From positions 248,001 through 312,000 of the forward strand of contig NZ_VIYJ01000002.1 of assembly GCF_008087085.1 (NCBI RefSeq): a stretch of DNA of 64,000 nucleotides, in the 5' to 3' direction. How positions within the stretch are numbered: position 1 is the first letter of the stretch; the number at the start of each line of letters is the position of its first letter. The notes beneath the pieces are model-generated. The model saw only the letters and a program-made list of their open reading frames with translations. It did not search any database and had not been told where the DNA came from. The translations under genes were made by a program, and so were the position numbers. This document shows positions 1 through 64,000 of this stretch, piece by piece. The DNA is from Nocardioides rubriscoriae (GTDB taxonomy: Bacteria; Actinomycetota; Actinomycetes; Propionibacteriales; Nocardioidaceae).

Positions 1-119
1 GTCTCGACCAGGTGGCGGGTCACCCGCATGTCCGTGCGCTCAGCGGCAAGCGCAGCAAGCCGCTGGTCGGCGACTTTCCAGTTCGGGCAGTCCTCGAAGT
101 ACAGCAGCGTGATGTCCAT
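1..119 (-). CDS. Thioredoxin-like protein, N-terminal part (runs off the window)
   Basis: The first 39 codons are visible. The protein begins MDITLLYFEDCPNW, with a beta strand followed by a single cysteine where thioredoxin-fold proteins have their redox motif (DCPNW, a one-Cys version of CxxC). It diverges from the merR-type gene across a shared operator, which suggests that the regulator controls it in a metal- or thiol-stress response. The start is the ATG seven bases after a TAGCGT -10 box, so the mRNA is probably leaderless. The substrate cannot be told from this fragment. Confidence 0.7.
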   Translation of the reverse strand, partial: MDITLLYFEDCPNWKVADQRLAALAAERTDMRVTRHLVE

Positions 120-126
120 GCCGACG

Positions 127-168
127 ACGCTAAACCTTGATCCATGGTGCAAGGTCAAGGCGTAGAGT
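127..168. promoter_or_regulatory. Divergent MerR-type promoter/operator
   Basis: The dyad CCTTGA...TCAAGG (135-160) carries a -35 on each strand. Plus strand: TTGATC (137-142), 20-bp spacer, TAGAGT (163-168), then 6 nt to the ATG at 175. Minus strand: TTGACC (158-153), 20-bp spacer, TAGCGT (132-127), then 7 nt to the ATG at 119. Over-long 19-20 bp spacers are the hallmark of promoters activated by MerR-family DNA distortion. Both transcripts should be leaderless. Confidence 0.8.
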
Positions 169-174
169 GCAGTC

Positions 175-567
175 ATGCGCATCGGAGAGGTAGCCGCCGC
201 GGCTGACGTGCCGACCCAGACCATCCGCTTCTACGAGCGCCGGGGTCTGCTTCCGCAGCCGTTGCGGGGCCCCAACGGATACCGTGAGTACGACGACTCG
301 ATCCTCACCCGGCTCGCATTCATCCGCAGCGGACAGGCTGCGGGGCTCACCCTGGTCGAGGTCGCCAGCATCCTCGACCTTCGCCGCGACGGAGCCGTGC
401 CGTGCGCGCATGTCGAGTCGCTGCTCGTGACCAAGCTGGACGACATCCAGGAGCGGCAACGTGAGCTCGCCGTGCTCCAGGCGGAGCTCGAAGGCCTCAT
501 CAGCCGCAGTGCCCGACTCGATCCCGCCGACTGCACCGACACCCAGATCTGTCACATCATCGCTTAG
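175..567 (+). CDS. MerR-family metal/thiol-responsive transcriptional regulator
   Basis: The 130-residue protein starts MRIGEVAAAADVPTQTIRFY, a clear MerR winged-helix domain (residues 1-70), followed by a long dimerisation helix (about 80-110). Cys77, Cys120 and Cys126 are spaced much like the three metal ligands of MerR, and the CAHV around Cys77 resembles the heavy-metal subgroup (ZntR, CadR, MerR). This suggests sensing of a soft metal or thiol-reactive species, but the metal cannot be assigned. It sits head-to-head with a thioredoxin-like gene over a 20-bp-spacer promoter and probably activates both directions. Confidence 0.88.
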   Translation: MRIGEVAAAADVPTQTIRFYERRGLLPQPLRGPNGYREYDDSILTRLAFIRSGQAAGLTLVEVASILDLRRDGAVPCAHVESLLVTKLDDIQERQRELAVLQAELEGLISRSARLDPADCTDTQICHIIA

Positions 568-923
568 GATGCACGCCCCGGAGACGACTGAGGCCGCGTG
601 GATGCCCTCACGCCGTGTGCGGCGAGCCAAGCCTTTGCGGACCGCCAACCTCATCGCGCGGTTGCTCGAAGTGCAATGGGCTCGGTCCAGGTTCGCTCAC
701 GTCCGCAATCGCGTACTGACGCCCCCAGTACGTTGTGAGAGCGTCGGCGCAGGTGAGAGGGCAGTCTCGCCCGTCGACTGGGAGCGGGCACGAGAATCGC
801 GTCCACGCTCAGGCCCCACGGGCCCTTCCCGACGACGCACCACGTCGAGTGCGTCGCGCTGCTCGCGAGGAGACGAGGGCGGCGGGGAGGCAGCGATCGA
901 GCCGCCGGGTGGGCCGCGCGTGC
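568..923. other. Intergenic region between convergent genes, no gene recognised
   Basis: This 356-bp stretch lies between the merR-type gene and the oppositely oriented lipoprotein gene. The part around 620-740 looks less GC-rich than its surroundings. I see no ORF with convincing codon use, no tRNA-like cloverleaf and no strong terminator hairpin. A decayed gene is possible but not shown. Confidence 0.4.
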
Positions 924-2309
924 TCAGTCCGAGCAGGGAGCGATGGCAACGAGGTCGAGCTGCGCCTCGGCTGATCCGCTTCGTGGACCGATGTTGGGGA
1001 TCTGGATGGTGCTGTTGAACGTGAAGTCCAGGGTCGCGGTCGACGCATCGCCGGAGAGCGTGATGGTGTAGGCCCCCGACCCGGTCGCGGAGATCGGAGC
1101 GTTGCCGACCGTGCCCTTGAAGGCGTAGGTGCCGCCGGTCTCGCGGTTCGGGCGGAACGAGAACGACCCGACCAGGTCACCGGTGGTCTGCACGTTGAAG
1201 CGCTTCTCGAGCGAGCAGGCGGTGCCCCTGACGCTGATGCCGCTGGGCACCGAGGGGATCGACCCGCTGATGGCATAGCTCTGCTTGTTGCACTTCGGCA
1301 CCAGCGCCTCAGCCTCGCGGACCCGCTCGGTGATCGAGCTGCTCAGGGTCTCCTTCACGTAGGCCGTGGCGGGCGACACGATGAACCCGAGCCACTTCGC
1401 CGACCCGGCCAGCGAGGACCCGGTGTCGACCAGCAGCTGCAGGAACAGCGCGGCGGCGTTCTCCTTGATCTCCTGCTTGAGGTCGGTCAACTGGTCGGTG
1501 ACCTTCTTCTTGGCCGACGGGTCGTTGGCGTACTGGCTCCTGGTCAGAGGGTTGGTCGGGTTCTCGGCGCACGTGGAGAGCGCGTCGAGCTTGGCCAGGG
1601 CCTGGGCGATCATGTCGTTGGCGTTGACGGCGTCCCAGACCTTGTTGCCGGCCTTCCAGGCCTCCCACGAGCCGGTGGCGACCTTGCTGTCGGCCCGGTC
1701 GGCCCACGTGTCGATGTAGCTCTCCTGAGCCTGCGACACGACGCCCGAGACCACCACGTCGACGGTGGACGGCGACCCGCCCGCCGCGTAGGCCACGGGC
1801 TGCACGACCACCTCGCTGTCGCCCTCGCCCTCGAGCGGGGCGGCGGTCGCGCCGTCGGTGTCGGTGACCCGGGCGCGGATGTCCTCCGGGAGCGTGGCCG
1901 CGTCGATCGCGTAGGCCATCGACAGCAGGTAGCGGTCGCCGTCCTGCTGCGCGGTCAGCGTCACCCCGTCGTCGGGCTGCACCTTGCCGCTACCGGCGCT
2001 CAGTCGGTAGGTCAGGTCCGCGGTCGCCCCGTTGGGGAAGGCGTGGGTCACGACGAAGGTGTGGGCGTCGGCGACCTCCAGGCTCGACAAGGTCGTCGCC
2101 GCGACGTACGCCGTGGCTGCGTCGAACCCGGCGGACCGCACCGACGCGTCGAGCCCGGGGGAGGCCTGGGCGACGGCGACGCCCTGAGCGAACGGCGGAC
2201 CCGCACCGACCTCGCCGGGCGAGGGATCGGCCGAACAGGCCGTCAGCGCGACGACACCGACCAGGACGGCCACGCGGTCCCGCAGGGCCGCTGTGGTGTG
2301 AGGGCGCAC
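924..2309 (-). CDS. Secreted lipoprotein of unknown function
   Basis: The 461-residue product starts MRPHTTAALRDRVAVLVG and has the lipobox ALTAC, so it should be exported and lipid-anchored. The rest is a hydrophilic extracellular region with a helical stretch in the middle (TDQLTDLKQEIKENAAALF). The C-terminal 110 residues look like a beta-rich domain (GGTYAFKGTVGNAPISATG). Four cysteines lie after the lipobox. I chose the GTG at 2309 because it puts a short basic N-region before the hydrophobic core; GTG 2330 is an alternative. The frame stays open far upstream, but that part overlaps the SDR gene and looks non-coding. I do not recognise the family. Confidence 0.65.
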   Translation of the reverse strand: MRPHTTAALRDRVAVLVGVVALTACSADPSPGEVGAGPPFAQGVAVAQASPGLDASVRSAGFDAATAYVAATTLSSLEVADAHTFVVTHAFPNGATADLTYRLSAGSGKVQPDDGVTLTAQQDGDRYLLSMAYAIDAATLPEDIRARVTDTDGATAAPLEGEGDSEVVVQPVAYAAGGSPSTVDVVVSGVVSQAQESYIDTWADRADSKVATGSWEAWKAGNKVWDAVNANDMIAQALAKLDALSTCAENPTNPLTRSQYANDPSAKKKVTDQLTDLKQEIKENAAALFLQLLVDTGSSLAGSAKWLGFIVSPATAYVKETLSSSITERVREAEALVPKCNKQSYAISGSIPSVPSGISVRGTACSLEKRFNVQTTGDLVGSFSFRPNRETGGTYAFKGTVGNAPISATGSGAYTITLSGDASTATLDFTFNSTIQIPNIGPRSGSAEAQLDLVAIAPCSD

Positions 2310-2388
2310 GAGGGGCAAGGCGATCTCCACGGGGACGTGCCAGCGCTGGCGGTGGAAGGGGGCTCGGACTCTACCGAATCGTCCCCGC

Positions 2389-2419
2389 TTGACCTGGAGC
2401 GCGCTCCAGTCCCTAGCGT
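2389..2419 (+). promoter_or_regulatory. MerR-type promoter with palindromic operator upstream of the SDR gene
   Basis: TTGACC (2389-2394) and TAGCGT (2414-2419) are separated by 19 bp. The spacer is largely filled by the perfect palindrome CTGGAGCGCGCTCCAG (2394-2409). A 19-bp spacer with a TGGAG/CTCCA dyad is typical of MerR regulators of the AdhR/NmlR type. The -10 ends 7 nt before the ATG at 2427, predicting a leaderless mRNA. Confidence 0.7.
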
Positions 2420-2426
2420 CGAGACC

Positions 2427-3251
2427 ATGACTGAGAAGACCTGGTTCATCACCGGTGCCTCCCGCGGCTTCGGCCGTGAGTGGACCGTCGCGGCCCTCGA
2501 GCGCGGCGACCGCGTCGCGGCCACCGCCCGCGACACCTCGACCCTCGACGACCTCGTGGCGACGTACGGCGAGGCGCTGCTGCCCCTGCAGCTCGACGTC
2601 ACCGACCGCGAGGCCGACTTCGCGGCCGTCGCCCGCGCGCACGAGCACTTCGGGCGTCTCGACGTCGTCGTCAACAACGCGGGCTACGGCCACTTCGGCT
2701 TCGTCGAGGAGGTCACCGAGGCCGAGTTCCGCGCCCAGATGGAGACCAACGTCTTCGGGGCGATGTGGGTGACGCAGGCGGCGCTGCCGTTCCTGCGCGA
2801 GCAGGGCTCGGGCCACATCCTGCAGGTGTCGTCGATCGGCGGCATCTCGGCGTTCCCGCTGGTCGGCGCCTACCACGCGTCGAAGTGGGCGCTCGAGGGC
2901 TTCTCGCAGGCGCTGGCCCAGGAGGTCGCCGGCTTCGGTGTCAAGGTGACGCTCATCGAGCCGGGCGGCTTCGCCACCGACTGGGGCGGCTCGTCGGCGA
3001 GCCGGTCGGTCGAGCACCCGGCGTACGCCGCGTTGCACGAGCAGGTCGTCGAGCAGCGCAAGCAGCGCATCGGCACCCCGGGCGACCCGACCGCCTCCGC
3101 GGCCGCGGTGCTCAACCTCGTCGACGCCGACGAGCCGCCGCTGCGCGCCTTCCTCGGCGAGGCCCCGCTCGGCATCGCCAAGGCCGACTACGCCTCGCGC
3201 CTGGAGACCTGGGAGAAGTGGCAGGACAACGCGGTGCTCGCCCAGGGCTAG
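2427..3251 (+). CDS. Short-chain dehydrogenase/reductase (SDR)
   Basis: A 274-residue classical SDR. The Rossmann motif TGASRGFG (9-16) binds NAD(P), NNAG follows, and the catalytic set includes VSSIGG plus Tyr149 and Lys153 (YHASK). The length and the C-terminal extension after residue 190 match the subgroup often annotated as oxidoreductases acting on small carbonyls. The substrate is not evident. The 19-bp-spacer promoter in front suggests induction by a MerR-family regulator, perhaps by aldehydes or electrophiles. No regulator of that type lies next to it except the merR-type gene at 175, whose own operator has a different sequence. Confidence 0.88.
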   Translation: MTEKTWFITGASRGFGREWTVAALERGDRVAATARDTSTLDDLVATYGEALLPLQLDVTDREADFAAVARAHEHFGRLDVVVNNAGYGHFGFVEEVTEAEFRAQMETNVFGAMWVTQAALPFLREQGSGHILQVSSIGGISAFPLVGAYHASKWALEGFSQALAQEVAGFGVKVTLIEPGGFATDWGGSSASRSVEHPAYAALHEQVVEQRKQRIGTPGDPTASAAAVLNLVDADEPPLRAFLGEAPLGIAKADYASRLETWEKWQDNAVLAQG

Positions 3252-3332
3252 CCACCACCACGTCGGGTCGAGGTTTCCCTCAGGTGGTCCCGGACAGGAT
3301 GGGCGCGTCCCCACCCCGACGGAAGGTCACCG

Positions 3333-4130
3333 ATGCCCATCTCCCTCGACAAGGTCGAGTCCACCGCCCCCGGCCTGGTCTCCCTGGCCAAGACCGCCAA
3401 GGTCAGCCTCGAGAAGCGCAACCTGTTCGGCAGCCGCGCGAAGGTCGCGGTCGTCATGGACTTCAGCGGCTCGATGTCGCGCGAGTACAGCTCCGGGCGC
3501 GTGCAGAACCTCACCGAGCGCATCCTCGCGCTCGCCACCCAGCTCGACGACGACGGCGCGATCGACTTCTTCGTCTTCGACTCCAGCGCCGCCTACCTCG
3601 GTGAGGTGCCGCTCGACAACTACGCCGGTGCCGTCACCCGCCTCACCCAGGGACGCCGGATGGGCACCACCGACTACGCCGGCGCCTTCCGCGCCGTGCG
3701 CGACCACTTCGGCTTCGCGCCGCCCAAGCTCGTCCAGCAGACGGGCGGCGAGAAGAAGGGCCTGTTCGGCCGCAAGAAGAAGGTCGAGGGCGCCGTCGAC
3801 GTCGCGCTGCCCGACGGCCTGCGTCCGGCCAACGAGCCGGTCTTCGCCATCTTCCTCACCGACGGCGCCCCCAACTCCAAGCCGCAGGCCGTCCAGGCGC
3901 TGATCGAGGTCTCGACCGCGCCGATCTTCTGGAAGTTCCTGTCCATCGGCGCCGAGTCGTTCGACTTCCTGCAGAAGCTCGACGACCTCGAGGAGCGCGT
4001 GATCGACAACGCCGACTACAAGCCGATCGGCTCGATCGACGCCCTGTCCGACGAGGCGCTCATCGAGGCCCTGCTCGACGAGTACGGCGAGTACGTCGCC
4101 GAGGCGCGCCGCCTCGGCATGGTCGTCTGA
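3333..4130 (+). CDS. VWA domain protein (TerF/tellurium-type)
   Basis: A 265-residue cytoplasmic protein with one von Willebrand factor A domain. The MIDAS metal site DxSxS is at Asp43, Ser45 and Ser47 (MDFSGSMS). The later MIDAS residues are probably the Thr-Asp in GTTDYAG and the Asp in LTDGAPN. A basic insertion (KKGLFGRKKK) lies mid-domain. Its layout resembles VWA proteins of the TerY/TerF group linked to tellurite and stress systems, but no terD or terC genes are adjacent. The start has a GGAAGG ribosome-binding site. A metal-dependent protein-interaction role is inferred from the fold only. Confidence 0.82.
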   Translation: MPISLDKVESTAPGLVSLAKTAKVSLEKRNLFGSRAKVAVVMDFSGSMSREYSSGRVQNLTERILALATQLDDDGAIDFFVFDSSAAYLGEVPLDNYAGAVTRLTQGRRMGTTDYAGAFRAVRDHFGFAPPKLVQQTGGEKKGLFGRKKKVEGAVDVALPDGLRPANEPVFAIFLTDGAPNSKPQAVQALIEVSTAPIFWKFLSIGAESFDFLQKLDDLEERVIDNADYKPIGSIDALSDEALIEALLDEYGEYVAEARRLGMVV

Positions 4131-4183
4131 CCCGGGCTCGGTCCGACCAGCGGCCGGACCGGGGGAGGCCGGGCCGGAGCCGG

Positions 4184-4270
4184 ATTTCCCCGGTCGGCCG
4201 GGGAAACCCGAACTTGTGGGGCAATGCATTGCCCCACAAGTTCAGACTTCCCCGGCCAGCCGGGGAAACC
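4184..4270. repeat. Large palindromic element with three nested hairpins
   Basis: The centre (4210-4243) is a perfect 34-bp palindrome with half-site GAACTTGTGGGGCAATG. On each side lies a separate hairpin of the form CCCCGGNCNGCCGGGG (4188-4203 and 4249-4264), and the two flanks are also inverted copies of each other with a few mismatches. The whole can fold as one cruciform of about 85 bp or as three hairpins. It lies after the VWA gene and before the acnA promoter. It could be a terminator, a REP-like element or a protein-binding site. Confidence 0.85.
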
Positions 4271-4296
4271 CCACCCGAACCTCTCGACCTCGTGTA

Positions 4297-4310
4297 TCTT
4301 GATGTCAAGA
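4297..4310. promoter_or_regulatory. Palindromic operator-like site upstream of aconitase
   Basis: TCTTGATGTCAAGA is a 14-bp inverted repeat (TCTTGA-TG-TCAAGA), 100 bp before the acnA start. It overlaps a possible -35 (TTGATG, 4299-4304). This is where a repressor of the aconitase gene would be expected to bind, but the binding protein is unknown. Confidence 0.5.
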
Positions 4311-4410
4311 GACAATTCCACCAGCACTTAGGCCCGCCTTACTTCCCGAGCCGCGCAGTACGGCGGCAAGATGGGCGGCGGCCACACGAGCACCCACGAG
4401 GAGACGGCTG

Positions 4411-7233
<2,823 letters not shown>

Positions 7234-7250
7234 CCCGCACGATCCCGCAC

Positions 7251-7284
7251 GCCGGGCCGGTCACCTCACGGTGACCGGCCCGGC
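7251..7284 (+). terminator. Hairpin terminator after acnA
   Basis: A perfect 15-bp stem, GCCGGGCCGGTCACC (7251-7265) pairing with 7270-7284, closes a 4-nt loop 17 bp after the acnA stop. There is no T-tract, as is usual in high-GC actinobacteria. Confidence 0.8.
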
Positions 7285-7353
7285 GTCGTCGTGCGGCGCG
7301 CCGGGGCGGCCCGGTTGCCGCACCGGCACGGTCGCGACCGCGACGATGACGGG

Positions 7354-8019
7354 GTGAAGAGACTTCCCCACCTCGCCCTCCTCGCCGCGCTGGCGCTCGG
7401 GGTGTCGGCCTGCAGCGACGACACCGAGCCGACCGCCTCGCCCACGTCCACCGAGACCCCGACCTCCGAGCCGACGACCACGACCCCCACGCCGACCCCC
7501 ACCCCGACCGCCACGCCGACCCCCACCCCGACCCCCACGCCGACGCCGACCGCCACGGCCACCCCGATCCCGGCGCCGCCGGTCGACCCCGACGCCCCAC
7601 CCACGACGTACGACGCCGCGCAGGCGCGCTTCGACGCCCAGGGTCAGGAGCCGCAGGAGCTGGTGCGCTTCGAGAGCTCGACGGGCATCTACTGCCTGCT
7701 CGACTCCGACTTCGCGATCGGCTGCGAGCTGCCCCGGGGCGGCATCCCCGACCCCGACTACTGCGGCGACGGCCCCAGCCAGAACGTCGGTCGGGTCACC
7801 TTCGCCCTCGACGGTTCCGGCGACCCGACCCCGGAGTGCAACAGCGACACGATTCGCGAGCCGGGTGCGCCCCGGCTCGCGGTCGACTCGGTCGGGGCCT
7901 CCTCGGCGTCGGGGATCCAGTGCCTCGTCGAGGCCATCGGGGTGACCTGCCTGGACCCGCAGCACACGAGCGGCTTCTTCCTCGGGCCCGACGACTACAC
8001 GGTGTTCACCGCCGGCTGA
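7354..8019 (+). CDS. Secreted lipoprotein with Thr-Pro repeat linker
   Basis: The 221-residue product begins MKRLPHLALLAALALGVSAC (GTG start), a lipoprotein signal with lipobox GVSAC. Residues about 25-75 are an extended linker of alternating Thr and Pro encoded by a 6-bp-type microsatellite; such linkers span the cell wall. The remaining domain (about 85-221) has six cysteines likely to form disulphides (IYCLLDSDFAIGCELP, DYCGDG, IQCLVEAIGVTCLD). I do not recognise its fold. The GTG has GACGAT 6 nt upstream, a weak leaderless -10. Confidence 0.72.
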   Translation: MKRLPHLALLAALALGVSACSDDTEPTASPTSTETPTSEPTTTTPTPTPTPTATPTPTPTPTPTPTATATPIPAPPVDPDAPPTTYDAAQARFDAQGQEPQELVRFESSTGIYCLLDSDFAIGCELPRGGIPDPDYCGDGPSQNVGRVTFALDGSGDPTPECNSDTIREPGAPRLAVDSVGASSASGIQCLVEAIGVTCLDPQHTSGFFLGPDDYTVFTAG

Positions 8020-8029
8020 AGGGCCTCGG

Positions 8030-8041
8030 TAGCGTGGTCCC
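8030..8041 (+). promoter_or_regulatory. Leaderless -10 (TAGCGT) for the thiamine-binding-type gene
   Basis: TAGCGT (8030-8035) ends 6 nt before the ATG at 8042, so transcription should begin at or next to the start codon. No ribosome-binding site is present. Confidence 0.6.
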
Positions 8042-8368
8042 ATGATCGTCGCCTTCAGCATCAGCCCCACGTCCGGGGACGCCGACGGGGGAGTGGCCGA
8101 CGCCGTGGCCGCCGCCGTGCGCGTCGTCCGCGAGTCCGGCCTGCCCCACGAGACCAACGCGATGTTCACCAACATCGAGGGCGAGTGGGACGAGGTCATG
8201 GCCGTGGTCAAGCGCGCCGTCGACGTCGTCGCGGCGGTGTCGCCGCGCGTCGGGCTCGTGCTCAAGGCCGACATCCGCCCCGGGCGCACCGGTGAGATGA
8301 CCGCCAAGCTCGACCGGCTCGAGCAGGCGATCACCGCGAGCCCCGAGGCCACGGAGGGCGGCGCGTGA
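8042..8368 (+). CDS. MTH1187/YkoF-type thiamine-binding family protein
   Basis: A 108-residue single-domain protein matching the small MTH1187 (DUF77) family: an N-terminal strand IVAFSISP, the helix AVAAAVRVVRESGLPHETNAM, then EGEWDEVMAVVKRAVD. Family members form ferredoxin-like tetramers, and related YkoF proteins bind thiamine, so a vitamin-binding role is plausible but unproven. It overlaps the next gene by four bases (GTGA) and is two genes before yjbQ, another thiamine-linked family. Confidence 0.75.
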   Translation: MIVAFSISPTSGDADGGVADAVAAAVRVVRESGLPHETNAMFTNIEGEWDEVMAVVKRAVDVVAAVSPRVGLVLKADIRPGRTGEMTAKLDRLEQAITASPEATEGGA

Positions 8369-8937
8369 ACCGACGGGCAGTGCTGAGCATCGTCGGCGTG
8401 GTCGCGGTCCTGATCGTGGTCGTGGCGCTCACGACGTTCCTGCGCGACGACAAGGCGGGGCCGGAGGCCCAGATCGAGGGGCTGCAGACCTTCTCCGGCC
8501 TCACCAACACCCACGTCGAGGGCAACGTCGCCTACGACCACACCCCGCCCGCCGGGGGCGACCACTTCGCCGCCTGGATGGACTGCGGCGTCTACGACAC
8601 CCAGGTCGCCGACGAGCTGGCCGTCCACAACATCGAGCACGGCGGCATCTGGATCGCCTACGACCCCGACGCCCTCGACGACGCCCAGGTCGCCGCGCTG
8701 GCCGACCAGGTCCCCGACAACGGCATCATGACGCCGTACGCCGGGCTCGACGCGCCGGTGGTCGTGACCTCGTGGGAGCGGCAGGTCGCGCTCGACGGCG
8801 TCGACGACCCGCGCCTGAGGACGTTCGTCGACACCTACGAGAACAACCCCATCGCCCCCGAGTCGGGCCTGGTGACCTGCACAGGCGGCGTCGACGCGGC
8901 CGAGGCCGCCCAGATCGCCCAGCAGTACGGGCTCTGA
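8365..8937 (+). CDS. DUF3105 membrane-anchored protein
   Basis: A 190-residue protein with one N-terminal membrane anchor (residues 7-27, VLSIVGVVAVLIVVVALTTF) and an extracytoplasmic DUF3105 domain. The family signature is clear: HVEGNVAYDHTPPAGGDHF, then WMDCGVYD, then VHNIEHGGIWIAYDP, with conserved His and Cys residues. The function of this family is unknown; the His-rich pattern could bind a metal. The start is a GTG overlapping the previous stop, with a GGAGGG ribosome-binding site. Confidence 0.9.
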   Translation: MNRRAVLSIVGVVAVLIVVVALTTFLRDDKAGPEAQIEGLQTFSGLTNTHVEGNVAYDHTPPAGGDHFAAWMDCGVYDTQVADELAVHNIEHGGIWIAYDPDALDDAQVAALADQVPDNGIMTPYAGLDAPVVVTSWERQVALDGVDDPRLRTFVDTYENNPIAPESGLVTCTGGVDAAEAAQIAQQYGL

Positions 8938-8942
8938 GCCCG

Positions 8943-9350
8943 GTGCGCTCCGAGACCCGCACCTACCGGACCGGCGACCGTGAGCGCGTGGTCGACCTGA
9001 CCGCCGACGCGGCGTCGTTCGTCAGCGCGGGCGACGAGGTCGACGGACTGCTCCAGGTGTTCGTCCCGCACGCGACCTGCGGCATCGCGGTCATCGAGAC
9101 CGGGGCCGGCTCCGACGACGACCTGCTCGCCGCGCTCGGCGACCTGCTGCCCGCCGACGACCGTTGGCGCCACCGCCACGGCAGCCCCGGCCACGGCCGC
9201 TCCCACGTGATGCCGGCGATCGTGCCGCCGCACGCGACCGTGCCGGTGCTCGGCCGGCGCCTGGCGCTCGGCACCTGGCAGAGCATCTGCCTGGTCGACC
9301 TCAACGTCGACAACGACGTGCGCGAGGTGCGGTTCAGCCTGCTCGCATGA
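8943..9350 (+). CDS. yjbQ: YjbQ/UPF0047 family protein
   Basis: A 135-residue YjbQ-type protein, starting at a GTG five bases after the DUF3105 stop. The conserved features are HATCGIAVIE and the histidine cluster HRHG-PGHGRSHV, which form the metal or phosphate site in this family. E. coli YjbQ has weak thiamine-phosphate synthase activity, which is the basis of the usual annotation; its true role is unsettled. Close coupling to the two preceding genes suggests one operon. Confidence 0.88.
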   Translation: MRSETRTYRTGDRERVVDLTADAASFVSAGDEVDGLLQVFVPHATCGIAVIETGAGSDDDLLAALGDLLPADDRWRHRHGSPGHGRSHVMPAIVPPHATVPVLGRRLALGTWQSICLVDLNVDNDVREVRFSLLA

Positions 9351-9362
9351 GGGCTGGCCTGA

Positions 9363-9378
9363 TCGAACATCTGTTCGA
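9363..9378. promoter_or_regulatory. LexA (SOS) box
   Basis: TCGAACATCTGTTCGA matches the actinobacterial LexA consensus TCGAAC-N4-GTTCGA exactly. It directly precedes a -10-like TAGCAT (9379-9384) that ends 6 nt before the ATG at 9391, so LexA binding would block the promoter. Confidence 0.85.
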
Positions 9379-9390
9379 TAGCATCAGGGG

Positions 9391-9762
9391 ATGCCGAGCC
9401 TCGTGGTCCCGCCCGGATGGCCTGCCGCGGTCCGTCCTCCCGACGCACCCCGGTGGGAGCTCACCGCCGAGGCGTGGCTGCTCGACCTGAGCCCGCCGGA
9501 GTTCCGGACCTACCCCACGCTGCGTCGCCACGTCGTGGTCCTCGCGCGCTTCGCGCTGCTCCACGTCGAGGCGATGCAGGCCGCCTGCCACCGCGGGCTC
9601 AGCGAGGCCCGCGCCGAGCTGCGCGACCTCGCCCCGCCCGACGTCGTCGACGAGGCCGTCGAGACCTGGCTGCGCGAGGACGCCCGCCTGTCCGCCGTGC
9701 GCCGCGAGGTCGGCCTGGTCGAGGACGCCCTCCGGGGCACCCGCTACCGCGCACGGCTGTGA
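9391..9762 (+). CDS. Small SOS-regulated protein of unknown function
   Basis: A 123-residue soluble protein (MPSLVVPPGWPAAVRPP) without a signal peptide or membrane segment. It is mostly helical and charged, with several Arg-rich helices (RTYPTLRRHVVVLARF, RGLSEARAELRDL). I do not recognise a catalytic motif. The perfect LexA box 12 bp upstream places it in the DNA-damage response. The -10 placement predicts a leaderless mRNA with full-level expression once LexA is cleaved. It may act in repair, tolerance or checkpoint control; the sequence does not say which. Confidence 0.8.
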   Translation: MPSLVVPPGWPAAVRPPDAPRWELTAEAWLLDLSPPEFRTYPTLRRHVVVLARFALLHVEAMQAACHRGLSEARAELRDLAPPDVVDEAVETWLREDARLSAVRREVGLVEDALRGTRYRARL

Positions 9763-9862
9763 CCCGGTGGTGGCATGTCCTGTCACGGCAGGGCCCCAAG
9801 GCGGTCACACGGGGGCCCGATGGGGCTATGCCGATGCCGCGCGAGCGGCGCACGATGGAGGG

Positions 9863-12154
9863 ATGAACGTCGACCCCGTCGCCCCCGGCGTCACCGGGCC
9901 CTCTGAGCCCCACGAGACCCGGTTCGCCCTGGTCCTCAACGGCGGTGTCAGCCTCGCGATCTGGATGAGCGGGGTCGTCCACGAGCTCAACCGCGTGCGG
10001 CTGGCCCGCGGCCCCGGGCCCGACGACCCGGCCGAGACCGCCGTCCACGAGGCGTGGCGCGCGATCCTGCACGCCACGGGGCGCTCGGTGGTCATCGACG
10101 CGGTCGCCGGCACCAGCGCCGGCGGGCTCAACGGCACCCTGCTGGCCACCGCCATCGCGCGCGGGGCCGACCTGCAGACCCTCAAGGGCACCTGGTCGCA
10201 GATCGCCTCGCTCAAGCGCGGCAAGCTGCTGCGCGCGGACCCGCGCGGTGCCCCGTCGGTGCTCGACGGCGAGTTCTTCGCCCGGCAGGTCGACCGGGTC
10301 GTCGACGCCATCACCCCGCGCCACGACCTGGACCCGGCCGAGTGCACCCTGCTGGTCACCGCGACCGCGCTCAAGCCGCAGGCGCGCCGCTACGTGCTCG
10401 AGGGCGAGCTCGACGCCCACGCCGTCGACAGCCGCCGCGTCTACCAGTTCAGCCGGCTCCACGACGCCCAGGGACAGCCCGAGCGCGACGACTTCGCCGT
10501 CACCGACCCCGCCGGCACCTCCGCGATCGCGGCCGCCGCGCGAGCCTCGGCGAGCTTCCCGGTGGCCTTCACCCCGGTCTGGGAGACCGACGAGCTGAGC
10601 AAGCGCCGCCGCGACCGACGCGACGACGACCCCCAGACCTGGCTCATCGACGGTGGCGTGCTCGACAACGCGCCCTTCGAGCCCCTGCTCGAGTCGCTGC
10701 GCGACCGCAGCGTGAGCCGCCCCTTCGACCGCGTCGTCCTCTACCTGACCCCCGGGGTCGAGGCGGCCGCCGACCCGCTGACCGACGGGGGCGCCCCCGA
10801 CGTCGCCACCGTGATGGGGGCGGTGGTCGGGGCGGTCCGCGAGCCCGACCAGCGCGAAGACCTGGCCACCCTGGAGGAGTCGTTCACCCGTGCCGGGTTC
10901 GTGCGCTCCAGCCCGCACCGCCTGATGTCCGACCTGCTCGTCGACCTGGCGGGCGGCGTCCCGACGCCGTTCGGGACCGTGCCGGCCCGGGCTGCGGCCG
11001 ACGCGCTGTTCGGCGTCTACCGGACCCGGCGGCTCGAGGAGGTCGAGCGCTGGCTCACCGCGATCGGCCGGGTGCCGCACCTGGTGCCGCCCCCGCCGCT
11101 CGAGCTCGCCGGCGCCGACCCGCCCGGCGTACCCCTCGACGGGCTGCACGACCCCGCCGACTGGGCGTGGGGACTGCCGGCGGCCGGCCGGGTCCTGCGC
11201 TGGTGGGGCCGGGCCCTGGTCTCGTGCAGCGCGAGCCCGGCCCTCAAGACCGACCTCCGCCCGGCCTTCGCCGCCGTCGACCACGCGCAGCGCCGGGTGC
11301 GCACCCTGCGCCGGGTCGAGGACCACCGGATCGAGGTCGTGGTCACTCCCGACCTGACCCCGCGCGCCCGCCTCGAGGTCGTCGCCGCGGCCCTGGCCGC
11401 CCTCGACAGCGGGCCCGAGGTCGCGGCCCTCGTGGTCGCGGTCACCGACGCCGTCGCGGCCTGCTTCCCGGGCCTCACCACCGGCGCCGAGCTGGCCCAG
11501 TTCGCCCTCGACGTCGAGGTCGCGGGCACCGCCCTGGCGCCCGACACCGGCGACCGGCCGGCGTTCCGCTACCGCCAGGTCACGCCCGCGGCGCACGCCC
11601 TGGTGCCCACCGACGTGACCGGTCGCGGCGAGTGGCCGGCCCGCAAGCTCTACGGCCAGCGCTGGAACCACTTCGGGGCGTTCGGCTCCTCGGAGGGACG
11701 CGCCCACGACTGGCTGTGGGGCCGCCTCGACGGCGCGAGCGCGCTGTGCGAGTACCTCGTCGGGCCCGGCTTCCGCGACGACCCCCTGTGCCAGGCCCTG
11801 GCGGCCGCCATCCTCGCGGCCGACGGCACCAGCCCCGCCGAGCTCGCGGCCGGGGCGCAGAAGGCCTACGACAAGACGCCCGCCGAGCTCTTCGACGACC
11901 TCGCCCACCACGATCCCCACGGCGAGGCCGACGCGATCTGGCTGCTCGCCGACACCGTGCCCGAGGTGCTCGGCGAGATCCCGTCGGTCGGCGTCGTGCT
12001 CGAGGCCGCCACGTCGCACGACCCGACGCTGCCCGACACCGCCGGGCTGGTCACCCGGGCCAAGGCGTTCGGCGTCCGGGTCGCGACCCTGGCGATCCGG
12101 GTGTGGGTGCGTTCCAGGATCCGCAGCGCCGTCGACGGCGGTGAGCACCGGTAG
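9863..12154 (+). CDS. Patatin-like phospholipase with C-terminal DUF3376-type region
   Basis: A 763-residue protein with an N-terminal patatin domain (about 20-300). The serine nucleophile Ser85 lies in GTSAGG, the oxyanion-loop glycines in LNGGVSLAIWMSG, and the catalytic Asp263 in DGGVLDNAPF, so the dyad is complete. The long C-terminal region fits the large actinobacterial patatin-like proteins with a DUF3376 domain. It has no signal peptide and probably hydrolyses acyl esters of lipids at the inner membrane. The start is the ATG behind GGAGGG; a longer reading frame upstream lacks such a site. Confidence 0.9.
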   Translation: MNVDPVAPGVTGPSEPHETRFALVLNGGVSLAIWMSGVVHELNRVRLARGPGPDDPAETAVHEAWRAILHATGRSVVIDAVAGTSAGGLNGTLLATAIARGADLQTLKGTWSQIASLKRGKLLRADPRGAPSVLDGEFFARQVDRVVDAITPRHDLDPAECTLLVTATALKPQARRYVLEGELDAHAVDSRRVYQFSRLHDAQGQPERDDFAVTDPAGTSAIAAAARASASFPVAFTPVWETDELSKRRRDRRDDDPQTWLIDGGVLDNAPFEPLLESLRDRSVSRPFDRVVLYLTPGVEAAADPLTDGGAPDVATVMGAVVGAVREPDQREDLATLEESFTRAGFVRSSPHRLMSDLLVDLAGGVPTPFGTVPARAAADALFGVYRTRRLEEVERWLTAIGRVPHLVPPPPLELAGADPPGVPLDGLHDPADWAWGLPAAGRVLRWWGRALVSCSASPALKTDLRPAFAAVDHAQRRVRTLRRVEDHRIEVVVTPDLTPRARLEVVAAALAALDSGPEVAALVVAVTDAVAACFPGLTTGAELAQFALDVEVAGTALAPDTGDRPAFRYRQVTPAAHALVPTDVTGRGEWPARKLYGQRWNHFGAFGSSEGRAHDWLWGRLDGASALCEYLVGPGFRDDPLCQALAAAILAADGTSPAELAAGAQKAYDKTPAELFDDLAHHDPHGEADAIWLLADTVPEVLGEIPSVGVVLEAATSHDPTLPDTAGLVTRAKAFGVRVATLAIRVWVRSRIRSAVDGGEHR

Positions 12155-12170
12155 GCAGCACCCCCACCAC

Positions 12171-12182
12171 TACGCTGGCCCG
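12171..12182 (+). promoter_or_regulatory. Leaderless -10 (TACGCT) for the tandem-NUDIX gene
   Basis: TACGCT (12171-12176) ends 6 nt before the ATG at 12183. This supports that start over the in-frame start at 12141, which lies inside the preceding gene. Confidence 0.6.
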
Positions 12183-13049
12183 ATGCCGTCGTTCGCCTGC
12201 GTGGTCCTCGTCGACCGCCGCGGGTGGGTGCTGCTGCAGGAGCGCGACGAGCACGCCCCGATCGACCCCGAGTGCTGGGGCATGAGCGGTGGCCACGTCG
12301 AGGACGGCGAGTCGCCCGAGGCCGCGGCCTACCGCGAGCTGCGCGAGGAGACCGGCCTCGACCTGCCGCCCGGCACCCTGCGCCACCACACCACGCTGCA
12401 CGTCTTCCACGAGCACCACGGCACCACCGATCCCGTCGACGTCTACGTCGCCGGCGTCGACCTGACCGACGCCGACGTCGTGTGCCACGAGGGTCGACGC
12501 ATCGTCTTCGTCGACCCCGCGACGATCGGCGACCTGCCGCTGACGCACTCGGCCGCCCAGGCGCTGCCGGGGCTGCTCGACACCGACGCGCACCGCGAGC
12601 TGCGCTGGGCCGCCCACGGTCGCACCCGCTACTCCTGCGTCGCCCTGGTCGACCGGCGCGGCTGGATCCTGCTGCAGGAACGCGACGAGCACGCACCGGT
12701 CGCCCCCGAGGCGTGGTCGCTCCCCGGCGGCGGTCTCGAGCCGGGGGAGTCGTACGCCGACGCCGCCCGTCGCGAGCTGGCCGAGGAGACCGGCGTCGCC
12801 GTCGACGCGGACGACCTGCACCTCGTCGGGGCGTTCGCGATCGACCGTTCCGCCCAGGGGCCCGCCGCCGACTTCGAGGTCTGGGCCGCCGCCACGCACC
12901 TCGTCGACGCCCAGGTGGAGTGCCACGAGGGGCGCCAGATGGTGTTCGTCGACCCCGTCACCGCCGCCTCCCTCCCGATGGCGCGCGCGACCGCCCTCGT
13001 GCTGCCCGCCTTGCTCGAGTCCGACCTCTACCAGGAGCTGATCCGATGA
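12183..13049 (+). CDS. Tandem NUDIX hydrolase (two fused domains)
   Basis: A 288-residue protein made of two NUDIX domains in a row. Each has an intact NUDIX box: GHVEDGESPEAAAYREL then REETGL in the first, GGLEPGESYADAARREL then AEETGV in the second. The domains arose by internal duplication: both begin VDRRGW(V/I)LLQERDEHAP and end with CHEGR..VFVDP. NUDIX enzymes hydrolyse nucleoside diphosphates linked to other groups. The substrate here is unknown; house-cleaning of oxidised or capped nucleotides is possible. The next gene overlaps by ATGA. Confidence 0.92.
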   Translation: MPSFACVVLVDRRGWVLLQERDEHAPIDPECWGMSGGHVEDGESPEAAAYRELREETGLDLPPGTLRHHTTLHVFHEHHGTTDPVDVYVAGVDLTDADVVCHEGRRIVFVDPATIGDLPLTHSAAQALPGLLDTDAHRELRWAAHGRTRYSCVALVDRRGWILLQERDEHAPVAPEAWSLPGGGLEPGESYADAARRELAEETGVAVDADDLHLVGAFAIDRSAQGPAADFEVWAAATHLVDAQVECHEGRQMVFVDPVTAASLPMARATALVLPALLESDLYQELIR

Positions 13050-13987
13050 CCCGCACCCTCGACGTCCACGCCGTCCCCGCCCACGGAGCCGAGGACGTCG
13101 TCGTCGGGCTGTCGGGGCCCGACGAGGGCGCGGTCTTCACCGGCACCGAGGACGGCTCGGTCTTCCGGGTCAGCCACGACGGGAGCAGGGTCGACCTCGT
13201 CGCGCGCACCCAGGGCCGACCGCTCGGGCTCGAGATCGACCTCGACGGACGGCTGCTGGTCTGCGACGCCCGCCGCGGGCTGCTGCGCGTCGACACCCGC
13301 AGCGGTGCGGTCGAGGCGGTCACCGGGGAGATCGACGGCACCGCCATGAAGTTCTGCAACAACGCCGCCATCGCCTCCGACGGCACCGTGTGGTTCTCGG
13401 ACTCCTCGACCAAGTTCGGCCTCGACCGGTGGAAGGACGACTTCGTCCAGCACACCCGCACCGGTCGGCTCTGCCGGCTCGACCCCGACGGGACCGTGAG
13501 CGTGGTGATCGACGGGCTCGCCTTCGCCAACGGGGTCGCCCTGTCGCGAGCCGAGGACTTCGTATGCGTCGCCGAGACAGGCGGCCGCACCGTCGTGCGC
13601 CGCTGGCTCACCGGCAACCGTGCCGGCATGCGCGACCTGCTGTGCTCCGACCTGCCCGGCTACCCCGACAACATCGCCCGCGGCAGCGACGGCCTGATCT
13701 GGGTCACCCTCGCCAGCCCCCGCGACCCGCTGGTCGAGCGGCTCCAGACCGGTCCGATGGCGCTGCGCAAGATCGCGACCCGGCTGCCCGAGCGGCTCCA
13801 GCCGCAGCCCGCGCGGACCGTGCGCGTGCAGGCCTACGACGACGAGGGCCGCCTGGTCCACGACATCGACATCGACCCGACGCAGCAGCAGACCGCCTAC
13901 CACATGGTCACCGGCGTCCGGGAGCACGAGGGCCGGGTCTGGATGGGCAGCCTGCACGAGGCGGCGGTCGCGGTCGTCGACCTGTGA
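13046..13987 (+). CDS. SMP-30/gluconolactonase-like beta-propeller protein
   Basis: A 313-residue protein with the repeated beta-propeller pattern of the SMP-30/strictosidine-synthase-like group: GTEDGSVFRVSHDG, GRPLGLEIDLDGRLLVCDARRGLLRVD, NNAAIASDGTVWFSDSS, GYPDNIARGSDGLIWVTL. The metal-site residues expected in lactonases (Glu, Asn, Asp) are partly visible (NN at 'FCNNAAI', PDN later). It lacks a signal peptide. A lactonase or esterase role on a small cyclic ester is the family expectation. It is translationally coupled (ATGA) to the tandem-NUDIX gene. Confidence 0.82.
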   Translation: MTRTLDVHAVPAHGAEDVVVGLSGPDEGAVFTGTEDGSVFRVSHDGSRVDLVARTQGRPLGLEIDLDGRLLVCDARRGLLRVDTRSGAVEAVTGEIDGTAMKFCNNAAIASDGTVWFSDSSTKFGLDRWKDDFVQHTRTGRLCRLDPDGTVSVVIDGLAFANGVALSRAEDFVCVAETGGRTVVRRWLTGNRAGMRDLLCSDLPGYPDNIARGSDGLIWVTLASPRDPLVERLQTGPMALRKIATRLPERLQPQPARTVRVQAYDDEGRLVHDIDIDPTQQQTAYHMVTGVREHEGRVWMGSLHEAAVAVVDL

Positions 13988-14044
13988 CGCGTCAGACGTC
14001 CCCGACGGCCACCGCGGGTGAGGGGTCCGGGGGCCGCGACACCG

Positions 14045-14057
14045 TAAACTCCCCGAC
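14045..14057 (+). promoter_or_regulatory. Leaderless -10 (TAAACT) for dxs
   Basis: TAAACT (14045-14050) lies 7 nt before the dxs ATG. No ribosome-binding site is seen. Confidence 0.6.
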
Positions 14058-15962
14058 ATGAGCCTGCTGGAGTCGATCACCGGACCGCGCGACCTGCGTC
14101 GTCTCGACGACGACCAGCTCACGAGCCTCGCCAGCGAGATCCGCGACCTGCTCGTCGTGAGCTGCTCGCGCGTCGGTGGTCACCTCGGTCCCAACCTCGG
14201 CGTCGTCGAGCTGACGATGGCGATCCACCGGGTCTTCGACTCCCCGCGCGACCGTGTCGTCTTCGACACCGGCCACCAGGCCTACGTCCACAAGATGCTC
14301 ACGGGCCGGTCCGGCGACTTCGCCACCCTGCGCACCGAGGGCGGGCTCTCGGGCTATCCCAGCCAGGCCGAGTCGCCCCACGACATCGTCGAGAACTCCC
14401 ACGCCTCCACGGCACTGAGCTATGCCGACGGCCTGGCCAAGGCCTACCGCATCCGGGGCGAGGACCGCCACGTCGTGGCCGTGATCGGCGACGGCGCGCT
14501 CACCGGGGGCATGGCCTGGGAGGCGCTCAACAACATCGCGGTCGCCCACGACAGCCGCTTGGTCATCGTCGTCAACGACAACGGCCGCTCCTACACCCCC
14601 ACCATCGGCGGCCTGGCCACGGCGCTCACCACGCTGCGCACCAACCCGCGCTACGAGCAGGTCCTCGACCTGGTCAAGAAGCGGCTCACCTCGGTCAAGG
14701 GCGTCGGACCCGCGGCCTACGACGCGCTGCACGCGATGAAGAAGGGGCTCAAGGACGCCCTGGCCCCGCAGGGCCTCTTCGAGGACCTCGGCCTGAAATA
14801 CGTCGGGCCCGTCGACGGCCACGACCGCGTCGCCATGGAGCAGGCGCTGACCAAGGCCAAGCGGTTCGGCGGCCCCGTGATCGTGCACGCCATCACCCAC
14901 AAGGGCTTCGGCTACGACGCCGCCGAGCGTCACGAGGCCGACCAGTTCCACTCCCCGGGTCCCTTCGACGTCGACAGCGGCGACGAGATCCCCAAGGGCA
15001 CGATCTGGACCGACCACTTCGCCGACCACATGGTGGAGCTGGGCGCGCGCCGCAAGGACGTCGTGGCCATCACGGCCGCGATGATGCACCCCGTCGGGCT
15101 CCACAAGTTCGCCGCCGCCTACCCCGAGCGCACCTTCGACGTCGGCATCGCCGAGCAGCACGCCGCGACCTCGGCCGCCGGTCTCGCGCTCGGCGGGCTG
15201 CACCCCGTCGTCGCCGTCTACGCGACGTTCCTCAACCGCGCCTTCGACCAGGTGCTGATGGACGTCGCCCTGCACCGCTGCGGGGTCACCTTCGTGCTCG
15301 ACCGCTCGGGCGTCACCGGCGACGACGGCGCCAGCCACAACGGCATGTGGGACATGTCGGTGCTGCAGGTCGTGCCCGGGCTCCGGATCGCCGCGCCGCG
15401 TGACGCCACCCGGCTGCGCGAGCTGATGGACGAGGCCGTCGAGGTCGCCGACGCCCCGACCGTCGTCCGGTTCCCCAAGGGCCCGCCGCCGGCCGACGTC
15501 CCGGCGATCGACAAGGCCGGGGGGGCCGACGTCCTGGTCCGCCAGGGCGCCCTCGACGTGCTGGTGGTCGCGGTCGGGTCGATGGCCACGGTCGCCGTCG
15601 ACGTCGCCGCGCGGCTGGTCGACCAGGGCATCGGGGTGACCGTCGTCGACCCGCGCTGGGTCAAGCCCGTCGACCCCGCGATCGTCGAGCTCGCCCGCCA
15701 GCACCAGCTCGTCGTCAGCATCGAGGACAACGGCCGCGTCGGCGGCTGCGGCGCGGTGCTGCTGCAGACCCTCAACGAGGCCGGCGTCACCACGCCCTTC
15801 CGGCTGCACGGCATCCCGCAGGAGTTCCTCGACCACGCCAAGCGGGCCGCCATCCTCGAGCGGATCGGCCTGACGCCCCAGGCCCTGGCCCGCGGCATCG
15901 TCGAGGACATCACCGCCCTCGCCGACGGTGGCGTCCCGGTCGACCGTGTCGACGCGCCCTAG
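14058..15962 (+). CDS. dxs: 1-deoxy-D-xylulose-5-phosphate synthase
   Basis: A 634-residue thiamine-diphosphate enzyme that joins pyruvate and glyceraldehyde 3-phosphate, the first step of the MEP isoprenoid pathway. The N-terminal [13 protein letters not shown] and FDTGHQAY, the ThDP-Mg motif [16 protein letters not shown]...VNDNG, and the transketolase motif [18 protein letters not shown] are intact. The length is normal for the family. The neighbouring genes are not isoprenoid genes. The mRNA is predicted to be leaderless. Confidence 0.97.
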
Positions 15963-17343
15963 CGGCGTCCTCGCCCTCGGCCTCACCCTCAGCCTGGTGC
16001 TCGGCGGCTGCGGGGGCCCCGGGTCGTCACCGGCCCCCGCCGACGCTCCGGGCCGTTCCCCGGCCGCAGCGCCGGGCTCGTCCCCGGGCGCGCCCCCCGG
16101 CACCGCCACCGCCCCGACGGACGCGCCCGCGCTGCCGCGGGTCAGCCTCGACCTCAGCGGCGACCTGCAACGGGTCCTCGACACGCGTGCCGCCGCCGTC
16201 CTCGCCGGTGACCGCGCCGCCTTCCTGCGCGGCCTGACCCGCTCGCCCGGCCTGCGCGTCACCGAGGGCGGCTACTTCGACAACCTCGCGCAGCTGCCGG
16301 TGTCGGTGTTCTCCTACCGCCTGGTCCCGTCCAGCCTGGTGCGCACCGGTGACGCCTATTCCGCCGTCGTCGAGGTGACCCTGCAGCTCACGCCGTACGA
16401 CGTAACGCCGGTCCGCACGATCGACCGCTTCCGCTTCGTGCCCGCCGGCGCCACGTCGTACCGGATCAGCTCGACGACCGACACGCGCTGGGAGGCCGCC
16501 CACCTCGGCGTGCAGCAGCCGTGGGACACCGAGCCCGTCCGGGTGCGCGAGGGCCTCGGCGTGCTGGGGGTCTTCGACACCGCCGACCGCCGCGAGGCCG
16601 CCGGCATCGTGGCGTCGGTCGAGCGCGGGGTCACCGACGTCGCGGCGCGGGTGCCCTACTCCGAGTGGGGCTCGCGGGCCGTCGTCTACGTCCTGTCCGA
16701 CCCGCGGTTCCTCGCCGGCTTCGACGACCTGCCCGGCGGCGACCCCGAGGCGCTCGACGGCGTCGCCTTCACCGTGCCGGGCCGAGACGACGGCACGATC
16801 GCCTCCACCCGCTTCGCCCTCAGCCCCGACCTGCTCCCAGCGGTCTCCGCGCGCCGCGTCGACCCCGAGGTCGACCGCCTGGTGCGCCACGAGCTCGTCC
16901 ACGTCGCGCTCGCCGAGCACGACGACGCCGCCCCGGTCTGGCTGCGCGAGGGCCTCGCCGAGTGGGTCTCGGTGCAGGCCCTGCCGCCCGACCGCCGCGA
17001 CGTCCCCGACCGCGCCCTGGCCGCGGCGGCCGACATCGACGAGATGCCGTCCGACGCGTCCTTCAACGACGACGACGCAGCCGTCCACTACGCCCTGGCC
17101 TGGTGGGTCTGCGAGTGGCTCGCGCAGACCTACGGCCCCGACGCCCCCTGGACCGTGCTCGACACCTTCGCCACGCGCGCGGGCGACGACCCGCGCGACG
17201 TCGTGCGTGACCTGCTGGGCCTGTCGGTCGACCAGCTGGCCCGTCGTGGCGCCGCGCTGATGGCGTCGACGTACGCCGCCCCGACGCCCGCCCCGAACCA
17301 GGTCCCGAGCACGCCGAGCAGCGACGCCACCGACGAGGGGTGA
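15928..17343 (+). CDS. Secreted lipoprotein with gluzincin metalloprotease motif
   Basis: A 471-residue protein with a lipoprotein signal (lipobox VLGGC) and a Pro/Ala/Ser-rich linker (about 28-75). A C-terminal peptidase-like region carries HELVH (His321, Glu322, His325), then REGLAEW (Glu341/Glu345), the third ligand expected in a gluzincin. It is probably a zinc peptidase on the outer face of the membrane; the substrate is unknown. Its start (GTG 15928, or GTG 15946) lies inside the last 35 bases of dxs in another frame, so translation is likely coupled. No matching enzyme name is certain. Confidence 0.75.
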
Positions 17344-17407
17344 CCGCGCGGAGTCGCCTGCGTCACGTCGGTCTCGTGCCACCCGCCCCCGCGGGCCGGC
17401 GCATCAC

Positions 17408-17419
17408 TAAGGTGGTCGG
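17408..17419 (+). promoter_or_regulatory. Leaderless -10 (TAAGGT) for the PAC2 gene
   Basis: TAAGGT (17408-17413) ends 6 nt before the GTG at 17420. Confidence 0.6.
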
Positions 17420-18370
17420 GTGAGCGCAGAGCGGTTGGTCCACATCCTCGACGAGGTGCCGGCGCTCGAGGGGCTCGACTCGCTCACCATGGTCGTGGCC
17501 CTCGACGGCTTCCTCGACGCCGGCAGCTCGGCGGCGATCGCCGCCCAGCACCTCGCGGGGCTCGACGACGGTGGGTCGGTGGTGGCGACCTTCGACGTCG
17601 ACCAGTTCCACGACTACCGCGCCCGCCGTCCTGCAGTGACGTTCCTGCGCGACCACTACGAGGCCTACGACGCCCCGCGGCTGGTGGTGCGCCTGCTGCG
17701 CGACACCGGCGGCACGCCGTACCTCCTGCTGCAGGGCCCCGAGCCCGACAACCGCTGGGAGGCCTTCTGCCGCGCGGTGCGCGAGGTCGTCGAGCGCCTG
17801 GGCGTCACGCTGGTCGTGAGCATGGGCTCGGTGCCGATGGCGGTGCCCCACACTCGCCCGATCGCGATCACCCACCACGCCAACGACCCGTCGCTGATCA
17901 CCGCCACCAACCCCTGGCAGGGCGAGCTGCGGGTGCCGAGCAGCGCCCAGGCGCTGCTCGAGATGCGCCTGGGCGAGTGGGGCCGCGACGCCCTGGGGTT
18001 CGTCGCCCACATCCCGCACTACCTCGCCCAGCTCGACTACCCGCGCGCCTCGGTGATGCTGCTCGAGCACGTCGAGCGCTCGGGCCGGCTGACCGTCGAC
18101 CTCACGGACCTGCGCGCCGCCGCCGACGACCGCGAGGGCGAGATCGCCCGCTACCTCGCCGCCAACCAGGAGGTCGGCGAGGTCGTGGCGTCCCTCGAGC
18201 GGCAGTACGACTCCTTCGCCGAGGCCGAGGCGGCCGGCGCCAACCTGCTCGCCGACGACCAGCCGATCCCGACCGGCGAGGAGATCGGACGTCAGTTCGA
18301 GCAGTTCCTCGCAGGCCTCGAGGGCCCCGACCCCACCGACCCGACCGACCACCCGGAGGACGAGTCATGA
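17420..18370 (+). CDS. PAC2 family protein (proteasome-assembly-chaperone-like)
   Basis: A 316-residue soluble protein of the PAC2 superfamily. Recognisable stretches are TMVVALDGFLDAGSSAAIAAQHL near the N-terminus, TFDVDQFHDYRARRP, and LLLQGPEPDNRWEAF. The family was named after eukaryotic proteasome assembly chaperones; actinobacterial members are conserved but uncharacterised. A C-terminal extension from about 250 holds a charged helix and a Pro/Asp tail. The stop overlaps the tesB start (ATGA), so the two genes are co-translated. No proteasome genes are in the window. Confidence 0.88.
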   Translation: MSAERLVHILDEVPALEGLDSLTMVVALDGFLDAGSSAAIAAQHLAGLDDGGSVVATFDVDQFHDYRARRPAVTFLRDHYEAYDAPRLVVRLLRDTGGTPYLLLQGPEPDNRWEAFCRAVREVVERLGVTLVVSMGSVPMAVPHTRPIAITHHANDPSLITATNPWQGELRVPSSAQALLEMRLGEWGRDALGFVAHIPHYLAQLDYPRASVMLLEHVERSGRLTVDLTDLRAAADDREGEIARYLAANQEVGEVVASLERQYDSFAEAEAAGANLLADDQPIPTGEEIGRQFEQFLAGLEGPDPTDPTDHPEDES

Positions 18371-19224
18371 CCACCGACCCGGCCCAGGAGCTGATCTCGC
18401 TCCTCGACCTCGAGTACCTCGACGTCGACCTGTTCCGCGGCAAGCAGCCCGAGTCGACGCGCCAGCGCGTCTACGGCGGGCAGGTCGCCGCGCAGGCGCT
18501 GGTCGCCGGCGCCCGCACCGTGCCCGAGGGCTTCCACGTGCACTCGCTGCACTCCTACTTCCTGCTGCCCGGCGACTACCAGGTCCCCGTGATCTACGAC
18601 GTCGAGCGGATCCGCGACGGCCGGTCCTTCGTCACCCGACGCGTGATGGCCCGCCAGCACGGGCGACCGATCTACTACCAGACGCTGTCGTTCCAGAAGG
18701 ACGAGGACGGCTTCGAGCACCAGGACGCGATGCCCGAGGTCAAGGCGCCCGAGGAGGGCATGGACCTGGTCTCGCTCATGCGCGGCGGCGGCAACCCCGA
18801 CGCCGACGCGCTCGGCAAGGAGTGGGCCGCGCTCGACGTGCGCTGGCTGGGCAACTCGCGCCACGGCCTCGAGCCCGACCCGGCCCACCCGTCGCAGGCC
18901 CGGATGTGGATCAGGGTCCTCGGCGAGATGGGCGACGACCCCCTCGACCACCTCGCGGTGTTCGTCTACGCCAGCGACGTCTCGCTCCTGGGCGCCTCCC
19001 TGGCCGCCCACGACACCAACCCCAGCTCGGTGCAGATGGCCTCGCTCGACCACACGCTGTGGTTCCACCGGCCGTTCCGCGTCGACGAGTGGTGGCTCTA
19101 CGACCAGTGGTCGCCCTCGGCCCGCGGCGCCCGCGGCCTGTCCTTCGGGCGCGTCTTCACCCAGGACGGCAGCCTCGTCGCCACCGCCGCCCAGGAAGGC
19201 CTCATCCGCCCTCGCACGCGCTGA
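18367..19224 (+). CDS. tesB: Acyl-CoA thioesterase II
   Basis: A 285-residue double hot-dog thioesterase that hydrolyses medium- or long-chain acyl-CoA to free acid and CoA. Typical TesB stretches are RVYGGQVAAQALVAGARTV, HSLHSYFLLPGD, RDGRSFVTRRV and SLDHTLWFHRPFRVDEWWLY. The active-site Asp (ASDVSLLG) and the Gln-rich region are present. It is coupled to the PAC2 gene by ATGA. Its stop codon lies at the edge of the first of three palindromic repeats. Confidence 0.95.
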   Translation: MTTDPAQELISLLDLEYLDVDLFRGKQPESTRQRVYGGQVAAQALVAGARTVPEGFHVHSLHSYFLLPGDYQVPVIYDVERIRDGRSFVTRRVMARQHGRPIYYQTLSFQKDEDGFEHQDAMPEVKAPEEGMDLVSLMRGGGNPDADALGKEWAALDVRWLGNSRHGLEPDPAHPSQARMWIRVLGEMGDDPLDHLAVFVYASDVSLLGASLAAHDTNPSSVQMASLDHTLWFHRPFRVDEWWLYDQWSPSARGARGLSFGRVFTQDGSLVATAAQEGLIRPRTR

Positions 19225-19333
19225 CCCGTCGCGTCTACGCGACGGGTCGATCGAGATCCACGCCGACCCGTCGCGTAGACGCGACGGGTCGACCCACCAC
19301 CGACGTCGACCCGTCGCGTAGACGCGACGGGTC
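19223..19333. repeat. Three copies of a 26-bp palindromic repeat between convergent genes
   Basis: Copies lie at 19223-19248, 19265-19290 and 19308-19333, at a period of about 42-43 bp. Each has 12-bp arms (GACCCGTCGCGT) around a 2-bp centre, CT in the first copy and AG in the other two, so copy 1 is inverted. The first overlaps the tesB stop codon; the last lies 17 bp before the end of the opposing dehydratase gene. They can act as bidirectional terminators or as a REP-like array. Confidence 0.9.
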
Positions 19334-19350
19334 GACCTAGGGCGGGGTGG

Positions 19351-20196
19351 TCAGAGGGCGGTGGTGCGGCCCGCGAGGTGGGGCTTGCCGCTGGGGCTGG
19401 TGAGGCCGAAGGCGAAGCCGTCGTCGAGCGGGGTGGACCCGAAGACGACGGTGCCGGGCAGCAGCACGGGCTTCTTGAAGGCGACGTCGACCCGGACGGC
19501 GTCGGGCAGCCGGTTCTCGAGCGCGGCGACGCAGCGGGCCATGGTCCACATGCCGTGGGCGATCTGGCGCGGGAAGCCCAGCGCCTTGGCGGTCACGGGG
19601 TAGAGGTGGATCGGGTTGGCGTCACCGGACACGGCGGCGTAGCGGCGACCGAGGTCGGCCGGCAGCGGCCACCGCAGCGGTGAGGGGGCCGCGTCGGGCA
19701 GCGCCATGCCGTACGACGCCCCCTCCGCACCGCGACCGCGGCGCAGGTAGGCCGAGGTCTCCTCCCAGACGACCTCGCCGCCGGAGCGGACCTCGGTGAC
19801 GAACTCGTAGACCCGCCCCTTGGCGTGGGGGACCGGGGCGCCGACCCGGGCGACGACGTCGAGCGTCTCGCCGACGGCGATCGGGCGGTGCTGGGTGATC
19901 GAGTTCTCGAGGTGGACCGTGCCGATGGCGGGCTCGGGGAAGGCCTGGTCGCTCATGATGGCCATCTGCAGGTCGAAGACCAGCAGGTGCGGGTACGGCA
20001 GCGGGACGACGTCCTTGCGCGGGAAGCCGCAGACCGCGGCGTACGCGTCGACCGCGGCCCGCTCGACGGTGACCGGCGGGCGGGTGCGGGTCAGCCCCGA
20101 GAACCCCTCGACGGGGGCCTTCTTGACGCCGGGCAGCTGGTTGACGACCGGGATCGACGGCAGCGCGGCCCGCAGCAGGGTGGGGATCGCGGACAT
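19351..20196 (-). CDS. htdX: MaoC-like (R)-3-hydroxyacyl dehydratase, HtdX-like
   Basis: A 281-residue double hot-dog protein. The hydratase-2 motif is YAAVSGDANPIHLYPVTAKALGF, with the catalytic Asp and His, followed by IAHGMWTMARCV. The N-terminal half is a degenerate hot-dog that binds the acyl chain in this family. Gene order with fabG4 (3 nt upstream) and divergent fadA2 copies M. tuberculosis Rv0241c-Rv0242c-Rv0243, where this gene is htdX. It should act on 3-hydroxyacyl thioesters in fatty acid elongation or turnover. Confidence 0.9.
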   Translation of the reverse strand: MSAIPTLLRAALPSIPVVNQLPGVKKAPVEGFSGLTRTRPPVTVERAAVDAYAAVCGFPRKDVVPLPYPHLLVFDLQMAIMSDQAFPEPAIGTVHLENSITQHRPIAVGETLDVVARVGAPVPHAKGRVYEFVTEVRSGGEVVWEETSAYLRRGRGAEGASYGMALPDAAPSPLRWPLPADLGRRYAAVSGDANPIHLYPVTAKALGFPRQIAHGMWTMARCVAALENRLPDAVRVDVAFKKPVLLPGTVVFGSTPLDDGFAFGLTSPSGKPHLAGRTTAL

Positions 20197-20199
20197 GAC

Positions 20200-21558
20200 T
20201 CAGGCGCCCAGCATCATCTGGCCGCAGACGCGCACGACGTTGCCGTTGACCAGGCTGGAGCCCGGGTGGGCGTACCAGGCGATGGTCTCGGCGACGTCGA
20301 CCGGCAGGCCGCCCTGGGCCATCGCGTTGAGGCGCTGGCCGACCTCGCGGGTCGCGAACGGCACCGCGGCGGTCATCTGGGTGATGATGAAGCCGGGTGC
20401 GACGGCGTTGATGGTGATGCCGTTGCCGGCCTCGCCGAGCTCGTCGGCGAGCGAGTCGACGAACCCGATGACGCCGGCCTTGGACGCGGCGTAGTTGGTC
20501 TGGCCGACGTTGCCGGCGATGCCGGCGATCGAGGCGACGCCGATGATCGAGCCGTGGTCGTGGACCAGGCCCTGGTCGAGCAGCTCGCGGGTGATCAGCT
20601 CGGGGGCGGTCAGGTTGACCGCGATCACCGACTCCCAGCGGGCCTCGTCCATGTTGGCGAGCTTCTTGTCGCGGGTGATGCCGGCGTTGTGGACGACGAC
20701 GTCGACGCCGCCGTGCTGGGTCTTGAGGTGGTGGGCGATGCGCTGCGGGGCGTCCTTGCCGGTGATGTCGAGGGTGAGCCAGTCACCGTCGAGCTCCTTC
20801 ATCAGCGCCTGCAGCTCGCTCGCGGCCTGGGGTACGTCGACACCCAGCACGGTCGCGCCGTCGCGGTGGAGCACCCGGGCGATCTGCTCGCCGATGCCGC
20901 GGCTCGCGCCGGTGACCAGGGCGACCTTGCCCGCCAGGGGCTGGGCCGGGTCGGCGACCTGGCCGACCTCGGCACCCGTGGCGCCCTTGGCGGCGTGGGC
21001 GCCGATGCGCACGACCTGGCCCGAGACGTAGGCCGACTTGGGGGAGAGCAGGAAGGCCAGGGTGCTGGTGGCGGCGGCCTCGGCCCCGTCGGCGACGTAG
21101 ACGAGCTGGACGGTGCTGCCCTTGCCGATCTCCTTGCCGAGGCTGCGGGTGAAGCCCTCGAGGGCGCGCTGCGCGACGCGCTCGCTGCCCTTGACCTGCT
21201 CGGGCGGCGTCCCGATGACGACGACGCGGGCGCACGCCTCGAGGCTGCGCAGCACGGGGGTGAAGAAGTCGCGCAGGGCGACGAGCTCGGCGGCCGTGGT
21301 GAGGCCTGTGGCGTCGAAGACGAGGCCCTTGAGGCGGCCCTCGTCGGGCTTGATCGCGGTGGAGGCGATGCCGAGGGTGTCGAGCAGGCCCGGGAGCGAC
21401 TCCACGAAGCGGCCGCGGCCGCCGACCAGCACGGTGCCGTCGACGAGCGGGGCGCCCTCGGTCCACCGCTCCAGCGGGGTCGGGTTGGGCAGGCCCAGGT
21501 TCTTGACGAGGATCTTGCCGACGGGGGTGCTGGTGAAGCCCTGGTACTTGTCGCTCAT
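20200..21558 (-). CDS. fabG4: High-molecular-weight 3-oxoacyl reductase, FabG4-like
   Basis: A 452-residue two-domain protein. Residues 1-200 form a flavodoxin-like N-domain without obvious catalytic residues; residues about 205-452 are an SDR with TGASRGIG, NAG, the Ser in IIGVASIAG and YAASK. This matches the HMwFabG/FabG4 type, which reduces 3-oxoacyl-CoA with NADH. The start at MSDKYQGFTS fits the family length; an in-frame extension upstream is Cys-rich and unlikely to be protein. It is probably in one operon with htdX. Confidence 0.92.
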   Translation of the reverse strand: MSDKYQGFTSTPVGKILVKNLGLPNPTPLERWTEGAPLVDGTVLVGGRGRFVESLPGLLDTLGIASTAIKPDEGRLKGLVFDATGLTTAAELVALRDFFTPVLRSLEACARVVVIGTPPEQVKGSERVAQRALEGFTRSLGKEIGKGSTVQLVYVADGAEAAATSTLAFLLSPKSAYVSGQVVRIGAHAAKGATGAEVGQVADPAQPLAGKVALVTGASRGIGEQIARVLHRDGATVLGVDVPQAASELQALMKELDGDWLTLDITGKDAPQRIAHHLKTQHGGVDVVVHNAGITRDKKLANMDEARWESVIAVNLTAPELITRELLDQGLVHDHGSIIGVASIAGIAGNVGQTNYAASKAGVIGFVDSLADELGEAGNGITINAVAPGFIITQMTAAVPFATREVGQRLNAMAQGGLPVDVAETIAWYAHPGSSLVNGNVVRVCGQMMLGA

Positions 21559-21709
21559 GCGCGGGGTGCTCTCGCTCTCTTCGGCGTGCGGCGGGGTGCA
21601 GCAGGTGCAGGTCGGGATCATGTAACCCGGTGTGTAACTCACTGTCCACATTTGGTGACGTGGCCCTCAGTGGCTTGGACCACTCGTGGTTACCGGTCAG
21701 TATGGTCGC
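21559..21709. promoter_or_regulatory. Divergent promoter region of fabG4/htdX and fadA2
   Basis: This 151-bp region must hold both promoters. On the plus strand, TATGGT (21701-21706) is only 3 nt before the fadA2 ATG, so it may not be the true -10. The related stretches GTAACCCGGTGTGTAAC and GTTACCGGTC could be half-sites for a regulator, perhaps the TetR encoded beyond fadA2. This is weak. Confidence 0.35.
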
Positions 21710-22999
21710 ATGATCGAGAAGACTCGCCGCGTCGCCGTCATCGGTGGCAACCGCATCCCGTTCGCCCGCTCCAACGGCCCCTACTCCGAGGCGTCCAACC
21801 AGGAGATGCTCACCGCCGCGATCGACGGGCTCGTGGCCCGCTTCGGTCTCGAGGGCGAGCGCCTGGGCGAGGTCGTCGCCGGCGCGGTGCTCAAGCACGC
21901 GCGCGACTTCAACCTGACCCGCGAGGCGGTGCTCGGCTCCAAGCTGTCGCCCGAGACCCCGGCCACCGACATCCAGCAGGCCTGTGGCACCGGCCTGCAG
22001 GCCGCCATCCAGGTCGCCAACAAGATCGCCCTGGGCCAGATCGAGGTCGGCATCGCCGGCGGCACCGACACCACCTCGGACGCGCCGGTCGCGATCAGCG
22101 ACAAGCTGCGCAAGAAGCTGATGAAGGTCAACGCGGCCCGCGACACCAAGTCGCGCCTGACCGCCCTGGGCCAGATCCGCCCCGGCGACATCGGCTTGGA
22201 GATCCCCCAGAACGGCGAGCCCCGCACCCGCCTGTCGATGGGCGAGCACGCCGCACTGACGGCGCTGGAGTGGCAGGTCGGCCGCGAGGAGCAGGACGAG
22301 CTCGCCGCCGCCTCCCACCAGCACCTCGCCGCGGCGTACGACGAGGGCTTCCTCGACGACCAGGTCACCCCGTTCCGCGGCGTCGAGCGCGACACCAACC
22401 TGCGCGGCGACTCCACCGTCGAGAAGCTCGCCAAGCTCAAGCCGGTCTTCGGCAAGGGCGAGGCCGCCACGATGACCGCCGCCAACTCCACGCCGCTGAC
22501 CGACGGTGCGTCCGTCGTGCTGCTGGCCTCCGAGGAGTGGGCCGAGGAACACGACCTGCCCGTGCTGGCCTACCTCACGGCCTACGAGACCGCGGCCGTC
22601 GACTACGTCCACGGCGGCGAGGGCCTGCTGATGGCCCCGGCGTACGCGATGGCGCGGATGCTCGAGCGCGAGGACCTCTCGCTGCAGGACTTCGACTTCT
22701 ACGAGATCCACGAGGCGTTCGCCTCGCAGGTGCTCTCGACGCTCAAGGCGTGGGAGGACCCGGTGTTCTGCAAGGAGCGCCTGGGCCTCGACGCCCCCCT
22801 CGGCCCGATCGACCGCTCCAAGCTCAACGTCAAGGGCTCCTCACTGGCTGCGGGCCACCCCTTCGCCGCCACCGGCGGTCGGATCATCCCCGTGCTCGCC
22901 AAGCTGCTCGCCCAGTCCGAGGGCGGCACCGGCCGTGGCGTGATCTCGGTCTGCGCGGCCGGCGGCCAGGGTGTCGTCGCGATCCTCGAGCGCGCCTGA
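21710..22999 (+). CDS. fadA2: Acetyl-CoA acyltransferase (thiolase), FadA2-like
   Basis: A 429-residue thiolase. The nucleophilic Cys92 is in QQACGTGLQ. The active-site loops IHEAFASQ (His in place of the usual Asn of NEAF), AAGHPFAATG and CAAGGQG are present. It should cleave 3-oxoacyl-CoA in beta-oxidation or run in the biosynthetic direction. Its divergent placement from fabG4-htdX reproduces the mycobacterial Rv0243 arrangement, which argues for a shared acyl-CoA pathway. Confidence 0.93.
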   Translation: MIEKTRRVAVIGGNRIPFARSNGPYSEASNQEMLTAAIDGLVARFGLEGERLGEVVAGAVLKHARDFNLTREAVLGSKLSPETPATDIQQACGTGLQAAIQVANKIALGQIEVGIAGGTDTTSDAPVAISDKLRKKLMKVNAARDTKSRLTALGQIRPGDIGLEIPQNGEPRTRLSMGEHAALTALEWQVGREEQDELAAASHQHLAAAYDEGFLDDQVTPFRGVERDTNLRGDSTVEKLAKLKPVFGKGEAATMTAANSTPLTDGASVVLLASEEWAEEHDLPVLAYLTAYETAAVDYVHGGEGLLMAPAYAMARMLEREDLSLQDFDFYEIHEAFASQVLSTLKAWEDPVFCKERLGLDAPLGPIDRSKLNVKGSSLAAGHPFAATGGRIIPVLAKLLAQSEGGTGRGVISVCAAGGQGVVAILERA

Positions 23000-23020
23000 G
23001 CCTCACCGTCGTCGTACGAC

Positions 23021-23049
23021 GGCCCGTCACCCCTCGCGGGTGGCGGGCC
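23021..23049. terminator. Hairpin between convergent fadA2 and the TetR gene
   Basis: GGCCCGTCACCC (23021-23032) pairs with GGGTGGCGGGCC (23038-23049) with one wobble pair around a 5-nt loop. It stands 21 bp after the fadA2 stop and can serve both convergent genes. Confidence 0.7.
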
Positions 23050-23083
23050 GGTGTCGTCGTGGTGGGGCGAGCTGGGACCGGCC

Positions 23084-23776
23084 TCAGCGCCCGGCGAGCG
23101 CGAGCGCCGAGGCGACGAGGTGCTCGCGCACCTGCGCGGCGGTGATCGAGCCGACCACGGGCACGCCGGGCGTCGACTCGGTCACGGTGATGCCGACGCG
23201 GGCCAGCTGCAGCGCGCCCAGGCCGCTGGCGTAGAGCGTGTTGGCCAGCAGCGTCGGGTCGCCGGTGACGGTGAAGTCGCCCGAGGCGACGCCGTCCTCG
23301 AGGGCGGTGGTGAGGATGGCCAGGCACGACGAGATCGCGCGGCCCAGGCGGAACAGCGCGCTCTCGGTGATCTCCTCGAGCAGGTCGGAGCCGCGGCGGC
23401 GCATCAGCGCCTGCGCGCAGTCGACGAAGGCCGGGTGGGCCACGCCGTAGTCGACGAAGGCGCCCACGATCGCGGTCAGCCGGTCGGCCGGGACCGTGGT
23501 CGAGGCGGCCGCCTCGACCAGCGCGTCGTGCATCTCGTCGAGGTAGCTGACCAGCGTGAGGGCGAAGAGCTCCTCCTTGCCGGTGAAGACCCGGTAGACG
23601 ATCGCGCGGTTGATGCCGACGGCGCGGGCGATGTCCTCGATCCGCATCTCGCCGACGCCCTCGCGGTCGAACTCGGCGCGGGTGGCGGCGATGATCTCGG
23701 CCTCGCGCAGCCGCCGTCGGGACGCGGCCGCGCGGCGGCGCCCGTCGGTCTCCGGTGCGCGTGCAGCAGTGGTCAC
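23084..23776 (-). CDS. TetR-family transcriptional regulator
   Basis: A 230-residue repressor. The N-terminal helix-turn-helix is IEDIARAVGINRAIVYRVF, preceded by a basic Arg/Ala-rich arm. The C-terminal two thirds is a helical ligand domain with two or three cysteines. A 17-bp inverted repeat overlaps its promoter, which suggests autorepression. Proximity to fadA2 hints at an acyl-CoA ligand, but this is inference. The GTG start follows a -10 by 6 nt, so the mRNA should be leaderless. Confidence 0.88.
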   Translation of the reverse strand: MTTAARAPETDGRRRAAASRRRLREAEIIAATRAEFDREGVGEMRIEDIARAVGINRAIVYRVFTGKEELFALTLVSYLDEMHDALVEAAASTTVPADRLTAIVGAFVDYGVAHPAFVDCAQALMRRRGSDLLEEITESALFRLGRAISSCLAILTTALEDGVASGDFTVTGDPTLLANTLYASGLGALQLARVGITVTESTPGVPVVGSITAAQVREHLVASALALAGR

Positions 23777-23782
23777 GTCGGC

Positions 23783-23813
23783 ATCCTACGAGAAGTTGCA
23801 ACTGCGAGTTGCA
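23783..23813 (-). promoter_or_regulatory. Leaderless promoter and operator of the TetR gene
   Basis: On the minus strand TAGGAT (23788-23783) ends 6 nt before the GTG at 23776. The inverted repeat TGCAACTgcgAGTTGCA (23797-23813) lies just upstream of the -10, in the spacer and -35 zone, as expected for an autoregulating TetR protein. Confidence 0.65.
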
Positions 23814-23868
23814 CGACTGTGACGAGAACTCGCGGCCAGCTCGACCGGAGCGGCGGGTCGCGCTTGCG

Positions 23869-25419
23869 CTAACGCAGGAGCTGACGCACCGCGGTGAGGT
23901 CGTCGGCCTGCTCGGCCGACTTGTCGTCGCGGTAGCGCACGACGCGGGCGAAGCGCAGGGCCACACCGCCCGGGTAGCGCGTCGAGCGCTGCAGCCCGTC
24001 GACCGCGATCTCGACGACCTGCTCGGGACGCACCCTCACGACGTAGCCGTCGGTCGGCCCGTCGGCGAGCGCGAGGAACCGCTCGGTCTGCCAGGCGAGC
24101 ACCTCGTCGGTCATGCCCTTGAAGGTCTTGCCGAGCATCACGAACTCACCGGGCCGCTCGGGGTCGCGCGCACCGAGGTGGATGTTGGACAGCAGCCCCT
24201 GACGCCGGCCCGACCCCCACTCGACGGCGAGCACGACCAGGTCGAGGGTGTGGACGGGCTTGACCTTGACCCAGGCCGCGCCGCGGCGGCCCGCGGCGTA
24301 GGGCGCGGCGAGGTCCTTCACCACGACGCCCTCGTGGCCCGCGGCGAGCACGTCGGCGACGAACGCCTCGGCCTTGGCGGCGTCGGAGGTGACCAGCCGG
24401 GGCACCCGGAACTCGGCGGGCACGAGCGCGTCGAGCGCGGCGGCGCGGGTGGCGCCGGGGGCGTCGAGCAGGTCGCGGCCGTCGACGTGGAGCAGGTCGA
24501 AGAAGAACGGCGTCACCCGGACCCCGCCGGGCAGCGACTCGGCCATCGCGGTGCGTGACGCCGTCTCCTGGAAGGGTCGTGGCCGCCCGGTCTCGTCGAG
24601 CGCGAGCACCTCGCCGTCGAGCACGAACGACGACGCGGGCAGCGACCGGGCCACCTCGACGACCTCGGGCAGGCGGGTGGTGATGTCGTCGAGGCTGCGG
24701 GTCACCACGAGCACCTGGTCGCCCTCGGGGTCGGCCCAGCGGTGCACCTGCACCCGGATGCCGTCGAGCTTGGTGTCGACCGCGCCCTCGCCGCCGACCT
24801 TGACCAGGGCCTCGGCCACGGTCGGGGCGGAGGACGCCAGCATCGGCAGCACCGGTCGCCCCACCTCGAGCCCGAACGCGGCCAGCGCCTCCTCGCCGCC
24901 CACGAACGCCGCCCGCACCACCGCCAGGGTCGAGCCGGCGAGCATCGCCGCGCGGCGCACGGACGCCAGGGGGAGGCCTGCCGCGAGGGCGACGCCCTCC
25001 TGCACGAGCGCGTCGAGGGCGCCCTGGCGCACCTCGCCGGTGACCAGGCCGCGCAGCCAGCGCTGCTCGTCGGCGGTGGCCGCGGCGAACAGCGCCGTCA
25101 CCGCGTCGGCGCGCGCGGCCTGCGACCCCGCGCCGGCGATGGCGGCGATGTGGTCGAACGCCGCGTCGACCCCGGTCACCGTCAGGGTCGGTTCGGGGGC
25201 GGGGTCGGGCAGGGACGACAGGCCCCGCCACCCGACGCCGGTACGGCGCTGACGCAGCGCACCGCCGACGTAGGAGGCCACCACCTCGACGAGCCCGGTC
25301 TGCGTCGGCTCGGACGCGGCGGCCCGCCCCAGGAGGTCGGCGATCGCGGCGACCTTCTCCTTGCGGGAGCGGGTCGCGGCCAGGGTCGCGGAGGTGGCCA
25401 CGACATCGGAAAGCAACAT
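23869..25419 (-). CDS. ligB: ATP-dependent DNA ligase
   Basis: A 516-residue ATP-dependent ligase of the LigB type. The nucleotidyl-transferase motif I has Lys217 in [11 protein letters not shown]; motif III is [13 protein letters not shown], motif [10 protein letters not shown], and motif V AAWVKVKP. The N-terminal about 190 residues form the DNA-binding helical domain and the C-terminal part an OB fold. It joins nicked DNA in repair. I chose the ATG at 25419 ([10 protein letters not shown]); GTG 25473 would add 18 residues but has no family support that I can see. Confidence 0.94.
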
Positions 25420-25521
25420 GGTCGTATCAAACACGGGCGTACCCCCGACGACGGTCCCTCGTTGAGTCGGCACGCCACCGATCGTGGCCCCTGGCCCCCG
25501 GACGACCCGAACAGGAACCCT

Positions 25522-28500
25522 GTGACCCGCTCGAGAACCACCCGCACCGCCGCCGTCGCGGCCGTGTCCGCCGTCGCGCTCAGCATGCCGTCGCTGGCCC
25601 AGGCCGCCAGCGGCCCGGCCGACGTGACCGCGGCCGGCCTGACCCCGGCCGCGCGCCCCGCGCTGCTCGGCGGCGACAGCAGCATCGTGCCGCCGGCCGG
25701 CGACAACCTCGCCGACCTGTCCTTCGACTCACGGGCCCTGGCGCGGGCGCTCGCGCCGACGACCGCGCAGCGCGCCGCCGTCGCCCGCATCCCGGGTGCG
25801 GTCGCGACCTGGAACACGTCCGGGACGCCCCGCTCGCTCGGCGTCACCGACGGCTTCCTCAGCGCCCCGCGCGGCGGTGACCCGCTCGCGATCGCCCGCG
25901 GCTGGCTCGCCACGCACCGCGCCGCCTTCGGCCTGTCGGGCGACGACGTCGCCGCGCTCGAGGTCGTGCGCAACCACGAGCTGCCCGGCATCGACGCGCG
26001 CGTGCTGAGCTTCGCCCAGACCTTCGGCCCGGCCCGCGTCCCGGCCGGCATCGGCGGCATCCTCACCGTCGTCGTCGACCGCCAGGGCCGCGTCGTGTCC
26101 TACACCGGCGACCCCGTGCGCAGCTCCGCCCTGACCGGGTCGTTCCGGCTCACCGCGGCCCAGGCGCTGACCCGGGTCGTGCAGGGCCTGGTGCCCGGCA
26201 GCGCGTTCGTCGCGCGCAGCACCGGCGAGCGCAAGGGTGGCTACGAGGTGTTCGGGGGCAGCGTCCTGGGCCCCGACCAGCTCGTGCGCAAGATCGCGTT
26301 CCCGACCGCCCAGGGCGGGCGCGCGGCGTACGCCGTGCTGTCGGTCCTCAGCCTCGACCAGGCCTGGGCGACCATCGTCGACGCGGCCACGGGCCGGCCG
26401 CTGCTGCGCAAGTCGCTCGTGCAGAGCGAGGGCGACGGCACCGTCTACGAGAACTACCCGGGCGCCGCCGAGGGCGGCACGCCGGTCACCAAGAGCTTCG
26501 GTCCGACCGCGACCTCGCCGGGCGGCTACCTCGACCCGACCGGCCTGGTCGGCCTGCCCGGGGTCACCACGGTGGGCAACAACGCCAACACCGCGATCGC
26601 CTGGACGGTGCCGCTGGTGGCCGTCGACCAGTACAACCGCCCGGTCAGCCCGACCGGCACGTTCCGCTACCCGTTCACCAACAGCTGGGCGAAGTCGGGA
26701 GCCTCGACGACCGGCTACCAGGCCGACGCCAACGCGGCGGCGACCAACCTCTTCTACCACCACAACCGGATCCACGACGAGTACTACCAGTTCGGCTTCA
26801 CCGAGTCGGGCGGCAACTTCCAGCTCGTCAACGAGCCCGGCGCCTCCGGCGTGGCCGGCGACCCGGTCTTCGGCGGCGCGCAGTCCGGGGCCCTCAACCT
26901 CACCGAGGCCGCGCTCGCGCTGGGCCGCAACAACGCCAACATGCTGACGCTGCCCGACGGCATCCCCGGCTTCACCAACATGTACCTGTGGGAGTTCGTC
27001 GACGACGTCTTCGAGGGCCCCATCCGCGACGGCGACTTCGACGCCACGATCATCCAGCACGAGTACAGCCACGGCCTGTCCAACCGCTACGTCGGCGGTG
27101 GCGGGCTCGGCTCCCTCGGCACCACTCAGTCCGGCGCCATGGGCGAGGGCTGGGGCGACTGGTTCGCGATGAACGACCTGTTCCGCCGTGGCCTGTCGCG
27201 CACCGCGGTCACCGCGCCCTACGTCGGCGACAAGAACCGCGGCATCCGCAACTGGAACTACGCCGTGAGCCCCGCGACGTACGGCGACTACGGCTACGAC
27301 ATGAGCGGACCGGAGGTCCACTCCGACGGCGAGATCTGGACCGCCACGCTCTGGACCCTGCGGACCAAGATCCTCAAGGCCGTCGGCGGCGACCAGAAGA
27401 AGGCCTCCGACATCGCCGAGCACCTCGTCATGGACGCGATGCCGCTCTCGCCCCCGAGCCCCTCGATGCTCGACATGCGCGACGCCATCGTCAAGGCCGG
27501 CGAGCTGCGCTACGGCAAGCGCTACGCCGACCTCGTCTGGGACGCCTTCGCCGAGCGCGGCTTCGGGGTCTCGGCGAGGACCAAGGGCGAGACCGACACC
27601 GACCCGGTGCCGGGCTTCGACGTCCGCAGGAAGTCGCTCAACGGCACGCTCGAGCTCACCGTCGTCAACGCCTCGACCGGTGGTCGGGTCAAGGGCGTGC
27701 GGGTCCTGGGCGGTCTGTTCGAGGGCCGCGGCACCCCCGTGTTCACGACGAACGCGAAGGGCACCGGTCGGGCGCGCTTCGCTGCGGGCCCCTACACGCT
27801 CACGTTGCAGGCGCCGGGCTTCGGCATCCAGCGGGTGAAGGTCGCCGTCACCAAGGGCCGCACGACCGCGACGACGATCCGCCTGCGTCCCAACCTGCTC
27901 TCGCTGGCCTCCGGCGCGCGCGTCGTGAAGGCGACCAGCCAGGCCGGCGCCTTCCCCGCGGCCAACCTGGTCGACGACACCGAGACCACCGCCTGGCGTA
28001 CCGACACCTCCGCGAAGGCCTACAACGCCGGGCCCGACCGCTCGGTCGCCGTACGGCTGCAGAAGACCTCGCGCATCAACACGGTCGCGGTCAGCGTCGT
28101 CAAGCCGATCGGCGTGCCCCGCTTCGCCGCCGCCAAGAAGGTGCTCGTCCAGACCTCGATGGACGGCCGGACGTGGCGGACCGTCAAGGTCGCCCGGTTC
28201 AGCTTCGCCGCGCCGCGCCCCGCGGTCTCCGACCTCGAGCTGAAGACCTACCAGCTGCCCGGTCGGGGGGTCCGCGCCCGGTTCGTGCGCGCCGTCGCCG
28301 CCGAGGTCTTCGGCAGCGCCGCGACCAACGCCTCGACCGCCGTGGTCGCGGAGGTGCAGGCGTTCGGTCGGGCCCCGGGCATCACGCCCCGCCTGCCCAA
28401 GCCCGACAAGCCCGTCACCTACTCCGGCTCGGTCGCCGTGGGCAACCCCGCCCAGGGCTCGCTGCTCGGCCTCGACCCCTACAAGCCCGGCGTGACCGAG

Positions 28501-28791
28501 CTGACCTGGTCCTGCCCGGACCTGCCCACCGCCAACGGTGGCGACGCCCACTTCGCCGAGCTCCCGGCCGGGGCCGGCGACGGTCAGCACGTCGCCGAGG
28601 TCAGCGCCGACGTGCCGCTGGGTGAGTTCATGCTCTACTTCTACGACGAGAACTGCGCCCCCCTCGCCGGCGGCGGCTTCGTCCTCGACGGGGAGAGCGT
28701 GGTGATCCCGCCGGGGGCCGTCTACAGCGGGTTCCTGCTGATCTACGGCGGGGGCGCGTCCTACACGATCCGGGTGACCGAGCCGCGGTAG
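25522..28791 (+). CDS. Secreted fungalysin-type (M36) metalloprotease
   Basis: A 1089-residue exported protease. It has a signal peptide (to about AQAA, residue 29), then a propeptide region (about 60-280). The catalytic domain carries HEYSH (His513, Glu514, His517) and the third zinc ligand Glu542 in GEGWGDWF, as in peptidase family M36. Downstream are a carboxypeptidase-like beta domain (about 710-790), a discoidin-like carbohydrate-binding domain (about 810-950, [17 protein letters not shown]), and a C-terminal beta domain. It probably digests extracellular protein. The GTG start has an AGGAA site upstream and a good Arg-rich n-region. Confidence 0.92.
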
Positions 28792-28822
28792 GCCGCGGTC
28801 CTTCGTCCTGGGGCCGTCACGG

Positions 28823-29021
28823 CACGGTGGTCGAGGAGCTGCGCCGGCGACCGTCACGACACGGTGGTCGAGGAGGTTGCTCCATCGGTCACATGTGGGG
28901 TCACCGGGACGCTGGAACCTCGACCGGGACGCTGGAACTTCATCGTCCCGGTCACGGTCTCATCGGCCGAGTGAGTCCGGTTCGTCGGTGCGGGTTGCGC
29001 GACCTCCTCGACCACCGTGGC
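28823..29021. repeat. REP-like intergenic repeats (GGTGGTCGAGGAG family)
   Basis: CGGTGGTCGAGGAG occurs at 28824-28837 and again at 28861-28874, and its inverse CTCCTCGACCACCG at 29005-29018. The first copy continues into GCGACCGTCACGA, which also occurs in the repeat at 35.4 kb. A second direct repeat, CCGGGACGCTGGAAC, occurs at 28904 and 28924. The block fills the 232 bp between two convergent genes and has no ORF of its own. Confidence 0.75.
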
Positions 29022-29023
29022 CG

Positions 29024-29617
29024 CTACGCGCGGGGGTTCGTGACCTCGAGCACCGCGGCCGTCACGGCCCCGCGCACGACCTGGGCGAAGACCTCCTCGA
29101 GCTGGGGGACGCCGTCGAAGTAGCCGCTGGACTCGAGGGCGACGAAGCCGTGCAGGGCCGAGAAAATCGCCATGCCGGTGGGCAGGATCCGCTCCTCGGG
29201 CAGGCCGGTCGAGCGGACCATCACGCCCATGGCCTCGATGACGTCGCCGGCGGCGGCGAAGAAGCCCTCGCGGTCGAGGGGGGTGCGGGTGAGGGCGGCG
29301 TAGCGCTGGGGGTAGGCGCGGGCGAAGGCGCGCAGCTCGTGGCACAGCACGCGCAGGCCGTCGGCGCCGGCGTGACCCATCGCGGCGCGTTGGACCTGGC
29401 GGCCGAGCAGGCGCATCGCGCGCAGCTGGATCTCGGCGCGCAGGTCCTCGAGGTTGGTGACGTGGTTGTAGAGCGACGACACGCGGGTGTCGAGCTCGGC
29501 GGCGAGCAGGGTCATCGAGAGGGCGTCGTAGCCCTCACGGTCGACGATGGTCTCGGCGGTGACCACCACGGTCTCGCGGTCCAACCGGCTGCGGCGCTCG
29601 GTGGCAGGGCTGCTCAT
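29024..29617 (-). CDS. TetR-family transcriptional regulator
   Basis: A 197-residue regulator. The helix-turn-helix is LSMTLLAAELDTRVSSLYNHV, with the YNHV recognition ending typical of the group carrying a WHG-type ligand domain. The ATG has an AAGGA site. A palindrome in the 55-bp gap to the enoyl-CoA hydratase gene upstream on the same strand is a likely operator. The ligand is unknown; an acyl-CoA is plausible from the neighbour. Confidence 0.87.
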   Translation of the reverse strand: MSSPATERRSRLDRETVVVTAETIVDREGYDALSMTLLAAELDTRVSSLYNHVTNLEDLRAEIQLRAMRLLGRQVQRAAMGHAGADGLRVLCHELRAFARAYPQRYAALTRTPLDREGFFAAAGDVIEAMGVMVRSTGLPEERILPTGMAIFSALHGFVALESSGYFDGVPQLEEVFAQVVRGAVTAAVLEVTNPRA

Positions 29618-29653
29618 GACGTCCTTGACTCCCCATGTCGAGCGCGAAACTAT

Positions 29654-29669
29654 TTCGTGCGGACACGAA
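29654..29669. promoter_or_regulatory. Probable operator of the 29-kb TetR gene
   Basis: TTCGTGcggaCACGAA is a 16-bp inverted repeat located 37 bp upstream of the regulator's start, between it and the enoyl-CoA hydratase gene. Confidence 0.6.
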
Positions 29670-29672
29670 GGA

Positions 29673-30446
29673 CTATAAGCCAGTGAAGTCGGGTTCACGC
29701 CCCTCGGCGAACGCCGAGAGCGCCTCGAGGTTGGCCGGGCCGCCCATCAGGTCGGCGAACGCCGCGTTCTCGAGCTCGCGCGCGGCCACGATGCCCTCGC
29801 GCAGCGGGGCCGTCATCGTGCGCTTGACCGCGACCAGCGACGAGATCGGCCGTGCGGCCAGCACGGCGGCGTGCTTGTGGGCCTCGGCGAGCAGGTCCTC
29901 GGGCTCGCAGAGCCGCCAGACCAGACCCATCTCGAGCGCCTCGGTGGCCGAGACCCACTCGGCCGACAGCAGCATCCAGGCCGCGGCCTGACGCCCGACG
30001 AGCCGGGGGAGCAGGTAGGACGAGGCCGCCTCGGGGGCCACGCCGAGCGAGGTGAAGGGGCACTTGAGCCGGGCCGTGGTCGACATGAACGCGAGGTCGG
30101 CGAAGCCCAGCACCGTGGCGCCGATGCCCAGGCCCAGCCCGTTGACCGCGCACACCAGCGGCTTGTCGAAGGCCACCAGGGCGTCGACGAGCCCGGGGAA
30201 CCCGTGGCGGCCGCGCTCGAAGGTGGGGTCGGTCGCGATCCGGTGCATCTCGAGCAGGTCGGTGCCGGCCGAGAACGCCCGCCCCGACCCGGTCAGCAGC
30301 ACGACCGCGACCGACGGGTCGGCGGCCGCGGCCAGCAGGGCGTCGGCGAGGGCGTCGTACAGCGCCTCGTTGAAGGCGTTGAGCGCCTCGGGCCGGTCCA
30401 GGGTCAGGGTGCGCACCCGGGCCTCGTCGGAGATGAGCAGCGTCAT
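29673..30446 (-). CDS. Enoyl-CoA hydratase/isomerase family protein
   Basis: A 257-residue crotonase-fold protein. The CoA and oxyanion-hole motifs are RPEALNAFNEAL, GSGRAFSAGTDL and NGLGLGIGATVLGFAD. The first catalytic Glu position of classical hydratases reads Phe/Thr (KCPFTSLGVAPEAASSY), with a Glu in APEAAS; this fits isomerases or hydratases of the EchA group. A beta-oxidation role is likely, substrate unknown. It starts 46 bp from the divergent glycosylase gene and is predicted leaderless. Confidence 0.88.
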   Translation of the reverse strand: MTLLISDEARVRTLTLDRPEALNAFNEALYDALADALLAAAADPSVAVVLLTGSGRAFSAGTDLLEMHRIATDPTFERGRHGFPGLVDALVAFDKPLVCAVNGLGLGIGATVLGFADLAFMSTTARLKCPFTSLGVAPEAASSYLLPRLVGRQAAAWMLLSAEWVSATEALEMGLVWRLCEPEDLLAEAHKHAAVLAARPISSLVAVKRTMTAPLREGIVAARELENAAFADLMGGPANLEALSAFAEGREPDFTGL

Positions 30447-30452
30447 GCGCGG

Positions 30453-30486
30453 AGCCTAGGGACCTGTCGGCGGCGCCGCCTACGCT
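30453..30486. promoter_or_regulatory. Compact divergent leaderless promoters
   Basis: Minus strand: TAGGCT (30458-30453) ends 6 nt before the ATG at 30446. Plus strand: TACGCT (30481-30486) ends 6 nt before the ATG at 30493. Only 22 bp separate the two -10 boxes, so each polymerase must contact the other's -10 region as its -35. Confidence 0.6.
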
Positions 30487-30492
30487 GTCCGC

Positions 30493-31440
30493 ATGGGCGA
30501 GGCACAGGTGCGGGTCTGGCGACCCGACTGGCCTTGCAGCCTGGGCGTGCTGCGCCTGCACCGCCGCGGTGGCGGCGACCCGACGTTCCGCACCGATGAC
30601 CCGCGTGACGGCGGTCGCACCTGGCGCGGCGTCCGTACGCCGCAGGGCCCGGCCACGCTGGCCCTGCACGTGCGTCCCGCCGACGGCGAGGTGCACGCCG
30701 AGGCCTGGGGCCCGGGTGCGGCCTGGGTGCTCGAGTCGGTGCCGGCGATGCTCGGGGCCCACGACAGCTGGGAGGGCTTCGAACCGCGCCACCCGGTGCT
30801 GGTCGAGGCCCGGCGCCACCACCCCCACGCCCGCCTCGGGCGTACCGGGCTGCTGATGGAGGCCCTGGTGCCGGCGATCATCGAGCAGAAGGTGACCGGT
30901 CAGGAGGCGTTCGCGGGGTTCCGGATGCTGGTGCACCGCTTCGGCGAGCGCGCCCCGGGGCCGGGAGCCGAGCGACGGCTGTGGGTGCAGCCCGACGCCG
31001 CGACCCTGCGCACCGTGCCGTCGTGGGAGTGGCTCAAGATGCACGTCGACCCGGCGCGTTCGCGTGCCCTCGTGACAGCGGCGCGCGTCGCCGACTCCCT
31101 CGAGCGCTCGGTCGCGCTCGGCCCCGAGGAGGCCGACCGACGGTTGCGCAGCCTGCCCGGCATCGGTCACTGGACCAGTGCCGAGGTGCGGCAGCGCACG
31201 TTCGGCGACCCTGACGCGGTGTCGTTCGGCGACTACCACGTCGCGAAGGATGTCGGCTGGGCCCTGACCGGCACCCCCTTCGACGACGACCAGCTCGCGG
31301 AGTTCCTCGAGCCCTGGCGCCCGCAGCGCGGCCGGGTGCCGGCGCTGGTCGCGATGATGGGCCTGCACCGGCCCCGGCACGGCGCGCGGATGTCCCCGCG
31401 CACCCACCTGCCCGCGAGTGTGACCAGGCCCCGCGGCTAG
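30493..31440 (+). CDS. AlkA-like DNA-3-methyladenine glycosylase (HhH-GPD)
   Basis: A 315-residue HhH-GPD superfamily protein. The helix-hairpin-helix is LRSLPGIGHWTSAEV, followed by the catalytic-Asp region DAVSFGDYHVAK. The helix before it, LVPAIIEQKVTGQEAF, matches the QQ(V/I)S helix of AlkA-type enzymes. It should remove alkylated bases in base-excision repair. The N-terminal half resembles the AlkA beta domain. No Ada or ogt gene is adjacent. Its 3' end is 5 bp from a convergent MFS gene. Confidence 0.88.
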   Translation: MGEAQVRVWRPDWPCSLGVLRLHRRGGGDPTFRTDDPRDGGRTWRGVRTPQGPATLALHVRPADGEVHAEAWGPGAAWVLESVPAMLGAHDSWEGFEPRHPVLVEARRHHPHARLGRTGLLMEALVPAIIEQKVTGQEAFAGFRMLVHRFGERAPGPGAERRLWVQPDAATLRTVPSWEWLKMHVDPARSRALVTAARVADSLERSVALGPEEADRRLRSLPGIGHWTSAEVRQRTFGDPDAVSFGDYHVAKDVGWALTGTPFDDDQLAEFLEPWRPQRGRVPALVAMMGLHRPRHGARMSPRTHLPASVTRPRG

Positions 31441-31450
31441 GGCCGCTAGC
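31436..31450. terminator. Small palindrome spanning two convergent stop codons
   Basis: GCTAG (31436-31440) and CTAGC (31446-31450) flank 5 bp. The arms contain the stop codons of both convergent genes, and an overlapping GCGGC/GCCGC stem adds pairing. It is a weak bidirectional terminator at best. Confidence 0.4.
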
Positions 31451-32639
31451 TCAGCTCCTGCTCCGCAGCCACCGGCACCAGCGCGACCGCGACGGCGGGC
31501 AGCACCGCGGCGAGGGCGAACGTCGCGGCGTACCCGGCGTGGGTGACCAGCAACCCGCCCAGCGGGGGCACGAACGCACTGGTGAGGAACTGCGCGGTGT
31601 TCTGCAGGCCCAGCGCCCGACCCGACCAGAACGGGCCTGCGCGCTCGGCGACGGCGGTGAAGGCCAGGCCGTTGTCGGCGACGGTGAGCACGGTGGCGAC
31701 CAGCAGCAGGGGCACGGCGACCGCGAGGTCGAGGCCGGCCGCGAGACCGAGCAGCGCCATCGTCGCCGCGGCGGCGACGGCGACCCAGCGCAGCGGTCGC
31801 ATCCGGGAGCCGACCAGGTCGGAGAGCTGGCCGGCGGCGATCCGGCCGAACGCGGCGACGACCTGGGCGACGGCCACCAGGGTGCCGGCGGCGGCGGGGG
31901 ACCAGCCGCGCTCCTCGACGAGCCAGACCAGGCTGAAGGTCCACACCACGAACTGCGGCACGACGAGCAGGACCGACACGCCGTGGATGCGCGCGAGGAA
32001 CGAGTCGGCGCGGTAGGGGTTGGTGGCGCCGCCCTCGACCGCGGGCGGGCGCGGCGGGTCGACCACGACGAGGGCGACCACCACCGCGGCGAGGGCGGCG
32101 GCGGCGGTCGGCACGAGCAGGGCGGCCTCGACGCCGTGCCGGTCGGCCACCACGGCGATGGAGATCGCGGCGACGGCCACCCCGATGGGCTGCGCCATCT
32201 GCCGGATGCCCATGGCCAGCCCGCGCCGTCGTGGCGGGAACCACCCGACCACGACCCGGCCCGAGGCGGCGTTGGCGCTGGCCGCGGCCGCACCGGCCAG
32301 GAACAGGGCGACCGCCAGCGCGACGGGTCCGCGGGAGAGCACGGCGACCAGGCTGAGCGCTGCGGTGAGCGAGAGGCCCACGACCAGCACCACACGCTCC
32401 CCGCGACGGTCGGTCACGACGCCCCACAGCACCAGGGTCAGCATCACCCCGAACGTCGGGGCGGCGGCCACGAGACCGGCCTGCGCCAGGGTCAGCCCCT
32501 CCTGCTCGCGCAGGGCCGGGATGAGGAACGCCGGACCGTGCGCCGCGACCGCCGACGCCGCCTGGGCCAGGGTGCTCGCGCCGAGCATCGACCAGCGGCG
32601 CGCGGCACCGATCGTGGTCGGCTCGACGATGAGGCTCAC
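31446..32639 (-). CDS. MFS transporter
   Basis: A 397-residue protein with about 12 hydrophobic segments. The conserved MFS loop 2-3 appears as GVVTDRRGERVVL and the mid-protein signature as GWFPPRRRGLAMGIRQMAQPIG. The FPPRRRG and IRQ pattern is common in NarK/anion-like and sugar-acid members, but no substrate can be named. The GTG start has AGGAG directly before it, too close to be ideal; TTAACT 6 nt upstream may instead be a leaderless -10. Confidence 0.88.
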   Translation of the reverse strand: MSLIVEPTTIGAARRWSMLGASTLAQAASAVAAHGPAFLIPALREQEGLTLAQAGLVAAAPTFGVMLTLVLWGVVTDRRGERVVLVVGLSLTAALSLVAVLSRGPVALAVALFLAGAAAASANAASGRVVVGWFPPRRRGLAMGIRQMAQPIGVAVAAISIAVVADRHGVEAALLVPTAAAALAAVVVALVVVDPPRPPAVEGGATNPYRADSFLARIHGVSVLLVVPQFVVWTFSLVWLVEERGWSPAAAGTLVAVAQVVAAFGRIAAGQLSDLVGSRMRPLRWVAVAAAATMALLGLAAGLDLAVAVPLLLVATVLTVADNGLAFTAVAERAGPFWSGRALGLQNTAQFLTSAFVPPLGGLLVTHAGYAATFALAAVLPAVAVALVPVAAEQELS

Positions 32640-32722
32640 CTCCTGAGTTAAACCCGGCGGGGCGTCGTACGACGAGCCGGTCTCACGGCGGCGCGTGTGA
32701 GATGTCCCGCACGCGCTCCCGA

Positions 32723-32734
32723 TAGGTTGGGCGC
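32723..32734 (+). promoter_or_regulatory. Leaderless -10 (TAGGTT) for the phospholipase-D-type gene
   Basis: TAGGTT (32723-32728) ends 6 nt before the GTG at 32735. Confidence 0.55.
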
Positions 32735-33991
32735 GTGCGCAGCTGGCCGGACGTCGACAGGGTGCTCGCCCTGGTGCGTCGCACGTTGCTCTGGGTCTTC
32801 GGGCTGCAGGTCGTGATCGCCGTGACGATGTCGCTCGTCGACTCCTACCGTCGTCGGGGCAAGAAGTCCAAGCCGTTCCCGCTGACCTCGCCGCACGCCG
32901 TCCAGATCGGCGAGAGCTCGGTGACGACCTACACCTTCGGCAAGGACCTCTACGCCGACATGCTCGCCGCGATCGAGGGGGCCCAGCGCCAGATCCTCTT
33001 CGAGACCTACATCTGGAAGGGCGACGCGACGGGCGAGCGCTTCAAGACCGCGCTCGCCGCAGCGGCCGCGCGCGGCGTCGAGGTCTACTGCATCTACGAC
33101 GGCTTCGCCAACCTCGTGGTGTCGCCGGTGTTCAAGCGGTTCCCGTCGTCGATGAAGGTCCTGAGGTTCCCGGTCTACGCCGCGGGGTGGCGCTTCTTCG
33201 ACCTGCGGCGCTACGGCCGCGACCACCGCAAGATCCTCGTCGTCGACGACACCGTCGGGTTCGTCGGCGGCTACAACATCGGCGACGCCTACGAGACCGA
33301 GTGGCGCGACACCCACGTCCGCATCACCGGCCCCGGGGTCTGGGACCTCAAGCGTGCGTTCGCGGACTTCTGGAACCTGCACCGCCGCCGGCGCATCCGC
33401 CACAGCGAGCGCCCGCTGCTGCTCGAGACGGCGTCGCAGTGGGAGCCGCGGATCCGGGTGCAGCGCAACGTGCCGCGGCTGTGGATGTTCCCGATCCGCT
33501 CGATGTACCTCGAGGCGATCAACCGCTCCAGCAAGAACGTCTGGCTCACCACCGCCTACTTCATCCCCGACCAGGACTTCGTCGACGCGATGAAGGCCGC
33601 GGCGCGTCGCGGGGTCGACGTACGGCTGCTGGTGCCGCTGAAGTCCAACCACATCGTGGCCGACTGGATCTCGCGCGGCTACTTCTCGCAGCTGCTCGAC
33701 GCCGGGGTCAAGGTGCTGCGCTTCAAGGGCGCGATGGTGCACGCCAAGACCGCCACCGTCGACGGCACCTGGTCGACGGTCGGCACCGCCAACATCGACC
33801 GGCTCAGCCTGCAGGGCAACTACGAGATCAACGTCGAGGTCATCGACGCCGGCCTCGCCGCCCAGCTCGAGACCATCTTCCGCGCCGACGAGTCCAACTG
33901 CGTGCCGCTGACCAAGGGCGAGTGGGAGACCCGCGACCTGCACCGCAAGTTCACCGAGTACGTCCTGGCGCCGCTGCGACCGCTGCTCTGA
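32735..33991 (+). CDS. Cardiolipin synthase-like phospholipase D family protein
   Basis: A 418-residue protein with an N-terminal membrane helix (about 14-34) and two phospholipase-D HKD motifs: HRKILVVDD and HAKTATVDG, both with the correct HxKx4D spacing, each followed by a glycine- and asparagine-containing stretch (GGYNIGDAY, GTANIDRLS). This is the architecture of bacterial cardiolipin synthases (Cls), which transfer phosphatidyl groups at the membrane. A membrane nuclease or another transphosphatidylase cannot be excluded. Confidence 0.9.
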   Translation: MRSWPDVDRVLALVRRTLLWVFGLQVVIAVTMSLVDSYRRRGKKSKPFPLTSPHAVQIGESSVTTYTFGKDLYADMLAAIEGAQRQILFETYIWKGDATGERFKTALAAAAARGVEVYCIYDGFANLVVSPVFKRFPSSMKVLRFPVYAAGWRFFDLRRYGRDHRKILVVDDTVGFVGGYNIGDAYETEWRDTHVRITGPGVWDLKRAFADFWNLHRRRRIRHSERPLLLETASQWEPRIRVQRNVPRLWMFPIRSMYLEAINRSSKNVWLTTAYFIPDQDFVDAMKAAARRGVDVRLLVPLKSNHIVADWISRGYFSQLLDAGVKVLRFKGAMVHAKTATVDGTWSTVGTANIDRLSLQGNYEINVEVIDAGLAAQLETIFRADESNCVPLTKGEWETRDLHRKFTEYVLAPLRPLL

Positions 33992-34076
33992 CCCACCGCC
34001 GGCGCCACCCGGCAGGCCCCGGCCGACGGGGCGAGTCGTGCCCCGACGCCGGTCCCGGTTGTGGCACGGTAGGGCC

Positions 34077-35420
34077 GTGCGCACGACCTTCGACGCCGTC
34101 GACCGCAGCGACGGGACCGTGCTCGGCTCCTTCCCGGTGCAGGGCGAGGCCGAGGTGCACGCCGCACTGGCGTGGGCCCACGAGGCCGCCGGCGCCTGGG
34201 CGGGCGCCTCGGTCGGGGCGCGCTGCCGCGTGCTGCGCTCGTGGCGCGGCGAGCTGTGGCGCTCGTCGTCGCGGCTGGCCGAGCTGCTGCACCGCGAGAG
34301 CGGGCTGGGCTTCGACGACGCGATGCTCGAGGTGCTGCGCACCGTCGAGCACCTGCGCTGGGTCGAGGGCCACGCGGGCCGCGCGCTCGCCACGACCTCG
34401 GTCGCCCGGGGCCTGTTGAGCCCCGAGCTCGGTTCGACCTCGGCGTGGGTGCCCGAGGGCGTCGTCGGCGTGGTCTCGTCGGGCCGCCCCTCGCTGTACG
34501 CCGCCGCCTCGGCCGTCGCCTGCGCGCTGGCCGCGGGCAACACCGTCGTCCTCCAGCCGGGCGTCCGTGTGACCGCGACCCTCGTGGCCTACGTCGAGGC
34601 GTTCGCCTCCGCCCACCCCGACGCCCCCGCGGGCGTCCTGCAGGTGCTCACCGGCGACGACGCGACCGCCGTCGCCCTCGCCGGCGCCCCGGTCGACCGG
34701 GTCTGCTTCCTCGGCGCCCCCGTCGCCGGGGTGCGCGTGAGCACCGCGGCGGCCCGGGCCCTGGTGCCGGTCACCGTCGTGCCGGTCCTCGCCCCGGTCA
34801 CCCTCGTCGCCCCCGACGCCGACCTCGACGTCGCCGCGGCGGCGGTCGCCCGGCTCGCGCGCCCGGGCCGCGCCGGCGACCAGGACGCCCCGCCCGAGGT
34901 CTTCGTCGCGCCCTCGGTGCTCGACGACTTCCGGGCCGCGCTGCTGCGGGTCGGCGGCGAGGCCTCGGGACGGCGCGGTGCTGTCGCCCGGGCGCTGGGC
35001 CGCCGGTCCGGGCCGGCCGAGCTGGCGTCGCCGACCGGGCCGGTGCGGGTCGAGACGGCCCCCGCCTTCGAGGTGCTGCTGGAGCGGCTCCAGGCCCACC
35101 CCTCGGCCCAGGTGGCCGTGCACTCGGCCCGCCACGGCGCCCACCTGGCGTCGCTGCTGTCGGCCGCCGAGGTCACCGTCAACCTGCCCGGGGCGTCGTA
35201 CGCCGGGGAGGGGGGTGGCCTGCCGCGCGAGGCGCTCGGGGCCCGCGGCTACGGCCCCTTCGCCGGCGAGACCGGCCTGCGCACCTTCGCCCGCACCCGC
35301 ACCACCACCCGCAAGCGCCGGCTCCCCGTCCCGGTCGCCCCCGTCGAGGCGCTCCTCGCCACCCCGCCGGGCCGGGTCGCGACCCGGTTCGCCCTGCACG
35401 TGCGCCACTCGCTCGACTGA
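34077..35420 (+). CDS. Aldehyde dehydrogenase-like protein lacking catalytic residues
   Basis: A 447-residue protein with ALDH fold features: an N-terminal coenzyme region (PEGVVGVVSSGRPSLY, AGNTVVLQPG) and the DADLDVAAAAVARLA helix. The site that should read GQ-x-C reads AGDQDAPPEVFVAP with no cysteine. The glutamate motif ELGG is replaced by PVLAPVT. It is therefore probably not an active dehydrogenase. It may be a degenerate proline-utilisation-type or glutamate-semialdehyde-like relative with a binding role. The start was placed at GTG 34077, with CACGGT 6 nt upstream as a weak leaderless -10; 34038 is an alternative. Confidence 0.78.
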   Translation: MRTTFDAVDRSDGTVLGSFPVQGEAEVHAALAWAHEAAGAWAGASVGARCRVLRSWRGELWRSSSRLAELLHRESGLGFDDAMLEVLRTVEHLRWVEGHAGRALATTSVARGLLSPELGSTSAWVPEGVVGVVSSGRPSLYAAASAVACALAAGNTVVLQPGVRVTATLVAYVEAFASAHPDAPAGVLQVLTGDDATAVALAGAPVDRVCFLGAPVAGVRVSTAAARALVPVTVVPVLAPVTLVAPDADLDVAAAAVARLARPGRAGDQDAPPEVFVAPSVLDDFRAALLRVGGEASGRRGAVARALGRRSGPAELASPTGPVRVETAPAFEVLLERLQAHPSAQVAVHSARHGAHLASLLSAAEVTVNLPGASYAGEGGGLPREALGARGYGPFAGETGLRTFARTRTTTRKRRLPVPVAPVEALLATPPGRVATRFALHVRHSLD

Positions 35421-35447
35421 GGACGTCGGCGCGGTCGACCGACCGCA

Positions 35448-35568
35448 CGGTGGAGGAGGTCGCCCGCGACCGTCACGAGACCTCTCGACCGCAGCCGGTG
35501 GGGTCGGGTCGACGTGCTGGTGCGGCGGGGTGGTCTCGTGACAGTCGCTGGCGCGACTTCCTCGACCG
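35448..35568. repeat. Long inverted repeat, REP-like
   Basis: The left arm (35448-35482) reads GGAGGAGGTCGC then GCGACCGTCACGAGACC. The right arm (35532-35568) is its near-complete reverse complement. The arms flank about 49 bp. They share core sequence with the repeats at 28.8-29.0 kb. The 395-bp gap 35421-35815 between the ALDH-like gene and uvrB holds this element and, in its last 12 bp, the uvrB -10 box. I see no gene in the gap. Confidence 0.78.
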
Positions 35569-35803
35569 ACGTGTGGCCCGGCTGAGGGGCTTCGGAAATG
35601 CCCGACCGACCGGGGTGGAGGTCCGGTGCCGCGACGGCGCCCTGACCCGAAGCCGGGCCGACCACAGCGCGCACGTCGCTGGAGGACGGCCCCAGCGGAT
35701 CGGCGGCCGACTGCCAGACGGGCGGCAGCGATGCCAGGCAGGGTCGGCCAGCGAGACGCGGGCCGTCCGGAGGCGGCCATCCAACACTGTCGGTGGCCGC
35801 GTC

Positions 35804-35815
35804 TAGGCTCGAGGC
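35804..35815 (+). promoter_or_regulatory. Leaderless -10 (TAGGCT) for uvrB
   Basis: TAGGCT (35804-35809) ends 6 nt before the uvrB ATG. I see no LexA box in the region, so the gene does not look SOS-controlled here. Confidence 0.6.
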
Positions 35816-37942
35816 ATGCGTCCTGTCACCGACCTCGAGCGCCGTGTCGCCCCCTTCAAGGTCATCTCCGACTACTCGCCGTCGGGCGACCAGCCGGCGG
35901 CCATCAAGGAGATCACCGAACGGGTCCGCGGCGGCGTGCAGGACGTCGTCCTGCTCGGTGCCACCGGCACCGGCAAGACCGCGACGGTGGCGTGGGTGGC
36001 CGAGCAGGTGCAGCGGCCGATGCTGGTGCTGCAGCCCAACAAGACGCTGGCGGCCCAGTTCGCCAACGAGCTGCGCCAGCTGTTCCCCGACAACGCGGTC
36101 GAGTACTTCGTCTCCTACTACGACTACTTCCAGCCCGAGGCCTACATCCCGCAGACCGACACCTACATCGAGAAGGACTCCTCGATCAACGAGGAGGTCG
36201 AGCGGCTGCGCCACTCGGCGACCAACTCGCTGCTCACGCGGCGCGACGTGATCGTGGTCTCGACGGTGTCGTGCATCTACGGCCTCGGCACCCCCCAGGA
36301 GTACGTCGACCGCATGCTGCGGCTGCGCGTCGGCGAGGAGCGCGACCGCGACTCGATCCTGCGCCAGCTCGTCGAGATCCAGTACACGCGCAACGACATG
36401 GCCTTCACCCGCGGCACCTTCCGGGTCCGCGGCGACACCCTCGAGATCTTCCCGGTCTACGAGGAGCACGCCGTGCGCATCGAGTTCTTCGGCGACGAGA
36501 TCGAGCGACTGATGACGCTGCACGCCGTGACCGGCGAGGTCCTCACCGACGACAAGGAGCTCTACGTCTTCCCGGCCACCCACTACGTCGCGGGCCCCGA
36601 GCGGATGGAGCGGGCGATCCGTGGCATCGAGACCGAGCTCGAGCAGCGCCTCACCGAGCTCGAGCGCCAGGGCAAGATGCTCGAGGCCCAGCGGCTGCGC
36701 ATGCGCACCACCTACGACATCGAGATGATGCGCCAGGTCGGCTCCTGCGCCGGCATCGAGAACTACTCGATGCACATGGACGGCCGCACCCCCGGGTCCG
36801 CACCCAACTGCCTGCTCGACTACTTCCCCGAGGACTACCTCGTCGTCATCGACGAGTCCCACGTGGCGGTGCCCCAGATCGGCGGCATGTACGAGGGCGA
36901 CGCCTCGCGCAAGCGCAGCCTCGTCGACCACGGCTTCCGCCTGCCCAGCGCCATGGACAACCGGCCGCTGCGCTGGGAGGAGTTCCTCGAGCGGATCGGG
37001 CAGACCATCTACCTGTCCGCCACCCCGGGCGACTACGAGCTCGACAAGGTCGAGGGCGACGTCGTCGAGCAGATCATCCGCCCGACCGGCCTGATCGACC
37101 CCGAGGTCGTCATCAAGCCGACCAAGGGCCAGATCGACGACCTGATCCACGAGATCCGCACCCGCGCCGACAAGAACGAGCGGGTCCTGGTCACCACGCT
37201 GACCAAGAAGATGTCCGAGGACCTCACCGACTACCTCCTCGACGCCGGCATCCGCACCCGCTACCTCCACTCCGAGGTCGACACGCTGCGCCGCATCGAG
37301 CTGCTCCGCGAGCTGCGCATGGGCGAGTACGACGTCCTGGTCGGCATCAACCTGCTCCGCGAGGGCCTCGACCTGCCCGAGGTCTCCCTGGTCTCGATCC
37401 TCGACGCCGACAAGGAGGGCTTCCTGCGCTCCGACAAGTCGCTGATCCAGACCATCGGCCGCGCCGCCCGCAACGTGTCGGGCCAGGTCCACATGTACGC
37501 CGACAAGATCACGCCCTCGATGGAGAAGGCGATCGACGAGACCAACCGGCGCCGCGCCAAGCAGGTCGCCTACAACACCGCCCACGGCGTCGACCCCCAG
37601 CCGCTGCGCAAGAAGATCGCCGACATCACCGAGATGCTGCAGCGAGACAACGAGGACACCGAGGCGCTGCTGCAGACCTGGGCCGGCACGGCCGCCAAGG
37701 GCCGCGCCGGGGGAGCCAAGGCGCGCCAGACCGTCCCGGTCCTCGGCGACAAGGCCGCCGGCCACCACGCCAAGGACCTCGCCGGCCTGCCCAGCTCCGA
37801 GCTCGCCCAGCTCATCCAGGACCTCACCGACCAGATGCGCACCGCCGCCGCCGAGCTGCAGTTCGAGCTCGCCGCCCGGCTGCGCGACGAGGTCAACGAC
37901 CTCAAGAAGGAGCTGCGCCAGATGCTCGAAGCCCAGCGTTGA
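35816..37942 (+). CDS. uvrB: UvrABC excinuclease subunit B
   Basis: A 708-residue UvrB, the damage-verifying helicase-like subunit of nucleotide excision repair. Visible are the Walker A GATGTGKT, the beta-hairpin ([23 protein letters not shown], cited in part), the DEAD-type IDESH, motif [11 protein letters not shown], and the C-terminal UVR motif ([19 protein letters not shown]) that contacts UvrC. Length and motifs are complete. It stands alone; no uvrA or uvrC is in the window. Confidence 0.97.
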
Positions 37943-38147
37943 TCTGGTCGCTCCGGGGCGGCTCGTGCCGCGGCCCCGCGCCGCTCTTGTAGGGCTGCCG
38001 CGGCCTGGCTGTGCGGGGCCGACCGGCACGGCGGCCGCCCCTGCGCTTCGTGCGCCGTGTGGCCGGCCTGGGTGGGGGGTAGGGGCGCCTGGCGGTGGTG
38101 GGGCGCCTGCCGGTCGAGGCCGTGGTCGCCGGGGCCGCCCACAGTCC

Positions 38148-38160
38148 TAAGGTGGGTGGG
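38148..38160 (+). promoter_or_regulatory. Leaderless -10 (TAAGGT) for the MFS gene at 38.2 kb
   Basis: TAAGGT (38148-38153) ends 7 nt before the GTG at 38161. It decides this start against the in-frame upstream start at 38095. Confidence 0.55.
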
Positions 38161-39456
38161 GTGACGGGACGCGAGCCACAGCCCGGCGGGCGTCTGGCCT
38201 ACGCGGTGTGGGCGGTCGGGCTGGCGACGTACCTCGTCGCGGTCTTCCACCGCAGCTCGCTGGCCGTGGCCGGCCTCGTGGCGACCGAGCGCTTCGACAT
38301 CGGGGCCGCCCAGCTGGCGACGTTCACGATGATGCAGCTGCTGGTCTACGCGCTGATGCAGGTGCCGGTCGGGCTGCTGGTCGACCGGTTCGGGCCGCGC
38401 GCGGTGATGCTGGCCGGCACCCTGGTGCTGATGGGGGCGCAGACCGGGTTCGCGTTCGCCGAGACCTACCCGGCGGCGTTGGTCGCGCGGCTGTTCGTCG
38501 GCATGGGCGACGCGATGACGTTCATCTGCGTGCTGCGCCTGGTGAGCCGGTGGTTCCCGGCCCGGCGGATCCCGTTCATCACCCAGCTGACCGGCACCCT
38601 CGGCCAGCTCGGGGCCGTGCTGGCCGCGGTGCCGATGACGATCGCGCTGCGCGAGCTCGGCTGGACCGGCGCCTACCTCACCACCGCCTCGATCGGGGTG
38701 CTCCTCGCGATCGGGCTGGTCGTCGTCGTGCGCGACTCGCCCGAGACCCGACGGCTGGTCGGGCCGCAGCTGTCGTTGGGTGTCGTACGCCGCAGCCTGG
38801 CGGCCTCGTGGGCCCACCCCGGCACCCGGCTCGGGTTCTGGATGCACTTCTCCACCCAGTTCAGCGGCACCACGCTCGGGCTGCTGTGGGGCTATCCGTT
38901 CCTGGTGCAGGGCGAAGGGCTCTCGGACGCGACGGCCGGCGTGCTGCTCAGCCTCATCGTCGTGGCCGCGATGTACTCCGGCCCGGTGCTCGGCTACCTC
39001 GTCGGGCGCCACCCGTGGCACCGGTCGTCGATGGTGATCGGCATCGTCGCGGCCATCGTCGTGGTGTGGACCGCGGTGCTGCTGTGGCCCGGAGCGGCGC
39101 CGCTGTGGCTGCTGGTGGTGCTCACGCAGGTGGTCGGCATCGGCGGCCCGGCCTCGATGATCGGCTTCGACCTGGCCCGCACCTCCAACCCGGCCGAGCG
39201 GCTGGCCAGCGCCACCGGCATCATCAACCAGGCCGGCTTCGCCGCCAGCCTGACGCTGGTCGTCTCGGTCGGGCTGATCCTCGACTGGCGCACGCCGAGC
39301 GGGTCGAGCGACTACACCCCGGACGCGTTCCGGTGGGCCATGAGCTCGCAGTACGTCCTGTGGACCGTCGGGCTCGCCCAGATCGTGCGCTACCGGCGTC
39401 GCGCCCGCCGGGTCATCGACCGGTCGGCCCTCGAGGCCGGCCTGGCCGTGACGTGA
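38161..39456 (+). CDS. MFS transporter
   Basis: A 431-residue major-facilitator transporter with about 12 hydrophobic segments. The loop motif between helices 2 and 3 reads GLLVDRFGPRAVM. The stretch WFPARRIPFITQLTGTLGQLGA is similar to other MFS members with an unassigned organic-anion-like substrate. The gene overlaps the next small ORF by GTGA, so the two are co-translated. Confidence 0.88.
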   Translation: MTGREPQPGGRLAYAVWAVGLATYLVAVFHRSSLAVAGLVATERFDIGAAQLATFTMMQLLVYALMQVPVGLLVDRFGPRAVMLAGTLVLMGAQTGFAFAETYPAALVARLFVGMGDAMTFICVLRLVSRWFPARRIPFITQLTGTLGQLGAVLAAVPMTIALRELGWTGAYLTTASIGVLLAIGLVVVVRDSPETRRLVGPQLSLGVVRRSLAASWAHPGTRLGFWMHFSTQFSGTTLGLLWGYPFLVQGEGLSDATAGVLLSLIVVAAMYSGPVLGYLVGRHPWHRSSMVIGIVAAIVVVWTAVLLWPGAAPLWLLVVLTQVVGIGGPASMIGFDLARTSNPAERLASATGIINQAGFAASLTLVVSVGLILDWRTPSGSSDYTPDAFRWAMSSQYVLWTVGLAQIVRYRRRARRVIDRSALEAGLAVT

Positions 39457-39752
39457 GCGAGCCGCGCCCGCAGGTCGAGCACACCCCCGACGGGCACCAT
39501 GTCGTCATCGACGGCCGCCGCTGGCGCGCCACCGACCCCGACATCCCCGACGTACGGCGCGACGAGCTGCAGCACGTGCTGATGGCCTGGCGACGCGAGG
39601 TGCGGCGCACGAAGGGCACCGACGAGGAGCGGCGCGCCCGCGACGGCGTCCAGGCCGCGAAGGTGGCGCTGGGGGAGCGCGGCGACCCCTGGTGGGAGCA
39701 GACCGACGCCGAGCGCCGGGCCCGCTGGGAGACCGAGGTCCCCGAGCCGTAG
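39453..39752 (+). CDS. Small conserved actinobacterial protein of unknown function
   Basis: A 99-residue acidic/basic protein starting at a GTG that overlaps the MFS stop. It contains VVIDGRRWRATDPDIPD, a helical RRDELQHVLMAWRREVRR, and AAKVALGERGDPWWEQTD. This layout is familiar from small actinobacterial proteins sometimes labelled 'biopolymer transporter Tol', a name with no functional support. I assign no function. The last residues are charged and likely disordered. Confidence 0.78.
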   Translation: MSEPRPQVEHTPDGHHVVIDGRRWRATDPDIPDVRRDELQHVLMAWRREVRRTKGTDEERRARDGVQAAKVALGERGDPWWEQTDAERRARWETEVPEP

Positions 39753-39859
39753 ACCCCAGATTTTTACCTCCCGGGTGCTGACCCGCAGCCGGGCGGCGGC
39801 TTACATTCTCGGCCTGGCCGTGCGCATCGGGGTGCGCGGCACGCAGATCGAGGTGCGCC

Positions 39860-40675
39860 GTGCATCCAGAGGTCCCAGCCTCACCGGGCGGTCCCGGTGC
39901 CGACGACGTCCCTGCGGCGGTCCGGTCGGTGCCCGCCTTCGCCCACGCGCCCAGCGCCCAGGTCGCCCCGCCCCGGCGCCGCCGCGGGCGGCCCCGACCG
40001 GCGCTCGTGACGGCCCTCCTCGTCGCGCTCGTGGTCGGGACCGCCGGGGCGGCCGCGGTCGTCCCCGTGGTCCGTGACCGCCACGACGCGTCGCTGGGGG
40101 TCCTGCGTCCCGGGGCCGACGACGCCCCCGTCCTCGTGGCCGACGCGGCGCCGGCCACGACCGAGCCGGCGGTCGAGCGTCCTGCGCGCCCCGGACCCGT
40201 GCCGCTGCGACCCCGGGTGCGGGTGCGTGCCGACGACGGGGCGCTGCGGGTGCGGTTGTCCGCGCCGGTCCGCGGGACCGTGCGCTGGCTGCTGCGGGGC
40301 CCGCAGGGACGCGTGCGCGACCGCCGGGTGCTGGTCGTCGGGCCGCGACCCACCCGGCTGACCGTCGCCCGCCTCGCGCCCGGGCGCTACCGGTGGCGGG
40401 TCCTCCCGGTGGCCGCCGGTCGCCCGCGCCACGGCACCGCCGTCGTACCGCCCGTCCTCCCGGCGCCGGTCCCACCACCGGTCGCCCCACCCGCCCTACC
40501 CGTCCCACCCACCGCACCCACCGCACCCACCAGCCCGGCCGGCACGCCCGACCCGACCGGCCCGCGCCACCACCGGGGGCCACGCCGCCACGGCAGTCCG
40601 TCGGCCGAGCCCGAGGACCCCGCCGACACGATCGGCCCCGACGACATCCCCGACCCCGTCGACCCCCACCCCTGA
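39860..40675 (+). CDS. Single-pass membrane protein with proline-rich tail, unknown function
   Basis: A 271-residue protein with a disordered N-terminus, a basic patch (PPRRRRGRPRPA), one membrane helix (about 49-70), and a small extracytoplasmic beta domain (about 115-190, VRVRADDGALRVRLSAP, cited in part). The tail is very rich in Pro, Ala and His (about 195-271). The GTG start has a GAGG element. A promoter of the form CTGACC (39778-39783), 18 bp, TACATT (39802-39807) is plausible upstream. The family is not recognised. It precedes another exported unknown by 16 bp and is probably in one operon with it. Confidence 0.62.
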   Translation: MHPEVPASPGGPGADDVPAAVRSVPAFAHAPSAQVAPPRRRRGRPRPALVTALLVALVVGTAGAAAVVPVVRDRHDASLGVLRPGADDAPVLVADAAPATTEPAVERPARPGPVPLRPRVRVRADDGALRVRLSAPVRGTVRWLLRGPQGRVRDRRVLVVGPRPTRLTVARLAPGRYRWRVLPVAAGRPRHGTAVVPPVLPAPVPPPVAPPALPVPPTAPTAPTSPAGTPDPTGPRHHRGPRRHGSPSAEPEDPADTIGPDDIPDPVDPHP

Positions 40676-40691
40676 GCAGGCAGGAGCGCCG

Positions 40692-41954
40692 ATGCACCCC
40701 TCTCCCCGACGCGCCACCCTCGCAGTGGCGGCCGTGGTCGCGACCGTCCTGGCGGTGCTCGCCGGGCCCGCCCCGTCACCGGCCGAGCCACCGCCCCCGA
40801 CCGCCGCGCGCGTGCGACCCGCGGACCGGCCGTGGACCGGGTTCGCGATCCCGCGGACCGGGCGCGCCGCCTCGGGCTGGATCGGCGCCCGCCGCCTCCA
40901 CGGCGCGGTGGTCGTCTACCGCACCGACCCCCGGCGCAGGGCCACCTCCCGGGCCTTCGTCGGCGCCCGGACCACCCGCAGCTTCCGCGCCGGCGGCGGC
41001 CGCCGGGTCGGTCCCTCCCGGACGGCGTGCGCCGCGCTCCTGCTGGGGCGCTACGGCGTCCCGGCGCGGTCCTCGACCCCCGCCGAGCGACGGCTCCAGG
41101 CCGCGGCGGTCGACGTGGCGGTGCTGCACCTGCTCTTCGGGCGCGGCTACCGCTACGACGGGCTGGCCCAGCGGCGGCGTACCGACCAGCGCCGCAACGG
41201 CCCGCTCATCCGTGCCTACGCCCGCGAGCTCCTCGCCGGCTGTGACCAGGCCGGCCCCTACCGCGTCCGGCTGGAGGCTGCGACGGACCGGGTCGACGTC
41301 GGTGACCGGGTCGACCTCACCGCGACGGTCCTCTCGCGCGCCGGACTCCCGGTGGCCGGGGTCACCGTCGGGGTGACGCCGGGCGACGGGAGCCCGCCCT
41401 ATGACGTGGTGACCGGGTCCGACGGCACCACCACCGTCGCGGTGACCCCGCGCTCCTCCGGCCCGCTGACCCCGGCGACGGTGACGCGGCGCCTGCCGTC
41501 GACCGCGCTGCGGGTGCTGGTGCCCCGGGCACGGGGCGCGTCGCGCGTGGTGCAGGCCGGGCTCAAGCTCGGTGACGCCTACCCGCGCAGCGTGACGGTC
41601 GTGGTGCAGGGTCAGCCGACGCTGCGCCTGCTGGCGGTCGGTCCCGTGGACCGCAACACGCAGTTCCGCACGACGTTCCGGCTGGGCGCTGCCTACCCCG
41701 GCCGGCGTACGGCGACCGTGCAGGTCTTCGGGCCGCTGGCGTCCGAGCCGGTCGTCGCGGGTGAGCCCGACCCGCGGTGCCGGCCGCGGTCGCTGGTCCG
41801 GCAGCGCCGGGTGGTCGTCGACGCCGCCGGCACTTACCGCACCGAGCCGCTGGCGCTCGGCAAGCGCGGCACCTACGTGTGGCGGGTCGTGGTGCCCGGC
41901 GACACCTACAACAAGCCGGTCTCGCTGTGCGGGGGGCAGTTCCGGGTGCGGTGA
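40692..41954 (+). CDS. Secreted protein with possible thioester-domain-like and Ig-like regions
   Basis: A 420-residue exported protein (signal peptide to about AEP, residue 33). The region CAALLLGRYG...AAAVDVAVLHLLFGRGYRYDG resembles the helical part of actinobacterial surface thioester-domain proteins (AAVQAAIWH type), but I do not see the Cys/Gln thioester pair, so this is tentative. From about 195 there are one or two Ig-like beta domains (VDVGDRVDLTATVLSRAGLPVAGV). It has no LPXTG sorting signal. Start: ATG with an AGGAGC site. Confidence 0.6.
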   Translation: MHPSPRRATLAVAAVVATVLAVLAGPAPSPAEPPPPTAARVRPADRPWTGFAIPRTGRAASGWIGARRLHGAVVVYRTDPRRRATSRAFVGARTTRSFRAGGGRRVGPSRTACAALLLGRYGVPARSSTPAERRLQAAAVDVAVLHLLFGRGYRYDGLAQRRRTDQRRNGPLIRAYARELLAGCDQAGPYRVRLEAATDRVDVGDRVDLTATVLSRAGLPVAGVTVGVTPGDGSPPYDVVTGSDGTTTVAVTPRSSGPLTPATVTRRLPSTALRVLVPRARGASRVVQAGLKLGDAYPRSVTVVVQGQPTLRLLAVGPVDRNTQFRTTFRLGAAYPGRRTATVQVFGPLASEPVVAGEPDPRCRPRSLVRQRRVVVDAAGTYRTEPLALGKRGTYVWRVVVPGDTYNKPVSLCGGQFRVR

Positions 41955-41965
41955 GCCGCGCTCAC
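41951..41965. terminator. Palindrome enclosing two convergent stop codons
   Basis: GTGAGC-CGC-GCTCAC is a perfect inverted repeat in the 7-bp gap between two converging genes. Both TGA stops lie inside the arms. It may act as a short bidirectional terminator. Confidence 0.45.
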
Positions 41966-42888
41966 GCGGCGACGCGGAAGCCGATGTTGCCGGTGTGGTC
42001 GGTCAGCAGGTTCTTGTCGCGGGCCGCGACGCGGTAGCGGTTGCAGTAGGAGTCGTGGCACAGGTAGGAACCACCGCGCCGGACCCGCTGCTCGGGGTCG
42101 ACGACGCCGTCGAGCGACCACGGGTCGGCGGTCCACTCCCAGACGTTGCCGGAGGCCTGGTAGAGCCCGTAGCCGTTGGGCCGGTGGGTCTTGACCGGGG
42201 TGGTGCCCACGGCGGCCGGTCCGCCCTCGTGGCGCACCGGGAAGTCACCGCGCCAGATCGTGCACGGCGGCGTCCGCAGCGACTCGGGGTGCTCGTCGCC
42301 CCAGGGGTACGTCGCCCCCTCGAGACCGCCGCGCGCCGCGCGCTCCCACTCGGCCTCGGTCGGCAGCCGGGTGCCGCTCCACGCGCAGTAGGCCTCGGCG
42401 TCACCGACCGAGACGTGCACGACGGGGTGCTGCGCCATCCGCCCGGCGTCGCTGCCGGGGCCGTGGGGGTGGCGCCAGTCGGCGCCGTCGACGCCGAGCC
42501 ACCACTCGGCCCCACCGGCCCGGCCGCGCACGGCCGCGGGGTCGGCGACCAGCAGGTGGAAGACGAACGACCAGCCGGTCCGCTCGGCCTCGGTGACGTG
42601 GCCGGTGGCCTTGACGAAGGTCGCGAACTGCTGGTTGGTCACCGTCGTCGCGCCGATCCGGAAGGCCGCGACCTCGACGTCGCGTACCGGTCCCTCGCCC
42701 TCTCCCGGGTTGACCAGGAGGCCGTCGTCGCCCATCGCGAACGTCCCGGCCGGTACGTCGACCAGACCGGTCGCGCGGACCCGGGCGGCTCGTGCGACGG
42801 GCGCGACCGGCGCAGCTGACGCTGGCGCGGTCTCCGGGTCCTCGGTGCGCGAGGGGGCGCAGCACGAGTGCCCGGGACCCGACTCCAT
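41962..42888 (-). CDS. Formylglycine-generating enzyme
   Basis: A 308-residue FGE/SUMF1-family protein that converts a cysteine in type I sulfatases to formylglycine. Both catalytic cysteines are present five residues apart, as in the human enzyme: Cys277 and Cys282 in GGSYLCHDSYCNRYR. The copper-dependent actinobacterial type is likely. Other family motifs are GNVWEW, LPTEAEWERAARGG, and the N-terminal HSCCAPSR. No sulfatase gene is in the window. The start (MESGPGHSCC) follows a leaderless -10 (TAGGCT, 42901-42896). Confidence 0.93.
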   Translation of the reverse strand: MESGPGHSCCAPSRTEDPETAPASAAPVAPVARAARVRATGLVDVPAGTFAMGDDGLLVNPGEGEGPVRDVEVAAFRIGATTVTNQQFATFVKATGHVTEAERTGWSFVFHLLVADPAAVRGRAGGAEWWLGVDGADWRHPHGPGSDAGRMAQHPVVHVSVGDAEAYCAWSGTRLPTEAEWERAARGGLEGATYPWGDEHPESLRTPPCTIWRGDFPVRHEGGPAAVGTTPVKTHRPNGYGLYQASGNVWEWTADPWSLDGVVDPEQRVRRGGSYLCHDSYCNRYRVAARDKNLLTDHTGNIGFRVAA

Positions 42889-42901
42889 GACCGCCAGCCT
42901 A
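42889..42901 (-). promoter_or_regulatory. Leaderless -10 (TAGGCT) for the formylglycine-generating enzyme
   Basis: On the minus strand TAGGCT (42901-42896) ends 7 nt before the ATG at 42888. The divergent chromate transporter starts 86 bp away at GTG 42975 with GACGCT 6 nt upstream, a weaker leaderless -10. Confidence 0.55.
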
Positions 42902-42974
42902 GTGAGCGACGCCTCGGACCCCGATCGGTCCGGTCCAGCACCGGTCGTCCACCTCGGTCTGGGACGCTTCGGCG

Positions 42975-44339
42975 GTGACCACGGCACGGCGACCCGACGA
43001 CGTCATCTCGCTGAGGACAGCCGCCGGGGCGTGGTTCCTGATCTCCCTGCAGACCTTCGGCGGACCCGCCGGCCAGATCGCGGTCATGCAGCGCACGCTG
43101 GTCGACGAGCGCCGGTGGGTCGGTCAGCAGCGCTTCCTCTTCGCGCTGTCCTACTGCACCCTGCTGCCCGGCCCCGAGGCGCAGCAGCTGGCGACCTACG
43201 TCGGCTGGCTGCTCAACGGCCTGCGCGGCGCCCTGGTGGCCGGGATCCTCTTCGTGCTGCCCGGCGTGGTCGCGATCATGGCCCTGTCGGTCGTCTATGT
43301 CTCCTACGGCGACACGACCGTGCTCGACGGGCTGTTCCTCGGCCTGGGGCCGGCGGTGCTGGCGATCGTCGTGCAGGCGGTGGTCCGGGTCGCGGGCAAG
43401 GGCCTGACCCACCCGGCCCTCGTGGCGGTCGCCGCCGCGTCGTTCGTGGCCCTCACCTTCCTTGCGGTGCCGTTCCCGGTCGTGGTCGCGGCGGCCGCCG
43501 CGACCGGCTGGGTGCTGGGGCGGCGCTACCCGTCGTTCGCGCGGCCGGCACCGGTGGGCGCCGCCGACGGCCCCGCCCCGCTCGTCCCCGACGACGCCCT
43601 GCACAGCGAGCGGCCCACGGTGCGGCGCTCGGTGCTGGTGCTGGTCGTCGGGCTGCTGCTGTGGACGACCCCGGTGCTCCTGGCCGGGGCCGTGCTCGGC
43701 CGCCAGAGCATCCTGGTCGACCAGGGCCTGTTCTTCGGCGGCACCGCGGTCGTCTCCTTCGGCGGCGCCTACGCGGTGCTGGCCTTCGTCGCCCAGCGCG
43801 CCGTCGAGGTCTACGGCTGGCTCGCGCCGGGGGAGATGGTGCGCGGTCTCGCGCTGGCCGAGACCACGCCGGGGCCACTGATCATGGTGGTGCAGTTCGT
43901 GGCCTTCGTCGGCGCCTACCGCGACCCCGGTGCGCTCGCCCCGTGGGTCGCGGCCGTCCTGGCCGCCCTGCTCACCACCTGGGTCACCTTCGTCCCGAGC
44001 TTCGTGTTCATCCTGCTCGGGGCGCCGTACGTCGAGCGGTTGCGGGGCAACCGGGCCCTGGCCTGCGCGCTGGCGGGCATCACCGCGGCGGTCGTCGGGG
44101 TGATCGCGAGCCTGGCGCTCTACTTCTCCCTGCACACGCTGTTCGACCAGACCCGTCACCTCTCGCCGTGGCTGCTGTCGTTCGACGTGCCCCGCCTCGC
44201 GACCGTGCGCTGGGACGCCGTGGCGATGGCCGGGCTCGGCTTCGCGCTCGTCCTCGGGGCGCGGTGGAGCGTGCTGCGCACGCTGGGGGTCTGCGCCGCC
44301 GTCGGCCTGGCGGTCGGGGTGGCGCGCAGCCTGGCGTGA
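42975..44339 (+). CDS. chrA: Chromate transporter (ChrA type, two-domain)
   Basis: A 454-residue membrane protein with two CHR domains. The duplicated signature is seen as FGGPAGQIAVMQ...LLPGPEAQQLATYVG in the first half and SFGGAYAVL...LAETTPGPLIMVVQFVAF in the second, separated by a charged loop. About ten hydrophobic segments are present. ChrA proteins export chromate; close homologues may move other oxyanions. The gene is divergent from the formylglycine-generating enzyme and has no chrB or chrC neighbour. Confidence 0.92.
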   Translation: MTTARRPDDVISLRTAAGAWFLISLQTFGGPAGQIAVMQRTLVDERRWVGQQRFLFALSYCTLLPGPEAQQLATYVGWLLNGLRGALVAGILFVLPGVVAIMALSVVYVSYGDTTVLDGLFLGLGPAVLAIVVQAVVRVAGKGLTHPALVAVAAASFVALTFLAVPFPVVVAAAAATGWVLGRRYPSFARPAPVGAADGPAPLVPDDALHSERPTVRRSVLVLVVGLLLWTTPVLLAGAVLGRQSILVDQGLFFGGTAVVSFGGAYAVLAFVAQRAVEVYGWLAPGEMVRGLALAETTPGPLIMVVQFVAFVGAYRDPGALAPWVAAVLAALLTTWVTFVPSFVFILLGAPYVERLRGNRALACALAGITAAVVGVIASLALYFSLHTLFDQTRHLSPWLLSFDVPRLATVRWDAVAMAGLGFALVLGARWSVLRTLGVCAAVGLAVGVARSLA

Positions 44340-44358
44340 GCAGTGCTCTCGTAAGGCC

Positions 44359-46755
44359 TCAGCCGGCGATCGCCGCGAGCACCACCAGCACGGCCACGCC
44401 GGCCAGCCCCACCAGCAGTGCGTGACGGCCGAGGGGGGCCAGGGCCTGCGCCGGGCCCCGCGACGTCGTGCTGCCGGTCCCAGTCGCGGTCCCGGTCCCG
44501 GCCAGCGCTGCCGCCACCACACCGCCGGTGGCCGCGACGACCAGGAGCCGGCCCACCGGGAGGTCGACGCCCGCGAGCAGGTCGGGGTCGGGCGTGCGAC
44601 CGGTGGCCAGCAGCCAGGCGCCGACGGCGCCGTAGGCGACCACGGCCGCGGTGAGCGTCACCGCCCCGGCCCGCGAGGCCAGGAACGCCCCGACGGCGCG
44701 CCGGTGGACGCCGAGCACGAGCCCGTGCACCAGCAGCAGCTGCCACACCAGGGGCGGGAAGGCGTCGACGACCTGCGCCGGCGACCACTGCGGGTCCCAG
44801 GCCCGGCCCACGGCCCACAGGGCCCACGACAGCACCAGCGCGAGCCACCACGACCGGCGTACGAGCCACAGCGCGGCGGGGGTCACCACCGCCAGCAGCA
44901 CGAACAGGCCGAGCATCGAGGTGACCCACGGGCCGACCTCCAGCAGGAGCAGGCGTCGCGCCGGTCCCCACGGGGTCGGGTAGTCGAAGAGGCGGTCGGC
45001 GTCGGGGAAGAGCTGTCGGCGCTCCCTGGTGGCAGGGTCGGTGATCGAGGTGAGGCGCCCCAGGTCGACCCCCGGCACCACGGACACGACGTGCACGACG
45101 AGCGCCGTGGCCACGGCCGCGAGGTAGAGCATCAGGGCCCGGCGGACCGCCGGCACGGCCGGCGCCACCGCCAGGGCGAGGCCCGAGACCACGACGAGAC
45201 CCTCCGGCACCGGCACCGACCCCAGGACCGTGCGCACGGCGTCGCGCTCGCCGAGCAGGACGACGGCGCTGCCCACGAGCGCGACGGCCACCAGCAGGCC
45301 CCGCACCGCGTCGAGCCGCGGGTCGCGCGCCCCGGCCTCGCCTCCGGGCGCCGGCCCCGGATCCGGCGTCGCCGAGGTCGGGCGCGAGCGCCGGACCACG
45401 ACGGCCGCCAGGAGCAGCAGCAGGACCCCGGCCGCCAGGGTCATGCCCAGCGCAGTCGGCGCGGGCGTCACCGTCGGCACGACGTCGCTGGTCGGATCGG
45501 GGAGCTCGCGCGCGCCGTCACCCGGCCCACCGGGCACGCCCGGCCCGCCCGTGCCGCCGGGACCGCCGGTCCCGCCGGTCCCGTACGGGTCCTCGACGAC
45601 CTTGCTCACCGGGCCGAGGTCGACCGAGGACGTCGACAGGTCGGCGCGGATCGCGCGCGCGATCTCGGGGTCGACAGTCACGCGCCAGTCGACGGCCTGG
45701 GTGGCGACCTCGGGCTCGATGCGGTTGACCTCGAGCCAGCTGATCAGCCCGATCAGCGGGTGGTCGGCGGCCGAGCCGAAGACCTGGCGCCACCACGACC
45801 GCTTCAGCGCGAGCTCGCTGGCCCCCGGCACCGCCGGGTTGTACAACGCGGAGGTCTGCACGAGCATCGGCCGGTCGCCGTCGGCGGCGAAGCGGTCGTA
45901 GAAGCTGGCGCGGCCGGCGTCGTCGCCGTACCCCCAGGTCTCCTGCAGCCGGGCGGTGAACTCGCCGCGTGGGACGACGTTGCGCTCGATGCCCTGGTCC
46001 TGGCCGAAGCGGTAGAGGGTCAGGCCCACCCAGTCGACGACGTCGTCACCGGGGAAGTAGGGGCCGTAAGGGTCGTCGCGCCGGGTCAGGCGCCCGTCGC
46101 CGTCGGTGTCGAGGGGACCCGACTCGCGCTGCTCGGACAGGTCGCGGGCGCCGTCGGCGTCGCGGTAGGGGTACCCGGAGCCGTAGACCGGCGACCACAC
46201 GGTCTCGACGTGGGGCGCGGTCGTGGCCAGGGCGGCGGCCAGGGTGCGGAACGCCGCGATGAAGGCGTCGGGCTGCTGGCCCCATGGCTCCCACGAGCCG
46301 TTCATCTCCGCGGCGAACCGCACCAGGAACCACGTGCCGAGCTCGTCGTGGAGCGTGTCGAGCATCCGCCCGAGGTCCTCGGCGTCGGCGGTCGTCAGCC
46401 CGGCCAGCCCGGCGCGCGGCTGCAGGTCGAGGACGACGACCGAGCCGAGCGTCGAGATCGCCCGCACCTGGCGCTCGAGGAACACCTGGTCGTCGGCCAC
46501 GACCGGGTAGTCGATCTGGAAGGTGAACGACGAGGGTGAGGCCCCCAGGTCGTCGGCGTAGTCGGCCGGGACGGCCGTCTCGATGTCGAGCTCGGGCCCG
46601 AACCACGGGTGACCGGGCTCCGGTCGCGGCATCGTCGCGTCGCCGTCGGCGGCGCCGGCGGCGCTGCCGGCCGAGGTGCCCAGCAGCACGACCAGGGAGA
46701 GCGCCAGCAGCGGGGACAGCAGGACACCGAGGGCGCGACGAGACGGCGACGCCAC
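44359..46755 (-). CDS. GH26-like glycoside hydrolase fused to polytopic membrane domain
   Basis: A 798-residue protein. After a signal segment (about 8-36), residues 45-345 resemble a GH26 barrel: the acid/base Glu150 is in RFAAEMNGSWEPWG. Where GH26 enzymes carry the nucleophile Glu, the aligned region reads PMLVQTSALY (Gln300), so activity is uncertain. DTDGDGRLTRRD (216-227) looks like an EF-hand-type calcium site. A Gly/Pro linker (about 375-400) leads to a polytopic domain with about ten membrane segments, containing LDAVRGLLVAVALV, similar in style to OpgC/acyltransferase proteins. It is the last gene of the five-gene operon, 2 nt after the previous stop, and probably modifies or trims the polymer. 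Confidence 0.75.
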   Translation of the reverse strand: MASPSRRALGVLLSPLLALSLVVLLGTSAGSAAGAADGDATMPRPEPGHPWFGPELDIETAVPADYADDLGASPSSFTFQIDYPVVADDQVFLERQVRAISTLGSVVVLDLQPRAGLAGLTTADAEDLGRMLDTLHDELGTWFLVRFAAEMNGSWEPWGQQPDAFIAAFRTLAAALATTAPHVETVWSPVYGSGYPYRDADGARDLSEQRESGPLDTDGDGRLTRRDDPYGPYFPGDDVVDWVGLTLYRFGQDQGIERNVVPRGEFTARLQETWGYGDDAGRASFYDRFAADGDRPMLVQTSALYNPAVPGASELALKRSWWRQVFGSAADHPLIGLISWLEVNRIEPEVATQAVDWRVTVDPEIARAIRADLSTSSVDLGPVSKVVEDPYGTGGTGGPGGTGGPGVPGGPGDGARELPDPTSDVVPTVTPAPTALGMTLAAGVLLLLLAAVVVRRSRPTSATPDPGPAPGGEAGARDPRLDAVRGLLVAVALVGSAVVLLGERDAVRTVLGSVPVPEGLVVVSGLALAVAPAVPAVRRALMLYLAAVATALVVHVVSVVPGVDLGRLTSITDPATRERRQLFPDADRLFDYPTPWGPARRLLLLEVGPWVTSMLGLFVLLAVVTPAALWLVRRSWWLALVLSWALWAVGRAWDPQWSPAQVVDAFPPLVWQLLLVHGLVLGVHRRAVGAFLASRAGAVTLTAAVVAYGAVGAWLLATGRTPDPDLLAGVDLPVGRLLVVAATGGVVAAALAGTGTATGTGSTTSRGPAQALAPLGRHALLVGLAGVAVLVVLAAIAG

Positions 46756-46757
46756 GG

Positions 46758-47207
46758 TCAGCTGCCGCCCCGCAGCACCACGAGGTCCCAGAGGTTGCGC
46801 CCGTCGATGCGTCGGTAGGACAGGCTGTCGAGAGCCGCCTTCGCCAGCGCCAGGCCGCGACCGTCCTCGGCCAGCTCGTCGGGCATCGTGGCCTTGCTGA
46901 GGTCCATCTCGACCGGGATCCCGTTGTCGCCCAGTCGTGCGACGACGTCGTCGCGGCCGACGTCGAGGACGATGTCGAAGCGGCGTCCGTCGCCGGGTGC
47001 GCTGCCGACCAGGGCGTGCTCGACGATGTTGCCGAGGATCTCGATCACGGAGGTCTCGAACCTCACCCGCTGCTGCGCGGTGACCTCGTGGGTCGTCCAC
47101 AGGTGGGCCATCATCGCGTGCACCAGCTCGAGGATCTCGGGCGTCGCCGGGGCGGAGAGCTCCAGGCGACCGTCGCGTCCGGTGTAGTCGGGCACGGGGT
47201 CAGTCAT
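46758..47207 (-). CDS. RsbW-like anti-sigma/serine kinase ATPase
   Basis: A 149-residue HATPase_c protein of the RsbW group. The N box is IEILGNIVEHA, the G1 box DNGIPVE, and the G2-like box EDGRGLALAKAALDSL. Such proteins bind and phosphorylate a STAS antagonist or hold another target. It overlaps the STAS gene by 8 bases, so the two are made together. No sigma factor lies nearby, so the target may be the glycosyltransferase or another partner. Confidence 0.9.
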   Translation of the reverse strand: MTDPVPDYTGRDGRLELSAPATPEILELVHAMMAHLWTTHEVTAQQRVRFETSVIEILGNIVEHALVGSAPGDGRRFDIVLDVGRDDVVARLGDNGIPVEMDLSKATMPDELAEDGRGLALAKAALDSLSYRRIDGRNLWDLVVLRGGS

Positions 47208-47535
47208 CGAAGGCGCCGTCGACGGAGGGACGAGGCCGCAGGATGCGGTCGAGGTTGGTCAGCTCGAAGACCGACAGCACCGCGGGGGAGACCCGGGCCA
47301 CCCGGAGGTCACCGCCGGCCTGCCGGGCGGTCTTGAGACCGCCGATGAGCGCCCCGAGACCGGAGGAGTCGACGAAGGTCGTCTCGCCCAGGTCGACCAC
47401 GATCCGTGAGGTGCCCCGCTCGACGAGGCCGACCAGCACCTCCCGCAGGCGGCGTGCCGACACCATGTTGAGGCGACCCTCGGGGGTCACCACCCCGACC
47501 CCGTCGGCCCGGGTCTCGACGCCGAACTCGGTCAT
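47200..47535 (-). CDS. STAS domain anti-sigma factor antagonist (RsbV-like)
   Basis: A 111-residue STAS protein. The phosphorylation site DSSGLGAL (Ser57/Ser58) is intact, as in RsbV/SpoIIAA. When unphosphorylated it should bind the RsbW-like ATPase encoded next; phosphorylation would release it. It overlaps the glycosyltransferase gene by ATGA and the ATPase gene by 8 bases. It sits between a phosphatase, a synthase and a kinase, which places the switch inside the operon. Confidence 0.93.
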   Translation of the reverse strand: MTEFGVETRADGVGVVTPEGRLNMVSARRLREVLVGLVERGTSRIVVDLGETTFVDSSGLGALIGGLKTARQAGGDLRVARVSPAVLSVFELTNLDRILRPRPSVDGAFDD

Positions 47536-49568
47536 GATGCTCCTTCTGTGGTGCGGTCGGTGGTGCGGTCGGTGGTGCGGGGTGAGGTGTGATCGTCGTC
47601 GGCGACCTCAGGCACGTCGTCCACGCCCGCAACGGGCGCGAATCCGCGGTAGCGCGCCGCCTGGATGATGACGGAGAAGATCAGCAGGTCGAAGGCGACC
47701 CACACGAGGTTGAACGCCGTCCCGGGCACGTTGGCCTGACCGGTCGCGACCCGGACGACGCCGGCGACGGCCGCGACGACCAGCAGCGCCATGGCCCACA
47801 GCTGGGGACGCACCAGGTGCCAGGCGGGCCCCTGTGGCTCGCGCCGCGTCTTGGGGGTCACGGCGAAGTCGAGGCTGCGACCGCGGAAGACGTTGCCGAA
47901 CGCGGTGGTGACCGACGCGATCCACACCGGGAACAGCGCCAGCGAGTACTGCTGGCCGCGCCAGGTCGGCCGGCCGTCGGCGACGACCCAGAACAGCAGC
48001 TGGTTGACCACCAGGAAGGGCACCAGCCGAATGAAGAACTCGGTGCTCAGCGCCGAGACGGGCAGGATGCCGAGCGTGAGGTAGACCACCGGCGCCGCGA
48101 TGTAGACCAGCGCGGCGAACCCCGCGAGGTAGCTCCACATGGTCGCGAAGTACATCAGCCGCTGGGCGATCGTGAGGCCGCGCTGCACCAGGGGGTTCTC
48201 GCGGAACATCACCTGCATCGTGCCCTGGGCCCAGCGCAGCCGCTGGGTGAGCATGGTCTGCAGGTCCTCGGGCGCCAGCCCGTGCGCCAGGACCTCGTCG
48301 TGGTAGGCCGATCGCCACCCCAGGCCGTGCAGCCGCATGCAGGTGGCCATGTCCTCGGTGACCGAGATGGTGGCCAGCGGCATGATCGCCTGCGCCTCGC
48401 CGGACCGGTCGACGTCGACGGCCTCGACCAGCGCCTGCACGGTCTCGACCGCGCCCAGCGGCGACCAGTCGCGGTGGGCCAGCTGCTGCAGGACCCCCTC
48501 GTCGACGTCGGCGAACACGAGGTCGGGGTCGGCACCGATGCCCTCGAGCTCGGCGATGGCGGCGAGGTCGGACTGCAGGGTCTGCAGGTCGGCCGCCACC
48601 AGCTGTCGGCGCACGTCGGCGACGCGCTGCTGGAAGCGGTAGGTGACGTCGTACAGCGCGGCGCCGCCGCTGATCGCGCGGCGCGCCTCGGTGACCTCGC
48701 GGGCGATCGAGTCGAGGGCCTCGCGCACCACGACGTCGTCGCGGGCCACCGAGCGGCGGGCCTGGCGCAGCACCGCGCGGGCGGTGCGCAGGGCGCGGTG
48801 GACGCCGAGCTCGACCTCGCCGACGTAGCGTGAGACACCGAGCTGCATCATCGCCTCGCGGCGGATCACGGCGTTGGACCCGCAGAAGAACGCGGCGTTC
48901 CACCCGTCCTTGCCCTGCTGGATCGGACCGTAGAACAGCGGCGCCTGGCTCCCGAGCGGGTCGTGGTCGGGCACGTTCTCGAACCACTGCGGGGTCTGCA
49001 CCATCGCCATCTTCTCGTCGGCGAAGTAGCCGAGCGTCTTGTCGAGGATGTCGGGCAGCGGCACCTGGTCGGCGTCGAGGATGAGGAAGAACTCGCCCTC
49101 GGTGGCGAGCAGGGCGTTGTTGAGGTTGCCGGCCTTGGCGTGGCGCGGCATGCCGGCCCAGTCGGCGGAGCGCGTGAGCCACTCGATGCCCTCGGCCTCG
49201 GCGGCGCGGCGCATCTCGGGGCGGTTGCCGTCGTCGAGCACGTAGGTGCGGTGCGGGTAGGTGATCGCCTGGGCGGCCCGCGCCGTGCGCATGACCAGGT
49301 CGATGGGCTCGTTGTAGGTCGCGATGAAGACGTCGACGGTCAGGCCCGGCTCGGGGGGCGGCGGGGTGTCGCGGTCGCGCAGGCGCCACATGGTGAGCCC
49401 GAAGAGCAACGAGTCGACGAGGCTGTAGGTCTCGGCGACCACGAGGGGCACCGCGATCCACCAGGCGTCCCAGTTGACCGAGACCAGCCACCGCCAGGCG
49501 ACGTAGTTGACGCCGAGGAGCGCCGTCAGGACGACGATCACCCGGACCACGAGCAGCCGGAGGTTCAC
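47532..49568 (-). CDS. Cellulose-synthase-like family 2 glycosyltransferase
   Basis: A 678-residue processive GT2 enzyme with two N-terminal and several C-terminal membrane segments. The catalytic signature is complete: DDGN (112-115), DADQ (165-168), TED (404-406) and QRLRW (442-446). The acceptor-channel region FCGSNAVIRREAM ends near 240, but the TED motif comes only at 404. About 155 helical residues are inserted where BcsA has about 10. There is no PilZ domain, so c-di-GMP control of the BcsA kind is unlikely. The tail repeats TTDR. The gene overlaps its neighbours on both sides, GTGA at the start and ATGA at the end. Confidence 0.88.
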   Translation of the reverse strand: MNLRLLVVRVIVVLTALLGVNYVAWRWLVSVNWDAWWIAVPLVVAETYSLVDSLLFGLTMWRLRDRDTPPPPEPGLTVDVFIATYNEPIDLVMRTARAAQAITYPHRTYVLDDGNRPEMRRAAEAEGIEWLTRSADWAGMPRHAKAGNLNNALLATEGEFFLILDADQVPLPDILDKTLGYFADEKMAMVQTPQWFENVPDHDPLGSQAPLFYGPIQQGKDGWNAAFFCGSNAVIRREAMMQLGVSRYVGEVELGVHRALRTARAVLRQARRSVARDDVVVREALDSIAREVTEARRAISGGAALYDVTYRFQQRVADVRRQLVAADLQTLQSDLAAIAELEGIGADPDLVFADVDEGVLQQLAHRDWSPLGAVETVQALVEAVDVDRSGEAQAIMPLATISVTEDMATCMRLHGLGWRSAYHDEVLAHGLAPEDLQTMLTQRLRWAQGTMQVMFRENPLVQRGLTIAQRLMYFATMWSYLAGFAALVYIAAPVVYLTLGILPVSALSTEFFIRLVPFLVVNQLLFWVVADGRPTWRGQQYSLALFPVWIASVTTAFGNVFRGRSLDFAVTPKTRREPQGPAWHLVRPQLWAMALLVVAAVAGVVRVATGQANVPGTAFNLVWVAFDLLIFSVIIQAARYRGFAPVAGVDDVPEVADDDHTSPRTTDRTTDRTTEGAS
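47551..47580. repeat. 12-bp tandem repeat in the glycosyltransferase tail
   Basis: GTGCGGTCGGTG occurs 2.5 times in tandem. On the minus strand it encodes the Thr-Thr-Asp-Arg repeats at the C-terminus. Because the unit is a multiple of 3, copy-number change would alter tail length without a frameshift. Confidence 0.75.
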
Positions 49569-50764
49569 CGCCCGCCCTCCGTGCCGCGGAACACCGCCAC
49601 CGCGGTCACGTCGTCGAGCGGGACCCCGTCGCGGGAGAGCCGGGCCAGGGCGGCCAGGAGGTCGGTGGTGTCGCGCGCGGCTCTCACCAGCTCGGCCAGC
49701 GGCTCCCACCAGGTGAGGGGGTCGTCGAGGAGGTCGAGGACGCCGTCGCTGAGGACGAGCAGGCGCGCCCCGGGCGCCATGGTGGCGGTGTGCTCGGTCC
49801 AGGAGTCGTCGTCGAGGATGCCGAAGGGCCGGTCCCGGCTGCTCAGGCGCCGCGTGGTGCCGTCGGGCTCGACCAGCAGGCACAGCCCCGACCCGGCATC
49901 GACGTAGCGCACCGTGCCGTCGCGCAGGTCGAGGACGGCGCGGAACAGCGTGACGAACGAGGTGGCCCGCTCGAGGTCGGAGATCAGGCTGCGGGCGACC
50001 CGGGTGGTGGTGGCGCCCAGGTCGGCCCCGCCGGCGACCTCGTCGTCGGTGGCGCGCAGCGCGGCGCGCACGCCGGCACCGACGAGCGCGGCCCCGGTGC
50101 CCTTGCCCATGACGTCGGCCAGGCTCAGGTGGGCGACGTCGCCGGCCAGGCCGTGGTCGTAGAAGTCGCCCCCGACCGCGAGCGCCGGCACGCAGGCCCC
50201 GGCGATCTCCCAGCCGTGGGCGCGGATGGGGTGCGCGGGCAGCATCGAGGCCTGAACCTGACCGGCCTGCCTCATCTCGCTCGACGCGGTCAGCTCCTGC
50301 TGGGCCCAGCAGGCCAGGTCGAGGAAGGCGACCAGCAGGTCACCCTCGAGCGTGCGGGGTCGGCTGTCGTAGAGGCAGAAGGTGCCGATCACGTGCCCGG
50401 CCGGGTCGTGCAGCGGCTGGCCGGCGTAGAAGCGGATGGCGCCGGCCCGCACGGCCGGGAGGTCCTTGAAGCGCTCGTCCTGGGTGGCGTCCTCGACGAG
50501 GATCAGCTGGTCCTCGGCCGTCGTGCGGTCGCAGAAGGTCTCGTTGCGCGGGGCCTCGGTGACGTCGAGCCCGGCCGACCCCGGGAACCAGGCGCGGTCG
50601 CCGTCGAGGACCGTGATGGTCGACAGCGGGACGCCGAACATGGTGCGGGCCATCCGGGTGAGCCGGTCGAAGCGCTCGGTCTGGGGGTCGTCGAGCAGCT
50701 GCAGGCTCTCGACGGCCCGTTGCCGGTGCCGTTCGACGGCCTCCGTACGGGCACCGGACGTCAT
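49565..50764 (-). CDS. GAF domain-SpoIIE-type serine phosphatase (RsbU-like)
   Basis: A 399-residue cytoplasmic protein. Residues about 20-165 are a GAF sensor domain (TITVLDGDRAWFPGSAG, ETFCDRT, FYAGQPLHDPAGHVIGTFCLYD). Residues about 185-395 are a PP2C/SpoIIE phosphatase with the metal-binding motifs GGDFYD, LADVMGKGTGAAL and LSDGVLDLLDD. It should dephosphorylate the STAS protein encoded two genes downstream, in response to a ligand or redox signal at GAF. It is the first gene of the operon, with a GGAAGG site and an ATG start, and overlaps the glycosyltransferase start by GTGA. Confidence 0.92.
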   Translation of the reverse strand: MTSGARTEAVERHRQRAVESLQLLDDPQTERFDRLTRMARTMFGVPLSTITVLDGDRAWFPGSAGLDVTEAPRNETFCDRTTAEDQLILVEDATQDERFKDLPAVRAGAIRFYAGQPLHDPAGHVIGTFCLYDSRPRTLEGDLLVAFLDLACWAQQELTASSEMRQAGQVQASMLPAHPIRAHGWEIAGACVPALAVGGDFYDHGLAGDVAHLSLADVMGKGTGAALVGAGVRAALRATDDEVAGGADLGATTTRVARSLISDLERATSFVTLFRAVLDLRDGTVRYVDAGSGLCLLVEPDGTTRRLSSRDRPFGILDDDSWTEHTATMAPGARLLVLSDGVLDLLDDPLTWWEPLAELVRAARDTTDLLAALARLSRDGVPLDDVTAVAVFRGTEGGR

Positions 50765-50918
50765 CGTGGTCGCCTTCCTCGAGATCGCTGCGCACGAGCC
50801 CGTCGGGGTGACGGGTCGAGCAGACGGGCAGGGCGGCTCTGCCCCAGCCTGTCTATCGGCAGGCCGTGCCCGTTCCTTGAGGTGTTCATGCCCGTCCCCG
50901 CGGACCGGGACCGAGCGC

Positions 50919-51452
50919 CTACGCCAGACCCTTGGGCCAGCGCTGCTGGCGGGCCTGCTTCTTCTCCAGACGACGGGCCTCGTCGCGCACGATCTCGTCG
51001 CGCGAGGCCAGCACGCGTCCGAGGTTGAGCAGCGACAGGGCCGCGAACGCCAGGGGCCAGTAGATGTCGAAGGAGGCCACGAACCCCGTGACGACCAGGA
51101 CCGTCAGGAACGAGAAGACCGCGCTGCGTCGACGGCTGTGCCACGTCTCGACCGCGCGGTCGTGGATCTCGGCGGGCGACAGGGGGGCCAGGGAGCTCGG
51201 CCGGACGATCGCCGGCGGCTTGAGCGGCACCAGGTCGGACACCAGGGGCGGCAGCTCGCCCAGGGTCCGCGCGGCAGCGACGTCGGCCATCCGCTCCTCG
51301 AGTTCGTCGCGCTCGAGCCGCCCGTCGGCGAAGGCCGAGGTGAGCACGCCGGTGATGCGGTCGCGGTCCTCGTCGGAGGCGCGCAGCCCGGCGTGGGCGC
51401 GGTCGCGCGGGTCGAGGGGGAACGTGGACCACAGGTCGACGCCGTGCGCCAT
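50919..51452 (-). CDS. DUF1707 (SHOCT-like) membrane protein
   Basis: A 177-residue protein with the N-terminal DUF1707 domain (LRASDEDRDRITGVLTSAFADGRLERDELEERM, cited in part), which is found at the start of many actinobacterial membrane and regulatory proteins. Two membrane helices follow (about 115-155), then a basic tail (EKKQARQQRWPKG). The ATG at 51452 has a GGGAGG site 8 nt upstream and is preferred over the ATG at 51533, which lies inside the -10 box. The function is unknown. It is divergent from the mce4 operon. Confidence 0.8.
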   Translation of the reverse strand: MAHGVDLWSTFPLDPRDRAHAGLRASDEDRDRITGVLTSAFADGRLERDELEERMADVAAARTLGELPPLVSDLVPLKPPAIVRPSSLAPLSPAEIHDRAVETWHSRRRSAVFSFLTVLVVTGFVASFDIYWPLAFAALSLLNLGRVLASRDEIVRDEARRLEKKQARQQRWPKGLA

Positions 51453-51531
51453 CGAGATACCTCCCCTCCCGGGTGCCCGGGCCCGTCCACGGCGGTCCCG
51501 GCCGGTCCGGGACGACGATCCGACATTCCGC

Positions 51532-51537
51532 ATCCTA
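51532..51537 (-). promoter_or_regulatory. -10 (TAGGAT) for the DUF1707 gene
   Basis: TAGGAT on the minus strand, about 80 nt before the start, giving a leader that contains the ribosome-binding site. It overlaps the ATG at 51533, which argues against that start. Confidence 0.45.
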
Positions 51538-51622
51538 GAGAGCGGCCCCCACCTACCCTGGTCGGCACGGGGTGACGGCGGTCACCACAGAGGTGCCCAC
51601 CACACCCCTAAGACGGCTCTCG

Positions 51623-51651
51623 TTGTCCAAAACGAGAACACGTTCTATGGT
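51623..51651 (+). promoter_or_regulatory. Promoter of the mce4 operon with KstR-like operator
   Basis: TTGTCC (51623-51628) and TATGGT (51646-51651) are 17 bp apart. The KstR-like box GAGAACACGTTCTA (51634-51647) fills the spacer and overlaps the -10. It differs from the consensus TNNAACNNGTTNNA only at the first position. A repressor there would block RNA polymerase. Confidence 0.75.
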
Positions 51652-51696
51652 CGGGGCCTTCGTGCCGACGGGACTCGTGGGGAAGGGGTGGCGGCG

Positions 51697-52470
51697 ATGG
51701 CGCTCAGCGCTGCGGGCGTCATCCGCGGGCCCGGCGAGGTGGCGGTGATGACCGTCGACGTGGTCAAGCGCCTGTTCACCACGCGCTTCCAGTTCCGCGA
51801 GTTCGTCGAGCAGGCGTGGTTCATCACCAGCGTCACCCTGATGCCGACGATCCTGGTCTCGATCCCGTTCGGAGCGGTCATCTCGCTCCAGGTCGGCAAC
51901 CTCACCGGCCAGCTCGGCGCCCAGTCCTTCGCCGGGGCGACCGCCGTGCTCGCGGTGGTGCGCGAGGCCGCACCGATCGCCGCCGCGCTGATCATCGCCG
52001 GGGCCGCGGGCTCCGCGATCTGCTCCGACATGGGCGCCCGCAAGATCCGCGAGGAGATCGACGCCATGGAGGTCCTCGGCGTCGATCCGCTCGAGCGCCT
52101 GGTCGCGCCCCGGGTCGCGGCGACGATGTTCGTGGCCCTGATGATCATCGGCATCGTCATCGGTGCCGGCATCGGCGGCGGCTACTTCTTCACCGTGATC
52201 GTCCAGGGCGGCTCGGCCGGGGCGTTCTTGTCGAACTTCACCGCCCTCGCCTCGATCAGCGACCTCTACATCGCGATCATCAAGGCCGTCGTGTTCGGCG
52301 CGATGGCCGCGATCGTCGGCGCCTACAAGGGTCTCAACGCCGGCGGCGGCCCCAGCGGCGTGGGGCGTGCGGTCAACGAGTCGGTGATCATCGCCTTCAT
52401 GCTGCTGTTCTTCATGAACGCGGTGATCACGGCGATCTACTTCCAGGTCGTCCCCCCGGTGGGCATCTGA
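51697..52470 (+). CDS. yrbE4A: MlaE/YrbE-type ABC permease, YrbE4A
   Basis: A 257-residue integral membrane protein of the MlaE permease family. Characteristic stretches are LVSIPFGAVISLQVG and the cytoplasmic EEIDAMEVLGVDPLERLVAPR, the conserved motif of these permeases. Together with YrbE4B it forms the membrane part of the Mce4 lipid importer, in mycobacteria used for cholesterol uptake. The ATPase (MceG) is usually encoded elsewhere and is not in this window. Start: ATG with GGAAGG 10 nt upstream. Confidence 0.94.
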   Translation: MALSAAGVIRGPGEVAVMTVDVVKRLFTTRFQFREFVEQAWFITSVTLMPTILVSIPFGAVISLQVGNLTGQLGAQSFAGATAVLAVVREAAPIAAALIIAGAAGSAICSDMGARKIREEIDAMEVLGVDPLERLVAPRVAATMFVALMIIGIVIGAGIGGGYFFTVIVQGGSAGAFLSNFTALASISDLYIAIIKAVVFGAMAAIVGAYKGLNAGGGPSGVGRAVNESVIIAFMLLFFMNAVITAIYFQVVPPVGI

Positions 52471-53309
52471 TGGCCTCTCTCGGATCGGTCGCCGGCGCGG
52501 CCCTCAAGGCTCCCCGGCGCTCCCTCGAGGGCTACGGCGACCAGCTGCTGTTCTACGTCCGCGCCCTGGTCTGGGTGCCGCGCGCGATCCGCCGCTACCC
52601 GCGCGAGATCACCGCGACCCTCGCCGAGGTGACCTTCGGCTCGGGCGCCCTCGCCCTGATCGCGGGCAGCGTCGGCGTGATCGCGTTCCTCGCCTTCTTC
52701 GCCGGCACCGAGGTCGGCATCCAGGGCTACGCCTCGCTGAGCCAGATCGGCGTCGCGAAGTTCAGCGCGTTCATCTCCGCCTACTTCAACACTCGCGAGG
52801 TCGCGCCGCTGATCTCCTCGATCGCCCTGGCCGCCACCGTCGGGTGCGGCTACACCGCCCGCCTGGGCGCGATGCGGATCTCGGAGGAGATCGACGCCCT
52901 CGAGGTGATGGGCATCCCGTCGCTGCCGTTCCTGGTCACGACCCGGATGATCGCGGCGTTCGTCGCCGTCATCCCGCTCTACATCGTGGCGCTCAGCGCG
53001 TCGTACCTGTCGCCGCGCCTGATCGTCGTCCACGTCTACGGCCAGTCCAGCGGCACCTACGACCACTACTTCCTGCAGTTCCTGCCGCCGATCGACATCC
53101 TGTGGTCCTTCGCCAAGCTGCTGTTCCTCGCCGCGGCGATCATCCTGATCCACTGCTACTACGGCTACACGGCCTCCGGCGGGCCGGCCGGCGTCGGTCA
53201 GGCGGTCGGCCGAGCCATCCGCACCAGCATCGTCTTCACGGTGGTCGCCGACTTCTTCCTGAGCTTCGCCATCTGGGGCTCCACGACCACGGTGCGGATC
53301 ACCGGATGA
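52470..53309 (+). CDS. yrbE4B: MlaE/YrbE-type ABC permease, YrbE4B
   Basis: A 279-residue permease, the partner of YrbE4A. The motif EEIDALEVMGIPSLPFLVTTR corresponds to that of YrbE4A (one stretch cited). The stop of yrbE4A and this start share one base (TGATG), so the two subunits are translated together, matching their expected one-to-one complex. Confidence 0.94.
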   Translation: MASLGSVAGAALKAPRRSLEGYGDQLLFYVRALVWVPRAIRRYPREITATLAEVTFGSGALALIAGSVGVIAFLAFFAGTEVGIQGYASLSQIGVAKFSAFISAYFNTREVAPLISSIALAATVGCGYTARLGAMRISEEIDALEVMGIPSLPFLVTTRMIAAFVAVIPLYIVALSASYLSPRLIVVHVYGQSSGTYDHYFLQFLPPIDILWSFAKLLFLAAAIILIHCYYGYTASGGPAGVGQAVGRAIRTSIVFTVVADFFLSFAIWGSTTTVRITG

Positions 53310-53322
53310 GCGGGGCCCCCTG

Positions 53323-54669
53323 ATGCCGCTGCTGGTCAACATCCACCACGACACCGCGCGCGAGCACCGGCGCCTGCTCGTCGCCGGCATCGCCTTCCTC
53401 ACGAGCATGGCCCTGCTGGTGGCGCTGTCGATCGCGATCTACGACAAGAAGTTCGTCGACGTGACCACCGTCGTCATCCGTGCCGACCGCGCCGGCCTCC
53501 AGCTGGCCACGTTCGGCGACGTACGCCGCCACGGCGTCCTGATCGGGCAGGTCCGCAGCGTCTCCGAGGTCGACGGCGAGGCCGAGATCGAGGTCGCCCT
53601 CGACCCGGCCGCCGCGCGCGACATCCCCGACAACGCGACCGTCCAGATCCTGCCGACGACCCTGTTCGGCCAGAAGTTCGTCTCGTTCGTCGACCCCGCC
53701 ACCCCGTCACCGACCGCGCTGGCGCCCGGCGCGGTGATCCCCTCGTCGCGCGTCGAGACCAACGTCGAGCTGAGCCGGATCCTGGCCGACCTGTTCCCAC
53801 TGCTGCGCGCGGTCCGCCCCGCCGACCTCAACGCGACGCTCAACGCCCTGTCCGACGCCCTCGAGGGCCGCGGCGACCAGCTCGGCGGCACCCTCGACGA
53901 CCTCGACCGCTACCTCACCGGCATCCAGGGCTCCCTGCCCACGCTCAAGCAGGACCTCGGGCTGATCGCCGACGTGGCCGACACCTACGACCTCGCAGCC
54001 CCCGACCTGCTGCGCGTGCTCGGCAACCTCACCGTCACCAGCCGCACCGTGCTGCAGAAGAAGCAGTCGCTCGACGTCTTCTTCGGCGATCTGACCGGGC
54101 TGGCCGACACCAGCCGCACGATCCTGGCGGCCAACGAGTCCGACCTCATCGAGGTGGGCGAGGTCGGCGCCCCCGTCCTCAAGCTGCTGGCGACCTACTC
54201 ACCCGAGCTGCCGTGCCTGCTCAAGGGAGCAGCGCGCTACGCCCCCATCCTGTCGCGAACCTTCGAGGGCAACCAGGTCAAGCAGTACATCGAGATCGGT
54301 TCCGCCCAGTACGGCGCCTACACCCGCGACGACCTGCCGAAGTACGGCGAGATCGGCCACGGCCCCTGGTGCTCGGGCCTGCCCTACCCGCCGGTGCCGA
54401 TCGGCCCGGTCCGGTTCGACGACGGCACCGACATCGACGACGACCCGCCCACCAGCGACGTGCCGGTGCTGCCGCTGCCGCGCAGCGCGCCCGGGTGGAC
54501 CCGGCGCAGCGGCTTCGGCGTCGGCATGTCGAGCGGGTACGCCGGCACCGCGGGGGAGCAGCAGGTCGTCAACGCGCTGCTGTCCGACCGCACCGGCCGC
54601 CCCGCCGACGCCTACGGCTCGCTCGGCTCCCTGCTCTACGGCCCCGTCGTGCGCGGGGGTGCGCGATGA
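53323..54669 (+). CDS. mce4A: Mce family protein, Mce4A
   Basis: A 448-residue MCE protein with an N-terminal membrane anchor (about 19-39) and one MlaD domain (about 45-125: VIRADRAGLQLATFGDVRRHGV, cited in part). A long helical region (about 150-290) forms the channel in Mce complexes. The C-terminus is Pro-rich. It is the first of six mce subunits, starts 13 nt after yrbE4B, and overlaps mce4B by ATGA. The Mce4 name rests on the KstR-like box and on fdxD and an SDR nearby. Confidence 0.92.
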   Translation: MPLLVNIHHDTAREHRRLLVAGIAFLTSMALLVALSIAIYDKKFVDVTTVVIRADRAGLQLATFGDVRRHGVLIGQVRSVSEVDGEAEIEVALDPAAARDIPDNATVQILPTTLFGQKFVSFVDPATPSPTALAPGAVIPSSRVETNVELSRILADLFPLLRAVRPADLNATLNALSDALEGRGDQLGGTLDDLDRYLTGIQGSLPTLKQDLGLIADVADTYDLAAPDLLRVLGNLTVTSRTVLQKKQSLDVFFGDLTGLADTSRTILAANESDLIEVGEVGAPVLKLLATYSPELPCLLKGAARYAPILSRTFEGNQVKQYIEIGSAQYGAYTRDDLPKYGEIGHGPWCSGLPYPPVPIGPVRFDDGTDIDDDPPTSDVPVLPLPRSAPGWTRRSGFGVGMSSGYAGTAGEQQVVNALLSDRTGRPADAYGSLGSLLYGPVVRGGAR

Positions 54670-55754
54670 CCGGCGCCTCCACCCGCAACAGCACGACCGT
54701 CGCGGCCGGCATCAAGCTCGGCGTCTTCACGGTGGTGTCCCTGCTGGTCACCGGGCTGCTCGCCGTGATCATGGGCAACATCGGTTTCGGCGACAGCCGC
54801 ACCTACCGGGCCGAGTTCGTCGAGGCCAGCTCGCTGGAGAAGGGCGACGACGTCCGCGTGGCCGGGGTCAGCGTCGGCGAGGTCACCGCCGTCGAGCACT
54901 ACGGCGACGACAACGCCAACGCACTGGTGACCTTCCGGGTCGAGGCCGACGTACCGCTGACCACCGCGTCGCTGGCCAGGGTCAAGTTCCTCAACCTCGT
55001 CGGCGACCGCTACCTCGCGCTCGAGGAGGGCGTCGACAAGGGCGCCAGCAGGCTCGGTGACAACGGCCTGATCACCATGGACCACACCGAGCCGGCGCTC
55101 GACCTCACCGCGCTGTTCAACGGCTTCAAGCCGCTCTTCCAGGCGCTGCGGCCCGAGGACGTCAACGAGCTGTCGATGAACATCGTCCAGGTGCTGCAGG
55201 GCGAGGGCGGCACCGTCGCGTCGCTGCTGGCCAACACCGCCTCGCTCACCAACACCCTCGCCGACCGCGACCAGCTGATCGGCGAGGTCGTCGACAACCT
55301 CGGCACCACCCTCGAGACCGTCGACTCGCGCCACGTGCAGCTCGAGCGACTGATCGTCGAGCTGCGCGACTGGATGGGCGACCTGGCCGACGACCGTCAG
55401 ACCATCGGACGCTCGCTGGCCAGCATCTCCGACCTCACCGCCGTGGTCGCCGACCTGCTGCAGGAGGGGCGCCCGTTGCTCCAGGGCGACATCGCCGAGC
55501 TGCGCACGCTCTCCCGCCTGCTCAACGAGCCGGAGAACAAGAAGCTCGTCGTCGAGATCTTCGACCGGCTGCCCGAGTCGATGACCGACCAGACCCGCAC
55601 CGGCACCTACGGCTCTTGGTACAACTACTACATCTGCGGCTTCTCCGGGAAGATCACCCTGCCGGTCATCAGCGGGCTGCCGATCATCAAGCAGCTCAAC
55701 CAGCAGCTCAACAGCATCGACTTCCGCTCCACGGCCCCCAGGTGCAATCCATGA
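54666..55754 (+). CDS. mce4B: Mce family protein, Mce4B
   Basis: A 362-residue MCE subunit with a membrane anchor (about 17-39), an MlaD domain (about 45-125: EASSLEKGDDVRVAGVSVG) and a helical region. It lacks a long C-terminal tail, as usual for MceB. Its stop overlaps the start of a 24-codon ORF (ATGA), where other genes in the operon overlap the next mce gene directly. Confidence 0.92.
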   Translation: MTGASTRNSTTVAAGIKLGVFTVVSLLVTGLLAVIMGNIGFGDSRTYRAEFVEASSLEKGDDVRVAGVSVGEVTAVEHYGDDNANALVTFRVEADVPLTTASLARVKFLNLVGDRYLALEEGVDKGASRLGDNGLITMDHTEPALDLTALFNGFKPLFQALRPEDVNELSMNIVQVLQGEGGTVASLLANTASLTNTLADRDQLIGEVVDNLGTTLETVDSRHVQLERLIVELRDWMGDLADDRQTIGRSLASISDLTAVVADLLQEGRPLLQGDIAELRTLSRLLNEPENKKLVVEIFDRLPESMTDQTRTGTYGSWYNYYICGFSGKITLPVISGLPIIKQLNQQLNSIDFRSTAPRCNP

Positions 55755-55825
55755 TCACCCCAGGACGTTCTGGGGCTCCTCCGCTGCGCTCCTCCGCCCC
55801 ACAACGCCCCGGGGACCCCGAATGA
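55751..55825 (+). CDS. 24-codon ORF bridging mce4B and mce4C
   Basis: This ORF begins at the ATG that overlaps the mce4B stop (ATGA) and ends at a TGA that overlaps the mce4C ATG (ATGA). The predicted peptide starts MITPGRSGAPPLRS. It is encoded within a palindromic DNA element, so it may be a by-product rather than a functional peptide. It would nevertheless keep ribosomes moving from mce4B to mce4C. Confidence 0.5.
   Translation: MITPGRSGAPPLRSSAPQRPGDPE
55755..55825. repeat. Palindromic insert between mce4B and mce4C flanked by ATGA
   Basis: The left hairpin CCCCAG-gacgtt-CTGGGG lies at 55758-55775. The related inverted segment CCCCACAACGCCCCGGGG follows at 55797-55814. Between them is a short direct repeat (GCTCCTCCGCT/GCGCTCCTCCGC). 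The 4-bp ATGA occurs at both edges (55751-55754 and 55822-55825), like a target duplication. Confidence 0.65.
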
Positions 55826-56814
55826 CGGGCCGCAAGGACGAGCGTCGCGTGATGCGCTACGGCGCCCTCACCCTGGTGCTGGTGCTGCTGGTCGTCAGCG
55901 CGGCCTTCAACCTCTCCAAGTTCCCGGGCTTCCGCGGCGAGACCTACCAGGCCTGGTTCACCGACGCGTCCGGCATCCGCAAGGGCAGCAGCGTGCAGGT
56001 CGGCGGCATCCGCTCGGGCCGGGTCTCGGCCGTCGAGCTCGAGGACTCCCAGGTGCTGGTCACCTTCAGCGTCGACCAGGGCATCGACATGGGCACCGAG
56101 ACCACGGCGGCCGTCGAGGTCCTCAACCTGCTGGGCGAGAAGTACCTCCGGGTCACCCCGGTCGGCGGCGGCGAGCTGTCGCAGGACGAGCCGATCCCGC
56201 TCGAGCGCACCCGGTCGGCCTACGACATCATCGGCGTCTTCGGCGACCTCACCACCACGACCGAGGACATCGACAAGGACGCCCTCAAGGACGCCTTCGA
56301 CGTCCTGAGCGACACCGTCGACTCCGCCGCCCCCGAGATCGCCGAGAGCTTCCGCGGCCTCAGCAGGCTGTCACGCTCGATCTCGTCGCGCGACGAGCAG
56401 CTGCGGCGGCTGTTCGAGCGCTCCGACGACGTGTCGAAGGTGCTGGCCGACCGCAGCGACGAGCTCGTCGACCTGATGGGCAGCGCCGACCTGGTCTTCG
56501 ACGAGCTGCAGAAGCGCAAGGACGCAATCCACCGGCTGCTGGTCAACGCCCGGCTCCTGGCCCGCGAGCTGCGCGGCGTCGTCACCGACAACCAGGCCCA
56601 GGTCGGGCCCGCCCTGCGGCAGGTCGACGACCTGCTCGACACCCTCATCAGCCGCGAGAAGGAGCTCAAGGCCACGCTCGCGGCCCTCGGCCCCTACACC
56701 CAGATCCTCAGCAACATCATCGGCACGGGCCCGTGGTTCGACGCCTACGCCGTCAACCTGCTGGCCATCCCGACCGGCGAGTTCCTGCCCGGCACGCCGG
56801 AGGTGCTGAAGTGA
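55822..56814 (+). CDS. mce4C: Mce family protein, Mce4C
   Basis: A 330-residue MCE subunit with a membrane anchor (about 12-29), an MlaD domain (about 35-115: DASGIRKGSSVQVGGIRSG) and a long helical segment (about 140-290) with many Asp/Arg-rich coiled turns. It overlaps mce4D by GTGA. Compared with the other subunits it has a short C-terminus. Confidence 0.92.
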   Translation: MTGRKDERRVMRYGALTLVLVLLVVSAAFNLSKFPGFRGETYQAWFTDASGIRKGSSVQVGGIRSGRVSAVELEDSQVLVTFSVDQGIDMGTETTAAVEVLNLLGEKYLRVTPVGGGELSQDEPIPLERTRSAYDIIGVFGDLTTTTEDIDKDALKDAFDVLSDTVDSAAPEIAESFRGLSRLSRSISSRDEQLRRLFERSDDVSKVLADRSDELVDLMGSADLVFDELQKRKDAIHRLLVNARLLARELRGVVTDNQAQVGPALRQVDDLLDTLISREKELKATLAALGPYTQILSNIIGTGPWFDAYAVNLLAIPTGEFLPGTPEVLK

Positions 56815-58037
56815 GGGCCCTGGTCACCACCCGCACGGCCGTGCTGCTGGTCGTCGTGGCCGTCGTCGCCGGGCTGCTGCTCGTGCGTGGCAGCGACGAG
56901 GTCGCGCCCAAGCGGCTCACCGCCCACTTCGACCGCGCCGTCAGCATCTACGAGGGCACCGACGTCAAGGTGCTCGGCGTCTCGGTCGGCAAGGTCACCG
57001 AGGTGACCCCCGAGGGTGCGTCGGTCCGCGTCGAGATGCAGTACGACGGCGACGTCCGGCTCCCGGCCGACGCGCGTGCCGTCATCGTCACCCCGACCCT
57101 GGTCGCCGACCGGTTCGTGCAGCTGACGCCGGTGTGGGTCGAGGGCGACGACGTGATGGCCGACGGCCACGACCTGCCCCTGCCGCAGACCGCCGTGCCC
57201 GTCGAGCTCGACCGCATCTACGCCTCCTTGCGCGACCTCACCGCGACACTCGGGCCCAACGGCGTCAACGCCGACGGCACCCTCAACCACCTCGTCAAGG
57301 CCGGCGCCGGTGCGCTCGAGGGCCAGGGCAAGGCCGGCAACGCGATGCTGCGCAACCTCGCCGCTGCGGCGACGACCTTCGGCAACAGCAGCGGCGACCT
57401 GTTCGCGACGGTGAGCCAGCTCGCCGACTTCACCAGCACCCTGGCCGACAACGACAAGCGCGTCCGGGCCTTCATGGCCGACCTGGCCGGGGTCTCCAGG
57501 CAGCTCTCCGACGAGCGCGGTGAGCTGCAGGCCACGCTCGCCGCCGTCGCCGACACCGTCGGCAGCGTGCGCGGGTTCGTCCAGGACAACCGCCGGGCCC
57601 TGGTCACCGACGTCCGCAAGCTGAGCCGGATCGTGCGCACCATCGCGTCGGAGAAGAGCAGCCTCGACGACGCGCTCGACGTCGCCCCGGTCGCGATGGG
57701 CAACCTGGTGCTGGCGTTCAACGTCGAGTCCGGCTCGATCGGCTCGCGCGTCGGCGTGAGCGGCAACGCCTTCGACGCCGACGGCTTCCTCTGCTCGATC
57801 GTGCAGCAGTCCTCGATCCCCACCGTCAGCAAGGACCTCGCCTGCCAGCTCTTCGCCGCGCTCCTCGAGCCGGCCGAGAACCAGCTGCCCACCCTCCCGC
57901 CGGCCCCCCGCAGCACCGCCACCACGTCCCCCCGACCGGCGACCGGCGGCCGGGCCCCGTCCCCTGCTCAGGTCGACGCCTACACCAGCGACGAGGCCCC
58001 GACGTTCGCCGAGCTGCTCGCCGGAGGCACCCGATGA
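56811..58037 (+). CDS. mce4D: Mce family protein, Mce4D
   Basis: A 408-residue MCE subunit. GTG start overlapping the mce4C stop; hydrophobic anchor (about 5-25), MlaD domain (about 30-110: RAVSIYEGTDVKVLGVSVG), helical region, and a Pro/Thr-rich C-terminus (about 350-395). It overlaps mce4E by ATGA. Confidence 0.92.
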   Translation: MRALVTTRTAVLLVVVAVVAGLLLVRGSDEVAPKRLTAHFDRAVSIYEGTDVKVLGVSVGKVTEVTPEGASVRVEMQYDGDVRLPADARAVIVTPTLVADRFVQLTPVWVEGDDVMADGHDLPLPQTAVPVELDRIYASLRDLTATLGPNGVNADGTLNHLVKAGAGALEGQGKAGNAMLRNLAAAATTFGNSSGDLFATVSQLADFTSTLADNDKRVRAFMADLAGVSRQLSDERGELQATLAAVADTVGSVRGFVQDNRRALVTDVRKLSRIVRTIASEKSSLDDALDVAPVAMGNLVLAFNVESGSIGSRVGVSGNAFDADGFLCSIVQQSSIPTVSKDLACQLFAALLEPAENQLPTLPPAPRSTATTSPRPATGGRAPSPAQVDAYTSDEAPTFAELLAGGTR

Positions 58038-59386
58038 GGCGCCTGCTGACCGCGCTGCTCACCGGTGCGCTGCTCAGTGGCGGCCTGGGCGCGTGCGACT
58101 TCGACGGCGCCTACGACCTGCCGCTGCCGGGCTCGCCGGTCGACGCCGACCGGGCCTTCGAGGTCACCGCCGACTTCGAGGACATCCTCAGCGTCGTACC
58201 GCGCTCGCCGGTCATGGTCGACGACGTGACCGTCGGCGAGGTCACCGAGGTCGAGCGGGTCGGCTGGCACGCGCGCGTCACCCTGCGCGTGCGAGACGAC
58301 ATCGTGCTGCCCGACAACGCGATCGCCGAGATCCGCCAGGTGAGCCTGCTCGGCGAGAAGTACGTCGCCCTCGAGGCCCCCACCGACCAGGCGCCGGTCG
58401 GCCGGCTCGGCGACAGCCCGCAGGACACGATCGGCCTCGACCGCACGGGCCGCAACCCCGAGGTCGAGGAGGTCCTGGGCGCGCTGGCCAGCCTGCTCAC
58501 CGGCGGCGGGGTCGCCCAGCTGGGCACCATCACCCGCGAGCTCAACGCGGCGATGGACGGTCGCGAGGACGAGCTGCGCCACCTCCTGGGCAGCCTCGAC
58601 CGCTTCGTCGGCACCCTCGACGACCAGAAGGGCGACATCATCCGCGCCCTGGAGTCGCTCAACGACCTCACCGCCACCCTCAACCGCGAGAAGACGACCA
58701 TCCAGGACGCCCTCGACGTGACCGGCCCCGCGATCGACGTGCTCGGGCAGCAGACCGACGAGCTGGTCGGCATGCTGTCGGCGCTCGACCGGCTCGGGGT
58801 CGTCGGCACCCGCGTCATCCGCTCCAGTCGAGAGGACCTGCTGGCCCAGCTGCGCGACCTGCAGCCGATCGTCCGCAACCTCAGCGCGGCCGGCGACTCG
58901 CTGGCGCCGGGTCTCAACCTCCTGGTGAGCTTCCCCTTCCCCAAGGAGGCCTCCGAGATCGTGCGCGGTGACTACGCCAACACCGCGATCCGCGCCGACA
59001 TCAGCCTCGAGAACCTCCTGCCGCAGGGCGGGCAGTCCGGGTTGCCCGGGCTGCCGGACCTGCCCGACGTACCGGTCGTGGGCGACGCGCTCGACCAGGT
59101 GCTGTCGTGCCTGCGCAGCGGCGCCATCGGCTCCCGGTCGTGCCGGGTGGTGCTGCGCTCGGTCCGGCTGATGCCCGCGCTGATCACCCGCTGCGCGACC
59201 CGCCGGTGGGACGACAACGCGGTCTGCCGGGGCCTCGGCCCCGTCGACGACCTCCTGGGCGGTCTCGGAGGACTGGGCGTGAAGGTCCCCGACCTGGGGG
59301 CGCTCAGCCGCCTGAGCGCGGCACTCAGCAGCGGAGACCCGGCACCCACTGCCGACACCACGACCCTGTTCGGGGGTGCCGCATGA
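58034..59386 (+). CDS. mce4E: Mce family lipoprotein, Mce4E (LprN-like)
   Basis: A 450-residue MCE subunit made as a lipoprotein: the signal ends with lipobox GLGAC (Cys21). The MlaD domain (about 42-125) contains PRSPVMVDDVTVGEVTEVE. The lipoprotein form is typical of MceE subunits (LprK/LprN). A cysteine-containing C-terminal part (CLRSGAIGSRSCRVV) follows the helical region. It overlaps mce4F by ATGA. Confidence 0.93.
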   Translation: MRRLLTALLTGALLSGGLGACDFDGAYDLPLPGSPVDADRAFEVTADFEDILSVVPRSPVMVDDVTVGEVTEVERVGWHARVTLRVRDDIVLPDNAIAEIRQVSLLGEKYVALEAPTDQAPVGRLGDSPQDTIGLDRTGRNPEVEEVLGALASLLTGGGVAQLGTITRELNAAMDGREDELRHLLGSLDRFVGTLDDQKGDIIRALESLNDLTATLNREKTTIQDALDVTGPAIDVLGQQTDELVGMLSALDRLGVVGTRVIRSSREDLLAQLRDLQPIVRNLSAAGDSLAPGLNLLVSFPFPKEASEIVRGDYANTAIRADISLENLLPQGGQSGLPGLPDLPDVPVVGDALDQVLSCLRSGAIGSRSCRVVLRSVRLMPALITRCATRRWDDNAVCRGLGPVDDLLGGLGGLGVKVPDLGALSRLSAALSSGDPAPTADTTTLFGGAA

Positions 59387-60672
59387 CGCGCGTCGTCCGG
59401 GTCCGCCTGCTCGCCTTCGTCGTGCTGTCAGCGGTCGGCATCGTCTACGTCGCCGCCGCCTACCTCGGGCTGGTCGACAAGGTGCTCGGCCGCGGCTACG
59501 CCGTCCACGTGACGCTGCCGACGTCCGGCGGGCTGTTCGAGGGCAGCGAGGTCACCTACCGCGGCACCAAGATCGGCAAGGTCACCGCGATGGACACCAC
59601 CCGCGAGGGCGTCGACCTCACGCTGACCCTGCAGGAGGGCACCCGGCTGCCGCTCGACTCGCCGATGTACGTGCACAACCTCTCGGCGGTGGGGGAGCAG
59701 TACCTCGACTTCGAGCCGCCCGACCAGGACCCGCCGTACGCCGAGGACGGCGACACCATGGCCGGGTCGGCCGACGCACTCCCGGTCGACGAGGCCGACC
59801 TGCTCGTCGAGCTCGACAGCTTCGTCGGCTCCGTCGACCAGCGCAGCCTGCAGGTGCTCATCGAGGAGCTCGGCGACATGTTCGCCGACACCGGGCGCCC
59901 GCTGCAGCAGCTCATCGACGACGGCGGCACCTTCATCGACGCCGCGGCCGCCAGCACCGACGACACCGTCCGGCTGCTCGACTCGGCGCTGACCGCCCTG
60001 CGGACCCAGCGCGACAACGCCGACAACATCACCTCGTTCTCCCGCGACCTCGCCGACCTCACCGACGCGCTGCGCGAGTCCGACGGCGACCTCCGCACGG
60101 TCCTCGACCAGACGCCGCCGGCGGCTCGCGAGATCACTGCTCTGCTGCGAGACCTCGGACCGACGCTGCCGGTGCTGCTGAGCGACCTGATCACCGTCAA
60201 CCAGACGGTCGTCTCGCACCTCGACGGGGTCGAGCAGCTGCTCGTCACGTTCCCCCGGGTGATCGCGGGCGGCTTCACCGGGTCGCCGCCCGACGGCTAC
60301 GGCCACGTCAACCTCCAGCTCGACTACAGCGTCCCGCCGTGCACCGAGGGCTACAAGCCGCGCGACGAGTGGCGTCGCGGCGACGAGCTCACCGACGCGC
60401 CGATCTTCCCCGCCCGCTGCACCAGCGGCGCGCCGTACGTCCAGCGCGGCACGCCCAACGTGCCCGGCACCCCAGCCAACCCGGGCAACAACTCCTCGGC
60501 GAGGTCCTACGGTGGTGCCGTGCCCGGCTCCTACGACCCCGCCACCGGCCTCGTGGCCGGCGTGGTCGACCGCGACGGCCGACCGGTCCGCGTCGGCTCC
60601 GCCGGCGACCTGTCGATCCTCGGCAGCGACTCCTGGAAGTGGCTGCTCATCGGCCCGGTGGCCAGCCCGTGA
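59383..60672 (+). CDS. mce4F: Mce family protein, Mce4F
   Basis: A 429-residue MCE subunit, the last of the six. Anchor (about 9-29), MlaD domain (about 36-120: GGLFEGSEVTYRGTKIGKV), helical region (about 140-290), and an extended C-terminus with two cysteines (PPCTEGYKPRDEW, ARCTSG). It overlaps the following Mce-associated gene by GTGA. Confidence 0.92.
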   Translation: MTRVVRVRLLAFVVLSAVGIVYVAAAYLGLVDKVLGRGYAVHVTLPTSGGLFEGSEVTYRGTKIGKVTAMDTTREGVDLTLTLQEGTRLPLDSPMYVHNLSAVGEQYLDFEPPDQDPPYAEDGDTMAGSADALPVDEADLLVELDSFVGSVDQRSLQVLIEELGDMFADTGRPLQQLIDDGGTFIDAAAASTDDTVRLLDSALTALRTQRDNADNITSFSRDLADLTDALRESDGDLRTVLDQTPPAAREITALLRDLGPTLPVLLSDLITVNQTVVSHLDGVEQLLVTFPRVIAGGFTGSPPDGYGHVNLQLDYSVPPCTEGYKPRDEWRRGDELTDAPIFPARCTSGAPYVQRGTPNVPGTPANPGNNSSARSYGGAVPGSYDPATGLVAGVVDRDGRPVRVGSAGDLSILGSDSWKWLLIGPVASP

Positions 60673-61199
60673 CGACGTCGTCCCGGCGGCTGGTCCCCGT
60701 GCTCTTCGTCGTCGCCCTCGTGCTCGCCTGTGCGTGTGTCGTGGGCGGTGTCCTGGTGGTGCGCGAGGCACGTGACCGTGCCGGCGGGTCGGGTGCGCAG
60801 ACTCCCACCGCCGCCGAGCAGGACCGCTACGGCGAGGTCAAGCTGGCGGCCGAGGCCACCGCCACGGCCCTGGTCAACATCGACTACCGCGACCCGCAGA
60901 AGAGCTTCGACGCCGTGGCGGCCACCGCGACCGGCACCTTCCTCGACCAGTACCAGGCCTCCGCCGACAGCCTGGTCAAGCTCGTCACGTCGTTCAAGTC
61001 GGTCCTCACCGGCACCGTGGCGGTCTCCGCGGTCGACGACATCGACGCCGACAGCGCCAGCGTCCTGGTCGCGACCGACGGCAAGGTCAGCAACGCCCAG
61101 ACCGGGGAGACCACCCAGGTCCGCAACTTCCGCCTGCTGGTCAAGCTCGTGCGCCAGGACGGCGTCTGGCTGGCCAACGACCTCCAGTTCGTCGGATAG
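60669..61199 (+). CDS. Mce-associated membrane protein
   Basis: A 176-residue protein with one N-terminal membrane helix (about 8-30) and an extracytoplasmic alpha/beta domain (ATATALVNIDYRDPQKSF...). This is the small Mce-associated (Mas) protein type that follows mce operons, corresponding by position to Rv3493c/Rv3492c in the M. tuberculosis mce4 locus. It probably stabilises the Mce complex. Start: GTG overlapping the mce4F stop. Confidence 0.87.
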   Translation: MTTSSRRLVPVLFVVALVLACACVVGGVLVVREARDRAGGSGAQTPTAAEQDRYGEVKLAAEATATALVNIDYRDPQKSFDAVAATATGTFLDQYQASADSLVKLVTSFKSVLTGTVAVSAVDDIDADSASVLVATDGKVSNAQTGETTQVRNFRLLVKLVRQDGVWLANDLQFVG

Positions 61200-61208
61200 G
61201 CCGCACCC

Positions 61209-61940
61209 GTGTCCCAGACCCCCCGCAGGCCCGTGCGTCCCGCGCGCACGCCCACCTCGCGCCCGCGCAAGATCGCGGGACAGCAGCGCCCGGAGCCCGT
61301 GGCGCCGGTGGTGGTGCCGGACGTGGCGCCGGGCGAGCCGGCGGAGGCCCCGGCGGGGCCCGTCGAGCCCACCGAGCCCACCGAGCCCACCGAGCCCGAC
61401 GTGGCGTCGTACGACGAGCAGCCGGCCGGCCGCGGCCCGCTGGTGGGCCTCGTCGTCGCGATCGTGCTGCTGCTCGGGCTCGGCGTGGCCGAGGTCGTCT
61501 ACCTCCGCTCCGACCCCGAGCCGTCGCGCACGCCGCTCTCGGCCGAGCGGCCGGTGCAGGTGGCCGACCTCGAGGTGCGCCGGGTGGTCGACCAGGCCGC
61601 GACCGCGGCCGACCTGATCCTGTCGGCGTCCTCGAAGGACTACGACGGCCAGGTGGCGAAGGCGACCGCCACGATGACCGACCCGTTCGCGGCGAAGTAC
61701 CGCCAGACCAAGGCCGACATCAAGGACGAGTTCGTGGCCGCGCAGACCGAGGTCGTCGTCGACATCTCCGCGCAGGGCGTCGTCAGCGCGAGCGACCAGG
61801 AGATCAAGGCCCTGCTGTTCCTCACCCAGACCACGCAGAAGGGCACCCGGGGCGGCGTCAAGCCGGTGCAGTACCGCGTGACGGTGACGATGGTCGACAC
61901 GGCGGACGGGTGGCTGGTCTCCGACCTGGTCGCGCTGTAG
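61209..61940 (+). CDS. Mce-associated membrane protein with Glu-Pro-Thr repeat
   Basis: A 243-residue protein: a basic, Pro-rich cytoplasmic N-terminus (1-75) with a four-fold EPT repeat encoded by a 9-bp tandem repeat, one membrane helix (about 78-98), and an extracytoplasmic domain similar in pattern to the preceding Mas protein (AATAADLILSASSKDYDGQV). It is 9 nt after the previous gene and closes the first transcription unit. Confidence 0.85.
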   Translation: MSQTPRRPVRPARTPTSRPRKIAGQQRPEPVAPVVVPDVAPGEPAEAPAGPVEPTEPTEPTEPDVASYDEQPAGRGPLVGLVVAIVLLLGLGVAEVVYLRSDPEPSRTPLSAERPVQVADLEVRRVVDQAATAADLILSASSKDYDGQVAKATATMTDPFAAKYRQTKADIKDEFVAAQTEVVVDISAQGVVSASDQEIKALLFLTQTTQKGTRGGVKPVQYRVTVTMVDTADGWLVSDLVAL

Positions 61941-61950
61941 TGTTCGGTCA

Positions 61951-61972
61951 GAACTAGAACACGTTCCAGTTC
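61951..61972. promoter_or_regulatory. KstR-like operator upstream of the ferredoxin reductase gene
   Basis: TAGAACACGTTCCA (61955-61968) matches the KstR consensus TNNAACNNGTTNNA fully. It sits inside a longer imperfect palindrome with outer arms GAACT and AGTTC. No clear -10 was found, so its position relative to the promoter is uncertain. Confidence 0.78.
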
Positions 61973-62010
61973 TCCCCCCGGGGCTTGACGACGACGGAAG
62001 GATCGCCTGC

Positions 62011-62982
62011 GTGACCACCGTCGACGTCGACCTGCTCATCATCGGTGCCGGGCCCACGGGCCTCTACGCCGCCTACTACGCCGGGTTCCGTGGCCACCGC
62101 ATCGCGGTGGTCGACTCGCTGCCCGAGCTGGGTGGCCAGGTCACCGCGATGTACCCCGAGAAGCAGATCTTCGACGTCGCGGGCTTCCCGGCGGTCAAGG
62201 GTCGCGACCTCGTCGCCGGCCTGGTCGACCAGGCCAACACCGCGCAGCCCGAGTACCTCCTCGACCGCACGGCCACGACGTTGCAGAGCGACGACGACGG
62301 CGTCACCGTCGGGCTCGACGACGGCACCCAGGTGCGGGCGGGCGCGGTCATCATCACCGCCGGCATCGGCAAGTTCTCCCCGCGGCCGCTGCCCGCCGGC
62401 GACGGCTGGGTGGGGCGCGGCCTGGAGTTCTTCGTGCCCAGCTTCGCCCCGTACGCCGGCAAGGACGTCGTCATCGTCGGTGGCGGTGACAGCGCCTTCG
62501 ACTGGGCGCTGCACCTGCAGCCGATCGCCCGGTCGGTCACGCTGGTCCACCGGCGCGACGCCTTCCGGGCCCACGAGCGGACCGTCCAGCAGGTCCAGGC
62601 CATGCCGGTCGACATCATCACCAAGGCGCAGGTCACCGCCCTGCGCGGCGAGACCGTGGTCGAGGCGGTCGACATCGAGGTGGACGGCGTCGTCACGACC
62701 CGCCCCTGCCAGGCCGTGGTCGCCGCGCTCGGCTTCGTCGCCGACCTCGGCCCCATGCAGCAGTGGGGGCTCGAGGTGCACAAGCGCCACATCTGCGTGA
62801 GCCCGTCGATGCAGACCAACCTGCCGCGCGTCTTCGCTGCCGGCGACATCACCGAGTACGACGGCAAGGTGCGCCTGATCGCCGTCGGGTTCGGCGAGGC
62901 CGCCACCGCCGTCAACAACGCCACCGTCGCGATCGACCCGAGCGCGAAGGTGTTCCCGGGTCACTCGTCCGAAGGTTCGTGA
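62011..62982 (+). CDS. Ferredoxin-NAD(P)H reductase (thioredoxin-reductase-like)
   Basis: A 323-residue flavoprotein of the TrxR-like ferredoxin reductase type. FAD binding: GAGPTGLYAAYYA; NAD(P)H binding: GGGDSAFDWAL; C-terminal FAD contact: AAGDITEYDGKVRLIAVGFGEAA (cited in part). The CxxC redox pair of thioredoxin reductases is absent, which supports a ferredoxin reductase. The gene is 11 bp before fdxD and likely reduces that ferredoxin. GTG start with GGAAGG. Confidence 0.9.
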   Translation: MTTVDVDLLIIGAGPTGLYAAYYAGFRGHRIAVVDSLPELGGQVTAMYPEKQIFDVAGFPAVKGRDLVAGLVDQANTAQPEYLLDRTATTLQSDDDGVTVGLDDGTQVRAGAVIITAGIGKFSPRPLPAGDGWVGRGLEFFVPSFAPYAGKDVVIVGGGDSAFDWALHLQPIARSVTLVHRRDAFRAHERTVQQVQAMPVDIITKAQVTALRGETVVEAVDIEVDGVVTTRPCQAVVAALGFVADLGPMQQWGLEVHKRHICVSPSMQTNLPRVFAAGDITEYDGKVRLIAVGFGEAATAVNNATVAIDPSAKVFPGHSSEGS

Positions 62983-62993
62983 AAGGAACTGTC

Positions 62994-63188
62994 ATGAAGA
63001 TCAAGGTCGACTTCGACCTCTGCGAGTCCAACGCGCTGTGCGAGGCGATGGCCCCCGAGGTGTTCGAGCTGGACGACGACGACTACCTCGTGGTCAAGAC
63101 CGACGAGACGACGCCGGAGAACATCGACGACGTCAAGCGTGCCGTGGCTGCCTGCCCGCGCGCGGCGATCACCCTCGTGGAGGACTGA
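62994..63188 (+). CDS. fdxD: Ferredoxin, FdxD-like [3Fe-4S]
   Basis: A 64-residue ferredoxin. Cys10, Cys16 and Cys54 ligate a [3Fe-4S] cluster; the variable position of the CxxXxxC motif is Asn13 (CESNALC), and the last cysteine is followed by Pro. FdxD in M. tuberculosis lies beside the mce4 operon. It should pass electrons to a steroid-pathway oxidase such as a P450. Start ATG with AAAGGA. Confidence 0.93.
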   Translation: MKIKVDFDLCESNALCEAMAPEVFELDDDDYLVVKTDETTPENIDDVKRAVAACPRAAITLVED

Positions 63189-64000
63189 GTGAGCAGCAGC
63201 GACACCGGCCTCGACGGACGCGTCGCGATCGTCACCGGCGCCGGTGCGGGGCTCGGTCGGGCCGAGGCCGTCGCGCTGGCCAGGGCCGGGGCGCGGGTCG
63301 TCCTCAACGACCTGCCCGGCGCGGCCGACGACGCCGCCGACGAGATCAAGGCGCTCGGTGCCGAGGTCGCCGTCGTCGAGGGCGACGTCTCCGACTCGTC
63401 GGTCTCCGAGGCCATGATGAAGGCGGCCGTCGACGGCTTCGGCTCGCTCGAGGTCGTCGTCAACAACGCCGGCATGACCCGCGACCGGATGCTGTTCAAC
63501 ATGAGCGACGACGAGTGGGACGCCGTGATCCGCGTGCACCTGCGCGGCCACTTCCTGCTCTCGCGCAACGCCGCGTCCTACTGGCGCGCGGCCTCCAAGG
63601 CCGCCGACGGGCCCGTCTACGCCCGCGTCGTCAACACCGCCTCCGAGGCGTTCCTCGGTGGTTCGCCCGGTCAGGCCAACTACGCCGCCGCCAAGGCCGG
63701 CATCACCGCGCTCACGCTGTCGACGGCCCGCGGCCTCGGCAGGGTCGGCGTCCGCGCCAACGCGATCTGCCCGCGCGCCCGTACCGCGATGACCGCGCAG
63801 GTCTTCGGTGAGGACACCTCCGGCCAGGAGGTCGACCCCTACTCGCCCGAGCACGTCGCCCCTCTCGTCGCCTACCTCGCCTCCCCGGCGGCCGACGCCA
63901 TCACCGGGCAGGTGTTCGTCGTCTACGGCGGCATGGTCGCCCTCGTCGCGGCCCCCGTCGTCGAGCAGCGCTTCGACAAGAGCGGTGCTCTGTGGACCGC
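63189..64000 (+). CDS. SDR oxidoreductase, steroid-locus type (truncated by the window end)
   Basis: At least 270 residues of a classical SDR: TGAGAGLGRAEAV, NNAGMTRDRM, catalytic Ser in NTASEAFLGG, YAAAK, then NAICPRARTAMT. It starts at a GTG directly after the fdxD stop and is probably in the same transcript. By position it corresponds to Rv3502c, a steroid dehydrogenase next to mce4 in M. tuberculosis. The C-terminus lies outside the window. Confidence 0.88.
   Translation, partial: MSSSDTGLDGRVAIVTGAGAGLGRAEAVALARAGARVVLNDLPGAADDAADEIKALGAEVAVVEGDVSDSSVSEAMMKAAVDGFGSLEVVVNNAGMTRDRMLFNMSDDEWDAVIRVHLRGHFLLSRNAASYWRAASKAADGPVYARVVNTASEAFLGGSPGQANYAAAKAGITALTLSTARGLGRVGVRANAICPRARTAMTAQVFGEDTSGQEVDPYSPEHVAPLVAYLASPAADAITGQVFVVYGGMVALVAAPVVEQRFDKSGALWT

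Follow-up and report, generated by a model that had tools for sequence, protein, structure and literature searches.

Most of what is known about cellulose-type synthases concerns enzymes under c-di-GMP control, and partner switches have mainly been described as controllers of sigma factors. Several described systems resemble parts of the locus analysed here. In Vibrio fischeri, the STAS protein SypA is under serine kinase/phosphatase control and governs polysaccharide-dependent biofilm (PMC4517449, PMC8256260). There, kinase and phosphatase are combined in one protein, SypE, the target of SypA is given as unknown (PMC4517449), and an operon around a BcsA-like synthase is not described in the available parts of these papers. 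In the SiaABC-SiaD system of Pseudomonas aeruginosa, a SpoIIE-type phosphatase and a kinase set the state of a STAS-like protein, SiaC, which directly activates the diguanylate cyclase SiaD, according to the available part of PMC7647112, whereas the client proposed here is a polymer synthase. The likeness of our locus to such direct effectors (SypA, SiaC) is one of genetic association. The HmpUVW partner switch of Nostoc is linked to motility and polysaccharide, and the available part of PMC8256260 does not describe it as built around a processive synthase. The operon was not found described in the open-licence PMC papers searched, which does not prove that no description exists; the words 'STAS', 'anti-sigma' and 'partner' do not occur in the available text of PMC7112194.

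The operon lies in a window of 64,000 nucleotides from Nocardioides rubriscoriae, the whole stretch of DNA that was analysed, and comprises five genes, given below from the first gene onwards together with the insertion in the synthase.

49565..50764, minus strand: GAF-SpoIIE (PPM) phosphatase, first gene (Pfam SpoIIE 2.4e-26, GAF 4.5e-10)
47532..49568, minus strand: BcsA-like processive GT2 synthase without PilZ, GTG start (Cellulose_synt 5.6e-19)
48378..48836, minus strand: helical insertion of about 153 residues within the synthase (P0002 residues 249-401; alignment and model)
47200..47535, minus strand: single-domain STAS protein (RsbV/SpoIIAA-like) with a DSSG phosphorylation motif (Pfam STAS 4.7e-18; TIGR00377 72 bits, cut-off 53)
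46758..47207, minus strand: RsbW/SpoIIAB-like GHKL ATPase, putative serine kinase (HATPase_c_2 1.5e-9)
44359..46755, minus strand: secreted or membrane protein with a GH26-fold domain and an OpgC_C membrane domain (OpgC_C 2.4e-22)

These coordinates confirm the genes, order, strand and spacings of an earlier note made from the DNA letters, which had reported overlaps of 4, 4 and 8 bases followed by a 2-base gap; the first 4-base overlap joins the SpoIIE gene to the synthase gene. In relatives, overlap counts are upper estimates, because start codons there were picked with a leaning to the 4-base overlap. The sigma-70 scan gave no promoter-like site; a single terminator-like site fell within the synthase gene, which is the number expected by chance. 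A FliA/WhiG-like promoter motif at window positions 50851-50880 (minus strand) was considered and dropped, because GCCGA[AT]A was present in only 2 of 103 upstream regions, those of the window and of locus L037, and the latter copy is intragenic.

A classical explanation of such an operon would be that RsbW binds a SigB/F-type sigma factor encoded elsewhere, and that this factor controls transcription of the operon or of a wider surface regulon, the linkage reflecting autoregulation. The module is indeed homologous to RsbU/V/W, but none of the five genes encodes a sigma factor by Pfam or NCBIfam, as had been claimed, and neither a search with one motif nor a count of 8-mers brought out a conserved promoter motif upstream of the operons. 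With the genome searches given below, this explanation is considered unlikely.

The SpoIIE-type phosphatase, the Ser-bearing STAS protein and the GHKL ATPase together form an RsbU/V/W-type module, and share with RsbU/RsbV/RsbW and SpoIIE/SpoIIAA/SpoIIAB of Bacillus the three families, the conserved STAS serine and the N-box and GRG motifs of RsbW. The STAS motif was DSSG in 85 of 86 operon copies and DSSA in 1/86, while the RsbW N-box (E..N..H) and GRG were invariant in 22 aligned copies; the window RsbW has the N-box, DxG and GRG and keeps the G1 Asp. Unlike the Bacillus modules, those studied here are without a sigma gene in the operon, pair one-to-one with a synthase, occur in four genomes in which no SigB/F/G-type sigma was found, and lack the G1-box Asp in 30 of 98 RsbW copies, including both from Kocuria. 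Since this Asp is expected for ATP binding, a kinase cycle is doubtful in the copies lacking it, and a uniform kinase mechanism across all operons is likewise doubtful. The sensor domain of the phosphatase varies (GAF in 7/10, receiver in 3/10) and the synthase does not. In 99.8% of the locus pairs, STAS showed higher conservation than RsbW (mean identity 0.56 vs 0.37, 82 loci), a contrast that an additional partner of STAS would lead one to expect; the intended control for it, canonical sigma modules at 20 loci, yielded too few STAS/RsbW pairs to be used.

The synthase keeps the GT2 core, TED, QxxRW and the gating motif FxVTPK of BcsA, the c-di-GMP-controlled cellulose synthase, and its structural model aligns to BcsA with Z up to 33. 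It differs from BcsA in scoring 344.9 bits against the BcsA equivalog TIGR03030, far under the cut-off of 699, and in having no PilZ match in Pfam at E<=1, which bears out the absence of PilZ reported before. A further difference is the insertion, which sits between FFCGS..QLG and ATISVTED, before TED, and is absent from BcsA in the alignment. The earlier note had named 'the GT2 insertion' without defining it; here the term refers to the residues listed above. It was found in all 81 sequences compared (the window and 80 relatives, the best 80 of at least 583 confirmed candidates), is predicted to form helices, with pLDDT <50 at residues 347-368, and is less conserved than the remainder of the synthase (0.44 vs 0.71). 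Its position presumably resembles that of the class-specific region of plant CesA. The insertion is proposed as the candidate docking site of the switch.

The fifth gene encodes a GH26-OpgC fusion. At full length, its product matched OpgC_C in Pfam and gave no GH26 match at E<=1, and the window GH26 domain alone gave a sub-threshold Pfam GH26 match (E 0.056). The description of this gene as a GH26-like membrane protein was nevertheless upheld by family, PDB-profile and fold evidence: PF02156 matches 29 of 34 family domains at E<=0.1 (best 1.8e-10), the best PDB profile matches are GH26 enzymes, and the AlphaFold model (pLDDT 89) has GH26 entries as its closest structural alignments (Z 25). Only one of the two catalytic Glu residues is present: Glu115 is retained and Gln265 occupies the expected nucleophile position, the two positions being assigned from what we take to be the family motif. 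Neither the OpgC domain nor the Gln at the nucleophile had been mentioned in the earlier note.

Conservation of gene order, named beforehand as a point on which the proposal could fail, was examined in the best 80 of at least 583 confirmed candidate loci, a set that includes close relatives and partly recurs among the drawn genomes. The proposal was not refuted on this point, as order and coupling recur widely: SpoIIE-GT2-STAS-RsbW was found at 55 of these 80 loci and GT2-STAS-RsbW at 61. In evenly drawn genomes, STAS and RsbW adjoin all 22 intact insertion-bearing synthases and none of 36 insertion-less relatives, within fetched flanks of which some span only 3.7-10 kb. The 36 loci comprise 26/26 of one set and 10/23 of another, and the absence of the insertion was checked in each. 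Two loci, both without adjacent STAS and RsbW, were excluded from these counts: L131, a diverged paralogue whose insertion is shorter and which has GH26 but no switch beside it, and L132, a synthase fragment.

The expected co-occurrence of the families was borne out for synthase and STAS, which go one-to-one in the class sample: the STAS subfamily was present in exactly the 23 of 393 genomes that hold an intact synthase. All 23 positives were previously known to adjoin a synthase and 13 are rows of search model A2, so what this search adds is that the subfamily was missing from the remaining 370 genomes; per genome, the best 12 first-look candidates were scored in the STAS search and 3 in the synthase search. 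Curtobacterium and one Arthrobacter group appeared to have lost the switch, which at first spoke against the coupling, but one STAS of the same subfamily lies elsewhere in all 12 searched genomes without an adjacent copy (8 Curtobacterium, 4 Arthrobacter; the count leaves out L016, an Arthrobacter-type locus of this kind). The gene that stays beside the synthase in Curtobacterium is a second RsbW and not STAS, which favours RsbW as the contact.

These data also bear on the idea that the genes are merely linked, as a surface-polymer island inherited jointly in which the switch acts on export or on the GH26-OpgC protein instead of on the synthase. The membrane-bound GH26-OpgC gene adjoins RsbW in the window and in many relatives, as this idea would have it. 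However, 39 of the 80 loci (again the best 80 of at least 583) have SpoIIE-GT2-STAS-RsbW without GH26-OpgC directly downstream, and synthase and STAS go one-to-one in the class sample and also occur together in genomes where they are not adjacent. Joint inheritance as the whole explanation is therefore judged improbable.

A SigB/F/G-type sigma was not found in every system-bearing genome. The search gave a match of at least 180 bits in 21 of 39 synthase-bearing genomes, as the classical explanation would predict, and none so high in the other 18, which speaks against it. In four synthase-bearing genomes of unstated completeness (L035, L058, L073 and L069), the only match was of the SigA/RpoD type; the first three also lack the G1 Asp of RsbW, which L069 keeps. 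G763, a 2.6-Mb MAG without any sigma match, is not among these four. The window genome has one SigBFG match above the cut-off and two more strong ones. The suggestion that the switch acts on polymer synthesis instead of transcription thus gains from order, coupling and co-occurrence, and is tempered by the SigB/F/G types of the window genome itself. Likewise, binding of the pair to a sigma factor elsewhere only, offered earlier as a refutation, is weakened by the four genomes with a SigA/RpoD-type match alone, and keeps some force in the window genome.

Another non-sigma target may instead be considered, with the synthase responding indirectly: a diguanylate cyclase, by analogy with SiaC-SiaD, or some other regulator. 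The direct activation of SiaD by SiaC and the open target of SypA, as given in the available parts of PMC7647112 and PMC4517449, lend it precedent, and GGDEF proteins were found in 16 of 25 synthase-bearing genomes, with five matches in the window genome. Against it, no GGDEF protein was found at E<=1e-8 in the other 9/25 (completeness unstated), the synthase has no PilZ, and the loci inspected showed no additional gene travelling with STAS and synthase, systematic mapping being confined to the five families. We regard such a target as quite unlikely. The genomes without a GGDEF match include the two Clavibacter genomes searched and two from Kocuria; the latter keep the complete order in cis, and neither a SigB/F/G-type sigma nor GGDEF was found in them. 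Since some synthase-bearing genomes thus show neither, the switch cannot in general have a SigB-type sigma or c-di-GMP as its output. Other clients are possible in the window's organism, given its SigB/F/G-type sigmas and its GGDEF matches.

The order, co-occurrence, sigma and GGDEF results are best read as direct control of the synthase. We therefore favour, with moderate confidence, the view that the synthase of this operon makes polysaccharide independently of c-di-GMP and is switched by phosphorylation through direct contact with the STAS/RsbW pair. The lower conservation of the insertion, the paralogue L131 with no switch beside it and the RsbW copies lacking the G1 Asp weigh against this view. 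The GT2 enzyme would polymerise and export a glycan, probably a beta-glucan, since its relatives are BcsA enzymes and its partner is a lichenase/xylanase-like GH26 protein, and the helical insertion in the catalytic domain would stand in place of PilZ. The RsbW-like kinase would phosphorylate the STAS protein, the GAF-SpoIIE phosphatase would remove the phosphate upon a signal, and the state of the pair would set synthase activity by contact, probably at the insertion. In the preferred version, unphosphorylated STAS would bind and activate the synthase, as SiaC does with SiaD; alternatively, RsbW may keep the synthase off until STAS draws RsbW away. More tentatively, these operons could represent a distinct class in the Actinomycetes, in which a processive synthase is the client of a partner switch based on serine phosphorylation, the insertion replaces PilZ/c-di-GMP, and GAF and receiver phosphatases are interchangeable.

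The occurrence in many actinobacteria of a cellulose-synthase-like enzyme that has no c-di-GMP control domain but its own phosphatase, STAS and kinase-like set suggests that synthesis is toggled by protein phosphorylation. In this compact operon, which is widespread, the switch probably targets the product of the neighbouring gene, so that direct action of a partner switch on a polymer synthase becomes testable. If true, this mechanism would explain how surface polymers are controlled where GGDEF proteins were not found, for example in Kocuria and Clavibacter, with two such genomes each.

Five minus-strand genes follow one another closely in the window, and the names of the first four were backed by Pfam and NCBIfam.

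49565-50764, minus strand: GAF-SpoIIE phosphatase
47532-49568, minus strand: GT2 synthase
47200-47535, minus strand: single-domain STAS protein
46758-47207, minus strand: RsbW-like GHKL ATPase
44359-46755, minus strand: long secreted or membrane protein
45556-46650, minus strand: GH26 domain encoded within the fifth gene
50851-50880, minus strand: FliA/WhiG-like motif 5' of the operon, not conserved among the relatives' loci
41962-42987: flanking gene, taken by eye to be formylglycine-generating-enzyme-like
about 51900-55700, plus strand: flanking operon, by eye presumably of the YrbE/Mce type

The genes, order and positions described in an earlier note were confirmed by these profiles and the gene coordinates, as were the overlaps of 4, 4 and 8 bases followed by a 2-base gap and the absence of a sigma factor among the five genes. 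The synthase is BcsA-like in sequence (TIGR03030, 345 bits against a cut-off of 699), its predicted model aligns to BcsA with Z up to 33, and the gating motif FAVTPK is present; no PilZ domain was matched by Pfam, as the note had stated. The alignment to E. coli BcsA breaks off at synthase residue 248 and restarts at 402, so that about 153 residues occupy the place of one BcsA residue. This insertion is modelled as long helices (pLDDT <50 at 347-368), and the FFCGS-to-TED distance is 174-199 residues in 81/81 sequences (the window and the best 80 of 583 relatives). It is less conserved than the remaining synthase, with a mean pairwise identity of 0.44 against 0.71 over 82 loci.

Conservation of the order across actinobacterial genomes, which the note had proposed as a test, was found: among the best 80 of 583 relatives, SpoIIE lies directly 5' and STAS and RsbW directly 3' of GT2 on the same strand in 55 loci. 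The 80 relatives include members of Nocardioides, Arthrobacter, Paenarthrobacter, Clavibacter, Gordonia, Williamsia, Rhodococcus, Dietzia, Mycolicibacterium, Pseudonocardia and Kocuria. GT2-STAS-RsbW occurs in 61/80, GT2-RsbW without STAS in 12/80 (every one Curtobacterium), and neither adjoins GT2 in 7/80, two of which (L035, L075) have the STAS/RsbW pair within 7 kb on the opposite strand. Adjacent pairs overlap in, as upper estimates, 62/75 (SpoIIE/GT2), 77/84 (GT2/STAS) and 82/86 (STAS/RsbW) cases. Since the best 80 loci were picked by similarity, evenly drawn sets of 396 phylum genomes and 393 class genomes were used as well. The phylum draw gave five full-length synthase matches, all from the window's class. 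In the even draws, STAS and RsbW adjoin all 22 intact insertion-bearing synthases examined (SpoIIE upstream in 19), and neither was found in the examined flanks of 36 insertion-less relatives. Absence of the insertion was confirmed in 36/36, where the match to the family model breaks off at position 246-248 and resumes at 400-406, leaving no more than a few intervening residues. One diverged synthase (L131, 5574-9261) has a shorter insertion and adjoins a GH26 gene without OpgC but no switch; its genome also carries the cis operon (L120).

When 18 STAS proteins were searched against the 393 class genomes, matches of at least 146 bits were found in 23, all others being at most 102 bits, and these 23 are identical to the 23 with an intact synthase. 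Among the genomes listed, both proteins occur in 10/21 of the window's genus (neither in 11/21) and in 5/11 of a second genus of its family. All 12 genomes searched whose synthase has no adjacent STAS (8 Curtobacterium, 4 Arthrobacter) have one subfamily STAS elsewhere, adjoined by RsbW in 9/9 examined, with SpoIIE too in all four Arthrobacter genomes; the STAS-synthase link thus outlasts loss of adjacency. In Curtobacterium (L024, L028-L030, L032-L034, L036, L039, L040, L046, L048) one RsbW adjoins the synthase, and a second lies beside the distant STAS in 5/5 genomes examined.

The switch motifs are largely kept: DSSG in 85/86 STAS copies, the N-box and GRG invariant in 22 aligned RsbW copies, and the SpoIIE domain in 10/10 copies scanned (GAF in 7, a receiver domain in 3). 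Most simply, the switch would act on its unvarying partner, the synthase. STAS may be the contact because it is more conserved than RsbW (99.8% of locus pairs) and tracks the synthase one-to-one; RsbW may be because Curtobacterium keeps a second RsbW beside the synthase with STAS elsewhere. One difficulty is that the G1-box Asp, intact in the window, is missing in 30/98 RsbW copies (L035, L058, L073, L120 and 26 other loci), mostly of Arthrobacter/Kocuria relatives, where ATP binding is possibly lost; such copies might act by binding only, or another kinase might be used.

A sigma factor or c-di-GMP could instead be the output, and both are possible in the window's organism. SigB/F/G matches of at least 180 bits were found in 21/39 synthase-bearing genomes and none that high in 18. 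In four of the latter (Arthrobacter L035, L069; Kocuria L058, L073) the single match is of RpoD/SigA type: it passes the RpoD cut-off and reaches only about 130 bits against the SigBFG cut-off of 234. The cis order is complete in L058 and L073, SpoIIE is missing upstream in L069, and the L035 switch is on the opposite strand. No GGDEF at E<=1e-8 was found in 9/25 synthase-bearing genomes, including both Kocuria. Neither can therefore be the general output. The earlier proposal of direct control over polymer synthesis is partly supported and was much strengthened by conservation and co-occurrence, with physical contact a candidate only, and we moderately favour it.

The fifth protein fuses a GH26-fold domain to an OpgC_C membrane domain; family profiles and model alignment agree with the GH26-like membrane protein proposed earlier, an assignment resting more on the whole family than on the window protein. 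The closest structural matches to its model are GH26 entries (Z 25.2 for a beta-1,3-xylanase, 24.9 for a lichenase, 22.7 for mannanases; other barrels about 19). Taking the catalytic Glu positions from what we assume to be the family motif, one of the two, the expected nucleophile, is Gln in the window protein as well as in L001, L010, L015 and L020, while further members have other residues at this position; some of the family may thus be catalytically dead binding proteins.

The switch and synthase components correspond to RsbU/V/W and BcsA, respectively. Unlike the sigma-B module, it has no sigma gene, and no sigma of that type was found in four synthase-bearing genomes; unlike BcsA proper, its synthase falls below the equivalog cut-off and lacks PilZ. 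The proposed switch most resembles SiaC-SiaD, in which a partner switch directly activates an enzyme (PMC7647112). It is also like SypA/SypE, where a STAS protein whose target is not known controls a polysaccharide biofilm (PMC4517449). The open-licence literature searched yielded no account of the operon.
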